The notes below the pieces were generated by a model, which saw only the letters and a program-made list of their open reading frames with translations, did no database searches and had not been told where the DNA came from. Below are positions 1 to 48,886 of a DNA stretch of 48,886 nucleotides, piece after piece (the first letter of the stretch is position 1; each line of letters starts with the position of its first letter). Origin of the DNA: Deltaproteobacteria bacterium (GTDB lineage: Bacteria; Desulfobacterota; Dissulfuribacteria; Dissulfuribacterales; UBA3076); NCBI GenBank assembly GCA_018399745.1, contig JAGYNZ010000022.1:1-48886 (forward strand), in the 5' to 3' direction. The position numbers were made by a program, and so were the translations under genes.

Positions 1-1
1 A

Positions 2-1063
2 ATGTCGAAAATCCCACCTGAGAAATATACTGGATGGATAAATTATTTTAAGGCCCTGATGCCCGGGTTATTATTATGTGTCAGTTTGGGATTTGTGGCC
101 TGGTATCTGGAAGGAGTCGTTTATGGAAAATGGGGTAAAAATATTCCATTAAACTACGTCATTATTGCGATTGCTTTAGGAATCTTGGCACGAAACATTT
201 TTCGACTTGATGAACGTTTTAATGAAGGTGTGGATTTTTCTACCAAAGTTTTTTTGTACATCGGCGTTATTCTAATTGGCTCCAGGCTTAACATGCTACA
301 AATTCTCAAAGTAGGTAGCGGTGCCTTGGTGATGGTGAGTATTTCAATTATAGGCATGATACTTGGTGCCGGATATATTTCCAATAAATATGGGTTAGGT
401 CACAGAGTCGGTAATTTGGTGGGAACCGGAATCGGTGTCTGCGGTGTTTCAGCGATTATTGCTACTGCCCCTGCCATCAAGGCAACTAACAAAGAAATGC
501 TGATCGCCATCGGTGCTTCTCTGCTCACGGATGTGATGTGTCTCTTAAGTATTCCGTTGCTCGGCCATTATCTGGGTTGGAATGATACCTTTGTGGGATA
601 CCTGTCTGGAGTAACACCCTCGAATACCGCTCAATGCATTGCTACTGGCTTCGCGTTCAGTGATACCGCTGGTACAGTAGCTACGATTACCAAATCAACG
701 AGAAATGCTCTCATGCCCGTAGTCATTCTGGCCCTAGTTTATTATTACACAAAGAAGGGGCTGCCTGTTGGCGAAAAGGTAAGGATTGGCCTTTTATGGA
801 GCAAATTACCCAAATTCGTATTGGGTCTTTTGGTCCTTTCAGCCATAGCATCTTTCAACCTGTTTACGCCGGAAATGGTAACCGCCATGAAGAACATGTA
901 TAAATGGCTTTTCGCTTTTTGCTTTGTTGGAATTGGTGCAGGTGTGGATTTCAGCCAATTTCAAAGACGAGATTTGTCACCAATCATCGCTGGCTTTCTG
1001 TTGACTTTTGTCCTTTTTGGCTATGCCTATGTCTTCGCAGGTTATGTGCTTGGAGCAAAATAG
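2..1063 (+). CDS. YeiH/UPF0324-family putative sulfate exporter
   Basis: A 353-residue inner-membrane protein made almost wholly of hydrophobic segments, about ten by eye. It resembles the UPF0324/YeiH family, whose members are annotated as putative sulfate exporters. Visible family traits are the glycine-rich stretch GTGIGVCGVSAIIATAPAI near residues 140-160, a typical family signature, and the polar segment SNTAQCIATGFAFSDTAG near 208-225. Length matches the family (about 330-350). The ATG is the second base of the window, so any upstream start or RBS cannot be judged. The substrate is not proven for the family; sulfite or sulfate export would fit a sulfur-metabolising anaerobe but is inference. 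The gene stands alone: the next gene is convergent. Confidence 0.8.
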   Translation: MSKIPPEKYTGWINYFKALMPGLLLCVSLGFVAWYLEGVVYGKWGKNIPLNYVIIAIALGILARNIFRLDERFNEGVDFSTKVFLYIGVILIGSRLNMLQILKVGSGALVMVSISIIGMILGAGYISNKYGLGHRVGNLVGTGIGVCGVSAIIATAPAIKATNKEMLIAIGASLLTDVMCLLSIPLLGHYLGWNDTFVGYLSGVTPSNTAQCIATGFAFSDTAGTVATITKSTRNALMPVVILALVYYYTKKGLPVGEKVRIGLLWSKLPKFVLGLLVLSAIASFNLFTPEMVTAMKNMYKWLFAFCFVGIGAGVDFSQFQRRDLSPIIAGFLLTFVLFGYAYVFAGYVLGAK

Positions 1064-1139
1064 ATAAAACTGGAAGTAAGCCAGGCGATCCGTTTTAATA
1101 TTACAAAAAAAGTCAACAAAATTTTCATTGAGCCAGCCC

Positions 1140-1712
1140 TTATGCCCCTAGTCTCTTATAGCATTTTACGCAGCATTGAGGCATTTCTAACAGGATTTGT
1201 TCAGGGTTTCTCGTTATCCTTGGCTTGAAGTGCTCTCTGAATTTGGTGTATTCCTTTTTATTCCAGATCCGCGTTAAGCTTTCGTTGCTTATGTTGCCAA
1301 AAGACATTGCTCTTATGCGGATACGGTTATTGGTGCCTGCAAGGCTGATACCAATGATGTCTAAATTCAATTCAATCAATGTTTGAATCATATCTTCCTT
1401 AAGAAGCATACCGTTTGTGGTAAACCCAACGCATTTCCCATTATATTTACAAATTCGTAACATCTCAAAGAGGTCGTTATTAAGAAGGGGTTCCCCCCAT
1501 CCCTGTAAGTAAACCAGGTCCGCATATCTGAGAAAGGGAACCAATTTACAGAAAAGCTGTATTGGCATGTGTTTATTTGCCCAACTCTGTCTCATAACAT
1601 TATTTGGACAATAGATGCAGGACCCGTTACAGTGGGTTGTTATCTCAACCTGGACCCAGTCCAGATTCGGGCTGCCGATCTTATCGAGTTGTTTTCGGAC
1701 CCATGCGAACAT
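1140..1712 (-). pseudogene. radical SAM protein with internal deletion
   Basis: The first ~130 residues are a clean radical SAM N-terminus: the CX3CX2C cluster-binding motif (Cys28, Cys32, Cys35, context THCNGSCIYCPNN), the GWGEPLL motif (71-77) and the FTTNGMLL strand (97-104). At about residues 130-136 the text jumps from LAGTNNRIRIR straight into FGNISNESLTRIWN, the kind of sequence that opens the C-terminal SPASM-like part, and ends in CCVKCYKR. Relatives of this layout are roughly 300-400 residues, so some 100 or more residues of the barrel appear to be missing near position 1310-1320. The frame stays open, so a deletion product is possible, but half a barrel is unlikely to work. No good RBS precedes the ATG. 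A genuine short family is the alternative. Confidence 0.6.
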
Positions 1713-2321
1713 TTTTGATAACTTGTTCAGGAATAAGATTTTGAAGCAGATACCAGGTTAGCTTTTATGTTTTTGTAATGCTTCCTAATGTGCCCACTTA
1801 TAACCCAAAAATCCTTTTCGAAAATCTATATTTGTATTATCTTAACGAACCGGCATAAACAGGATCAATATTGAATTATTTTAAATAATGCTTTGATATA
1901 CTATTTCAATTTTCTTTTCAATATTCTATCCGCAGATAGCGCAGATTCTCGCAGATTAAATAAGAGTCCAATTGCAAAAGTTCCCGCATCACTTTTTTAT
2001 CTGCTTTATCCGCTTTTTCTTGACTTAAACAGCAACACAATCAATTTGATAAAATCATAGAGTTATTGGGTATGCTGGAAAAATACAGGAGGTAAACACT
2101 TATATTCCCTTTTCGTTATCTTCAATAAAGTTCTTGCAGGTTTGCTTGAACGTAAGCCTTGAGGAAAGCTATAGACAGTCTACTGCTTTGGTGAACGGGT
2201 ATTTACCTGAGATTTAAAAAAGTTTACCACATATTGGTGAAAAAATGAATCTGAGGGAAGGGACTGGGTTTTTTCGTCTTCAGAAGTGTGTTTAAATGAG
2301 TTGGGGACGAGAAAAAACGAA
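1713..2321. other. intergenic region, no gene seen
   Basis: About 600 AT-rich bases between the broken radical SAM gene and the end of pyrF. I see no credible reading frame. It holds a short tandem CGCAGAT repeat (1929-1957) and, just beyond the pyrF stop, a T-rich stretch on the minus strand that might act as a weak terminator. Confidence 0.6.
1929..1957. repeat. CGCAGAT-type dispersed repeat, copy 1
   Basis: Three close copies of the word CGCAGAT (cCGCAGATag, CGCAGATtct, CGCAGATta). The reverse complement of the core, ATCTGCGAGAATCTGCG, is nearly identical to ATCTGCGAAAATCTGCG at 44372-44388. Two near-identical copies 42 kb apart suggest a dispersed intergenic repeat family. Function unknown. 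Confidence 0.55.
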
Positions 2322-3038
2322 TTATGAGGCCAGTCCTTTTTGGATTTCATTTTGCATGGATTCTACGACCGCAACGGGATCCTTGGCTTTCCTGATAGGA
2401 CGACCAACAACTACATAATCAGCACCATTTATTATGGCATCTTGAGCTGTTACGATTCGTGTTTGATCGTCTTCGGGAATCTCAATATTTTTGCCTGGTC
2501 TTATACCGGGAGTAACTATGAGAAAACTGTCACCCAGAGCTTCTCTCAGCCGAGACGCCTCAAGACCGGAAGAGACAACGCCGTCACATCCCAGCTTTAA
2601 AGCACGCCTAGCCCGGTTAAGAACCAAATCCTCAATTGTGCCCGAGAAGCCCATTTCCTCCATGTCCTCTTCTCCATAACTGGTCAATACAGTAACAGAC
2701 AGAATTTTGACCTCTTTTTTTTCCTCAACTGCCGCTCGAAGAATAGGATCATTTCCATGTACAGTGGCAAATGTAATATTTCTATTTCTCAATTGTCTGA
2801 TAGCCAACTTGACCGTCTCGGGAACATCAAAAAACTTGAGGTCAACCATGACCTTATGGCCTCGATCTGTAATCATTTCTATAACGGGAAACCACTCAGC
2901 CATGAATAACTGCAGGCCGACTTTATAGAAATTTATGTGATTTCCCAAGAGATCAATCCATTTTTTTGCCTCTTCTTTGGATTTTACATCTAGGGCAAAG
3001 ATAATACGTTCATTCAATGGAATACTTTTGTGCTCCAT
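2322..3038 (-). CDS. pyrF: orotidine 5'-phosphate decarboxylase
   Basis: Catalyses OMP to UMP, the last step of de novo pyrimidine synthesis, in the cytoplasm. The 238 residues form a single TIM barrel with the family signature at 65-76: VDLKFFDVPETV, in which Asp66, Lys68 and Asp71 form the catalytic DxKxxD array. The phosphate-binding end, TPGIRP (176-181) and VVVGRPI near 209-215, is present. Length is typical of the bacterial short form. The ATG at 3038 is followed by MEHKSIPLNERIIFALD, with the first strand starting where expected. It is the last of three minus-strand genes (asnA, asnS, pyrF) and lies 39 bases after asnS, so cotranscription is likely. Confidence 0.95.
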   Translation of the reverse strand: MEHKSIPLNERIIFALDVKSKEEAKKWIDLLGNHINFYKVGLQLFMAEWFPVIEMITDRGHKVMVDLKFFDVPETVKLAIRQLRNRNITFATVHGNDPILRAAVEEKKEVKILSVTVLTSYGEEDMEEMGFSGTIEDLVLNRARRALKLGCDGVVSSGLEASRLREALGDSFLIVTPGIRPGKNIEIPEDDQTRIVTAQDAIINGADYVVVGRPIRKAKDPVAVVESMQNEIQKGLAS

Positions 3039-3077
3039 GGTATCAACATTCCTATACTTAATTTAGCATTAAGATAA

Positions 3078-4463
3078 TCAAAATTCGATATTTTTCGGAG
3101 TTCTGGGAAAAGGAATGACATCTCTGATATTGCTTATCCCCGTAAGGAACATCAAAAGGCGCTCAAATCCGAGGCCGAAACCGCTATGCGGGACGCTGCC
3201 ATACCTCCTTGAATCAAGATACCACCAGTAATCCTTCAAGGGCATATCCATTTCTTTCATTCGCGCCTCCAGCACATCAAATCGTTCCTCACGCTGGCTT
3301 CCACCAATTATTTCCCCAATTCGAGGTACAAGAATATCCATGGCTGCAACGGTCATGTTGTCATCGTTAAGCCTCATGTAAAACGGTTTTATGTCTTTAG
3401 GATAATTGTAGACAGTTACTGGTTTTTTGAAATATTCTTCAGTAAGATAGCGTTCATGTTCAGTCTGGAGATCCTTGCCGTACTTAATCTCATACTCAAA
3501 TTTCTTTTTTGACTTTTCAAGAATGTTAATAGCTTCTTCGTAACTGATTCTCTCGAAATCAGATGACAAAGTATTTTGTATTGTATCTTTAAGTTCTTTG
3601 TCAATAAATTTTGCAAAAAGCTCTATGTCTTCTGCGCAATTTTTTTGAACAATACCGGCTAGATATTTTAACATCTCCTCTGCAACATCCATGTCATCAT
3701 CAAGATCACAAAACGCCATCTCAGGTTCAACCATCCAGAATTCAGCTACATGTCGTGATGTATTGGAATTCTCTGCGCGAAATGTCGGACCAAATGTATA
3801 AACGTCACCAAGTGCAAGCGCAAACATTTCAGCTGACAACTGTCCGGATACGGTCAGTCCGGCCTCCTTTCCAAAAAAATCCGCGGAATAATCGGTTTTT
3901 CCATTAATGCGTGGCATATTTTCCATATCAAGCGTTGTCACCTGAAAAAGTTCTCCTGCCCCTTCACAATCAGAACCAGTCAGTATAGGGGTATGGATGT
4001 ATCTGAATCCTCTGTCTCTGAAAAATTTGTGTATAGCATATGAAAGTTCGGATCTTATCCTGAATGCAGCGCCGTATTTATTCGTTCTTGGACGCAGGTG
4101 GGCAATAGTCCTCAAAAATTCATCACTGTGGCGCTTCTTTTGGAGGAGATAGTCCTCAGGCGCAATACTGATTATTTCTATATTCTTTGCATTAATTTCC
4201 CACTTTTGGCCCTTTCCGGGTGATTCCACCACGCTGCCCGAGACCGCCACAGCGGAACCCGTAGTGAGTCGACAAATATCATCGTAATTATCCTGTGAGT
4301 TGTCAGCAATTATCTGAATATTTTTGAGGCAGGACCCGTCATTTACCTCGATGAACGAAAATCCTTTTGCACTGCGCCTCGTCCTTACCCATCCTTTAAC
4401 AACAACTTCGTCGACTGCTTCATCAAGATATAGCAGTTTATTGATCTTCATACGTTTATTCAT
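3078..4463 (-). CDS. asnS: asparaginyl-tRNA synthetase
   Basis: Charges tRNA-Asn with asparagine directly. At 461 residues it is full length. The N-terminal OB fold (about 15-105) carries VVVKGWVRTRRSAKGFSFIEV, the usual class IIb anticodon-binding opening. The class II core follows: motif 2 FRAENSNTSRH (about 229-239) and motif 3 GFGLGFERLLMFLTG near the C-terminus. The NTSRH form of motif 2 and the overall length favour AsnRS over AspRS, which is longer and carries a GAD insertion. The ATG at 4463 has GGAAGG six bases upstream. It sits directly behind asnA, so the pair can make asparagine and load it on tRNA. Confidence 0.95.
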   Translation of the reverse strand: MNKRMKINKLLYLDEAVDEVVVKGWVRTRRSAKGFSFIEVNDGSCLKNIQIIADNSQDNYDDICRLTTGSAVAVSGSVVESPGKGQKWEINAKNIEIISIAPEDYLLQKKRHSDEFLRTIAHLRPRTNKYGAAFRIRSELSYAIHKFFRDRGFRYIHTPILTGSDCEGAGELFQVTTLDMENMPRINGKTDYSADFFGKEAGLTVSGQLSAEMFALALGDVYTFGPTFRAENSNTSRHVAEFWMVEPEMAFCDLDDDMDVAEEMLKYLAGIVQKNCAEDIELFAKFIDKELKDTIQNTLSSDFERISYEEAINILEKSKKKFEYEIKYGKDLQTEHERYLTEEYFKKPVTVYNYPKDIKPFYMRLNDDNMTVAAMDILVPRIGEIIGGSQREERFDVLEARMKEMDMPLKDYWWYLDSRRYGSVPHSGFGLGFERLLMFLTGISNIRDVIPFPRTPKNIEF

Positions 4464-4542
4464 ACGGTACCTTCCAATATCCTGTCAAAGGCAAAATATG
4501 CGCCGATTATAATAGGTGTGCCGAGTTATTAGAGATACTATA

Positions 4543-5673
4543 TTATTCCAGGACATGTATGTTTTTCTTTGCGCAAATATCCTTTAGTCCTTTCGGCCAC
4601 ACACTGACGGAAACCTCTCCTATATGAGCAGTACGCAGCAGATACATAAAGGTTCTGGACTGTCCGATGCCTCCTCCGATGCTCAGGGGTATCTCATTGT
4701 TAAGGATTGCCTGGTGATAGGGAAGGCCTAGAAAATTTTCCTGCCCGGCCACCTTAAGCTGCATTTTCAGAGTTTCTTTTGTAACACGTATTCCCATCGA
4801 GGTTAATTCATGGCGTCTTTTAGTCACCGGATTCCATACCAGAATATCACCATTTAAACCATGATACTGCTCGCCGTTTTTGACTATAGTTTCAGTAATC
4901 CAGTCATCATAGTCTGCTGCGCGCATCTCGTGGGGATATCCGTCTCTTAAAGGCTGACCAATGCCAATGATAAAAATAACAGGAGCCTTTTCCTGAATGA
5001 CCCTGGTTTCACGTTCTTTTCGGGGCAGATTCGGGTATAAATCAAGAATCTCTTCAGCATGAAGAAATACAATTTCTTCGGGGAATTCAGTGTATTTATC
5101 TGTTTTAAGAGCAGGAAATTTTTCCTGTGCCATTTTCCCCGCCCCATAGATTATTTTCCAGATTTTTTTAACAATGTTCTTGAGGAAATCGAGGTTGCGG
5201 TCTTTTTCGGTAATAGCCAATTCCCAATCCCACTGGTCAACATAGGCGCTGTGATCATGATCAAGGAAATAATCCTTGCGTACAGCCTTCATATCGGTAC
5301 ATATACCTTCCCCGATTTTACAGTCGAATTGTTTAAGTGCCATGCGTTTCCACTTTGTCGCAGCCTGGACTACCTGGGCTTGAATAGGGTTATCAAGACC
5401 AAGTCCGCAGAGAAAATCCACTGGTGTTCGCGAACCATCGCGATCAAGGTAATCATTCATGCCGCTGTTTTTATCCATAATCATGGGGACCTGAACCATT
5501 TGCATATTAAGTTCCCTGCACAGATTTTCTTCAATATAGTTTTTTACTGCGAAGACGGCTTTCATCCTTTCCATGGGAGAAAGGAGTGTTTTATAGTCAT
5601 CAGGTAATGCCCTTTCTACTTCGTTATAATTGCCGATTCCAGGTCCGGCTAAATCGGCCATCAGGTCTGACAT
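4543..5673 (-). CDS. asnA: aspartate-ammonia ligase (asparagine synthetase A)
   Basis: Makes asparagine from aspartate, ammonia and ATP with release of AMP. The fold is related to class II tRNA synthetases. Recognised by blocks shared with E. coli AsnA: KWKRMALKQF, HSAYVDQWDWE, RAADYDDW, GLNGDILVWNPV, SSMGIRV-like TSMGIRV and the C-terminal GGGIGQSR. At 376 residues it is about 45 longer than the usual 330; much of the excess is an N-terminal extension of about 30 residues before the segment matching the E. coli start. The start is firm: AGGAGG lies eight bases before the ATG. First gene of the asnA-asnS-pyrF run. It needs free ammonia, unlike the glutamine-dependent AsnB. Confidence 0.95.
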   Translation of the reverse strand: MSDLMADLAGPGIGNYNEVERALPDDYKTLLSPMERMKAVFAVKNYIEENLCRELNMQMVQVPMIMDKNSGMNDYLDRDGSRTPVDFLCGLGLDNPIQAQVVQAATKWKRMALKQFDCKIGEGICTDMKAVRKDYFLDHDHSAYVDQWDWELAITEKDRNLDFLKNIVKKIWKIIYGAGKMAQEKFPALKTDKYTEFPEEIVFLHAEEILDLYPNLPRKERETRVIQEKAPVIFIIGIGQPLRDGYPHEMRAADYDDWITETIVKNGEQYHGLNGDILVWNPVTKRRHELTSMGIRVTKETLKMQLKVAGQENFLGLPYHQAILNNEIPLSIGGGIGQSRTFMYLLRTAHIGEVSVSVWPKGLKDICAKKNIHVLE

Positions 5674-5692
5674 AATGCTTTCCTCCTATTAT

Positions 5693-5702
5693 TGTGATCA
5701 CA
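5693..5702. promoter_or_regulatory. perfect palindrome upstream of asnA
   Basis: TGTGATCACA is a perfect 10-bp palindrome 20 bases before the asnA start and just ahead of its RBS. On the minus strand TTGATT and TAAGAT (about 5753 and 5731, spacer 16) could form a promoter upstream of it, which would put the palindrome in the early transcript where a repressor could bind. E. coli asnA is controlled by AsnC, but no regulator gene is visible here and the site is not a known AsnC consensus. Confidence 0.3.
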
Positions 5703-6041
5703 CTCCATAGATCTTGAAGGGCGTAATCTTAACTGCCAAATCAAATAAATCAAAATCTTGATTTTTGAACGTTTTTTAAGTTAACTTTCGAACACCCTTT
5801 ATTCTGTGAATTTCACTTGTTTTACACGAAGGCGCAACATCTAATTGTATTCTGGTGCCGAAACTGGAAAAAACTCAATTAATCAGCTCTAATTTAATTG
5901 CTGAAAATGACCAAAAGAGTTCATAAATGGCAAAGGCGTCCAAGGAATCAGCCGAACAGCAGACACGCCCAACCTGAAGTAAAAGGGGTATTGGGTTTTT
6001 TGGTTAAAGGGGATCTGGCCGTACGGAAAAAAGGTGTAGAA

Positions 6042-6069
6042 GGGCGGTGGATATCCAACACCACCACCC
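6042..6069 (-). terminator. terminator after ppsA
   Basis: Starts six bases beyond the ppsA stop. Arms GGGTGGTGG and CCACCGCCC pair over 9 bp with one G-U and a loop of ten bases. On the minus strand the T-rich tail is delayed (TTCTACACCTTTTTT); on the plus strand TTTTCTTATTTT follows at once, so it may work in both directions. Confidence 0.7.
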
Positions 6070-6074
6070 TTTTC

Positions 6075-8504
6075 TTATTTTATACCGAGTTCCTTTTCTT
6101 TTTCGGCCACGACCAGTCTGGTTTTGACTGCGGTGTCAGGTGTGAGGCTCATTGAGTCTATGCCGCATTCAACCAAAAATGCCGCAAAATCAGGAAAATC
6201 ACTTGGGGCCTGACCGCATATGCCGATCTTGCAATTTGCCTTTCTTGCAGTGTCTATGACCTGTCTGACCATACGTTTCACTGCCTCGTTTCGTTCATCA
6301 TAGATGTGGGATACGAGTTCAGAGTCGCGATCAAGCCCGAGGATAAGCTGTGTAAGGTCATTCGATCCTATGGAGAAACCGTCAAAGACCTCGGCAAACT
6401 GATCCGCAAGGATGACGTTGCTCGGAATCTCACACATGACATAGACCTCCAGGCCGTTTTCACCCTGAACCAGGCCATGCCTTTTCATGACTTCTATGAC
6501 CTGCTTACCCTCTTTAACAGTACGGCAGAATGGGATCATGACCTTTACGTTTGTAAGGCCCATTTCATTACGTACCTTTTTGAGCGCTTCGCACTCCAGG
6601 GCAAAGGCAGGCTCAAAGTCCTCTGCATAGTAACGGGAGGCGCCGCGCCATCCGATCATCGGATTGCTTTCAACAGGCTCATACTGACGCCCGCCTATCA
6701 AATTGGCGTATTCATTGCTTTTGAAATCCGACATTCGGACAATGACATCCTTGGGATAAAAACCTGCTCCAATGGTAGCCACACCCTGGGCCAGCATATC
6801 CACAAAAAACTGGGACTTGTCATCATAGGCAACGGTTTTTGCGTCAATAGCATTTATAAATTCTGCAATTTTTTTATCTGATGCGGCTTTTTCCTTTAAT
6901 TCAGGATAGTTGAGCAGAGCAAGGGGATGGATACCTATATAGGAGTTGATGATAAATTCAAGACGTGCGAGCCCGACCCCCTCATTAGGTATTTGCCCTT
7001 GTGTAAATGCCTTATCTGGAATCCCGACATTCATCATTATATGTGTCTTGGTCTTAGGCACCTCACTGAAATCAATACGCTCGACTTCAAAATCCAGTAA
7101 ACCTTTATAAATCAGCCCCTCTTCGCCCTCTGCACAGGAGACAGTGACATCCTGACCTGTAGACAACCTGTCAGTGCCGTTATCAGTGCCCACCACGCAA
7201 GTAATGCCCAGTTCTCTGGATACTATGGCTGCATGACAGGTGCGTCCGCCCCGGTTCGTGACTATAGCCGATGCGATCTTCATTATGGGTTCCCAGTCCG
7301 GATCGGTCATGTCCGTAACCAGGACCTCTCCCTTTTTGAATTCCAGGATCTTGCTGGCGTTTTTAATAATATTGACCTTACCCTGGCTTATCTTGGCGCC
7401 GACTGCCTTTCCAGTGGCAAGAATTTCTCCGGTCTCTTTAAGGCGATAGGTCTCCATGAAGTTTTTGTCCTTCTGGGAATGGACCGTCTCGGGTCTGGCC
7501 TGAACGATAAAAAGCCCACCTGTGCCGACTTTATGCCCGTCACCGTCCTTGGCCCATTCGATATCCATGGCCTTGCCGTAGTGCTCTTCTATGATGCATG
7601 ACCATTTGGCCAGGGTAACCAGTTCGTCATCTGAGAGCACAAAATGGTGACGCTCTTCGTCTGAAGTGGTTACATTTTCCACCGGGTTTTGCGGATCACT
7701 GGTATAGATCATTTTTTTCTGTTTAAGCCCAAGTCTTTTGCTCACCACCGGGCTATAACCTTCTTTCAAGGTAGGCTTGAAGACATAAAACTCATCGGGG
7801 TTAACTGCGCCCTGGACTACGTTTTCACCCAGGCCCCAAGCCCCGGTAATATAGACTACATCCTCAAAGCCGCTCTCTGTATCTATAGTAAATATGACCC
7901 CGGCGCTGGAACTGTCACTGCGAACCATCTTTTGTACTACTATGGAGAGATAGACATCAAAATGTCCAAATCCCTTGTCCTGGCGATAGGAAATGGCCCG
8001 GTTAGTAAATAGGCTGGCAAAGCAGCGCTTGCAGGCATTAAGGAGTTGCTCGGGCCCCCTGATATTGAGATATGTCTCCTGCTGTCCGGCAAAGGATGCA
8101 TCAGGCAGGTCTTCGGCAGTGGCTGAAGATCTTACGGCAACATCGACACCCTTGCCGTAAATCTTTTCCATCATGGAATATGAATTCTTGATAGCCTTAT
8201 CCAGATCATCAGGAAATTTGCTATTTAGAATTATGTTCCTGACCTTTTCCCCTCTTTTTCCAAGATCGGCAATATCGTGAGTATTCAATCCATCGAGGGC
8301 ATCCCTTATGGCCTGCTCGATACCGGTCTCTTTCAGGAGATATTTGTAGGCATCAGCCGTGATGGCAAAGCCGTTAGGCACCATCACACCCTTTTCAGTG
8401 AGACGCCTGTACATCTCGCCGAGAGATGCATTTTTCCCACCGACCAATGGTACGTCTTTGATCCCAATTTCGTTGAACCAGAGAATAAATGGCCTGTCAT
8501 TCAT
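6075..8504 (-). CDS. ppsA: phosphoenolpyruvate synthase
   Basis: Converts pyruvate and ATP to PEP, AMP and phosphate, the entry to gluconeogenesis when the cell grows on acetate, lactate or CO2. Three domains are in order: the N-terminal ATP-grasp domain (about 10-340, with VGGKNASLGE, VRSSATAEDLPDASFAGQQE and FIVQARPET), the swivelling phosphohistidine domain (about 385-470) with GGRTCHAAIVSRELG holding His424, and the C-terminal PEP/pyruvate barrel with GSNDLTQLILGLDRDS and CGQAPSD containing the catalytic cysteine. At 809 residues it matches PpsA rather than PPDK (about 870-900). AAGGAG lies nine bases before the ATG. It is monocistronic with its own terminator. Confidence 0.95.
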   Translation of the reverse strand: MNDRPFILWFNEIGIKDVPLVGGKNASLGEMYRRLTEKGVMVPNGFAITADAYKYLLKETGIEQAIRDALDGLNTHDIADLGKRGEKVRNIILNSKFPDDLDKAIKNSYSMMEKIYGKGVDVAVRSSATAEDLPDASFAGQQETYLNIRGPEQLLNACKRCFASLFTNRAISYRQDKGFGHFDVYLSIVVQKMVRSDSSSAGVIFTIDTESGFEDVVYITGAWGLGENVVQGAVNPDEFYVFKPTLKEGYSPVVSKRLGLKQKKMIYTSDPQNPVENVTTSDEERHHFVLSDDELVTLAKWSCIIEEHYGKAMDIEWAKDGDGHKVGTGGLFIVQARPETVHSQKDKNFMETYRLKETGEILATGKAVGAKISQGKVNIIKNASKILEFKKGEVLVTDMTDPDWEPIMKIASAIVTNRGGRTCHAAIVSRELGITCVVGTDNGTDRLSTGQDVTVSCAEGEEGLIYKGLLDFEVERIDFSEVPKTKTHIMMNVGIPDKAFTQGQIPNEGVGLARLEFIINSYIGIHPLALLNYPELKEKAASDKKIAEFINAIDAKTVAYDDKSQFFVDMLAQGVATIGAGFYPKDVIVRMSDFKSNEYANLIGGRQYEPVESNPMIGWRGASRYYAEDFEPAFALECEALKKVRNEMGLTNVKVMIPFCRTVKEGKQVIEVMKRHGLVQGENGLEVYVMCEIPSNVILADQFAEVFDGFSIGSNDLTQLILGLDRDSELVSHIYDERNEAVKRMVRQVIDTARKANCKIGICGQAPSDFPDFAAFLVECGIDSMSLTPDTAVKTRLVVAEKEKELGIK

Positions 8505-9288
8505 AATCAGTGCTCCTTGTCTTTAACATTAGTTTCGTCTCTATTTGTCCATTCCGCCGATTTTGGATGAGGAGAGATTAACTCTCTTTTTTTATTATAT
8601 AAGCGATTTATGATAAGACGAATATTACAATGAGATTTGTCAGATCATAACCGTTCGCAGTTTTATGCCAGACCTTCTCTGTTTTTCTCATTACCTGCCT
8701 TTGGCAGCCAGTTATCTTTTTTATAGAACCGATGCTTTTAAAGAGATATTCTCTTCTTGTTGCTTTAGTAAAACAGTATGACGCAAAATGTCTTGTGTAA
8801 TATCTGCCAACATAACAGGCCTTTTGTCAACCCTTGGGGTCTGGAAAATAATAACCTGAAAATTTCTGGTCTCACCTTTATCCCATCTTTGAATTACACT
8901 GCCAGTCCCGCTGTTTTGCTGAAACGGATAGAGTAAATCTATAGCAAATTTGGGCGCCTATTCTAACAATTTCTTTTTTAAAGGCGCTTAATAAAATCTT
9001 GCATTACAAACCATTTGCAAAAGGTGCAGAAGAACACTTTGGCTGCTTACCATTAAGTGCTCCACTATACTGCAATTGATCAGAATTACCAAATGCTTAC
9101 TACTGATTTTCGTTCTGGCCAACAGGTTATTACAAAAGCAATTGACTAAAAAATATCGGCGTTTGGTTAATCCATAGTTTACTATCAATTGATAGTTTCG
9201 ATAGATTTCAACTACTTATACAAAATGCATTGCTTTTCAGTATATTTGATCATATAATTGTTTGTAAGCATAAAAAATCAAAGGGTAT

Positions 9289-9383
9289 GGCAAATCCATC
9301 AGGATGTCAAATGCTGATATTGCCTGAGGACCCCTTGGAAGCGTTTCGTTCAGGAGCTGACCGGACAGTAAAAACTGCTCCTG
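9289..9383. other. paired hairpins, possible structured RNA
   Basis: Hairpin one (9289-9324) has an outer GGCAA/TTGCC stem and an inner ATCAG/CTGAT stem. Hairpin two (9351-9383) has a perfect 7-bp CAGGAGC/GCTCCTG stem. Between them is a short C/G-rich linker. The composition is more GC-rich than its surroundings. I do not recognise it as any riboswitch, 6S, SRP, RNase P or tmRNA, so the strand and function are open. Confidence 0.25.
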
Positions 9384-9793
9384 CAAAAAGGAGTTATAAA
9401 GACAATCCTGCCTATAGGTTTCTTTTTCTGGCCGTCTTCTTTCGGCTGCGAGCATAGAGAGACATCGGTCGTGGTTTCCATACTGGTGCCTTTAAATAGT
9501 GCACGATTATGCTTAGGAAAAATCAGAAAAATAAATACACTCCGTGTTACTCAGTTTATCAAGATTTGACTTTTGAAAATGTGTGGCGTCACTGAAAAGG
9601 AGGAAATACTGCTGCAACCAAACTATTTCAGAAAAGTGATATGGTAATTCCTGTAAGGCACGTTTCGTATGTAGTGCCTGTATCAGTTAAGTGTGGCAGT
9701 GCCCCCCGGACATGTCCAGCTTTAGCTGATCAGTTCATGGAAAGGAGATGAGAACTTGATCCTGTAATCAGGACTTGTGACATCCTGAAATTG

Positions 9794-9830
9794 TCTTTCT
9801 CTTTAATAATTTGAATATTAAAGAGAAAGA
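9794..9830. repeat. 15-bp perfect inverted repeat before the AsmA gene
   Basis: Arm TCTTTCTCTTTAATA (9794-9808) and arm TATTAAAGAGAAAGA (9816-9830) are exact reverse complements with a 7-base loop. The element ends 39 bases before the AsmA start. There is no T tract after it on the plus strand, so it is not a classical terminator. An operator, or a hairpin in the mRNA leader, is possible. Confidence 0.7.
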
Positions 9831-9869
9831 TCATCTTTAATAAGTCTCAAAGAAAGGGGGAACAGCATC

Positions 9870-11606
9870 ATGGGAAAACTGGGCAAAATCCTTTTGTTAT
9901 TTTTAGTGTTCATCTGTGTAATACTGGCTGGGCTATCGCTTTTTGTACATTTCTATCTGACTGAAGACCGTGTAAAGGCACTGATAATTCCCCAGGCGGA
10001 AAAGACCCTGGGCAGAACCGTTCAGATCGCTGGAATCGACGCAGGCCTTTTCAGCGGCATTACCGTGAAAGACTTTAGGGTGAAGGAAGCGGACGGTCAT
10101 ACTGATTTTGTTAGTACAAAAGAATTTGTGCTGCGCTATGATTTTTTACCCCTGCTCCATAAAGAAATAGTAGTGAGTAAAATATACCTCGATGCCCCTT
10201 ATGTAAGTGTATATCGTGATAAAGGCGGGTGTTTTAATTTTGAGACACTGGCGGTATTATCCGATACTCAGCCCGAAAAACAGAAATCAGAGAACACCGG
10301 AAGGCCTTCATCGGCCTCCCTTCCCCTGGCACTCACAGTGAATGAGGTGATTGTTGATAATGCGCAATTTGTTATACGCGATGCGCTCAAGGAGATTCCT
10401 GATACAGACTTAAAGGCCGACCTCAAGATCTCTTTAGATGTCGGCCGTGATCTGGCATCGTTGCGATATCAAGGAGATCTGCGTTTTGACGCAGATACAG
10501 AATATGGAAAACTCAGGCCCCATATTTTCGGAAAGAGCGATTTTGATCAGGATCGGCTGGGCTACACGGTGGACGTCAATCTGGAAGAGGAGCAGATTCG
10601 CCTGAGCGGAGAGGTGAAAAATTATGCAAAGGTGCCTGAAGTCCTGTTGGACGTATCAAGCGATAGCATTAATATAGACCACCTTCTTGTCCTTGCATCG
10701 GGTTTGCCTGCGGAAGCTCAAGATGGAGGAAAAGAGAATTCTGGAGATGTAAAAACAAATTCCACTACTGTCCCTGGACCGGCTTTACCCCCTGGTCTCA
10801 AGGCTGCGGGAGAAGTCAGGATTGATCAGACCCTGTATAGAGGGCTTGTGTTAAAGGACTTCTTGCTACAATACGGCCTTGATAAAGGCATCTTAACTGT
10901 GAAGGATCTCTCCACCAGGGTGGCTGATGGACAGGTAAACAGCAAAATGAAGGTAGATATTAATAGGCCCGGCCTGGCGTATGATGGACAATTCGATATC
11001 AAATCCGTTAAGGTAGAGGGGTTACTGGCATCTCTGGCGCCTAAGGCCAAGGATATGATATCCGGTACATTGCAGTCCCAATTAACTTTTTCCGGAGCCG
11101 GTATAGAATGGCCCAAGCTCGGTGATGCCCTCATTCTTGATGGCACATATGGCCTTCATGACGGGTGGGTCAGCAATATTCCTGTTACCGCTGCAATAGC
11201 CGGCCTACTCGGGCTTGATGAACTCAACAACATGTCCTTTGAAGACCTTGATGGTTCGATCCATATTACTGATGGACAGATGGATCTTGATACCCAAATG
11301 ACCGGCAAGCATGTCAATGCCGAAGCCGAGGGGACTGTTGGCCTTGACGGCAAGCTGAATCTGCCCGTCCGTCTGCACTTTTCTCCTGAGTTGAGTGAAA
11401 AGCTTAGAAAGCGTGCTTCAGTGGCCAAATACCTTGCGGACAAAACAGGTGAGATAGATATAAGCCTTAAACTTGCCGGCACTGTGACACGTCCTTACCC
11501 CACTCTGGATACAGCAGGGGTGCAGGAACAAATAAAAGAGGCAGTTCGTAAAAAGGCCATAGAGGAACTGGGAAGGGCATTTTCAGAAGAAAAGAAGGCC
11601 AAGTAA
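9870..11606 (+). CDS. AsmA-family envelope protein
   Basis: A 578-residue protein with one N-terminal membrane helix (about 7-28) and a long beta-rich periplasmic part. AsmA-type features are the early LTEDRVKALIIPQAEKTLGR segment, typical of the family opening, the repeated patterns of the kind KIYLDAPYVSVYRDKGG and VNEVIVDNAQFVIRDA, and a C-terminal AsmA_2-like block with LDGTYGLHDGWVSNIP, LDGSIHITDGQMDLDTQ and a final LAGTVTRPYPTLD. Members of this superfamily (AsmA, TamB, YhdP) are thought to form hydrophobic bridges for phospholipid transfer between membranes. GAAAGGGGG lies about nine bases before the ATG. It appears to be transcribed alone, behind a long inverted repeat. Which AsmA subgroup it belongs to I cannot tell. 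Confidence 0.8.
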   Translation: MGKLGKILLLFLVFICVILAGLSLFVHFYLTEDRVKALIIPQAEKTLGRTVQIAGIDAGLFSGITVKDFRVKEADGHTDFVSTKEFVLRYDFLPLLHKEIVVSKIYLDAPYVSVYRDKGGCFNFETLAVLSDTQPEKQKSENTGRPSSASLPLALTVNEVIVDNAQFVIRDALKEIPDTDLKADLKISLDVGRDLASLRYQGDLRFDADTEYGKLRPHIFGKSDFDQDRLGYTVDVNLEEEQIRLSGEVKNYAKVPEVLLDVSSDSINIDHLLVLASGLPAEAQDGGKENSGDVKTNSTTVPGPALPPGLKAAGEVRIDQTLYRGLVLKDFLLQYGLDKGILTVKDLSTRVADGQVNSKMKVDINRPGLAYDGQFDIKSVKVEGLLASLAPKAKDMISGTLQSQLTFSGAGIEWPKLGDALILDGTYGLHDGWVSNIPVTAAIAGLLGLDELNNMSFEDLDGSIHITDGQMDLDTQMTGKHVNAEAEGTVGLDGKLNLPVRLHFSPELSEKLRKRASVAKYLADKTGEIDISLKLAGTVTRPYPTLDTAGVQEQIKEAVRKKAIEELGRAFSEEKKAK

Positions 11607-11777
11607 GGGAAGTGGCAGAAAGTCCCCCTCAGAGATTTGATAGACACTTTATCTTTTTTATTCGGCTGACAATTTCCTGCAATTGAGGTCATAAGTTGTC
11701 CCCCCTGTTTTGGCGCTGATTGAGGTGGTCTGGATTTTCACGAGGTGTTGAAAATTCTGTGGCCTATTTTTTCGAAT

Positions 11778-11845
11778 GGTGCTAAAAATTTTAGTGTAGG
11801 TTGCTTGGAGCGGCGTTTCAGTCCGAATCGCAAGAAGCGATTTTA
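11778..11845 (+). repeat. dispersed hairpin repeat, copy 1 (upstream of mscS)
   Basis: Begins GGTGCTAAAAATTTTAG and ends in the hairpin AATCGC-AAGAA-GCGATT (11826-11842). The reverse complement matches 44434-44504 over about 70 bases with few changes. It ends 62 bases before the mscS start and has the same orientation to its downstream gene as the other two copies. The open frame running through it (11745-11945) is therefore unlikely to be a gene. Confidence 0.75.
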
Positions 11846-11907
11846 TATTCGACGTTTTAATTGCTCAATGTGCCTCTATGCTTTTTTTCAAAAACAAGGA
11901 GTAAAAA

Positions 11908-12762
11908 ATGCAGGACGAAATAAAGACCGCACAAAAACTGGTTGAAGTAATTATCGATTTCTTTGTTAATTACAGTTTCCAAGTAATAGGTGCTATTTTT
12001 GTTCTCGTCATTGGATTTCTGGTTGCTAGGTCAGTGGCCTCCTTTCTTCTAAGACTTTTTGAAAGGAAAAAAATAGATGTTACCCTGTCAAAATTTATCG
12101 CCGCTACTTCCAAGGTTATCATAATCGGTTTTACAATCATTATCGCCATGGGGAAATTTGGCATAACCATAGCCCCCTTTATCGCCGCACTCGCTGCACT
12201 GGCCTTCGGGGCCAGCTTCGCGCTTCAAGGGCCGGTGGCAAATTATGGCGCTGGCCTTGTGATTATTCTTACACGACCATTCGTTGTCGGCAACACGATC
12301 GCTGTTTCCGGGGTCAGCGGCATTGTGGATGAAGTCACTCTCGGGGCTACAATTTTAACGGATGAAGATGGCGTGAAAATAACTGTTCCGAACAAGCATA
12401 TAGTGGGTGAAATTTTACATAACTCGAAAGAAAAAAGGATCGTGGAGGAGATTGTTGGAATAAGTTATGATAGCGATCCAGAGAAGGCCATACGAATAAT
12501 TAAAGAGGTCTTGAACGAGTTTCAGGGTGTTTCCAGGGAGCCTCTTTCTAAAGTCGGAATTCAGAAATTCAATGACTCATCAATCGACATTGGTTTGCGC
12601 TATTGGATACCCAGCCGAAAATATTTTAATATACTCTATAAGGTAAACTTGGCGGTCTACAGACAATTGAAAGCAGGCGATATAAAGATTCCTTTTCCGC
12701 AAAGAGACGTTCATATTGTTTCGCGATCTCAGGATGGACCGTCTACAACTTCACAGATTTGA
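11908..12762 (+). CDS. mscS: small-conductance mechanosensitive channel MscS
   Basis: Homoheptameric inner-membrane channel that opens under membrane tension and vents solutes on hypo-osmotic shock. At 284 residues it is the size of E. coli MscS (286). Membrane helices lie near 20-46 and 63-83, followed by the pore helix TM3 with the glycine/alanine ridge AALAALAFGASFALQGPVAN (about 94-113). The beta domain follows: TRPFVVGNTIAVSGVSGIVDEV, then ATILTDEDGVKITVPNKHIV. AAGGAG lies six bases before the ATG. A dispersed hairpin repeat occupies the upstream region. The stop codon falls inside the left arm of an inverted repeat shared with the convergent DUF134 gene. Confidence 0.93.
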   Translation: MQDEIKTAQKLVEVIIDFFVNYSFQVIGAIFVLVIGFLVARSVASFLLRLFERKKIDVTLSKFIAATSKVIIIGFTIIIAMGKFGITIAPFIAALAALAFGASFALQGPVANYGAGLVIILTRPFVVGNTIAVSGVSGIVDEVTLGATILTDEDGVKITVPNKHIVGEILHNSKEKRIVEEIVGISYDSDPEKAIRIIKEVLNEFQGVSREPLSKVGIQKFNDSSIDIGLRYWIPSRKYFNILYKVNLAVYRQLKAGDIKIPFPQRDVHIVSRSQDGPSTTSQI

Positions 12763-12802
12763 AAAAATCGGTTTCTCGACGTTTCATAATGGATTTTTCA
12801 AA
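12758..12802. terminator. possible bidirectional terminator, mscS / DUF134
   Basis: Left arm TTTGAAAAAATC and right arm GATTTTTCAAA pair over about 10 bp with one bulged A; the loop is about 22 bases. It lies between two convergent genes. The stem is AT-rich and no separate T tract follows, so the call is modest. Confidence 0.4.
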
Positions 12803-12809
12803 GTGACCC

Positions 12810-13190
12810 TTACTTTGGCAATTTGGAGCAGTCATCACCGGATTGACTGTCAACACGTTCATCCGTGATTGAAGCGCTCTCGCCCTGACGAACTGAGCTG
12901 TTACATATATAGTTGCCTCCTTCTATACGCAGGCCTATACCCTTTACTATTGCAGTGGATACCGTTTTTCTGGCTGCAGCCAGAATTCGTCCAAAGGTCT
13001 GTCTGGAAATACCCATCCTTAAAGAAGCAGCGTCCTGGTCCATGCCTTCCATATCGCTCATGCGCAATGCCTCAAAACCTTCAACAGTTAGAACAACTTC
13101 ATCGAGACCGCGCAACGGTATACCCCTTGGCTTGAAATAGGTTACCGCAGGCTCTTGATCAACTTTTCGCCATTTAGGGGGTCTAGCCAT
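12810..13190 (-). CDS. DUF134-family predicted DNA-binding protein
   Basis: The 126 residues open with MARPPKWRKV and continue with TYFKPRGIPLRGLDEVVLTVEGFEALR, the hallmark of the DUF134 family of predicted DNA-binding proteins. The helix-turn-helix covers about 42-78 (MSDMEGMDQDAASLRMGISR then QTFGRILAAARK), resembling sigma-70 region 4-like helices. The tail of about 30 residues is polar and probably disordered. AGGAGG precedes the ATG. It lies 15 bases after hisC on the same strand, so it is probably cotranscribed, though no link to histidine synthesis is known to me. In other genomes DUF134 genes are often near proteins of the dinitrogenase iron-molybdenum cofactor fold; none is seen here. 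Target unknown. Confidence 0.85.
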   Translation of the reverse strand: MARPPKWRKVDQEPAVTYFKPRGIPLRGLDEVVLTVEGFEALRMSDMEGMDQDAASLRMGISRQTFGRILAAARKTVSTAIVKGIGLRIEGGNYICNSSVRQGESASITDERVDSQSGDDCSKLPK

Positions 13191-13205
13191 ATTTCCTCCT
13201 CTGAC

Positions 13206-14318
13206 TCAGGTGTTCAATACTTTATCTAGAGACTCGATACACCTTATATTTTCTTCAGGGAGACCAACAGTAATCCGGATATGACTGGGTAAACCATATG
13301 CAGTCATTGCCCGAACAATGACCCCCTCCCTGAGCATCTTCTCATAGACTGTTTTGGCATTCGTACCTATATCAACAAGAACGAAATTGGCCTCACTGGG
13401 TATTACCCTGCAACCTAATTTCTCAAGTTTTTCCGTGAGAAAATTTATGCCCTGCCAAACGGCATCGACGGTTTTTTTAAGGTGTTGATGATCATCCAGG
13501 GCCGCAAGGGCCCCTATCTGGGCCAGGGTATTAACATTGAAGGGCTGCCGCACCCGTTCCAGGTATTGGGCCACCTCTTTGTCCATAACCCCATAGCCCA
13601 CTCGAAGTCCAGCCAGACCATAGGCCTTTGAAAAGGTCCGAAGGGCTATGACTCTCCTGTCCAGCTTCAAACATTCTACTGCATTTATAGTATGTTCGGT
13701 CTTCACGAATTCAATATAGGCCTCGTCCAGGACTATTAATAAATGATCAGGAAGATCTTTCAGAAATGCATCAAAGTCTTTGCGGTGAATGACCGTGCCC
13801 GTAGGATTATTTGGATTATCCAGAAAGATCAGACGGGTTTTCAGGGTAACTGCCCTTGATATTTTCTCAAGGTCATGACGGTAGTCTGAAAGGGGAATGA
13901 CTGCATTTATCCCCCCCATGGCCTGTACCATCTTACGATATACCAGAAAACTTGGATTACTACTTATGGCCTCATAACCTGGTCTGACAAAAACCCTTAT
14001 CAAAAAATCTATCAATTCGTTGGAACCATTGCCAAGTACTATCTCCCCGGGAGATATATCAAGCAACTCGGCAAGCTTTTCCTTGAGATAGTAACCGCTA
14101 CCATCGGGATAGCGGTGAAGAGAAGATACTGCATTACTTATGGCCTCCTGGGCCTTTAAAGGCGACCCTAATAAATTTTCATTAGAGGCCAGTTTGATAG
14201 CATTCGTTATTCCATACTCTCTTTCGAGTTCTTCAAGGGGCTTACCTGGAGGATAAGGGACTAGGCCCATGAGATGCTCCGGGACTTCAAAGGATAAAGG
14301 TTTTGGTTTATTAAACAT
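13206..14318 (-). CDS. hisC: histidinol-phosphate aminotransferase
   Basis: PLP-dependent fold-type I aminotransferase converting imidazole acetol phosphate and glutamate to histidinol phosphate. The 370 residues include the N-terminal PYPPGKPLEELEREYG (21-36), NENLLGSP (47-54), LGNGSNELID (95-104), DNPNNPTGT (167-175), DEAYIEF (198-204) and the PLP-lysine region RTFSKAYGLAGLRVGYG with Lys231. These match HisC rather than broader aspartate aminotransferases. AAGGA precedes the ATG by eight bases. No other his gene is in the window. Some HisC-like enzymes instead act on aromatic amino acids, which cannot be excluded from sequence alone. Confidence 0.9.
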   Translation of the reverse strand: MFNKPKPLSFEVPEHLMGLVPYPPGKPLEELEREYGITNAIKLASNENLLGSPLKAQEAISNAVSSLHRYPDGSGYYLKEKLAELLDISPGEIVLGNGSNELIDFLIRVFVRPGYEAISSNPSFLVYRKMVQAMGGINAVIPLSDYRHDLEKISRAVTLKTRLIFLDNPNNPTGTVIHRKDFDAFLKDLPDHLLIVLDEAYIEFVKTEHTINAVECLKLDRRVIALRTFSKAYGLAGLRVGYGVMDKEVAQYLERVRQPFNVNTLAQIGALAALDDHQHLKKTVDAVWQGINFLTEKLEKLGCRVIPSEANFVLVDIGTNAKTVYEKMLREGVIVRAMTAYGLPSHIRITVGLPEENIRCIESLDKVLNT

Positions 14319-14407
14319 GTAATGATCCTTAATTTTTACCTGCTATTTAGTTTTACTAAAATATAAAAAAATAAAATGTGAAACAAAATCATAGCGAGCT
14401 AAGTAAG

Positions 14408-14443
14408 GCAATCTCTAAAACACTGAAATTTCAATGAGATTGC
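14408..14443. repeat. inverted repeat between rng and hisC
   Basis: GCAATCTC (14408-14415) and GAGATTGC (14436-14443) are perfect 8-bp arms. The 20-base interior contains TGAAATTTCA, itself a palindrome, so a longer stacked hairpin can form. No U tract follows on the minus strand, so termination of rng is uncertain. Confidence 0.45.
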
Positions 14444-14525
14444 TTTGCAGTTTTGTTTCTCACAGTGGCAGAATACGGTAAATTTTTTAATGAAATAATC
14501 TATCTGGCCTTTCTGTTACTCAAAC

Positions 14526-16037
14526 TTAACTGGTTTTTGCAGTTCGCGAATACAGCTTGTGTTCTTCCAGCCCGAGATTTGGATTAACCTCCACCCTGAT
14601 TTCGACATCAAAATTTTTTTCAAGGTTATAGAGTTCTAATCGTTTGCGGTTGAGCAAGTACGATACGACCTGGGGCGATGCCTCCAGCACAAGCTGTCCT
14701 GGATTCTTTTTATGAATACCCGCCAGATGAGCACTGATTCGTCTTAAGTCCGCAAGCGCGAGGGCCTCAACAGACATAACTATTCCTCTTCCATTACAGT
14801 AAGGACAGGGGCAATAGCTGCCTAGTTGCACGGGAGAGCGGATTTTTTGACGCACCATTTCGAGAATACCAAATCGCGAAATCCTCGCAATTTCCGTCCT
14901 GGCACGATCCTTTTTGAGGCACTCCCTCATATGTTTTTCCACCTGTTGCCTGTAGGACCTGTTACGCATATCAATAAAATCAATGATTATTATTCCTCCC
15001 AGGTCCCTGAGACGCAGTTGTCTTGCTATTTCCTCCGCAGCCTCCAAATTGGTCTTTAGTGCGGTCTCCTCAATATTTTTTTCTCTGATGTTTTTCCCGG
15101 AATTCACATCTATAGACACCAGTGCCTCGGTTGGTTCTATAACAATAAACGCCCCGGAAGGCAGGCTGACCTTGGGTTTATATACTTGATCTATCAGGGT
15201 CTCAAGATCGAAGTGTGAAAAAATGGGGACATCCCCTTGGTATAAACGTAAAGTAGCCAACTGTCTTGGGGCAATAATGCGAAGAAATGCCTTAATATTA
15301 TCGTAGACCTCCTGCCGGTCTACCAAAATTTCTCCAACATCGCTTGTGAGATAGTCCCTCAGAAATCGTTTTACCAGATCACGATCTCTATAAATCAGAG
15401 CAGGGGCCTGAGCGGACTGAGCTTTTTTCCTCAAGTTGCTCCAGAGTCGCACCAAATATCTGAGATCCTTGATGATATCTGCTTTTGGAACGCCTTCAAC
15501 GACTGTACGGGCAATAAGTCCCACACCTTCAGGCAACTTGCATGCCTTTAAGATCTGCTTAAGCCTTTGGCGCTCCTCCTCAGCCTCAATTTTTCTGGAC
15601 ACACCTACTTGAGCAGTACCGGGCATTAGTACCAGGTACCTTGCCGGGATTGACAGATAAGTCGTTACCGCAGGACCTTTCAGGTGGGTCTCCTCCTTGA
15701 CTATCTGTACAAGAATGTCCTGATCTTTTTTTAAAAATTTATGGATATATTTTTTATTTTCAGCATATCCATAGTATTCGGGGTGTATATCAGCTAAAGG
15801 CAGATAGGCGTTTCTGGAAAGGCCGATATCGACAAAAGCCGCTTGCAGGCTTGGCTCTACTTTTATTATTCGACCTTTATAGAGGTTACCCCTGGTCTGG
15901 GTATGGGAGAATGTTTCAATATCAAAGGCCTCAAGGCGTCCATTCTCCAGAAGGCCTATCCTGCATTCCTCTGGCGCCTCCATGTTGATTACAATCTGGC
16001 AATCGCCGGCTTTGCTTGATTTTTTACTTGTTTTCAT
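14526..16037 (-). CDS. rng: ribonuclease E/G family protein
   Basis: Endoribonuclease of the RNase E/G family, involved in rRNA maturation and mRNA decay. The 503 residues are the RNase G length, without the long RNase E scaffold tail. An S1-like RNA-binding domain lies at about 48-125 (RGNLYKGRIIKVEPSLQAAF). The DNase I-like catalytic part carries the two metal-binding aspartates, Asp310 in VSIDVNSGK and Asp353 in IIIDFID. The zinc-link follows as CPCPYCNGRG (Cys409-Cys414), needed for dimerisation in RNase E. GGAG is 13 bases upstream of the ATG, rather far. It is divergent from ddl. Confidence 0.92.
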   Translation of the reverse strand: MKTSKKSSKAGDCQIVINMEAPEECRIGLLENGRLEAFDIETFSHTQTRGNLYKGRIIKVEPSLQAAFVDIGLSRNAYLPLADIHPEYYGYAENKKYIHKFLKKDQDILVQIVKEETHLKGPAVTTYLSIPARYLVLMPGTAQVGVSRKIEAEEERQRLKQILKACKLPEGVGLIARTVVEGVPKADIIKDLRYLVRLWSNLRKKAQSAQAPALIYRDRDLVKRFLRDYLTSDVGEILVDRQEVYDNIKAFLRIIAPRQLATLRLYQGDVPIFSHFDLETLIDQVYKPKVSLPSGAFIVIEPTEALVSIDVNSGKNIREKNIEETALKTNLEAAEEIARQLRLRDLGGIIIIDFIDMRNRSYRQQVEKHMRECLKKDRARTEIARISRFGILEMVRQKIRSPVQLGSYCPCPYCNGRGIVMSVEALALADLRRISAHLAGIHKKNPGQLVLEASPQVVSYLLNRKRLELYNLEKNFDVEIRVEVNPNLGLEEHKLYSRTAKTS

Positions 16038-16246
16038 ATTAATTTTCGTCTACTCCTAAACACCGGCAGAATTTTGATTTGTCTTGACAGACCTGTTTAT
16101 CCTATCTAAATGACAGAAACCCCTAAATTATCAACTTACTTTATATTGAGCAAGGGCTCTGTCAAGCGGGGTGTTCACCTTTAAGGATATTGAGGTCTGT
16201 CCTCATATTGCCTTTGTGTGTATGCATGCACGCAGACAGATACGGC

Positions 16247-16264
16247 ACCGGCCGGCGAGCCGGT
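16247..16264 (+). other. GC-rich hairpin in the ddl leader
   Basis: ACCGGC-CGGCGA-GCCGGT forms a perfect 6-bp stem followed by TTTCG, about 65 bases before the ddl ATG. It could be a weak attenuator or terminator of a leader transcript. The T tract is only three to four bases. Confidence 0.35.
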
Positions 16265-16328
16265 TTTCGAGGAGAATAAAAAATATTATCCAGAACGGTG
16301 AATTTTGAAACCGGGAACACATAAAAAT

Positions 16329-17276
16329 ATGTCAGAAAAAAACAAAATACAGCTGGCACTCCTGTGTGGAGGACGCTCTGCGGAAAGAGATGTCTCCCTC
16401 GCAGGGGCAAAAGAGGTGGAAAAGGCCCTTGATCCAGGCCGCTACGATATCAGGTGCTATGATCCGGCCAAGGATCTTGCCCGACTTGTCAGAGACGCAC
16501 CAAGACTTGATGTTGCCTTCATACTCCTTCACGGTCGTTACGGAGAAGACGGGACCATACAAGGTCTTCTGGATCTCATCGGTTTACCTTATCAGGGCTC
16601 TGGAGTCCTGGGCAGCGCCCTGGCCATGGACAAACAGCTTGCCAAAATAATTTATCAAGAGGCCGGAATACCAACACCTCCGTGGATTAACCTCCTTAAA
16701 AGTGACAAAGTGTACACAAAAAAAATTGTAGATTACTTAGGTATTCCCCTCATAGTTAAACCATGCAGCCAAGGATCAAGCGTTGGAATAAGAAAGGTCC
16801 TGGATGAGAACGAACTTTATTCTGCCATAAAAGAGGCGTTTCAATGGGATATCAGAGTTATTGTTGAATCTTTCATAGAGGGAAAGGATATCACCGTGGG
16901 AATCATGGGTCTTGAGGAACTTTTACCACTTCCCGTGGTTGAAATTATCCCAGGCTCGAGCTATTCATTTTTTGATTATGATGCAAAATACTTGCCTGGC
17001 GCCACCGAAGAGATCTGTCCGGCAGATATATCGAAGCAGGCATCAGAGACGGCCAAGGCCATGGCCGTTGCCGCCCATAAGGCCTTACACCTTCGAGCCT
17101 ATAGCCGGACAGACATGATTCTTTCAGACACCGGTACGATATTCGCCCTGGAAACTAATACAATTCCAGGGATGACGTCTACGAGCCTATTTCCCCAAGC
17201 CGCTGAAGCAGCTGGGGTTTCCTTTAGTAAACTGCTTGATAAACTCATTGATATGGCATTGTCCGAAACGGTTTAA
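16329..17276 (+). CDS. ddl: D-alanine-D-alanine ligase
   Basis: ATP-grasp ligase that joins two D-alanines for the peptidoglycan stem peptide. The open frame can start at TTG 16305, but ATG 16329 is the better start: it gives MSEKNKIQLALLCGGRSAERD, the normal DdlB-type opening, in 315 residues. Family motifs are LLHGRYGEDGTIQGLLDL, GLPYQGSGVLGSALAMDK, VKPCSQGSSVGI, EGKDITVGI and the metal-binding LETNTIPGMTSTSL, where Glu and Asn bind magnesium. The GMTSTSLFPQAA ending is standard. It is a solitary gene, separate from any mur-fts cluster, divergent from rng, and followed by 374 bases before mltD. Confidence 0.93.
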   Translation: MSEKNKIQLALLCGGRSAERDVSLAGAKEVEKALDPGRYDIRCYDPAKDLARLVRDAPRLDVAFILLHGRYGEDGTIQGLLDLIGLPYQGSGVLGSALAMDKQLAKIIYQEAGIPTPPWINLLKSDKVYTKKIVDYLGIPLIVKPCSQGSSVGIRKVLDENELYSAIKEAFQWDIRVIVESFIEGKDITVGIMGLEELLPLPVVEIIPGSSYSFFDYDAKYLPGATEEICPADISKQASETAKAMAVAAHKALHLRAYSRTDMILSDTGTIFALETNTIPGMTSTSLFPQAAEAAGVSFSKLLDKLIDMALSETV

Positions 17277-17650
17277 TCATATCATTAAAACAAAATCTAA
17301 AAAAATTGCTTCAAAATATTGAATAAAACTTCTGAAAAAACCGACAGAGATAATAGTCTGAAAATCCAATCTTAGACATAAATGCTTCAATACTCACAAA
17401 AAGTGCCTTTGAACAGCTATAAAATTGTAATGAACAGTTAATTATTTCTCGATAGTATACAAAAAAGACTGGCAATTTGAATTGAAAATTATATACTTAG
17501 GCAATTTATACTGAAAGACGCCAACAATATGGAATACTGTTGGATTTTTAGTAAATCCGCCCTTGGCAAAAGAAGAAATTCTGGATAATATCGACACGAA
17601 AACACCCAATAGGTTAGCAATGTCAAATCAGTATATCTTAAAAAGGACCA
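17277..17650. other. AT-rich intergenic region ddl-mltD
   Basis: Very AT-rich and without a reading frame of note. It should hold the mltD promoter; a loose candidate is TTGAAA at 17482 with TATACT at 17507, but the spacer of 19 is long. No terminator for ddl is evident. Confidence 0.4.
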
Positions 17651-19444
17651 ATGAATTTTTATTCTATTAAAAGAGCAACCCTTCTTTTTATGCTGTGTCT
17701 CACCTTTGGCTGTTCCGCAGCCAAGGTCACAAACGTAAATCACAATGAATTTTCTTCCAGTTGCACCTTTGAAGAAGAAACTCGTATTCAGGAAAGCAAA
17801 GAACAGTTGGATTGTATTCCTTTATCACAAAATGTAAAAGTAGATACGATAGAACTTTTAGAAGATTCCGGAGACGACATTGAAGCCAAAGAAACGGATA
17901 GAGAGCAAGATTTTTTAGATGCCGCCCTTGATTATTGTAAGGTATCCCAGGAATTCTGGATTGAAGGTTACCTGAGTAAAGCCGTCGATGCATTGGATCA
18001 GGCGTATGAGTTCATTCTAAAGGTAGATCCGGGGAGTGATCCGGAATTTATCCAACAAAAAGAAGACCTTAGATTTATGATTTCCAAGCGCATTTTGGAA
18101 ATTCACGCATCGCGATATACTGCGGTAAATGGGAATCATAATGCCATACCGCTGATCATGAACAGCTATGTAAAACAGGAGATTCAGAGTTTTCAGGGAC
18201 GCGAAAGAAAGTTTTTTATAGAGTCTTATAAACGTTCAGGAAAATACCGCGATAAAATCGTTAATGCCTTGAAGGAAGCAGGATTGCCGGAAGAGCTCTC
18301 ATGGCTGCCCCTTATCGAAAGCGGATTCAAAGTAAAGGCATTATCCTGCGCCCGCGCCCTTGGATTATGGCAATTCATCCCCTCCACAGGCTATAAATTC
18401 GGCTTGAACAGGGATACCTGGATTGACGAAAGAATGGATCCTGCCAAATCCACTGCTGCAGCCATTGCTTATTTAGAGGAATTGCATCAGATATTCGGGG
18501 ACTGGACTACTGTTCTTGCAGCATATAACTGCGGTGAGGGGACGGTCCTGCAGAAAATCCGCAGGCAGAAAATTAATTATCTTGACAATTTTTGGGATCT
18601 ATATGAGAAGCTTCCGAGGGAAACTGCCCGTTATGTCCCCAGGTTCTTGGCTACGCTTCATATAATGAAAGATCCGGAAAAATACGGAATAACTCTTGGT
18701 GAACCAGATAAACCGATACCATATGAAGTCGTAACCATAGAAAAACAAGTCAATATTAAAACACTTGCCGACAGCCTGGATATACCCACGAAAGACCTGG
18801 CCGCTTTGAACCCCGAGCTTCGCTATGATGTAACGCCAGATACTCTGTATGCAATCAAAACCCCGCTTGGAAAAGGCAAAAGTCTTCTTGCCAAAATTGC
18901 AGATATTAAGGAGTGGTCTCCGCCTGAAAGGGCTTATGTGTATCACAAGGTGAGAAAAGGAGAGACGCTTTCATTTATAGCCATCAAGTATCATACGAGC
19001 GTTCGGGATATTATGTGGGCAAATAATATTCGTAAAAAACATTTTATACAATCTGGACAAAGACTAAAGATACCCGTTTCGGGCAGAGGAACTTCAAAAT
19101 TATTGGCCAAAGGTGCTTCGAGTCTTCATAATGGAAAATATACAGTTAAAAAGGGTGACTCACTGTGGCTTATCGCCAGAAATTTCAATACAACAACAAG
19201 GGAAATTTACAGGCTCAACAACTTGTCTTCAACCCGTCTTCATGTTGGCCAACAGTTACAAATTGTAAAAGAAAAATCCCAAACTAAATCTAATAAGAAA
19301 GAAATGTATTGTGTTAAACATGGAGATACCCCTTCACAAATCGCTAGTAAGTACAGTATATCTCTGTCCCAATTGCTTCACATCAACAATCTGGATATCG
19401 GATGTAAAATATATCCCGGACAGGTGCTTGTAGTTAGCAACTAG
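17651..19444 (+). CDS. mltD: MltD-like membrane-bound lytic transglycosylase with LysM repeats
   Basis: Cleaves the MurNAc-GlcNAc bond of peptidoglycan, leaving anhydro-MurNAc. The N-terminus is a signal peptide ending TFGC (Cys21), a near-lipobox, so a lipoprotein anchor is likely though not canonical. Residues 30-170 are an acidic helical region. The SLT domain (about 195-335) has the catalytic Glu223 in WLPLIESGF, then GLWQFIPSTG and AAYNCGEG. A LysM-like degenerate unit follows (about 360-405) and three clear LysM domains at about 430-476, 496-539 and 551-595, each with a KxGDT/S or KGETL start. Total 597 residues. AAGGA lies close before the ATG. SPAGAVG is replaced by SCARALG here, a modest deviation. 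Confidence 0.92.
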   Translation: MNFYSIKRATLLFMLCLTFGCSAAKVTNVNHNEFSSSCTFEEETRIQESKEQLDCIPLSQNVKVDTIELLEDSGDDIEAKETDREQDFLDAALDYCKVSQEFWIEGYLSKAVDALDQAYEFILKVDPGSDPEFIQQKEDLRFMISKRILEIHASRYTAVNGNHNAIPLIMNSYVKQEIQSFQGRERKFFIESYKRSGKYRDKIVNALKEAGLPEELSWLPLIESGFKVKALSCARALGLWQFIPSTGYKFGLNRDTWIDERMDPAKSTAAAIAYLEELHQIFGDWTTVLAAYNCGEGTVLQKIRRQKINYLDNFWDLYEKLPRETARYVPRFLATLHIMKDPEKYGITLGEPDKPIPYEVVTIEKQVNIKTLADSLDIPTKDLAALNPELRYDVTPDTLYAIKTPLGKGKSLLAKIADIKEWSPPERAYVYHKVRKGETLSFIAIKYHTSVRDIMWANNIRKKHFIQSGQRLKIPVSGRGTSKLLAKGASSLHNGKYTVKKGDSLWLIARNFNTTTREIYRLNNLSSTRLHVGQQLQIVKEKSQTKSNKKEMYCVKHGDTPSQIASKYSISLSQLLHINNLDIGCKIYPGQVLVVSN

Positions 19445-19680
19445 TCATAGAAAATCATACAGGTCATCCTTGCTTACGCTGCAAAAACTCTGAAACATGA
19501 TCCCGCTCAAAAATCCCGAGATGCAAGGCGTTGAATTTTTCAGGAATGAGATATACGTATACATTGCAGCGATCTGTTTGCCGAGAGGCATGGACAGACC
19601 GGGAAGCGATTTTATGAGTAGTCTTCAAAATAACTCCAGACAGGAAGTATTGGCATAAACAAAAGGAGAATATCGCAATT

Positions 19681-19884
19681 ATGGACGGTAGAGTAAAATG
19701 GTTCAATGATAAGAAAGGTTATGGTTTTATCGAGACGGATAACGAAGGTGATGTCTTTGTACATTATAGTGCTATCCAAGGAGAAGGATTTCGTTCATTG
19801 CAAGAGGGAGAGAGAGTAACTTTTGATATAGAGCAAAGTCCCAGAGGCCCTCAGGCAACCGATGTTAGAAGGGTTTCCGGTTAA
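19681..19884 (+). CDS. cold-shock domain protein (CspA family)
   Basis: A 67-residue OB-fold single-stranded nucleic-acid binder acting as an RNA chaperone. RNP1 is KKGYGFIE (11-18), with RNP2 VFVHYSAI (25-32); the aromatic residues that stack on bases (Trp7, Phe8, Tyr14, Phe16, Phe26, His28) are in place. The C-terminal [20 protein letters not shown] is standard. AAGGAG precedes the ATG by 12 bases. The 236 bases back to mltD leave room for a long 5' leader like that of E. coli cspA, but I cannot show one. A strong terminator follows at once, so it is monocistronic. Cold induction cannot be told from sequence. Confidence 0.95.
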
Positions 19885-19895
19885 GTAAGATTATA

Positions 19896-19938
19896 AAAAA
19901 AGGGCGTTTTGAAAAATTTATTCAGAACGTCCTTTTTT
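19896..19938 (+). terminator. terminator after the cold-shock gene
   Basis: Starts 12 bases after the stop. Arms AAAAAAGGGCGTTTTGAA and TTCAGAACGTCCTTTTTT pair over 18 bp with two G-U pairs, loop AAATTTA, ending in six T. A textbook intrinsic terminator. Confidence 0.9.
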
Positions 19939-20036
19939 ACAAAGAGGCTGATTGGTAGCTGAGCGAAAGCCTCCCTTGAATATATTTTTTGGGGTATGCC
20001 GATTAAAATATTTTTTGCAAGTGTCTGTTTTTTCGG

Positions 20037-21095
20037 CTACTTCTGCAATACAAAAAATAGTCCCTTTGGAGCGTGGACGAGCGTACCTTCAAATGTGCTT
20101 TTCGTGACATAACACACAGTAAAAGTCTCTTTGAAGATTTCTTCTATCTTTTTTGGGGTAAAACGATAAGGACCCCTGTCACCTGGCTCCTCACAACTGA
20201 ATACTTTTAGAAAAAGCCTGCCTCCGGGACGTATGACTTCTGCAACGTTATGGATATACTGTCCACGTTCTTCGGGCGGAATACCGTGAAAGCATCCCCG
20301 GTCAAAGGCATAATCAAAATTTCCGAAATAAGTCAAGGGCTGACATACATCAGCTATTTCGTATATGAGATGCGGATTCAAATTGCCAAAGCGAAGGCGG
20401 GCTTGCTCAATCGCAGCAGTTGCTATATCGACAGCTACAACTTCATATCCAAGGGCTGCCAGCCTGGCCGAGGCTGTGCCCGGCCCGGATCCCAGCTCGA
20501 GCAAACGCCCGGGTAAGGGGGCATATTCTGATAGGGCTATAATGAGTTCTTCGTCAAGGCAATCAGTGTACCAGGGCATATCCTCAGGAGAGACCGCATT
20601 ATAGAAATACTCCCAAGTTTGACCGCTGGGACCCCGACCTCTTTTTCCCGACAACTCGATCCTTGACTTCGCCAGATCTGAGATACTCCCCCTGGCTACT
20701 AGCTCAATGCTGTGGTTATCAGGGTCTTTGAGTGTAAGCATCTGTTCTGTTCCCAGCCGTTCTGACGGGCCATTGACTTGAAGTCCCAACGCTCTGAGCT
20801 TGTCACGGGCTTTCATAAGCTCCCATATTGGTAAACAAAAGGTCACTGTTATCCTGTCTTTTTTTAAAGGGCGCTCTATGAGTCGCAGCGCGGTATGACC
20901 AGTTGATACCTCCCATGTCCCGTCCGGCAGAGCTCTCGCCATCATGCCGAGTTTATCTCTGTAAAATATCAGGGAGTTCGAACGGTCGCTTACCGGTAAA
21001 ATCACACAGCGCATGTCTCGCAATACGAGTGGAGTATCAAGACCTTGAGCAGCAAAATGTTCCATGCCTCTTTTTTTAATGCGCCCGTCATCCAT
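20037..21095 (-). CDS. VOC (glyoxalase-like) / SAM-methyltransferase fusion
   Basis: A two-domain protein. The first part (about residues 20-135 from the chosen start) looks like a vicinal oxygen chelate unit: VILPVSDRSNSLIFYRDKLG, then TGHTALRLIE and LKDPDNHSIELV, with His and Glu as possible metal ligands. The second part is a class I methyltransferase with SAM motif I LLELGSGPGTASARLA, the motif II acid in VVAVDI, and the TehB/thiopurine-methyltransferase type block FDYAFDRGCFHGIPPEERGQY and IRPGGRLFLKVFS. Starts are ambiguous: GTG 21170, ATG 21095 and ATG 21065 are all open and none has a clear RBS; I took 21095. Substrate unknown. Thiopurine-type relatives methylate selenium, tellurium or sulfur compounds, which makes detoxification a reasonable guess only. 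Confidence 0.75.
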   Translation of the reverse strand: MDDGRIKKRGMEHFAAQGLDTPLVLRDMRCVILPVSDRSNSLIFYRDKLGMMARALPDGTWEVSTGHTALRLIERPLKKDRITVTFCLPIWELMKARDKLRALGLQVNGPSERLGTEQMLTLKDPDNHSIELVARGSISDLAKSRIELSGKRGRGPSGQTWEYFYNAVSPEDMPWYTDCLDEELIIALSEYAPLPGRLLELGSGPGTASARLAALGYEVVAVDIATAAIEQARLRFGNLNPHLIYEIADVCQPLTYFGNFDYAFDRGCFHGIPPEERGQYIHNVAEVIRPGGRLFLKVFSCEEPGDRGPYRFTPKKIEEIFKETFTVCYVTKSTFEGTLVHAPKGLFFVLQK

Positions 21096-21223
21096 GATCG
21101 CGCGTTTTTTTAATTTTATTTTCACTAAACAGCAGCTTGCAAAATCCAGATTACTTATTAAATTCTCCACGATAAACAGCAGTTGAATACTATACTGTAT
21201 AAATTACCCTTGAGAAGAAAGTC

Positions 21224-21252
21224 TTGACAGTTTCAGGAACCATTTCTATTAT
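21224..21252 (+). promoter_or_regulatory. sigma-70-type promoter of tRNA-Gly
   Basis: TTGACA (21224-21229), a spacer of exactly 17, and TATTAT (21247-21252), 16 bases before the mature tRNA 5' end. A perfect -35 and a 5/6 -10. Confidence 0.85.
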
Positions 21253-21268
21253 TCGAATGCGGTTCATT

Positions 21269-21343
21269 GCGGGAATAACTCAGTGGTAGAGTGTAACCTT
21301 GCCAAGGTTAAAGTCGCGGGTTCAAATCCCGTTTCCCGCTCCA
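21269..21343 (+). tRNA. tRNA-Gly (anticodon GCC)
   Basis: Acceptor arm GCGGGAA pairs with TTCCCGC, followed by discriminator T and an encoded CCA, 75 bases in all. The D arm holds ACTCAGTGGTAGAGT, the anticodon stem TAACC/GGTTA encloses loop TTGCCAA with anticodon GCC, and the T arm is GCGGG-TTCAAAT-CCCGT. All arms fold. It forms a complete unit with its own promoter and terminator. Confidence 0.97.
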
Positions 21344-21357
21344 ATCATTAAGATAGC

Positions 21358-21381
21358 AGGGCAGCAATGGCTGCCCTTTTT
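21358..21381 (+). terminator. terminator of the tRNA-Gly unit
   Basis: AGGGCAGC-AATG-GCTGCCCT is a perfect 8-bp stem with a 4-base loop, followed by TTTT. It ends 13 bases before the ATG of the cytochrome gene. Confidence 0.85.
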
Positions 21382-21394
21382 ATTTCCGTCATTT

Positions 21395-23296
21395 ATGAAA
21401 AAATTTCCTCTGTGTCTAATAACCTGCTCTACTTTTCTATTTATTTTCATACTGAATCTGGAAATTTTTGCAGGGGCTAAACTTCAAAATCCCCAGGTAA
21501 AGCAGGTTGCAACCACCGTAAGCGGCCGAGTAGATCTCTGCCTTTCCTGTCACAAGGAAAAACCAGACAAAAGTCACGGAAGAGAGGTCCTGGGGTGTGC
21601 TGTGTGTCATATGGGGAACCCGCTTTCCGGCGACAAGCAACGGGCACATTCGGGTATGGTTCTGAATCCAGGAGAACTTCGATTTGCAGATAAAACATGT
21701 GGTCAGCTCGGCTGCCACCCGAATGAGGTCACTTGGGTTAAGAACTCACTTATGGCTACAAATCGCGGTATCATAAGCACCCTTCGCTTTTACTGGGAAG
21801 AGAGCCCTGATCACAATGAAGACATTTCGGTAAAAATGCTGAAAGATACGGGTATGAATTCTCTTGCCCTTGATTACTACAGGAAGTTGTGTGCGAGTTG
21901 CCATCTATGGGTGGAGCGTGGGAGTCTTCCTGATTTTCTGGCATACAAGGGCGGGGGTTGCACCGCCTGTCACTTTGTGAAAGACGAAGAAACAGAACTA
22001 AAGGACGAGAGACATCCAGGAATACTCAAGATTGTTCCCATGGAAAATTGCGTCTTATGTCACAACCGAAGTGGGCGTATTGGGCTGTCGTATCAGGGAC
22101 GATTTGAGTCTGAGGGCTATGGTACCCCGTATGAAGAAGGCGATTTTTCTACCCAAGAGTTGATTGATGGCCGTTTTTACCGAATATTTAAGGACGATAT
22201 TCATCACGAAAAAGGAATGACTTGTATTGACTGCCATACCCAAAAAGAAATTATGGGAGATGGAGAGCGTCATGCCCATTTTGAGAACCAACTGGAGGTT
22301 ACATGCGGGGATTGTCATGATATTTCTAAAACATTAGAGATAGTTATTGCAGCCAAAAGAACTGATAAAAGCACGTCTGCTATCTCGAAGTCCTCCTCGA
22401 ACCGCGTGGAAATACCAAAACAACAAATAGATCAATCACCAAATCCACCCAGTCCTCCCGAACTCAACATACAGCAGAAAAACGACTCGTTTTTCCTTGA
22501 AAATAAACAAAGTAAAAAACTTCATCCGCTACACGCTCCTAATCCGGTCTCGTGCATGCATCCAACTCATCGCCGCCTGTCCTGCCAGGCATGCCATAGC
22601 AAGTGGGTGCCTCAGTGCTACGGCTGTCATATACAGATGGATATGAGCAAGACCCAATTAGATAAGGTTTCAATAAATGAGACCCCAGGGCTCTGGAAAG
22701 AGTTTCGTTCATTTATCCGTTACGAATGTCCACCCTTGGGAATACTTGAGCATACAGAGAGGGGAGGGAAGAATCCTTCTGAAAAGACCGGGCTTCAAGC
22801 CAAGACTTCCGAGGTGGTTATTCTTGTTCCCGGGTGACAGGATTTCATTACCTTCCTGGACGGGGGGGGCAAATGGAAACGTGATTTTATTCGCCTCACA
22901 GTTTCATGGATGGACCCTCATACCACGCAGAAAGATGGACGCTCCTGCAAGGAATGCCACCAAGACCCCAGGGCCTTAGGACTCGGTCAGGGCAGCCTGT
23001 CCCTTGGATCTAATGGGTGGAGTTTCACATCCTCTCTTTCAGGTCCTTCCACCTCCTTGGACATAGACCACCCCCTGGACGCCTTTGTCGACATAAAAGG
23101 CAGGCCCTTGGTCCTTACATCAAGAAAGGGACTAAGGCCCTTTAATTCACAGGAACTTGATAAGATCCTCTATGTGGGCCTCTGTCTCCCATGCCACACA
23201 GATTTTGACGACCCTGTAATGAGAAAGTGGACGCCCGGACAAGCACCTTCCCCTTGTCTCCATGCCGATTTTTTAACCAACCAGCATGGTCCATAG
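21395..23296 (+). CDS. 12-haem cytochrome c with in-frame TGA (candidate selenoprotein)
   Basis: Secreted multihaem cytochrome. ATG 21395 begins MKKFPLCLITCSTFL, a Sec signal peptide ending near IFAGA (27); the open frame extends upstream into the tRNA but that part is not coding. Haem-binding CX2CH sites start at Cys49, 68, 166, 189, 219, 277, 304, 397, 408, 518 and 597, plus one CX4CH at Cys102 (CGQLGCH). Codon 481 (22835-22837) is TGA in the context ILVPG-TGA-QDFITFLDG. The frame then runs on uninterrupted for 152 codons with two haem sites, to a TAG. From memory, related cytochromes have Cys at this place (PGCQ), so selenocysteine fits; a nonsense mutation splitting the gene is the alternative. 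It likely acts in periplasmic or extracellular electron transfer. No clear RBS; the tRNA terminator lies just upstream. Confidence 0.8.
22835..22879 (+). promoter_or_regulatory. candidate bacterial SECIS stem-loop after in-frame TGA
   Basis: After TGA (22835-22837) the RNA can fold as TTTC/GAAA (22843-22846 with 22876-22879), ATT/AAT (22847-22849 with 22872-22874), and an upper stem CCTTCC/GGGGGG (22851-22856 with 22862-22867) closed by the loop TGGAC. Nineteen bases separate TGA from the loop, and G is the second loop base; both fit the published bacterial SECIS rules as I recall them. The upper stem has two G-U pairs and rests on a run of eight G, which weakens the case. Confidence 0.5.
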
Positions 23297-23430
23297 AATT
23301 TGCCCTAGAACAGATTTTTTTGACCGAAACGGGATTTAATGCAGAAACAGCTTTTTGATCATGGAATCGGGACTTTATCAACCCGGTTTAAGGTTTAGCG
23401 ACAGTCCAATAGACCCGGACTATTGCAGAG

Positions 23431-24036
23431 GTGTCAGTATTGAGCGATATTCGTCCAGGAGGACTAATCGAGTGGATTTCCGCGGCAGGAGCCACTTTTA
23501 TTCTCATTTTCTTGGCCGAAATAGGTGACAAGAGCCAGCTTGTTTGCATGACTCTGGCCGCAAAATATCGAGCCCTTCCGATAGTCATCGGAGCAACTTT
23601 TGCCTTTGCATTTCTCAATCTCCTGGCAGTTTTATTCGGGGCCCTTCTGGCTAACTGGCTTTCAGAGGATATGATAAATATCGGCATGGCAGTGCTGTTT
23701 GCAGTGTTTGGCATCCATGTCCTGCTTGCGAAAAAGGAAGATGGAGACAAAAACATATCCTGTAAGAGCGTTCACGGCATAATGATTACAACTTTTCTGT
23801 TAATCGTTATGGCAGAGTTGGGTGACAAGACCCAGATGGTCGTTGTGGGACTTAGTAGTACTGCCGGTTCTATACCGGTCTGGTTCGGCGCTACACTGGC
23901 GCTGAGCCTTATATCCAGTATCTGTGTGCTGGTTGGAAGTAAACTATTCCAGCATATCCCCATGACATTGCTTTATCGTATGAGCGGCGCAGTCTTTTTG
24001 ATCCTGGCTGCTTTTGCACTGACCAGGGTATTTTGA
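23431..24036 (+). CDS. TMEM165/GDT1 (UPF0016) family cation transporter
   Basis: About 200 residues in two homologous halves, each with three membrane helices and the family motif: AEIGDKSQ in the first half and AELGDKTQ in the second. These ExGDKxQ motifs define the UPF0016/GDT1 family of Ca2+ or Mn2+ transporters; bacterial members export manganese (MntX/MneA type). A loop of charged residues (KKEDGDKN) separates the halves. The frame starts at GTG 23431; TTG 23440, with AGAGG seven bases upstream, is an equal or better start. It follows the cytochrome gene by 134 bases. Export of a metal ion across the inner membrane is inferred from family. Confidence 0.88.
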   Translation: MSVLSDIRPGGLIEWISAAGATFILIFLAEIGDKSQLVCMTLAAKYRALPIVIGATFAFAFLNLLAVLFGALLANWLSEDMINIGMAVLFAVFGIHVLLAKKEDGDKNISCKSVHGIMITTFLLIVMAELGDKTQMVVVGLSSTAGSIPVWFGATLALSLISSICVLVGSKLFQHIPMTLLYRMSGAVFLILAAFALTRVF

Positions 24037-24179
24037 AGTGATATACTTGTAAATGTATATATTCGAAGAGCCTGTGGTGTGGATCAGCATACCTAAGACC
24101 CTTATTTATCTTGCTGAGGGCTACTCTTTACCGCGGCAAAAAAGTCATAGGGCATCGTTTTCGCTGATATATTATTCTT

Positions 24180-24986
24180 TCATGTGCCCCCTTCTGACTC
24201 AGTCCCTACGGGCTTATTTATGTCTTCCCTGGATTTGAGTTTGTCGGCTATTTCAATAAAGGGCCTGAAAAGATCGATGGGAATCGGGAACAGGGTAGTT
24301 GAATTATTTTCCGTAGCTACTTCCCTGAGGGTCTGGAGGTACCGGAGTTGCAGAGCAGCGGGCGCCTTGTGTATAATATCGGCGGCATCGGCCAGCTTTT
24401 TTGCTGCCTGAAACTCACCTTCTGCATTAATAACCTTGGATCGGCGTTCCCGCTCGGCCTCGGCCTGTTTTGCCATGGCCCTTTTCATCTCTTGCGGGAG
24501 GTCTATCTCTTTTACTTCTACCTTGCTGACTTTAATACCCCATGGCTCGGTGTCGAGGTCTAATATCTCCTGAATCTGGGCATTAATTTTATCTCTCTCT
24601 GACAGAAGTTCGTCAAGTTCGGCCTGTCCGCAGACACTCCGGAGCGTAGTCTGGGCCAGTTGGGACGTGGCAAAAAGGAAGTTTTCCACTTCAACCACCG
24701 CCCTTCTTGAGTCCATGACCCTGAAATAGACTACCGCACTCACCTTTACGGATACGTTGTCCCTGGTAATGATATCCTGTGGCGGGACATCGAGGGTAAC
24801 TATTCTGAGGTCAATTTTCCTCATCTTATCAATGACAGGAATGAGTATTATAAGACCAGGGCCCTTGGTCTTAATGACACGACCAAGCCTGAAAATTACT
24901 CCACGTTCATACTCGTTGAGTATGCGAATGGCTGACATCAGAAAAGCAATGATCAAAAAAAGCAGAAAAGCGAGAGCAATTGTCAT
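24180..24986 (-). CDS. SPFH/stomatin-like membrane protease partner (slipin)
   Basis: A 268-residue slipin: one N-terminal membrane helix (about 3-22), then the SPFH (band 7) domain with [48 protein letters not shown] and VYFRV, followed by a helical segment rich in Glu, Arg and Ala (about 165-215) typical of stomatin coiled coils. Stomatins form ring-like oligomers in the inner membrane and are cleaved or regulated by NfeD-type proteases. The partner is right here: its ATG overlaps the stop of the upstream nfeD gene (ATGA), so the two are translationally coupled. GGAGG precedes the ATG by six bases. Polar tail at the C-terminus. Confidence 0.92.
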
Positions 24987-26443
24987 GTCTTGCCTCCATG
25001 GATCATCGAGACCCGTAATTTAAGTCCATCAATACCTATAACTCTTACCTCAGTATCCACAGGTATGGTCTCCTCGCTTACAGCGGTCCAGAGCTCTCCA
25101 TGTAAAAAGACCTTTCCGCTGCTCATCCCCACGGTCTTTCTAACAATACCTTTTTCACCTATAAGACCTTCTGCCCCGGATTGCGGCCTTGACAGGGTGG
25201 CCCTGGTCACCAGATAAATAATAGCAGCCAGAAGAGATCCAACTCCCAGCATAGTAGTCCAGAGTACATCAGTGTCAATGGAAACCCCGGTCTTTGAGGT
25301 GTCGAAGAGCATAATAGAGCCCAGAAGAAGTGCAGCCAAACCAGCCGCCCCCAGTATGCCCTGGCTGGCAACTATCAGCTCCATTACGAACAGGACCGCC
25401 GCCAAGAGCAACAGGAGGAGACCGGCGGTATTTACCGGGAGGGCCTGAAGGGCAAACAGGCCCAAAAGCAGGCATATGGCCCCTATGGTCCCCGGGAAAA
25501 TGGTCCCGGGATGGGCAAACTCAAAATATAGCCCTGTCATGCCGACCATCATGAGGATATAGGCGATGTTTGGATCTGCTATGGTCCTGAGTATTTTTTC
25601 CCTCAAGCTCTCTTCTATTTGAATAATTTCAGGGTTACTTATTACTAGTTCGGCCGGACCATCAGGCAGACTCACCGTAATACCATCGAGTTGTTGAATC
25701 AGTTCATTAAGGTCTTTTGCGAGGATATCGATTACTTTCAGTTCCAGCGCTTCCCTTGCAGAGGCCGAGACGCTCTCCCTTACCGCGTTTTCTGCCCACT
25801 CCGCGTTCCGGCCACGTTCCGCTGCCATACTCCTGGCCATGGCGGCAAGGTCGTTTTCCGCCTTTTGTTTCATGATCTCGTCTTTTCCCCCGCCGGAACC
25901 CATATTTACCGGGTGAGCGGCACCAATATTGGTGCCGGGCGCCATGGCTGCAACATGGGCGGCAATGGTGAGTATGGCGCCAGCAGATGCGGCCTGTGCT
26001 CCGGAAGGACTTACATAAACAACTGTAGGAATCGTTGATGCCATTACTTCCTGAACCATATTCCTCAAGGTAGATACAAGGCCGCCCGGGGTGTCTAGTT
26101 CAATTACCAGACACTCGGCCTGACCCATGTCGGCCTCTTTAAGGGCCCTTTTTAAGAGTTCTGCCGCACCCGGATTTATGCTGCCTCTTAATTCGACAAG
26201 ATAGATAAGGGAATGGCCCGCCGGATTTCGCGGTTTGTGTTTCTGATCTTTTCCCCATAAGTGAGGGGTTAACACAAATAAAAATAGCGTAACTATTAAA
26301 AATAGGACTGCTTGTAGAACTATGTATCTACCCAGCCCTGAAATCCCCGACATTGAATTAAGCGTTCCCCATTTGGGAAGAAGAGTATCAGTCAGAATTT
26401 GTATGAAAGACTTCCGCATTTTATTTTTAACGGTATTTGTCAT
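24983..26443 (-). CDS. NfeD-family membrane serine protease (ClpP class)
   Basis: Long-form NfeD protein. The frame can open at 26470, but ATG 26443 with GGA nine bases upstream is preferred (486 residues). A signal or anchor helix lies about 40-60 residues in. The periplasmic ClpP/SppA-like domain has ELDTPGGL, then [12 protein letters not shown] with the nucleophile Ser, and KQKAEND with the probable general-base Lys, as in the archaeal 1510-N protease. Then come four to five membrane helices ([19 protein letters not shown] onward) and a C-terminal OB-like NfeD domain ([13 protein letters not shown] ... [13 protein letters not shown]). It overlaps udg by 17 bases and the stomatin gene by 4, so these three minus-strand genes form one operon. 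Membrane quality control is the likely role. Confidence 0.92.
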
Positions 26444-27182
26444 ACTCTTTTTCCAGTATTTGAAGGTCATGCCAGGCTACACGTTTGCAGTCCAGTTGTT
26501 GGCTTCCTTTTAATCTCAACAGATATGCCGGATGGTAAATTACCATGACTCTGGCATTGTCCCACTGATGGAAACGACCGCGAAGAGATTTCAAAGGGGC
26601 CTTTTCATTAAGAAGAATTTGGGCGGCGACAAGTCCTAAAGCAAGTATAATGGGCGGATTGATGAGCCTCAACTGGTGTCTTAAAAAGGGGAAGCAGGCG
26701 GCAATTTCTTCATGTCCGGGGGTACGGTTACAGGGAGGTCGACACTTGATGACACTGGTGATAAAGACGTCCTTTCTGAAAATATTTATAGCATTTAACA
26801 TATCTGTAAGGAGTTTTCCTGAAGGGCCTACAAACGGCCTGCCTTGAATGTCTTCTTCTTTACCCGGGGCCTCTCCTACCAGCACCATCTTTGCATTTTC
26901 AGGTCCTTCTCCAAAGACTGTGTTCCGCCGTTTTTTATACAGCTCGCACTTTTTACAATTCTCAACTATTCTGCGAAGCCCGGCAAGATCAGTTTCTGCA
27001 GGAATTTCGTCCTTATATTCATTGATGGAAGTCAATTTCTGCGAAGATGCTTTGCTTTGGACGGCATGATTCAGAAAGGAGGATAATTCAGAACCCATGG
27101 AAATGCTTTCAACCCCCAACTGCTTCTGATAACGGAGCCACGATGAAATATCGTTCATGATATTAACAATTTCTTTTTTCAT
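26427..27182 (-). CDS. type-4 uracil-DNA glycosylase
   Basis: Iron-sulfur uracil-DNA glycosylase of the family 4 type, which removes uracil from DNA arising from cytosine deamination. The catalytic motif GEAPGKEEDIQGRPFVGPSG (103-122) is complete, as is the C-terminal motif HPAYLLRL. Four cysteines for a 4Fe-4S cluster are visible: Cys76 and Cys79 (ENCKKCEL), Cys147 (KCRPP) and Cys163 (ACFPF). About 60 extra residues precede the domain, including SSWLRYQKQLGVES, a feature common in proteins annotated as phage SPO1 DNA polymerase-related. Length 251. The first ATG has little RBS; Met9 is a possible start. First gene of the udg-nfeD-stomatin run. Confidence 0.93.
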   Translation of the reverse strand: MKKEIVNIMNDISSWLRYQKQLGVESISMGSELSSFLNHAVQSKASSQKLTSINEYKDEIPAETDLAGLRRIVENCKKCELYKKRRNTVFGEGPENAKMVLVGEAPGKEEDIQGRPFVGPSGKLLTDMLNAINIFRKDVFITSVIKCRPPCNRTPGHEEIAACFPFLRHQLRLINPPIILALGLVAAQILLNEKAPLKSLRGRFHQWDNARVMVIYHPAYLLRLKGSQQLDCKRVAWHDLQILEKEYDKYR

Positions 27183-27288
27183 GTTAATCTATTACGATTA
27201 TATACCAGAATAATGATTACCATCCAATGCTAAAGCCCCATATACTTTCCACATTACAATATCTTCTTGTGTCCCAACCCCTGAGGCC

Positions 27289-27660
27289 CTACTCAAAGCC
27301 GGACCGTTTTGAGAAAACCAGTAATAAAGCCAAAACTGCAATTGCGCCTACGGCAGAACCCAGGGTATCTGCCACCCAGTCAACCGGGTCAGCATACCTG
27401 TTGGGTACAAAATACTGATGAAGTTCGTCGGCAAGTCCGTATAATGATCCAAGAAATATGGCCTGACACATGGCCACTGTTTTAGATATCGAGGAGTTGT
27501 GCAAGCGCCACCACATGAGCAATGCACCTAATACAAAATACTCTAAAAAATGTATAAGATAGTCACTGCCCGATATGCTGGGAAGTCGATTTCCGGGGAT
27601 AGAAGATGTCCCGAAAATGACTCCTGCATAGGCTATGCACAAGGCTAAACGTATATTCAT
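27289..27660 (-). CDS. VanZ-like membrane protein
   Basis: A 123-residue membrane protein with four hydrophobic segments (about 3-17, 34-51, 60-77, 96-115). VanZ-family landmarks are FGTSSIPGNRLP near the first helix, HFLEYFVLGALL in the second, and GLADELHQYFVPNRYADPVDWVADTLGSAVGA, the family's conserved E-x-x-Q-x-F-xP-R-x-x-x-x-D-x-x-x-N/D-x-x-G pattern. Function is not established outside teicoplanin resistance in enterococci; most solitary bacterial copies have no link to resistance. AGGGAT lies upstream of the ATG. It is divergent from lysS. Confidence 0.85.
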   Translation of the reverse strand: MNIRLALCIAYAGVIFGTSSIPGNRLPSISGSDYLIHFLEYFVLGALLMWWRLHNSSISKTVAMCQAIFLGSLYGLADELHQYFVPNRYADPVDWVADTLGSAVGAIAVLALLLVFSKRSGFE

Positions 27661-27682
27661 GAAACAAGATCCCTTGATTCAC

Positions 27683-27711
27683 TTGACGGTATATATAGAG
27701 TAAACTATGAA
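27683..27711 (+). promoter_or_regulatory. candidate promoter of lysS
   Basis: TTGACG (27683-27688), 17-base spacer, TATGAA (27706-27711) in the divergent VanZ-lysS region, about 108 bases before the lysS start. Five of six and four of six consensus bases. Confidence 0.45.
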
Positions 27712-27818
27712 TAATTGTTTGTCAGCGACTGAATTATCTTATAGACATGATTTGGATTTCTTATAATATTTTTTTCCATGAATATAATCATGGCATTCTC
27801 CAATAAGGAGTGGACAAG

Positions 27819-29300
27819 TTGAGTGACGAAAGCCTAGTTATTAAGCAGCGCCGCGAAAAAGCGGAGCAACTTGAAGAAAATAATATATCTCTTTATCCCA
27901 ACGACGTAAAGACGCCTGAAAGTACTTCTGCAATAAGGCGACTGTACGATTCCTATGGTGAGGAAGACCCGGAAAAGGTACAGCGTAGCTTCAGATTAGT
28001 CGGCCGTATAATGAGTTTACGCCGTTTTGGAAAGGCAGCCTTTTTACATATTCAGGACAGCTCCGGTCAACTGCAGATCCATATAAGAAAGGACGTGGTT
28101 GGGAATGAGGTCTACAACCTGTTCAAGAAATTCGACATTGGTGATCTGATTGAGGTTAGAGGTAAGCCTTTCAGAACCCGCGTGGGCGAATTGACACTCT
28201 CGGTTGAGACCATTGGCCTTGCAGCCAAGTCTTTGAGGCCCCTTCCTGAAAAATACCACGGAGTCAAAGACAAGGAGATCAGATATCGCCAGCGATATGT
28301 CGATTTGATCATGAATCAGGAGGTAAGAGAGGTCTTCAGGACCAGGTCCCGTATTGTCCAGATATTGCGAGAGTACTTTACTTCCCATGGTTTCCTTGAG
28401 GTTGAGACCCCGATGATGCAGTCCATTGTCGGCGGCGCAACGGCCCGTCCCTTTACAACCCATCACAATGCCCTTGGTATGGACCTCTACCTTCGGATAG
28501 CTCCTGAGCTGTATCTGAAAAGACTCCTTGTGGGCGGTTTTGACAAGGTGTTTGAGCTTGGCCGGAACTTCAGGAACGAAGGAATTTCGATACAGCATAA
28601 TCCTGAATTCACCATGTTGGAGTTCTATGAGGCCTATGTTACTTACGAGAATATGATGCTGCGGACAGAAGAACTCTTTTCGCGGATAGCTGAAGAAATT
28701 AAGGGCGGGATGATCTTCTCCTATCAGGGTTATACGATGGATCTCACTCCTCCATGGCGCCGCATGACCCTTGAAGAAGCATTAATAGAGATTGGGCAGG
28801 TTTCGAAAAAGGACCTTGGAAACAGAAAGGGTCTTGTTGAAAGGTTAACGGTTCTTGGTGCTCCACTGAGAGGCAATGAGAAGACAGGTAAATTATGGAC
28901 AAAGTTATTTGATTTACTTGTGGAGCCCAGGCTTATTCAGCCGACTTTTGTAAGCCATTACCCCATTGACGTCTCACCTCTGGCCAGGGAGAATCAGGAA
29001 AATCCTCAAATTACAGATAGATTCGAACTTTTCATTGGCGGTCGCGAGATTGCGAACGCATTCTCAGAGCTCAATGACCCAAGAAAGCAGCGTCAGCGTT
29101 TTCAGGGACAGATAGACGGTAGAGGAGATGACGACGAGGTGCCTCCTGAACTGGATGAAGACTTTATCCGGGCGCTGGAAGTAGGTATGCCGCCCGCCGC
29201 CGGTGAAGGTATAGGTGTGGATCGTGTGGTAATGCTCTTTACTGATTCCTCTTCTATACGCGATGTTATCCTGTTTCCACAGCTACGTCCGGAGAGTTGA
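27819..29300 (+). CDS. lysS: lysyl-tRNA synthetase, class II
   Basis: Charges tRNA-Lys. The frame opens at GTG 27810, but that codon overlaps AAGGAG (27805-27810); TTG 27819 sits eight bases behind this RBS and is the likely start, giving 493 residues. An N-terminal OB anticodon-binding domain (about 55-165: FRLVGRIMSLRRFGKAAFLH, IQDSSGQLQIHI) is followed by the class II core with motif 1 region FLEVETPMMQSIVGGATARP, motif 2 FRNEGISIQHNPEFTMLEFY and motif 3 GEGIGVDRVVMLFTD. All are LysRS-specific. The next gene begins within a few bases, so lysS and the LolC/E gene share a transcript. Confidence 0.96.
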   Translation: MSDESLVIKQRREKAEQLEENNISLYPNDVKTPESTSAIRRLYDSYGEEDPEKVQRSFRLVGRIMSLRRFGKAAFLHIQDSSGQLQIHIRKDVVGNEVYNLFKKFDIGDLIEVRGKPFRTRVGELTLSVETIGLAAKSLRPLPEKYHGVKDKEIRYRQRYVDLIMNQEVREVFRTRSRIVQILREYFTSHGFLEVETPMMQSIVGGATARPFTTHHNALGMDLYLRIAPELYLKRLLVGGFDKVFELGRNFRNEGISIQHNPEFTMLEFYEAYVTYENMMLRTEELFSRIAEEIKGGMIFSYQGYTMDLTPPWRRMTLEEALIEIGQVSKKDLGNRKGLVERLTVLGAPLRGNEKTGKLWTKLFDLLVEPRLIQPTFVSHYPIDVSPLARENQENPQITDRFELFIGGREIANAFSELNDPRKQRQRFQGQIDGRGDDDEVPPELDEDFIRALEVGMPPAAGEGIGVDRVVMLFTDSSSIRDVILFPQLRPES

Positions 29301-29308
29301 GTCCCGGA

Positions 29309-30589
29309 ATGAATTTCGAATGTTTTATTGCCCTGCGTTATCTCAGGGCGAAACGCAAACAGGCCTTCATTTCTCTTATTACCCTCATATCTATAGCAGG
29401 CGTAGCAGTGGGCGTAATGGCCCTGATCGTCGTAATTGCCGTAATGACCGGTTTTGAAAATCATCTCCGCACCAAGATACTTGGCATAAATTCTCATATT
29501 TCGGTCAAAAACTATGAAGGTACCTTTGGTAACATGGAGTCCATACGGCAAGATGTCCTTGAAGTTGTTCTCCCTCGTAACAACATTTTTAATCTAGTCA
29601 GGGGAAAAGAGGGTGATGCAAAAGTAGTTGCAGCGACCCCCCTTGTCTATATCCAGGCCCTTTTGAGTTCAGGAAGGGCTGTCAGTGGAGCGGCCATTCG
29701 GGGGATAGAACCTGACTCTATCCAAGAGGTCTTCAGCGTGGGGGAGATAGTCAGGGGAGAGGGGCTTAAGGCATTTGAGAATTATAGCGAAAGCGAAATT
29801 CCTCCAATACTTCTGGGCAAGGAACTTGCGCGCAACTTGGGGGTTGCTGTCGGGCAGTCAATTCAGGTCGTGCTGCCCAGCGGGACTATTACACCAGTAG
29901 GGATGCTCCCCAGGATACGTACATTTCGAGTGACCGGTGTAAATACGACCGGCATGTATGAGTATGATGCCTCTCTTGCCTTTATTCCTATTGAGGCGGC
30001 CCAGCGGCTTCTTGGTTTGGGTGATAAGGTTCATGGCTTGGAGATAAAGGTTTCGGATATCTATGCCACGGACGGCCTTGCAACGGCCATACAAAAAAGA
30101 CTTGGATTTCCTTTCTGGGCAATAGACTGGCAGCAGATGAGCCGCAATCTCTTTTCAGCCCTGAAGCTGGAAAAATTCGCCATGTTTATCATTCTTACCT
30201 TGATTGTCTTGGTGGCTGCCTTTAACATTGTAAGCACCCTTATCATGATGGTCATGGAAAAGAATCAGGATATAGCAATACTTAAGACACTGGGCGCGAG
30301 GGACAAAAATATTTTACGGATTTTTATTTATAATGGACTGCTCGTAGGGTTGATAGGTACCATACTCGGCGTTTCAGGTGGAGTAAGTCTCTGTTTCCTT
30401 CTGAGTCGCTATAAGTTCATTAAGATACCCAGTGAGGTGTATTACACCGACACACTTCCTATATTACTTCATGCAGGCGATGTGGCCATAATTTCCATCT
30501 CTGCCATCTTAATATGTTTTTTTGCCACCATATATCCAGCCCGACAGGCGGCCAGGGTCAATCCATCCGAGGCCTTGAGGACAGGATGA
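29309..30589 (+). CDS. LolC/LolE-type lipoprotein-releasing permease
   Basis: Inner-membrane subunit that, with the ATPase LolD, releases outer-membrane lipoproteins to the carrier LolA. TTG 29297 is possible, but ATG 29309 gives MNFECFIALRYLRAKRKQAF, the usual opening of the family. There is one N-terminal membrane helix (about 20-45), a large periplasmic domain (50-270), and three helices in the C-terminal FtsX-type half (IILTLIVLVAAFNIVSTLIM, IGTILGVSGGVSLCFLL, AIISISAILICFFATIYPA), ending in ARQAARVNPSEALR. In many relatives lysS-lolC-lolD form a unit; here no lolD follows. It directly trails the lysS stop by 8 bases, so translation is probably coupled. LolC and LolE cannot be told apart here. 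Confidence 0.9.
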   Translation: MNFECFIALRYLRAKRKQAFISLITLISIAGVAVGVMALIVVIAVMTGFENHLRTKILGINSHISVKNYEGTFGNMESIRQDVLEVVLPRNNIFNLVRGKEGDAKVVAATPLVYIQALLSSGRAVSGAAIRGIEPDSIQEVFSVGEIVRGEGLKAFENYSESEIPPILLGKELARNLGVAVGQSIQVVLPSGTITPVGMLPRIRTFRVTGVNTTGMYEYDASLAFIPIEAAQRLLGLGDKVHGLEIKVSDIYATDGLATAIQKRLGFPFWAIDWQQMSRNLFSALKLEKFAMFIILTLIVLVAAFNIVSTLIMMVMEKNQDIAILKTLGARDKNILRIFIYNGLLVGLIGTILGVSGGVSLCFLLSRYKFIKIPSEVYYTDTLPILLHAGDVAIISISAILICFFATIYPARQAARVNPSEALRTG

Positions 30590-30645
30590 TGTGATTGAAA
30601 TGTGATATATTTATCTATGATTTCATTGAATAGGAGGAATCAAAA

Positions 30646-30822
30646 ATGAGCAGTGACCATTTGTTACCAGAGGGTGAGAGCATCCGAAAAGCTGTGAAAT
30701 GGATATCTGAGGTTACTAAGGGGTCTCCTGAAAAAAACCGCAAGGAAATCATACGGGAGGCAGAACTACGGTTCGACCTTTCTCCAAAGGAATGCGATTT
30801 CCTTTACAGGAAATTTTCTTAA
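30646..30822 (+). CDS. small conserved-looking protein, 58 residues
   Basis: Below usual length limits but well supported: AGGAGG lies eight bases before the ATG, codon use is like that of neighbours, and the product is compact and soluble. It starts MSSDHLLPEGESIRKAVKWI and ends FDLSPKECDFLYRKFS. The pattern LLPEG..IRKA..WISE, then E(A/E)x(L)RFDLSP, resembles short hypothetical proteins I recall from other Desulfobacterota, predicted as three helices. It has no membrane segment and a single cysteine. It follows the LolC/E gene by 56 bases on the same strand and may share its transcript. Function unknown. Confidence 0.75.
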   Translation: MSSDHLLPEGESIRKAVKWISEVTKGSPEKNRKEIIREAELRFDLSPKECDFLYRKFS

Positions 30823-31205
30823 AACCCTATATGGCGGAAATGTAGATAACTGAGCCGATATGAAATCGCTCTTTGCTGATAGACGGGTTTGAAGCTATCG
30901 CCATTGCAAGAGAGAAGGAACTTCTATAAAAAGGTACAAAGTCTGTCTCCGACAGATTGGCTGTCATGGAGTTGAAGACAGCGATTTTTATTGTGTAGTG
31001 AACAGGGGTTTTATTTTTTATTTCATAACACCCATTAAGAGTTTAATATATTTAAATAAATTTATTATCGCTGTGTCAAATATCTTTTATCAATTTTCTC
31101 TAGGTAGGTTGGGAACCCCTTCCCCGTACAACTGAGACGGCGTGGGTGCTCACCTATAAGACAATTCGAACTTAATGCCATACTGCGATTATAAGAGGTT
31201 GCAAA
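30823..31205. other. intergenic region before hsp20
   Basis: No gene seen. It contains a short TCTGTC-TCC-GACAGA palindrome (30942-30956) and should contain the hsp20-lon promoter. I find neither a CIRCE element (TTAGCACTC-N9-GAGTGCTAA) nor a clear heat-shock sigma-32 promoter. Confidence 0.4.
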
Positions 31206-31646
31206 ATGGATTCCTTTAAGAAAACCAGATTAAGCCCATTTGACGGAATCGAAAAAGAATTTGGACGCATGCTTCGCAATATGTCGTCCCATTACATGTT
31301 TCCCTATCGTTTACAAAGTCTTGTCCCCGCCACTGATATTTATGAAACAACGGATAAATTTATTGTTTATATGGAGATCCCCGGTGTCCGGCTGGAAAAA
31401 TTATCGGTCCTGGCTTCCCATTCTGGTGTTACTGTTACCGGTATACGCCAAAGACCGGCTTTTGACCATACAACGTGTGTTCATCAGCTCGAAGTCGAGT
31501 ATGGAAAATTTGAACGTACAATCAATTTTGACACTCCCATAGATGTGGATTCCACTTCATCAATCTGCAAAGACGGTTTTCTCCTCATCCAATTGCCCAA
31601 GAAGAAGATATCAGGTCAGATTAAAGTCACAATTAACGGAGAATAA
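31206..31646 (+). CDS. small heat-shock protein, Hsp20/alpha-crystallin family
   Basis: ATP-independent holdase chaperone that binds unfolding proteins as large oligomers. The 146 residues contain an N-terminal arm (1-40, SPFDGIEKEFGRMLRNMSSHY) and the alpha-crystallin domain (about 42-135) with VPATDIYETTDKFIVYMEIPGV, GKFERTINFDTPID and the closing DGFLLIQLPKK; the C-terminal tail is short and lacks a clear IxI motif, having KVTINGE instead. The middle loop VTGIRQRPAFDHTTCVHQLE is like that of class A bacterial sHsps. Its stop overlaps the RBS of lon, placed 5 bases downstream, so a shared transcript is nearly certain: a chaperone and a protease for damaged proteins. Confidence 0.93.
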   Translation: MDSFKKTRLSPFDGIEKEFGRMLRNMSSHYMFPYRLQSLVPATDIYETTDKFIVYMEIPGVRLEKLSVLASHSGVTVTGIRQRPAFDHTTCVHQLEVEYGKFERTINFDTPIDVDSTSSICKDGFLLIQLPKKKISGQIKVTINGE

Positions 31647-31651
31647 CTCCC

Positions 31652-34021
31652 ATGAGTGATAATAGAGAAAAAGAAGTGCAAGAAAAGCAGAATATAGATC
31701 CTAATCAACTTGAAATACCAGATGAACTTCCTATCCTGCCTTTGCATGGATTTGTTTTTTTCCCGGGCATGGGTTTTCCCCTGCAGATAAAGAGTCCTGC
31801 TGCAAAGCAGCTTATTGACGATATCCTGCTCAAAGACAGACTCCTGGGTATGGTCAGCTATAAACAAGCCGCCTCCCAGCAGGAGGAGGCTGGACCTGAA
31901 AATCTTCACTCTGTAGGCGTTGTTGGCTACATTCACAAGTTGATCAAGGGTGAGGGGGGGGCATATCATATACTCACCAGCGGATTTAAAAAGATTAAAG
32001 TAAAAGAATATGTGCAGGAGTCTCCTTATCTGAAAGCCAAAATTGAAGTTCTGGAAATGGCTGATAAACCTGATAAGGAAATAAAGGCCCTTGATCTGAA
32101 TCTGAGAACCGAATTCAAAAAACTGGCGGTACTCACCAACTTAACTTCGGAACTCGCCTTAACAGTGGATTCGCTTGATAATCTCTATTACGTCGCCTAC
32201 CTTATTACTTCACAATTAGGCCTTTCAACAGATGATGAACAGGCGATTCTTGAAATCAGCAGGCTCAAAGATCTGCTGCGTAGAGTGACTACTGAACTTA
32301 CAGAACGTCTTGAAACGGCTGAAATGAGCCAGAAGATTCAGAAATCAGCCAAAGAAGATATTGACAAAAAACAGCGTGAATTCCTTCTGCGCCAGCAGCT
32401 TCAGGCCATTCGGAAGGAATTGGGCGAGGATAGTGAAAACCTTGACCTTGATGAATTAAAAGAAAGATTTAAAAACGCCCAATTAAGCGAAGAGGCAGAA
32501 AAAGTAGCGCAAAAAGAGCTTGACAGACTGGCAAGGATTTCTCCTTCCTCTCCCGAATACACTGTTTCCAGGACATATATCGAGTGGCTTCTTGAACTCC
32601 CATGGAAGAAGTCCACACCCGATTCACTGGATATCAAGAAGGCCAAGATCGATCTGGATAGAGATCATTACGGTTTGGAGCGCATTAAAAAGAGAATTCT
32701 TGAATTTCTTGCTGTCCGCAAACTGAAGCAGGACATGCACGGCCCCATTCTTTGCTTTGTGGGCCCTCCGGGCACAGGCAAAACTTCTCTCGGCCGGTCA
32801 ATTGCCCGCACCATGGGAAGGAAATTTGTCCGTATATCCCTGGGCGGCGTTCGAGACGAAGCGGAAATCCGCGGTCACAGAAGGACCTATATCGGTGCCA
32901 TGCCCGGCCGTATTATTCAGAGCCTGAAAAAAGTAGGCTCCAATAATCCCCTGTTCATGTTTGATGAAATTGACAAAGTCGGCAGCGATTATCGGGGCGA
33001 TCCATCTTCAGCCCTGCTGGAGGTACTCGATCCTGAACAGAACTTTTCCTTTAGCGATCACTATCTGGAGATTAATTTTGATCTCTCCAGGGTGATGTTT
33101 ATCACCACGGCCAATACGCTCGATACGGTCCCGGGTCCCTTACAGGACCGCATGGAGGTAATCACCCTCTCAAGCTACACAGAGGACGAGAAGCTTCACA
33201 TTGCCAAAAATCATCTGATTGAAAGACAACTCGAGGCCCATGCCCTTTCCGGCGACAATCTGACTTTCAGTGATAATGCCATCAGGACCATTATCCGTTC
33301 CTATACCCGTGAGGCCGGTGTTCGAAACCTCGAAAGGGAGCTGGGAGCAGTTTGCCGTGGTGTTGCCGCTGATATCGTCATCGGTAAGACGAAAAAGGTA
33401 AAGATTAAGGCATCAAACATTGAGCGTTATCTTGGTACTGTCAGATTCTTTCCGGAATCTGCAGCTCATTCATGGGGTCCCGGACTGGCAACCGGACTTG
33501 CCTGGACACCGGTGGGTGGCGTGCTTCTCTTTATCGAAACTGCCAAAATGAAGGGTAAGGGCGGCCTGCAAATGACGGGCAAACTTGGTGATATAATGAA
33601 GGAGTCGGCAAATGCGGCTCTAACATACATCAGGGCCAATGCAACTGCACTTGGAGTTGACGAGAACGTCTTTTCACGAAACGACGTTCACATCCACGTC
33701 CCTGAAGGGGCCACGCCAAAAGACGGGCCATCTGCGGGCGTAGCCATAGTGGTCTCTCTGGCGTCCCTTTTTACCAACCGTCCGGTCCGAAAGGACGTCG
33801 CCATGACGGGAGAGATAACCTTGAGGGGGGATGTGCTTCCAGTGGGAGGAATCAAGGAGAAGGTCCTGGCAGCGTCCCGCTCCGGCATCAAAGAGGTTAT
33901 CCTGCCCGCCCTGAATCAGAAAGATGTCTCTGAAATTCGTCAGGCAGTCAAACGAAAGCTGACATTTCATTATTTGAAAGATATTCGTGAAGCCCTTGAA
34001 ATCGCCATGAGGAAAGAGTGA
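31652..34021 (+). CDS. lon: ATP-dependent protease Lon (LonA)
   Basis: Cytoplasmic AAA+ serine protease degrading misfolded and regulatory proteins. The 789 residues are in standard order: LON substrate-binding domain (about 26-218, LPILPLHGFVFFPGMGFP), central coiled region (225-300), AAA+ module with Walker A GPPGTGKT (371-378) and Walker B FMFDEID (435-441), and the protease domain with GPSAGVAIVV, Ser694, and Lys737 in GGIKEKVLAASR as the catalytic dyad. GGAG lies about ten bases before the ATG, overlapping the hsp20 end. The next gene is convergent at a distance of 49 bases. Confidence 0.97.
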   Translation: MSDNREKEVQEKQNIDPNQLEIPDELPILPLHGFVFFPGMGFPLQIKSPAAKQLIDDILLKDRLLGMVSYKQAASQQEEAGPENLHSVGVVGYIHKLIKGEGGAYHILTSGFKKIKVKEYVQESPYLKAKIEVLEMADKPDKEIKALDLNLRTEFKKLAVLTNLTSELALTVDSLDNLYYVAYLITSQLGLSTDDEQAILEISRLKDLLRRVTTELTERLETAEMSQKIQKSAKEDIDKKQREFLLRQQLQAIRKELGEDSENLDLDELKERFKNAQLSEEAEKVAQKELDRLARISPSSPEYTVSRTYIEWLLELPWKKSTPDSLDIKKAKIDLDRDHYGLERIKKRILEFLAVRKLKQDMHGPILCFVGPPGTGKTSLGRSIARTMGRKFVRISLGGVRDEAEIRGHRRTYIGAMPGRIIQSLKKVGSNNPLFMFDEIDKVGSDYRGDPSSALLEVLDPEQNFSFSDHYLEINFDLSRVMFITTANTLDTVPGPLQDRMEVITLSSYTEDEKLHIAKNHLIERQLEAHALSGDNLTFSDNAIRTIIRSYTREAGVRNLERELGAVCRGVAADIVIGKTKKVKIKASNIERYLGTVRFFPESAAHSWGPGLATGLAWTPVGGVLLFIETAKMKGKGGLQMTGKLGDIMKESANAALTYIRANATALGVDENVFSRNDVHIHVPEGATPKDGPSAGVAIVVSLASLFTNRPVRKDVAMTGEITLRGDVLPVGGIKEKVLAASRSGIKEVILPALNQKDVSEIRQAVKRKLTFHYLKDIREALEIAMRKE

Positions 34022-34070
34022 TGCTATCTCCTTTTTGTGTCCTCTGAAGATTGTTTCCCAAACAGAAAAA

Positions 34071-34991
34071 TCACAAGTTTTGCAGGTCCGTACGCTGGTC
34101 TTCAGTGATTGAACCGAATTCCATGCAGGTCCATACTGCTTCCTGAATAATGTATGAATCTGCATGAGAAATTTCTTCTTTGCCCCTTATCAGATCCAGT
34201 ATTTCAGCAATACAGGCCTGTTGAGCTATGCCGGATATTGCAAACGTGTCTTCTGGTGAAGGGGCATGGGCATAACCATCCATGCAATAGGTGGGAACCA
34301 GAAATTTGATACATCCCGGTTCTGCTATCAAGCATATGTCAGTCGCAATGAGCATGGGCTGCACATCACTCGCGCCTGCCTGAAAAAAGGCGCCGGCAGG
34401 CAGGATAAAATATATGTCAGTAGTTCCAGGGTTACATAGTTCAAATACCAGTGAAAAGGCACTTCCAAGCCCAAGGTCGGGCATGCAGGCCATAATGCAG
34501 GTTACATCCTCGCCACATTGCATTATACAGGCAAAATAATCATTAAGGGCTGCATAAAAATCAGGGGTGTTATAGTTTTGTGTCAGAAAATACGTGGTAT
34601 CACCGGAAATGGATCTTATTTCTACGGGATTGATGGTGAATTGCGACCCCAGTTTCCAGTACGGCCATTCGGAATATTCCAGGGTAATCGCCAGATTTTT
34701 CCCTGCAAAGTAGACACAGGGGGCCGTGATAGTAAAGTTATTGTCCAAATGGGCGCAATTAGACCCTCCTGTGACAGGCTGAATGGATTGAAATTGCCAG
34801 TAAAACCAGGCAGGGTCAGCGGGATTTGCATAAGCACTGAAATTTAGCTTGTAATATGCGCCTTCATACTCAACACACGGCAGGACCAATGAAAGATCGT
34901 TTGCCAGCGTACCGCACTGGGAAAAGGCCTGGGGCGCCAAAGGCATAAACATCATCTGAATAAAAAGAAAGGATAAAAACGCCTTTTTCAT
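34071..34991 (-). CDS. secreted Cys-rich protein with duplicated N-terminal unit
   Basis: Family not recognised. The 306 residues start with a signal peptide (MKKAFLSFLFIQMMFMPLAP, cleavage near QAFS-QC). Residues 30-110 contain two similar units: LSLVLPCVEYEGAYYKLNFSA and, about 50 residues on, FTITAPCVYFAGKNLAITLEY, each followed by an aromatic W/YWxL segment. Such units occur in secreted proteins of related bacteria as a repeated beta element. Near the middle is CIMQCGEDVTCIMAC, a twin CX3C motif (CX3C-X5-CX3C) that could form a disulfide-linked helical hairpin. The gene has AAGGAG before the ATG and stands alone between lon and typA. A second protein in the window (47598-48575) has a similar twin CX3C motif. 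Confidence 0.75.
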   Translation of the reverse strand: MKKAFLSFLFIQMMFMPLAPQAFSQCGTLANDLSLVLPCVEYEGAYYKLNFSAYANPADPAWFYWQFQSIQPVTGGSNCAHLDNNFTITAPCVYFAGKNLAITLEYSEWPYWKLGSQFTINPVEIRSISGDTTYFLTQNYNTPDFYAALNDYFACIMQCGEDVTCIMACMPDLGLGSAFSLVFELCNPGTTDIYFILPAGAFFQAGASDVQPMLIATDICLIAEPGCIKFLVPTYCMDGYAHAPSPEDTFAISGIAQQACIAEILDLIRGKEEISHADSYIIQEAVWTCMEFGSITEDQRTDLQNL

Positions 34992-35099
34992 GATATGCTC
35001 TCCTTAATATGGTTTATCACCAAAGTAATGGTTGGCGTCTTGGAATAGCGTTGTCATGTCAGTGTTCATGGGAGTTTCTAACCTCCGTTCTACAGTATG

Positions 35100-36869
35100 T
35101 CAAGATTTGCGGATACGGATTGCCTTGGGTGTGACCTCAACCAGTTCGTCTTCACTGATATATGAAATGCATTCTTCCAGGCTCATCTGCGTCGGGGGCG
35201 TTAGTATGACATTCTCATCCGATCCTGCGGCTCGCATGTTGGTCAATTTCTTGCCTTTTGCAGGGTTGACAACAAGGTCTTGCGGTCTGCAGTGCTCGCC
35301 GATCACCTGGCCGCGATAGACCCGGGTCCCCGGAACACAGAAGAGCTTTCCCCTTTCCTGAAGGTTGAAAAGGGCATAGGCCACGGTGGTGCAGGATTCT
35401 TTGGCTACCATGACGCCTTTGTTGCGGTTTCGTATTTCGCCTGCGAAGGGTCCGTATTCCACAAAGACATAATTCATTATCCCCATGCCCTTTGTATCCG
35501 TTAGAAACTCCGACCGGAACCCAAGAAGACCGCGTGTAGGGATTTTGTATGTCAGGCGGGCCATTCCGTTGTCCTGGTTCATTCCCATTAATTGGCCCTT
35601 ACGCGCCCCCAGTTTCTCAATAACGGTACCCATGGACTGTTTGTCAACATCAATCGTCAGTTCTTCAAAGGGTTCGAGCCGTTCGCCGTTCTCTTCTTTT
35701 ATAATGGCCTGGGGCATGGTTACCTGGAATTCATATCCTTCGCGCCTCATTTTTTCGATGAGAATGGAGATGTGCAGTTCACCCCTGCCTGAGACCTTAA
35801 AACCTCTACCGGTTTCCAGCTCTTCTACCAGTAGTGCCGCATCAGAGAGCGCCTCCCTCCTCAGTCTTTCTGTCAGATGACTTGATGTGCTGAACTTGCC
35901 TTCCGTCCCGGCAAAAGGCGAATCATTTGGAATGAAATGGGTGGAAATAGTGCAGGGATCAATCTCCATGGGAGGAAGGGGCTTCGGATCATTTGGATCA
36001 GTATAGGTTACACCGATGGTAACGTCATCCATGCCTGCAACGGCAACGATTTCTCCTACACCGGCGATATCTGTGGCCACTTTCTTATTTCCTTCGAAGC
36101 GGTATAACTTGCTGATACGGGCCGGTACAAGTGCTCCGTCCCTTCGAGCAACGACAATATCCTTGTTTATATTCAACGTTCCACCAGTGATTTTGCCGAT
36201 CCCCAATCGACCCATATAGGGGGAATAGTCAATAGAGCTTACCAGCATCTGAAGGGGTGACTGGGGATCACCCGCAGGAGGGGGTATATGTGATATGATC
36301 TTTTCGAAAAGGGTGTCCATGGTCAATCTTGCGCCTGTAGATTGAGACAGGATATATCCGTGCTTTGCAGAGGCGAAGACAATTGGAAAATCAAGGATGT
36401 GATCCGGGGCGTTCAGCTTGACGAATAGATCAAAGACCTGGTCGACGGCCCACTCCGGCCGGCCAGCCGGTTTGTCTATCTTGTTTATGACGACAATAAC
36501 AGGGAGTTTCAATGCAAGAGATTTCTTGAGAACAAAGTATGTCTGGGGCATTGGGCCTTCCTGGGCATCAACGAGCAGAAGTACTCCGTCGGCCATTTTC
36601 AGAACCCGTTCAACCTGGCCGCCGAAATCTGCATGACCCGGGGTATCTATGATATTGATCCGATAGCCCTTGTAACGCAAAGAGGCATTTTTGGACGCAA
36701 TTGTAATGCCCCTTTCCCGTTCCAGATCCATGGAATCCATGAAGCGTTCGGCAATGTGCTCATTGTCCCGAAAAACCCCGCTCTGTTTGAACATCTGGTC
36801 TACCAGCGTGGTCTTTCCATGATCAACATGGGCGATAATGGCGATATTTCTGATTTTGCTCTGATCCAT
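35100..36869 (-). CDS. typA: ribosome-associated GTPase TypA/BipA
   Basis: Translational GTPase of the EF-G/LepA group, linked to ribosome assembly at low temperature and stress. The frame is open from 36941, but ATG 36869 has AGGGAG six bases upstream and begins MDQSKIRNIAIIAHVDHGKT, the normal start (589 residues). G motifs: AHVDHGKTT (13-21), RGITI, DTPGHADF, NKIDKP. The family-specific C-terminal domain is present: KSMGTVIEKLGARKG-type QSMGTVIEKLGARKGQLMGM, IPTRGLLGFRSEFLTDT and KGVMVAKESC. It lies alone, 109 bases from the end of the secreted-protein gene on the same strand. Confidence 0.96.
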   Translation of the reverse strand: MDQSKIRNIAIIAHVDHGKTTLVDQMFKQSGVFRDNEHIAERFMDSMDLERERGITIASKNASLRYKGYRINIIDTPGHADFGGQVERVLKMADGVLLLVDAQEGPMPQTYFVLKKSLALKLPVIVVINKIDKPAGRPEWAVDQVFDLFVKLNAPDHILDFPIVFASAKHGYILSQSTGARLTMDTLFEKIISHIPPPAGDPQSPLQMLVSSIDYSPYMGRLGIGKITGGTLNINKDIVVARRDGALVPARISKLYRFEGNKKVATDIAGVGEIVAVAGMDDVTIGVTYTDPNDPKPLPPMEIDPCTISTHFIPNDSPFAGTEGKFSTSSHLTERLRREALSDAALLVEELETGRGFKVSGRGELHISILIEKMRREGYEFQVTMPQAIIKEENGERLEPFEELTIDVDKQSMGTVIEKLGARKGQLMGMNQDNGMARLTYKIPTRGLLGFRSEFLTDTKGMGIMNYVFVEYGPFAGEIRNRNKGVMVAKESCTTVAYALFNLQERGKLFCVPGTRVYRGQVIGEHCRPQDLVVNPAKGKKLTNMRAAGSDENVILTPPTQMSLEECISYISEDELVEVTPKAIRIRKS

Positions 36870-37367
36870 TTGGTCTCCCTTTCGGGGATTATTGAAACCC
36901 CTCGTCTTCAGGGGAAAAATTTTTATGTTATTGTAAAGCAAACTGTGCTTTCATCTATAGAGCCAGAATCCATAGATTAAGATTCCCTGGACCTTTCTAG
37001 ATGCCGGATACAGTCCGAAATGATAAAAAACAGTTGATTTTAATCAATCCGATATATGAGACATGGTCTTAAAGATGAAAGTTGGTCAGTGTCTTGGTTT
37101 TGACCGTCCGGCAGGGACTGTTCCTTAGTGCACCAGCCATTTCAGATATATGATGAAATGACCAGATCTGATCTCTTTTTCTGCGTCGGCTAATGTGACT
37201 CAATCATTTAATAATGTCAACAGAAAAACAGTGACTGTTCGCTGTATTTTCCTTTTACAGGTTTTACTCAGATATCATATATCAATACTTCTGTGGCCAG
37301 CTTTGTCGTGTCCTAAAGTCATGGCATAAATTGAATGCTGATAAATCTATGTTACGATGAAGTAACG
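36870..37367. other. intergenic region upstream of typA
   Basis: No gene seen on either strand. A CATTTCA/TGAAATG inverted repeat with a 9-base loop lies at 37138-37160. The region should hold the typA promoter and the end of the membrane-protein transcript. Confidence 0.4.
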
Positions 37368-37805
37368 CTAAATTAACCCCAGGGCCCACCAGAATCCAAG
37401 ACCGAAGATAGAGTGCAGTATAAGTTGCTCTGCCCACACCGCTTTGCTTATCTTTTGACCCATAATTCCCTGACCGGCAACCGGCAGGGCTATAAGCAGC
37501 ATACTTATCCACAGTACGAAAACATATACAATAATTGCCGGTGCCGATCGGGCTTCAAAGCCAAAAAGCTTCGCCAGTATTACATAGACGATACCAAAAA
37601 CCGCACTGGTTACAAGATGAACAACAGTACCCACGACGTATATGGCCGTCTCATTCGCTGCTTTGTTTATCGAACGCAGAGCAAAGGAGCCATCGACCAT
37701 TACCAGATTTGAGCTGAGTAGACCCAGCCTGTGGCCGATTTCATTGGCCATACCCATAAAGACACCGGCCATGAGTCCTGCTAAGACCCCTTCAGCTATC
37801 CACAT
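37368..37805 (-). CDS. small integral membrane protein
   Basis: Not recognised as a named family. The 145 residues have four hydrophobic segments (about 3-20, 54-80, 88-112, 125-145). The first holds the Gly/Ala-rich pattern EGVLAGLMAGVFMGMANEIG; the loop after it reads HRLGLLSSNLVMVDGSFALR. A cluster of charged residues is rare elsewhere. The start is set by GGAGGGGG six bases before ATG 37805, rather than the upstream ATG 37820 which lacks an RBS. It is a single gene. The length and fourfold helix layout recall small hypothetical membrane proteins annotated only as DUFs; no function proposed. Confidence 0.7.
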   Translation of the reverse strand: MWIAEGVLAGLMAGVFMGMANEIGHRLGLLSSNLVMVDGSFALRSINKAANETAIYVVGTVVHLVTSAVFGIVYVILAKLFGFEARSAPAIIVYVFVLWISMLLIALPVAGQGIMGQKISKAVWAEQLILHSIFGLGFWWALGLI

Positions 37806-38141
37806 AATAACCCCCTCCATTATCAGTGATCTGTCAAATTCGGATTAATTTCCTTTTACGCCGAATACAAAACCTTATTCCGGAAGACCACAGTGAGTGG
37901 TAATGTTTCAAAAACAGTTTGGTTACGCGTAATTCAGGAGGTAAAAACAAACTATATAGAACATATAATATGATACCACTTTAATTAACACATGTAATCT
38001 TTCTTATAAAACACATTCGTGCCTCCACAAAAAATTACTTGCCTTATGGTAAAAGCAGTGTATGTTGTCGGCACAACAGATACCAATAGGTAAATGCCGT
38101 TGGTAACTTGTTATCTGTTTGAAGCAGGGAGACGATAAAAA
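37806..38141. other. intergenic region upstream of the 47-codon gene
   Basis: AT-rich, with no reading frame above noise. TTGTCGGCACAA at about 38067 is a short inverted repeat (TTGT/ACAA). Either neighbour's promoter could lie here; no strong one is evident. Confidence 0.35.
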
Positions 38142-38285
38142 ATGCCTAGCATGAAGGCTTTCTTCACTAATATGTCAGTACCTATGCCACTTTACAGGAA
38201 GCTGTATCTGGTCTTTCGCAACAATCTAATTAAGATAGTCAGAAGACAGAACTGCTGTGGCCATCCAGGGGAGCCAGGTTGTTGA
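38142..38285 (+). CDS. 47-residue protein with CCGHPGEPGC tail
   Basis: A very small gene supported by AGGGAG (38126-38131) ten bases before the ATG and by an ordered product. It begins MPSMKAFFTNMSVPMPLYRK, has a basic amphipathic stretch (about 18-36, LYLVFRNNLIKIVRRQ), and ends with the striking NCCGHPGEPGC. I recall tiny hypothetical proteins in other bacteria ending in CCG(N/H)xGxPGC, so this looks like a conserved peptide family rather than a chance frame. Three cysteines in the last ten residues could bind a metal or form disulfides. Two hairpins lie directly after the stop. Function unknown; whether it is secreted or membrane-bound is unclear. Confidence 0.65.
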   Translation: MPSMKAFFTNMSVPMPLYRKLYLVFRNNLIKIVRRQNCCGHPGEPGC

Positions 38286-38300
38286 GAGGTGTCTAAATAA

Positions 38301-38332
38301 CTCCCGGTTCGGGAGGATTGCATAGAGCAATA
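38301..38332 (+). terminator. paired hairpins after the 47-codon gene
   Basis: CTCCCG-GTT-CGGGAG (38301-38315) is a perfect 6-bp stem 16 bases after the stop. ATTGC-ATAGA-GCAAT (38318-38332) follows at once. Neither has a T tract, so factor-dependent 3' end protection or a weak terminator is possible. Confidence 0.4.
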
Positions 38333-38445
38333 GTGGCGGCAATAAGTCACCCTTTGCAATTTTGACAAAAAGGCGCCTGTAATGGTTCCTATGGATAGAG
38401 AATAATAATATTCCTCAGATAGGCAGATCAAGGAGCAGGGAAGAG

Positions 38446-39804
38446 CTAAACCCGCTTTTTTCTGCGGTTTCGTTCGAAATGTTGATATGCCTGATACATG
38501 AAGGTCCTGACGGCGGCCTCTCTTCCAGGCTGAAAGCTTGAGTCGTAGGGCGCATCAAGATACGGTATTCTTAGTTTGTTCATAAGAGGTTTTGCAATTG
38601 CCGTGGTAATCGTACTGGGCATGCAGGTAAAAGGATAGACATTTACGACGCCGTTATATCCTTCTCTGGCATATTCCACGATTCCGGCGATGCTTAAACA
38701 GGCCTCTGTGCCTACATCAAAACAGAACAGGTCCTTTTCTTTAAGGATATTATCCAAGCATGCCAGCTTATGGTCTTTAGCAAGGCCGATCAGCGATCTC
38801 ACTCTCTTATAGGCCTGATTCTGTCTAAATTCCTGATAGAAAAGGTCGCCGCCGAAGCCAACGATCCTTTTTAAATAATACTTCATGGGGCCCGGGCGGA
38901 GCTGTTTCAGGCCAAACCGAAATCCTGCTTTGGCCTCTCTGAATCTGTCATAGGCTGTGTAATTAATCCATTCGGCAACAGAGGCATTTATTACCTCGGC
39001 CCCGTATTTTTCCAAAAGCCTTATAAGATCCTGATTTGCCTGGACGTGGGTCCTTACATAGATTTCCCCCACTATACCAATAAGGGGCTTGGAGGGCACT
39101 TCCGGATCAATTATTTTCTTTCCCTCATTTATTATCTCTTCAAGTTTATCAAATATTTTATCAAAGTCTTTTTTGGCACCGTATTTTTCAAGTGAATCTT
39201 CCATAATCTGCATGGCCCTTTCGATAAATTCATCCGCCATGCCGGTTCTCTTTTCGTAGGGCCTTATTTTCCACAGCAGCCTGTCAAGAATATCGGATAA
39301 CAAAATAGAAAAATAGCCGGCCTTCCTTAAATCCCTTGCCCGCCTTTTCTCAATTATGCCCTCCAGCGAATATCCATCCCTGGAGGTAAGGGAGCCGATT
39401 TTCACTCCCCTTAAATCGGAAAAGGAATCCAGTATAATTCTCTGGTATTTGTTGTACATGCCGAAACGGCATGGTCCACCCGATTCCGGCATAAAAAACA
39501 CGTAATTTTCAGAATTAAAGCCCTCACCCAGCCTCTCTCTTTCTTTTTCGAGAAAATAAAGTATATCTCCTGTAGTGATCTGGCAGGGATAACATTCTTT
39601 GCCGGAAGTATATTCTTTCCCAAGATCAAGACCTTTACACGTATCCATTACACGTGCGTTAATACCAAACCCCCGAAATGCTGCCGCTAAGAGGTGCACT
39701 CCTATACGGTGCATTTGAGGGATCAGGAATACTTTATTCCTGAGGTCAAAGCGCCCCACGTTTTCCGTGAGAGACTGAAAATCTATTATTTTCCCCGATT
39801 CCAT
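38446..39804 (-). CDS. acyl-CoA dehydratase activase-related protein
   Basis: Resembles the proteins annotated as activator of 2-hydroxyglutaryl-CoA dehydratase, C-terminal or related part (DUF2229-like). The 452 residues include a conserved Cys-rich core: GKECYPCQITTGDILYFL (about 69-86), PESGGPCRFGMYNKYQR (about 105-121), GEIYVRTHVQANQDLI, and VNVYPFTCMPSTITTAIAKP near the C-terminus. These Cys residues could hold an iron-sulfur cluster. The upstream gene encodes the ATPase partner and ends six bases before this ATG, so they are translated together. In known systems the activase passes one electron, driven by ATP, to a dehydratase or benzoyl-CoA reductase; no such enzyme is in this window. 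Confidence 0.85.
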   Translation of the reverse strand: MESGKIIDFQSLTENVGRFDLRNKVFLIPQMHRIGVHLLAAAFRGFGINARVMDTCKGLDLGKEYTSGKECYPCQITTGDILYFLEKERERLGEGFNSENYVFFMPESGGPCRFGMYNKYQRIILDSFSDLRGVKIGSLTSRDGYSLEGIIEKRRARDLRKAGYFSILLSDILDRLLWKIRPYEKRTGMADEFIERAMQIMEDSLEKYGAKKDFDKIFDKLEEIINEGKKIIDPEVPSKPLIGIVGEIYVRTHVQANQDLIRLLEKYGAEVINASVAEWINYTAYDRFREAKAGFRFGLKQLRPGPMKYYLKRIVGFGGDLFYQEFRQNQAYKRVRSLIGLAKDHKLACLDNILKEKDLFCFDVGTEACLSIAGIVEYAREGYNGVVNVYPFTCMPSTITTAIAKPLMNKLRIPYLDAPYDSSFQPGREAAVRTFMYQAYQHFERNRRKKRV

Positions 39805-39810
39805 TTCCTT

Positions 39811-42800
39811 CTAATTCGCCATTTTTAAATCAGGATCCAGATCTAACCTCGATTTCTGCATAGTATTCTCTATTACGTTTTTATAGGCCTCGAGTCTGGT
39901 CATAATACCAGCTACCGCACTGTGCTCGTCAAGTTCCAATATAAGACAGGCCTTATCCCCCATTATATACCTGTAAAAATGCTCTATAAAAGAATCCGGA
40001 CCGCATCCGTAGTTGGTCAAATGCAGGCCAAAATAGTTTTGGTAGCTCTTTATAAATCTGACCGTCCTCAAGACCTGGGAGCCGAACCCCCAATACATAG
40101 AGGGAAAGTCTGAAAGATCAACTCCAGATACATCTATAAAATCCATGGGCAGGGCGGTTACTCCTATCTTGCTCAAATTTTGCCCAATTCTCAAATTCAG
40201 TCTTTCATCGTAGAGATTATACGGGCGACCGGTTACTATCACGATCGGTTCATCGGCACGCTGATTTTCAAGGATTTCTTTGCCCTTTTCATAGAGCTCT
40301 GCGACAAACTGATTGTGTCTATCCATGGCATAATAGAAGGCCTCTTTTATTTCGGCCTCACTCACTCCGAGTTTTGGGCCCATCTGCTCTGAGATCTCCA
40401 ACGCCAGGAGCTCAGGATCATAATTGAGGTGGATTACAGGGCTCAAAACAGATGACAGGTCAAGCCCTAAGGCCATTCTGGCCATATAGGAGTTGCTTTG
40501 GACCATAGGACAATAATAACCTGTCTCAGAGGGGTCGGGCGTGGGCATGTTTATTATGCTGGGGAGGAAAAGGAGCTTAGTATTTCCTGCCAGCCATTTT
40601 ATATGGCCATGAGAGACCTTTACAGGGTAGCAGGTCTCGGCCATCACCGCCTCTATACCAGCCTTTGAAATCTGTGCATTGGTAGCCGGGCTCAGGACCA
40701 GCCGAAATCCCAGCCGGTCGAAGAAATGTGCCCACATAATACTCAGCTGGTGTCCGTAAAGCGCCCTCTGCATGCCTACGGTTGGCCGATTATCGAGTTC
40801 CATCAGTGGTTCATCCGGCAACTCAGCGTAGATCCCGGCCATATATGTCTGCCAGACTTCCTGCCTCAGTTCAAAGAAGTTCTCTTTCCTCGGCCCTTTA
40901 ATTTTCGTAAATTCATACCGGCCGCACTCCCCGCCCCAGATACTGCGACGACCGTCAAAATTATAAATTTTAAGCTTGCATCTATTGTGACATTTGGGAT
41001 CTGCACGGCATATTTTTTCAGTGTACTCCATCCGGTCTTTTATGGCGCTGTCCAGGCCCCTGAAAGTGGTCTCGCTTTTTCCGTCAAGGTGCATTTTTTC
41101 CTGCACACTTACAGCAGCACCATATGCCCCCAGGACCTCTCTGTTCCTGGGGACCAGGAGAGCTCGTCCCAGGACGTTTTCAAAGGCGGCGACAACTCCC
41201 TTATTTAAGGAAGGACCACCCAAAAACATTATTCTTCGTCCTATCTTTCTTTTTCCCACTACCCGGTTCAAATAGTTGTATACAATGGCATAACATAATC
41301 CTGCTATCAGGTCTTTTTTTTCAACTCCCTTCTGATGATAAGATACGAGATCTGATTCCATGAAGACCGTGCATCTCTCCGCAAGCTTAACAGGCCTTTC
41401 TGATGAAATCGCAATTTCCTGAAATTCACCTACAATATTTATCCCGTATTTATTGGCCAGCTCATGCAGAAAACTGCCCGTACCGGCGGCGCAGACTTTA
41501 TTCATGTCAAAATCAACAGGATAGGTATTTGAAATCGATATATACTTGGAGTCTTGCCCACCAATCTCAAAGATAGTATCCACCTCTGGGCATATCTCTG
41601 TTGCACCTCTGGCGTGGGCCGTTATCTCGTCAACAACAAGGTCTGCATTAAGAAAATCACCTACCACGTTTCTGCCTGAGCCGGTTGTAGCCGTACCCAC
41701 GATTTTAATATTCTCCCCGACGTCGTCGCGGATACACCTGAGAAGGTCTTGCGTGACCTTTATGGGTTTGCCTTGAGTGGGCACATAAGCCTTGTGTATA
41801 ATCTCACGGTTTTCGTCTATGAGGGCATATTTAGTAGTTGTGGATCCAACATCGATACCGAGATATACCCTTGTCCTTTTTCGCAAGGGTATTTTTTGGA
41901 CCTCGTTGGTCTCTGGAAAGGCGGTCTGTTTTAGTTCCAACCTGGGCGCTACGGGCACGGAAACCTCATGCTTGAATCCAGCGGCTTTCAGCGCATCCAG
42001 ATCCACCCGGCCTTTAATGTCAGATTTCAGGGAACCTAAAGCGACTCCCAGTGCACCTATAGAAGTGTTGTGCGGAGGCACAATCAGCCCGGCGGAATAT
42101 TCCCTGAAGGCCTTGACCTGGAGATCGTTTAACGAGAGACCACCGATAAAAAGAATCGGTTCTTCAAGTACACGGTCGGAAACGATAGTACTCATATAGT
42201 TTCTGGCGTTTCCAACATGGAGACCATAGATAATATCCTCCAGCCTCTCCCCCTTATTTTGAAGGTGAATCATGTCGGATTTGGTGAACACGGTGCAACG
42301 GCACGCTACATTGGCTGGGCTCTGGCTCTTCATGCCGAGGTCTATAAAATCAGCTAATATTCTGTCGATGTCATCCGGGATAAAATCCGTTTTACTGGTG
42401 TAGAGTGCGGTAGCCAATCTATTGGCTTGTTGATCGATAAAGGATCCTGTGCCAGATGCACAGGGACCATTGGTATTAAAGTACTCCAATTCCCAGCCAC
42501 CTTTGTGGTGATTGATTTGTAAAAGAGCCGTTTCCTGTCCCCCCATACTGATAATTGTCTTGACATCCGGCCTTATATAAATAGCACCCAGGACTTGGCT
42601 GATGGTCTCGAATTCATAAAAGGCTTCCAATTCCTCAGCAAGCTTTTTCCCATGGTTCCCGGTAAAGGAAATGGACTGGATTTTCCGCTGGTCGAATTTT
42701 TCATACAGATCCTGAATAAGGGACAAAATCCCCTCCTCTACTTTACCGAGGTGACGCCCGTAGGGAGATTCATAGACAATCTCCTTATTATCGTTGATGA

Positions 42801-42897
42801 CAATACAATTAAGGCTGACGGAACCGGCATCAATACCTGCGTAGTATCGATCAGAATCAGGGGACAACTCTCTATTTTTAATTGGTATCTTTTTCAT
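39811..42897 (-). CDS. acyl-CoA dehydratase activase, tandem BadF/BadG ATPase
   Basis: Large form of the ASKHA-fold activase (1028 residues; TTG 42900 also possible). Two BadF/BadG/BcrA/BcrD ATPase modules lie in tandem (numbering from the TTG): module 1 (about 20-290) with GIDAGSVSLN and CASGTGSFIDQQANRL (Cys147), module 2 (about 345-600) with GIDVGSTTTKYAL and CAAGTGSFLHELANKYGI (Cys470). In each, a second Cys (200/202 and 510) would share a bridging 4Fe-4S cluster. A Cys-rich link follows (CRADPKCHNRC and GGECGR, 631-661), then a DUF2229-type region from about 700 (NRPTVGMQRALYGHQLSIMW, AETCYPVKVSHGH). It lies 8 bases after the 3D lipoprotein gene and 6 before its partner. Substrate enzyme unknown. 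Confidence 0.9.
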   Translation of the reverse strand: MKKIPIKNRELSPDSDRYYAGIDAGSVSLNCIVINDNKEIVYESPYGRHLGKVEEGILSLIQDLYEKFDQRKIQSISFTGNHGKKLAEELEAFYEFETISQVLGAIYIRPDVKTIISMGGQETALLQINHHKGGWELEYFNTNGPCASGTGSFIDQQANRLATALYTSKTDFIPDDIDRILADFIDLGMKSQSPANVACRCTVFTKSDMIHLQNKGERLEDIIYGLHVGNARNYMSTIVSDRVLEEPILFIGGLSLNDLQVKAFREYSAGLIVPPHNTSIGALGVALGSLKSDIKGRVDLDALKAAGFKHEVSVPVAPRLELKQTAFPETNEVQKIPLRKRTRVYLGIDVGSTTTKYALIDENREIIHKAYVPTQGKPIKVTQDLLRCIRDDVGENIKIVGTATTGSGRNVVGDFLNADLVVDEITAHARGATEICPEVDTIFEIGGQDSKYISISNTYPVDFDMNKVCAAGTGSFLHELANKYGINIVGEFQEIAISSERPVKLAERCTVFMESDLVSYHQKGVEKKDLIAGLCYAIVYNYLNRVVGKRKIGRRIMFLGGPSLNKGVVAAFENVLGRALLVPRNREVLGAYGAAVSVQEKMHLDGKSETTFRGLDSAIKDRMEYTEKICRADPKCHNRCKLKIYNFDGRRSIWGGECGRYEFTKIKGPRKENFFELRQEVWQTYMAGIYAELPDEPLMELDNRPTVGMQRALYGHQLSIMWAHFFDRLGFRLVLSPATNAQISKAGIEAVMAETCYPVKVSHGHIKWLAGNTKLLFLPSIINMPTPDPSETGYYCPMVQSNSYMARMALGLDLSSVLSPVIHLNYDPELLALEISEQMGPKLGVSEAEIKEAFYYAMDRHNQFVAELYEKGKEILENQRADEPIVIVTGRPYNLYDERLNLRIGQNLSKIGVTALPMDFIDVSGVDLSDFPSMYWGFGSQVLRTVRFIKSYQNYFGLHLTNYGCGPDSFIEHFYRYIMGDKACLILELDEHSAVAGIMTRLEAYKNVIENTMQKSRLDLDPDLKMAN

Positions 42898-42905
42898 CAA
42901 ATTTT

Positions 42906-43430
42906 TTATCTTTCTATTTGCACTTCCACTCTTTTCCGACCCCAGTCAATGGCATCTTGATGGGAATTGAAATAAATGTCGATTCGACCAGGTCCCTTAA
43001 TGGCAGATCCCCGGTCTTCCACAACACCCCATCCGTAACCAGGAACATGCATCCGGGTGCCAAAAACATAATACCTGGTATCAGCCGCAATGGTCCCATC
43101 CCGAGGCATAAGGAGCCATGGGAAAAAGATCAGTCGAATGGGTATCATCCAGGGATGCACGATACTGTCTGTTGATATGAGTCCGGGGCGCGGCTGATGG
43201 GGTTTTTTGCCACTGGCAGTAAGCCCTGAATAGGGCTGGCCTTTGCGCTTTCCTGAAGTCACGTAGCGGTTCCAGAAATCCAACTTCAGATATCTCCATC
43301 TTCCGCGTTCCCAGCCACAACACTTGCCACATCCGCAATATGCCGTGACTTCCATACGCCTCGAATCTTTAGCAGCGCACCCCGAAACGATTAAACATGC
43401 AAGGAGTAAGCACGGGAGCGTCCGTTTCAT
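42906..43430 (-). CDS. 3D-domain lipoprotein (MltA/YuiC-like)
   Basis: A 174-residue lipoprotein: signal peptide MKRTLPCLLLACLIVSGC with lipobox VSGC (Cys18). Next comes EVTAYCGCGKCCGW, a Cys cluster often seen at the start of stand-alone 3D proteins. The C-terminal 3D domain (about 110-165) reads TRMHVPGYGWGVVEDRGSAI, then GRIDIYFNSHQDAIDWGRK; its three aspartates give the domain its name and are the catalytic or structural acids in MltA. Such proteins are probably muralytic. It overlaps none of its neighbours but is within 17 bases of the hydrolase gene and 8 of the activase, so it appears to be in the same transcript, an unexpected pairing. Confidence 0.85.
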   Translation of the reverse strand: MKRTLPCLLLACLIVSGCAAKDSRRMEVTAYCGCGKCCGWERGRWRYLKLDFWNRYVTSGKRKGQPYSGLTASGKKPHQPRPGLISTDSIVHPWMIPIRLIFFPWLLMPRDGTIAADTRYYVFGTRMHVPGYGWGVVEDRGSAIKGPGRIDIYFNSHQDAIDWGRKRVEVQIER

Positions 43431-43447
43431 TTCTAATACCGTAACGA

Positions 43448-44275
43448 CTAAAATATATTCCTATCAACTTGATCAAGAAAGTCCTTCAGACCGTTCAGAT
43501 AAACACTGCCCGATGTGATAAATCCTCCATTGTGACTTCCTGAAATTTCAAGAAAGACCTTGGGGTCTTTAGCGGAACAGAATAGTTTGAGCGCATGTTT
43601 AAAGGGAACGGTTCTGTCTTCATGACTGTGGACTATGAGGACCGGGCATTGAACTTCCCTGATGGCAGCCAGGGTATCATAGTTATATTTACAAAGCAAT
43701 TTTGCAGGAAAATACATAAACATCTCCCGGGCTAAATCCGCAGCGGAAGTAAAGGCAGATTCAACAATAAGGGCCTTGGGCGTGTGTTCCCGGGTTAACC
43801 ATGCCGCCACTGAGCCTCCTAATGATCGGCCAAAAAGAATAATATCAAACGGGTCTAATCCCTCATGCTCAATTAAATAGTTCCATGCCCCCTTTGCGTC
43901 AAGATAAGTTCCCTCTTCTGAAGGCGTTCCCTCACTTGCCCCATACCCCCGATAGTCAAAGATGAAGGTACTGAGTTGAAGGCCATGAAATATCTTTATG
44001 GATTCAAGACGATGGGATATATTACCTGCGTTGCCATGGCAAAATATGAGCACGCCTCTGGGCGATTCAGCCGGTATGAACCAGCCTGAGAGCCTGATTC
44101 CATCCGGGGCTTTAAAGGAAACGGGTTTGTATGATAAACCGATTTGATCCGGTGTAGCGACTATCTCACTGGCGGGAAAATAGATGAGGCGTGATTGGGT
44201 AAAAAATAGAAAGCCGGTAAGGCCGACATAAATGGCAGCAATAAGGACTGCGAAATGCAGAATAGTTTGCAACAT
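43448..44275 (-). CDS. alpha/beta hydrolase with N-terminal membrane anchor
   Basis: A 275-residue hydrolase of the BEM46/YfhR type. One N-terminal helix (about 5-26, LHFAVLIAAIYVGLTGFLFF) is followed by SRLIYFP and the fold: FCHGNAGNISHR (oxyanion region), DYRGYGASEGTP, the nucleophile elbow LFGRSLGGSVAAWL, the acid in HSHEDRTVP and the His in SGSHNGGF. The catalytic triad is complete. The frame is open from 44503, but that extension consists of two intergenic repeat elements (44372-44396 and 44434-44504), so ATG 44275, with AGGG nearby, is the real start. First of four closely packed minus-strand genes. Substrate unknown. Confidence 0.88.
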   Translation of the reverse strand: MLQTILHFAVLIAAIYVGLTGFLFFTQSRLIYFPASEIVATPDQIGLSYKPVSFKAPDGIRLSGWFIPAESPRGVLIFCHGNAGNISHRLESIKIFHGLQLSTFIFDYRGYGASEGTPSEEGTYLDAKGAWNYLIEHEGLDPFDIILFGRSLGGSVAAWLTREHTPKALIVESAFTSAADLAREMFMYFPAKLLCKYNYDTLAAIREVQCPVLIVHSHEDRTVPFKHALKLFCSAKDPKVFLEISGSHNGGFITSGSVYLNGLKDFLDQVDRNIF

Positions 44276-44371
44276 ATCCCTGATACTATAGAACTTTCCA
44301 TTTTTGGATACGCATAGAAACAGATTATTAAAATTTTCGAGTTTGTAAAAGATAATAATACTTTTTTGTAT

Positions 44372-44396
44372 ATCTGCGAAAATCTGCGTCTCATCT
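44372..44396. repeat. CGCAGAT-type dispersed repeat, copy 2
   Basis: ATCTGCGAAAATCTGCGTCTCATCTG is the near-match, on the opposite strand, of the element at 1929-1957. It lies in the false N-terminal extension of the hydrolase frame, next to a copy of the hairpin repeat. Confidence 0.55.
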
Positions 44397-44433
44397 GGCT
44401 CGATAGTACGGGAATTTCCTTTTTTAGCCGGCA

Positions 44434-44504
44434 GAAAATCGCTTTTTGCGATTTGGGATGAAAAGGCACTCCCCCAAGCAACATATACTAAATTTTTTAG
44501 CACC
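44434..44504 (-). repeat. dispersed hairpin repeat, copy 2 (upstream of hydrolase)
   Basis: Hairpin AATCGC-TTTTT-GCGATT (44437-44453) at one end and TTTTTTAGCACC at the other. About 70 bases match the reverse complement of 11778-11845. Read towards the hydrolase gene it has the same order as copy 1 read towards mscS. Confidence 0.75.
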
Positions 44505-44591
44505 GCTGAAAGCCAAAGGTCAAGTAATTTTCCATGTCTTGATAAATAGAGGCAAAATCAGTGTTCCGGCCCCTGTATGTAATTAGGCTAT

Positions 44592-44619
44592 TTGCAAGTG
44601 GATTTTTTTTACTTATACT
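44592..44619 (+). promoter_or_regulatory. candidate promoter of the DUF3300-DUF2950 pair
   Basis: TTGCAA (44592-44597), 16-base spacer, TATACT (44614-44619), some 60 bases before the ATG of the DUF3300 gene. Four of six and five of six consensus bases. Confidence 0.4.
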
Positions 44620-44679
44620 TATTGATAATATGGTTATCTGTATATTTACGCCATATGATTGATTTATAAAGGAGGCATC

Positions 44680-45945
44680 ATGAAAGCTGTAAGCATTTTC
44701 AGACTTATGACGACCGGTCTTTTCATTGTCCTCTTTCTTGCGATGCCGATGCCGGGTCAGTCGCAGGAAAACGGTCAGGAAGCGGGACCAAGTGTCTTTA
44801 CTGATGAGGAGCTTGCCCAGATGCTGGCGCCTATAGCACTTTACCCCGATTCCCTTTTATCTCAGGTACTGATGGCTTCGACATATCCCATTGAAGTGAT
44901 CGAAGCCGATCGATGGCTCAAAAAAAATAAAAGGCTGAAGAACGACAGACTCGATGATGCACTGATAAATAAAGATTGGGATCCAAGCGTAAAATCACTC
45001 TGTCATTTCCCGTCGATCCTTGCTTTGATGAGTGAGAAGATCGCCGAAACTACCAGCCTGGGCAATGCCTTTCTGGCCCAGGAAGATGAGGTTATGGAAG
45101 TCATTCAGAGGCTCAGAGCCGAGGCCTATGAGCAAGGCAACCTGACTTCCAATTCAAGACAGAAGATTATCAGGCAGGGGGAAATCATCATTATAGAACC
45201 GGCAAGTACCGATGTTGTTTATGTGCCCTATTATAATCCCAACTATGTTTATGGCCCATGGTGGTATCCTTCTTATCCACCTTATTACTGGGGTCCTTTT
45301 CCTGTAGTTGTCGGGGCCGGCATCTCCTTCTGGCCCGGTCCTTTCATCAACTTTTCCCTGATTTCATGGAGCTATTTTGACTGGCACCGTCGTTCCATTT
45401 ATATAAACATACACAAAAGGCCACGATTTTTCAGGCGGCACGATTGGCATCCAAGACCTGGTGCCTGGTATCATTCTCCCAGGCACAGGAGGGGGGTTGC
45501 CTATCGTGATAAGCCCACCGCACACAGATACGGCAAGTCCTTCAGCAGATCCAAAACCTTCCGGCGTGATATACGAGGTTTCCCCGAGCGTCAGAAGACC
45601 TTTGGAAAGGATATAAAATATAAAAGCAGGCCTCAACGCCCTGCCGTTCAAGGATCCGGCATCGTCCGGGACCGAAGAGTAAACATTAAACAGGGTACGA
45701 AGCTGTCGGAAAGCGTTGGGCGGCAAGGTCATCTAAGCAGAGAAAAAATTCAAAGAAGTGGAAGCAAAGTCCGTATGGAAAAGAGACCTGATATAAGTCG
45801 AGATAAGGTTTTCGGCAATATAGGTTACGGAGCACAAGAGGGTAAATCCAGCAGGCGAGGCCATTTCAGCCGGGAAGGTTATCAAAGGAGCTATAAGGGC
45901 AGAAGTCCATCAGTCCACCACGATCGCGGCCGCATAAGACGATAA
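44680..45945 (+). CDS. DUF3300-domain exported protein
   Basis: AAGGAGG lies before ATG 44680, which is preferred over an upstream in-frame start. Signal peptide about 1-29 (FIVLFLAMPMPGQSQ). The DUF3300 domain covers about 40-240: FTDEELAQMLAPIALYPDSL, LSQVLMASTYPIEVIEADRW, DWDPSVKSLCHFPSIL, then VVYVPYYNPNYVYGPWWYP and a Tyr/Trp/Pro-rich stretch. The rest (about 240-421) is low-complexity, rich in Arg, Lys, Ser, Gly and His, ending in RRGHFSREGYQRSYKGR-like repeats, so it is strongly basic and probably disordered. Function is not known for the family. The next gene is DUF2950, its frequent neighbour, which suggests a shared envelope role. Confidence 0.85.
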   Translation: MKAVSIFRLMTTGLFIVLFLAMPMPGQSQENGQEAGPSVFTDEELAQMLAPIALYPDSLLSQVLMASTYPIEVIEADRWLKKNKRLKNDRLDDALINKDWDPSVKSLCHFPSILALMSEKIAETTSLGNAFLAQEDEVMEVIQRLRAEAYEQGNLTSNSRQKIIRQGEIIIIEPASTDVVYVPYYNPNYVYGPWWYPSYPPYYWGPFPVVVGAGISFWPGPFINFSLISWSYFDWHRRSIYINIHKRPRFFRRHDWHPRPGAWYHSPRHRRGVAYRDKPTAHRYGKSFSRSKTFRRDIRGFPERQKTFGKDIKYKSRPQRPAVQGSGIVRDRRVNIKQGTKLSESVGRQGHLSREKIQRSGSKVRMEKRPDISRDKVFGNIGYGAQEGKSSRRGHFSREGYQRSYKGRSPSVHHDRGRIRR

Positions 45946-45991
45946 TTAAATCAACTCATATGGAATTATGTTCACTCAGAGAGGAATACAG

Positions 45992-46975
45992 ATGATGTTA
46001 CGACATAAATCATATACAGAAACAACCGCATGCCCGTATTCTCACAGGCTGGCGGTTCTTATATTGGTCGTCTCATTGCACACCATAGGATTTTCCGCAA
46101 CGGCAAGGGCGGTGGAGCAGAAGGCCTTTATCTCTCCCCAGGAGGCCGTAAGGGCCCTGGTCGCCGCAGTGCAGGATAGTAACGATACGGAGTTAATAGC
46201 CATTTTTGGTCCTGGCTCGGAAGATCTTATCTTTTCCGGCGATAGAGTAGCTGATCAAAAGGACAGGGAGAGTTTTCTCATTGCCTTTAAAGAAAAGAAC
46301 AGGCTCGGGCATGAAAGCGATGTCAAGGCAGTACTTTATATCGGAAGCGAAGATTACGCCTTTCCCATTCCCATTGTTCAGGAAAAAAACGCCTGGTTTT
46401 TTGATACACAGGAAGGCAAAGAGGAAATCCTCCTCAGGCGAATCGGCAGAAACGAGCTTCATACCATTGAGGTCTTGCATGCCTACACAGATGCCCAGCG
46501 GGAATATATGGCCATGCACCATAGCGGTTGCGGCAGTCCTGAATTCGCCCAGCGATTGACCAGCAGCAAGGGCAAAAAAGACGGTCTTTATTGGGAAGCA
46601 AAAGAGGGTGAAGCAGAGAGTCCATTTGGCCCTCTGATTGCTAAGGCGGTAGAGTGTAAATATACAGGCAGTCTTGACACTGATAACCCCGAACCTTTTC
46701 ATGGCTACTATTTCAAGATCCTTAAGGCCCAGGGAAAGCATGCCAACGGCGGCGCCTTTGACTATATAGTTAATGGCAGAATGATCATGGGGTTTGCCCT
46801 CGTTGCGTATCCCGCCAAGTACGGTTCATCGGGTATTATGACCTTTATCGTTAACCAGGAGGGCAAGATCTACGAAAAAGATCTTGGCGATAAAACAACC
46901 AAAAAGGCGGCGGCAATGACTATGTTTGATCCTGATGACACCTGGAAAGAATACGATGAGGTAACCGAGCAGTAA
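45992..46975 (+). CDS. DUF2950-domain exported protein
   Basis: ATG 45992 is chosen because AGAGG lies seven to eleven bases before it; the frame opens earlier at 45968. Signal peptide-like region about 20-40 (HRLAVLILVVSLHTIGFSAT, then ARA). The mature part is a typical DUF2950: FISPQEAVRALVAAVQDSND, ELIAIFGPGSEDLIFSGD, RIGRNELHTIEVLHAYTDAQ, KDGLYWEAKEGEAESPFGPL, FHGYYFKILKAQG and FALVAYPAKYGSSGIMTFIV. Length about 327 is normal. Function unknown. It follows the DUF3300 gene by 46 bases, the usual pair, so probable partners in the periplasm. Confidence 0.88.
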   Translation: MMLRHKSYTETTACPYSHRLAVLILVVSLHTIGFSATARAVEQKAFISPQEAVRALVAAVQDSNDTELIAIFGPGSEDLIFSGDRVADQKDRESFLIAFKEKNRLGHESDVKAVLYIGSEDYAFPIPIVQEKNAWFFDTQEGKEEILLRRIGRNELHTIEVLHAYTDAQREYMAMHHSGCGSPEFAQRLTSSKGKKDGLYWEAKEGEAESPFGPLIAKAVECKYTGSLDTDNPEPFHGYYFKILKAQGKHANGGAFDYIVNGRMIMGFALVAYPAKYGSSGIMTFIVNQEGKIYEKDLGDKTTKKAAAMTMFDPDDTWKEYDEVTEQ

Positions 46976-47020
46976 AGTTTGGAAAAATTTGCCCTGTGTC
47001 TAAAATTGATTAGTTGAGCT

Positions 47021-47569
47021 TTACTTCATCAGTTCGGACAGGGACGCAATAACCCCCCTGGTCCGGTTTTCGACTTCCAGTAAATCCCTGGAGTTGGGCC
47101 GGCCCAAAATATTGCCCATACGTCCTTGAATATTCATGTCTGTATCATCGTGGAATTGACCAACGATATGCCATTGATCCAGAACCGTATACCCGAGATG
47201 CCCTAAAAATGAACGCAGCCACATAGTCATGGGAAGGGCCTCTGTTTCACCTATATGCGGCCCGGCATAAGTACAAAAGCAAATGCCGTATTTCCCAGGT
47301 ATCAGAGGGGATGAAGGCCTGATTTTTCCTTGATCGTTATAAGATCGAAGCCTGTTTTTTATGTAATTCATCATTTGTTTTGTGGGTAGCCAATAGATGA
47401 CGGGGGAACCTAAAAAGATCAGATCATATCGGAAAAAATCAACATCAACCCTGGGCGTGAATTTTATGAAATCGATTTCGTTGATTGGACCTTTAAGTGT
47501 GTCATGGATTCTTTGAGCGACTTTTTCCGTATTCCCACCGATTGAATCATACAAGATCAGGCCTTTCAT
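47021..47569 (-). CDS. flavodoxin-like protein
   Basis: A 182-residue flavodoxin fold, probably binding FMN. The phosphate-binding loop is YDSIGGNTEKVAQRI (8-22), a flavodoxin form (T/S-x-x-G-x-T). LIFLGSPVIYWLPTKQMMNYI (50-70) fits the second loop around the flavin, and FCTYAGPHIGETEALP (98-113) the third. Such proteins serve as electron carriers or NAD(P)H:FMN-type oxidoreductases; which one is unclear. The AAAGGAATAACA before the ATG holds an RBS. It lies 28 bases after the secreted protein gene on the same strand and may share its transcript. Confidence 0.83.
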   Translation of the reverse strand: MKGLILYDSIGGNTEKVAQRIHDTLKGPINEIDFIKFTPRVDVDFFRYDLIFLGSPVIYWLPTKQMMNYIKNRLRSYNDQGKIRPSSPLIPGKYGICFCTYAGPHIGETEALPMTMWLRSFLGHLGYTVLDQWHIVGQFHDDTDMNIQGRMGNILGRPNSRDLLEVENRTRGVIASLSELMK

Positions 47570-47597
47570 TGTTATTCCTTTAATTTTCTTCTATCAG

Positions 47598-48575
47598 CTA
47601 TTCAGGGGTATGGAGTGCCCAGGAATAAGTGATACGGCAAATTGTGTCCTGGACCGGGAGATTGATCTCCCAGAACTCCTCAATGATTTCAGGGCTGACG
47701 TTTTCCGTATGCTGTCCTCCTAAAAGCTGGATGAACATGCGTTCCACCCCGGCAAGCGTACCCCACTCTCCGCATTCTCCGCCACAGCACAAGATGGCCT
47801 TAATCCCTACAGGAGGTATGGAAGAATCGATCAGTATACCGTTTTCCCGGTCCGCATTTACTCGAAGCAGGCTCCCGGTAGGCGGAATGAGCTCGCCCGG
47901 TGAGCCCTTACAATAGATTACTTCGGTAGGAAATGTCTGTATACCACTGATACTGAGTGAATGGAGCTCGGTGAAGTCCACAGTGAAATAGTCTTCTACT
48001 GCGGTTGGTGTAAGCAGCATGTATATTTTTGCCTTCGCGTCGATTTCCGCACTGCATCCGGAACTTTGATCATAGCTATAAAATGTCTTTTCTATGATTA
48101 CATAGGGCCGTTTGCCGCATTCGTATTCGCATTCGATCCAGCATTGGGTAAAATCGCCTCCCTGACCGGTACAGGCCGCATGACAACCGTCCAGGCAGTC
48201 CGGCGCAACGTCGTCCCGGTGAAGTGGTCCAAAGGATGGGAGGGTGAAGGACTCAATATTGGAGTATTCTCCTGGCCCTTGCGGACCATAAGCCTGGACT
48301 GCGATGTAGAAGGCGGCCTCTGGCCATAGTTCCAGAACGAAGGGTCCGGTCTGGGGTCCCACATCCAGCTGCCAGATTGGATATGCCGAGGGATAGGGGG
48401 CAAAGTAGAAAATATACCCATCGGCATTTTCCGCCTCTGTCCAGGAAATTGTGACGGTGATCCGTGACGTCGTTAAGTGCAGCTCAGGACCCGGAATGGC
48501 GGCGGCGAATGCCTCCCAAAGACACAGAAGAAAGACGATAAAAAGGACTGTGATTAAGGTAATTTTTCTTTTCAT
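47598..48575 (-). CDS. secreted protein with Fn3-like domain and twin CX3C motif
   Basis: Family not recognised. Signal peptide about 1-25 (ITLITVLFIVFLLCLWEAFA). Residues 30-112 look like a fibronectin type III domain: LTTSRITVTISWTEAENADG, YIFYFAPYP, and FYIAVQAYGPQGPGEYSNIE. Next comes a Cys-rich segment, CLDGCHAACTGQGGDFTQCW then IECEYEC, that is CX3CX3CX9CX3CX3C, which may form a disulfide hairpin. The remaining 165 residues include SGCSAEI, CCGGECGEW and a final CRITYSW. It resembles the protein at 34071-34991 in its twin CX3C motif but not in overall sequence. A hairpin repeat lies just upstream. Extracytoplasmic; role unknown. Confidence 0.75.
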   Translation of the reverse strand: MKRKITLITVLFIVFLLCLWEAFAAAIPGPELHLTTSRITVTISWTEAENADGYIFYFAPYPSAYPIWQLDVGPQTGPFVLELWPEAAFYIAVQAYGPQGPGEYSNIESFTLPSFGPLHRDDVAPDCLDGCHAACTGQGGDFTQCWIECEYECGKRPYVIIEKTFYSYDQSSGCSAEIDAKAKIYMLLTPTAVEDYFTVDFTELHSLSISGIQTFPTEVIYCKGSPGELIPPTGSLLRVNADRENGILIDSSIPPVGIKAILCCGGECGEWGTLAGVERMFIQLLGGQHTENVSPEIIEEFWEINLPVQDTICRITYSWALHTPE

Positions 48576-48619
48576 GGCGTAACCCCCGTCTTTTCAAGTC
48601 AGATAAGCCGACGATTGAC

Positions 48620-48660
48620 AGGAAATCGCCTTTTGCGATCTGGGCCGAGGCAGCACCACT
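48620..48660 (-). repeat. dispersed hairpin repeat, copy 3 (diverged)
   Basis: Hairpin ATCGC-CTTTT-GCGAT (48625-48639) with flanks like those of copy 2 (GAAATCGCCTTTTGCGATCTGGG against AAAATCGCTTTTTGCGATTTGGG); similarity fades after about 30 bases. It lies some 50 bases before the start of the secreted-protein gene. Confidence 0.6.
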
Positions 48661-48886
48661 AGGCACGACATGCTGACTCAATTGGTTATCCTGAATTCTT
48701 CCACGTGGTTTTTTTATTAATGCCTGAATTTAGTATGGCCTTTAGATTATGGTTTGTCAAATTTATAAATGATGTCAAGCTGAGAGGTGGTTGAGCCGGC
48801 GCGTACGAGGTCAGATAAATGATTTAAACCGATCAGTCTATTTTTTTAGCAAGTTTGATACCCCTGGTATTGATGGTGATAAGTCT

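Follow-up and report, generated by a model that had tools for sequence, protein, structure and literature searches.

A twelve-haem c-type cytochrome related to ExtM with a probable selenocysteine in place of a conserved cysteine

The first selenocysteine (Sec)-containing c-type cytochrome was suggested in 2007 for GSU2937-2936 (PMC1914089), which was later named ExtKL (PMC5877670). Selenoprotein multihaem cytochromes are, as a kind, already known through ExtKL/MccSep. The link of the ext cluster to selenite and tellurite reduction rests on an extI mutant (PMC5877670). The same Geobacter cluster, extHIJKLMNOPQS, encodes ExtM (NF040943), a twelve-haem protein for which no demonstrated reaction was found in the literature consulted. 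A 2026 review of 119 selenoprotein families, in its accessible part, lists ExtKL together with an octahaem tetrathionate reductase-type entry (TIGR04315, with a GenBank-annotated Sec member). Here, we describe a gene for a further multihaem cytochrome, interrupted by an in-frame TGA, and compare it with these systems.

The gene lies in a stretch of 48,886 nucleotides (the window, meaning the whole of the DNA analysed) from a deltaproteobacterium of the order Dissulfuribacterales. An ATG at 21395 opens a frame whose sole internal stop is a TGA at 22835-22837 (codon 481, context VILVPG-TGA-QDFITF), and 152 sense codons follow, with no further stop or shift, up to a final TAG at 23294-23296. Read through, the complete gene (21395..23296, on the forward strand, as are all window features given below) would encode an exported twelve-haem c-type cytochrome of 633 residues, as judged from the frame, full-length orthologues and a match to NF040943. 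A signal-peptide-like N-terminal stretch (MKKFPLCLITCSTFLFIFILNLEIFA, 21395..21472) was recognised by eye in the translation, and eleven CX2CH sites and one CX4CH site make up the twelve haem sites. The count of twelve in the preliminary description was thus recovered, and its figures for the frame, the TGA, the 152 codons, the two CX2CH sites among them and the TAG were all correct. Both of those sites lie past the TGA, namely site 11 (CKECH, residues 518-522, 22946..22960), invariant in an alignment of homologues (A3), and site 12 (CLPCH, residues 597-601, 23183..23197), conserved in at least 90% of A3. The twelve haem sites in general are invariant or nearly so in A3, and with the signal seen by eye they place the protein among the multihaem c-type cytochromes. 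The single CX4CH site (CGQLGCH, in the context TCGQLGCH; residues 102-108, 21698-21718) is kept across the cytochrome family.

Attachment of c-type haem is a periplasmic process. One alternative is that the TGA is a true stop, giving a 480-residue, ten-haem product and leaving the remainder as a remnant or as a separate gene beginning at ATG 22910. TGA is indeed the terminal stop of 11 of the 30 window genes, and an open reading frame does span 22910-23296. However, a protein started at 22910 would have no export signal despite its two haem sites, and the conservation of the gene among relatives, described below, also speaks against termination at codon 481.

We searched 40 relatives with the read-through protein. 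Orthologues with one in-frame TGA were present in 34 of them and orthologues with none in two; a comparable full copy was missing from the other four. When the first 29 orthologues were aligned, 27 shared the position of the TGA, and the remaining two had TGT (Cys) there and kept the full-length frame. Of ten more distant homologues, one (L071, 471 aa) was left out because it aligned poorly around column 481, and the other nine had Cys, within PGCQ. The family alignment was then used to search the whole phylum, and in an alignment of 91 homologues column 481 was Cys in 50, in-frame TGA in 41 and nothing else, a distribution well outside what chance would give; the outgroups, which include true ExtM, read PGCQ. 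This alignment of an in-frame TGA with a conserved Cys of homologues is that of a bacterial selenoprotein gene. The preliminary description had given PGCQ for relatives and had proposed to look for Cys or TGA at this position in homologues, and on both points the alignment agrees with it.

The codons past the TGA are also maintained. Nei-Gojobori dN/dS values against L018 were 0.064/0.278 after the TGA and 0.035/0.261 before it, and against L019 0.055/0.635 after it, showing purifying selection past the TGA as before it. A plain nonsense mutation or sequencing error, which the preliminary description had kept as an alternative, is excluded because 34 of the 40 relatives carry a one-TGA orthologue, and a pseudogene was rejected on the same count together with the purifying selection past the TGA. 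Termination at codon 481 is likewise very improbable, since these relatives keep the TGA and an open frame beyond it, the downstream dN/dS is well under 1, every non-TGA homologue has Cys, and the two TGT genes retain the full-length frame. Residues adjoining column 481 were kept out of the tree, on which Sec and Cys required three changes, compared with about 30 in shuffles; this is most simply read as a single origin of Sec and two later returns to Cys. The exchange of Cys for Sec appears from these comparisons to have been kept across one whole bacterial order and in families beyond it. Some loci show extra in-frame TGAs at the far C-terminal end; these were rejected as second Sec residues, being most simply ordinary stops passed by read-through translation.

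The genome that carries the window encodes the complete Sec machinery, with selC (tRNA-Sec, 74.5 bits, cut-off 47), selB (355 bits, cut-off 242), selA (607 bits, cut-off 268) and selD (384 bits, cut-off 125) all above curated cut-offs, and selD itself contains a TGA. The preliminary description had named these four genes as the ones to seek elsewhere in the genome. A search of 65 genomes detected SelA in all but two, and selA was rejected as a discriminator of Sec and Cys genomes; it permits Sec here but cannot discriminate, because Cys-type genomes also have it.

A bacterial SECIS stem-loop lies just past the TGA. Its core (22851..22869), supported by folding, covariation and a synonymous-codon null, consists of a 7 bp stem pairing 22851-22857 with 22863-22869 around the apical loop GGACG (22858-22862), with 20 nt from the TGA to the loop. 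Loop, spacing and stem are where the published bacterial SECIS model, applied as quoted in PMC13188914, expects them, and no SECIS family in Rfam matched at this site. The 54 nt from the TGA (22835-22888) fold with an energy of -16.4 kcal/mol (z -2.9). Across 26 TGA genes, 91.7% of the cells in the hairpin were paired and 15 cells had changed on both sides; none of 500 shuffles gave as many, and the in-register value was above that of every slid register. These compensatory changes, which include C-G to G-C, C-G to U-A and U-A to C-G, bear out the Sec reading of the preliminary description.

Because the hairpin sits in coding sequence, each gene was compared with its own synonymous recodings, an analysis in which the hairpin of the window gene had an energy of -9.3 kcal/mol. 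The mean z was -1.21 in the 41 TGA genes and -0.03 in the 50 Cys genes, and the published SECIS shape was found in 38 of the 41 TGA genes (17.8 expected) compared with 13 of the 50 Cys genes (12.3 expected). The Cys genes as a group, unlike the TGA genes, therefore have no hairpin beyond synonymous-codon expectation. The difference between the two groups gave a Mann-Whitney p = 2e-7, a value that is optimistic since the tips are related. Six genes from other families (L082, L083, L102, L105, L122 and L131) each had a z of -2 or below.

An open frame alone does not specify the residue inserted, and the UGA could be read through by means other than Sec, through a reassigned code or misreading by Trp-tRNA, to give a full-length protein that contains no selenium. 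We regard this as scarcely credible. The code is standard and not reassigned, because TGA serves as the normal stop of the 11 window genes mentioned above, and a change in the genetic code was rejected on that ground. In addition, no homologue has Trp or Gly at column 481; homologues with no TGA carry Cys, the residue with which Sec usually exchanges, and a SECIS element is present. We are therefore highly confident, from the comparative evidence, that Sec is inserted at codon 481. SelB, bound to the hairpin just past the codon, would bring Sec-tRNA-Sec to UGA 481, and the ribosome would then go on to the TAG at 23294-23296.

The surroundings of the gene were also inspected. A tRNA-Gly(GCC) gene (21269-21343) lies upstream of the cytochrome gene, with a promoter-like site (21224-21252, 11 of 12 matches) at the head of this upstream region (21224..21377), and a terminator-like hairpin (21358-21377) between tRNA and cytochrome gene ends 17 nt before the ATG. 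The same tRNA-Gly(GCC) directly precedes the cytochrome gene in each of the eight further family-f1 loci that were scanned and in L028, a Cys-bearing relative of another family (scanned loci: L018, L019, L020, L021, L022, L028, L037, L039 and L041), and the hairpin recurs in several relatives. Given the position of the hairpin, transcription of the cytochrome gene may begin at the tRNA promoter and read through into it, possibly with attenuation. The neighbours encode, besides the tRNA, a methyltransferase and GDT1, SPFH and NfeD proteins, the GDT1-type gene lying on the 3' side. No neighbour genes were conserved across families in the loci compared, and no plasmid homologue of the cytochrome was found. 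As a lone gene that lacks conserved partners, it offers no operon clue to its function. In the relative L050, the cytochrome gene is closely followed by a gene for ribonucleotide reductase (L050:6978-10130) that seems to contain an intein, with LAGLIDADG and intein-splicing domains.

A structure model predicted with AlphaFold from 90 alignment rows had a pLDDT of 85.5 and a pTM of 0.85. In this model a beta-hairpin that lies between haem sites 10 and 11 holds Sec481 (model residue 442) in its first strand, and the hairpin ends near His509 (22919..22921, in PHTT), an invariant histidine outside the CX2CH sites, just before haem 11. Foldseek gave no match to the PDB at E 0.001 or better. In a second look with VIA-align, to which folds missed by Foldseek cannot come up, the best match was octahaem tetrathionate reductase (1sp3; Z 8.8, 282 residues, rmsd 4.6), followed by the undecahaem cytochrome 6qvm (Z 3.8). 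Since middling Z values are common with VIA-align, we take the 1sp3 match as a resemblance in predicted fold and not as proof of function.

Exported and fitted with its twelve c-type haems, the product would fold into a haem wire like that of ExtM and, by the model, of octahaem tetrathionate reductase, and Sec481 would take the place of a Cys found without exception in the ExtM superfamily. There it would most likely act as a redox-active selenol and pass electrons arriving along the haem chain to a soluble periplasmic substrate. Residues exchange at ligand-like columns, with Met or His at 120, Met or His at 287 and Cys, His or Met at 387, whereas the only swap at column 481 is between Cys and Sec, a pattern that suits thiol or selenol chemistry better than a ligand open to exchange. 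In other cytochromes, though, some catalytic Cys ligands are strictly conserved. That Sec481 is a selenol active site, as opposed to serving another role, is to our minds nearly an even prospect on the pattern of conservation, while the explanation as a whole, comprising Sec insertion, a haem wire and a redox-active selenol, seems to us likely.

The preliminary description had proposed for Sec either a thiol/selenol ligand or an active site for electron transfer. Sec481 might instead be inserted as an axial ligand to a haem iron, tuning that haem as a selenolate-ligated haem c and not engaging in free selenol chemistry. It belongs to a multihaem protein, on a hairpin ending at His509 just before haem 11, and the conserved non-CX2CH histidines are fewer than the haems, which leaves some haems to be ligated by other residues; SoxA, TsdA and DsrJ provide known examples of c haems with a Cys ligand. 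The failure of column 481 ever to show the Met/His/Cys exchange of the other ligand-like columns argues against such a role, and we know of no case of Sec as a natural haem ligand. We consider axial ligation distinctly unlikely.

The conservation of two non-haem cysteines would suit a different role, in which Sec481 takes part in electron transfer or protects the haem wire, for example as a selenylsulfide switch with Cys387 or Cys621, and does not reduce a substrate. Cys387 (22553..22555) is present in 43/43 of the Sec clade and 11/11 of the Cys sister clade (54/54) and is absent elsewhere, where the column is mostly His or Met and rarely Val or Leu; the C-terminal Cys621 is kept in 40/43 of the Sec clade. 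This mostly His/Met composition, however, resembles that of a haem-ligand column, and ExtM and other Cys homologues hold Cys481 with no Cys387. A role confined to electron transfer or protection is in our estimation unlikely. Cys387 itself is possibly a haem ligand, or else a selenylsulfide or redox partner of Sec481 that would have been acquired before Sec.

For a selenol active site, a chalcogen oxyanion or a sulfur-sulfur or polythionate compound is perhaps the likeliest substrate; this first guess, made by analogy, follows from the link of ext to selenite and tellurite (PMC5877670) and from the predicted fold resembling that of tetrathionate reductase. We would advance with considerable doubt the wider proposal that sulfur-cycling bacteria possess a selenium-dependent multihaem reductase of a new class, defined by a natural haem-selenocysteine centre, whether an Fe-ligating selenolate or a selenol coupled directly to the haem wire. 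The PG-Cys/Sec-Q site is marked as a non-haem thiol or selenol never lost in the ExtM superfamily, and the chemistry of ExtM-type cytochromes is thus testable by a single-residue change. The two reversions from Sec to Cys offer natural pairs for gauging what Sec contributes.

How, then, does this cytochrome compare with those already described? The window protein is homologous to ExtM over residues 43-611 and shares with it twelve haems and the PG-C/U-Q site. Its score on NF040943, 286 bits, falls below the 800-bit equivalog cut-off, and for that reason we place it, from sequence comparison, in a sister subfamily of ExtM and not as an ExtM equivalog. True ExtM proteins (L107, L108, L109 and L132; 990-1070 bits on NF040943) have Cys and not Sec at the site and carry other residues where the window protein has His207 and Cys387, and the window gene, unlike that of ExtM, is outside any ext cluster. 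Several genomes of the same order contain a second, Cys-bearing ExtM-like paralogue (L062-L070), 27-36% identical to the window protein. The closest Cys-bearing relatives form a sister clade (families f25, f71, f83 and f105; e.g. L084 and L086) that is about 50% identical, of similar length and shares Cys387, but has TGC or TGT where the window gene has TGA. Octahaem tetrathionate reductase (1sp3; TIGR04315) has the multihaem periplasmic reductase fold seen in the model of the window protein, yet only eight haems as against twelve, and no sequence match to it was obtained in the PDB or in NCBIfam (TIGR04315, E up to 1).

ExtKL/MccSep resembles the window protein in being a multihaem c-type cytochrome with one Sec from an in-frame TGA, found in the same organisms. 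It has five haems in about 440 aa, and its Sec motif, IPDGUPTPNR, lies past a haem-rich N-terminal part, in contrast to VPGUQD in the window protein. The genome that carries the window has such a cytochrome of its own (G000:C2:50492-51817, L135; 545 bits on NF040886, one TGA), and a Sec-type selD (G000:C2:62587-63513, L059) lies some 11 kb away. This ExtKL-type protein matches PDB 9wt8/9wt9, named MccSep with a U325A mutant, at an E of about 1e-146. Between it and the window protein, BLASTP gave an E of 0.065, that is, no significant similarity, and the window protein did not match NF040886 (ExtKL/MccSep) in an NCBIfam scan up to E = 1. Membership in ExtKL was rejected for this reason, as was membership in ExtM for the score below the NF040943 cut-off.

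The preliminary description called a selenium-dependent c-type cytochrome unusual. The precedent of ExtKL/MccSep (PMC1914089, PMC5877670, 9wt8/9wt9) qualifies this. The twelve-haem family, with its Sec site and spread, is apparently undescribed in the open-access literature as far as could be checked, since neither ExtM nor a twelve-haem family is among the 119 selenoprotein families in the accessible part of the 2026 inventory. Ordinary annotation would split such genes or cut them short at the TGA. The selenoproteins gain a well-supported twelve-haem cytochrome family, with genes in 34 of 40 sampled relatives of one order and in families outside it. The occurrence of ExtKL and the twelve-haem cytochrome in one genome suggests that selenium has been used repeatedly in multihaem electron transfer.
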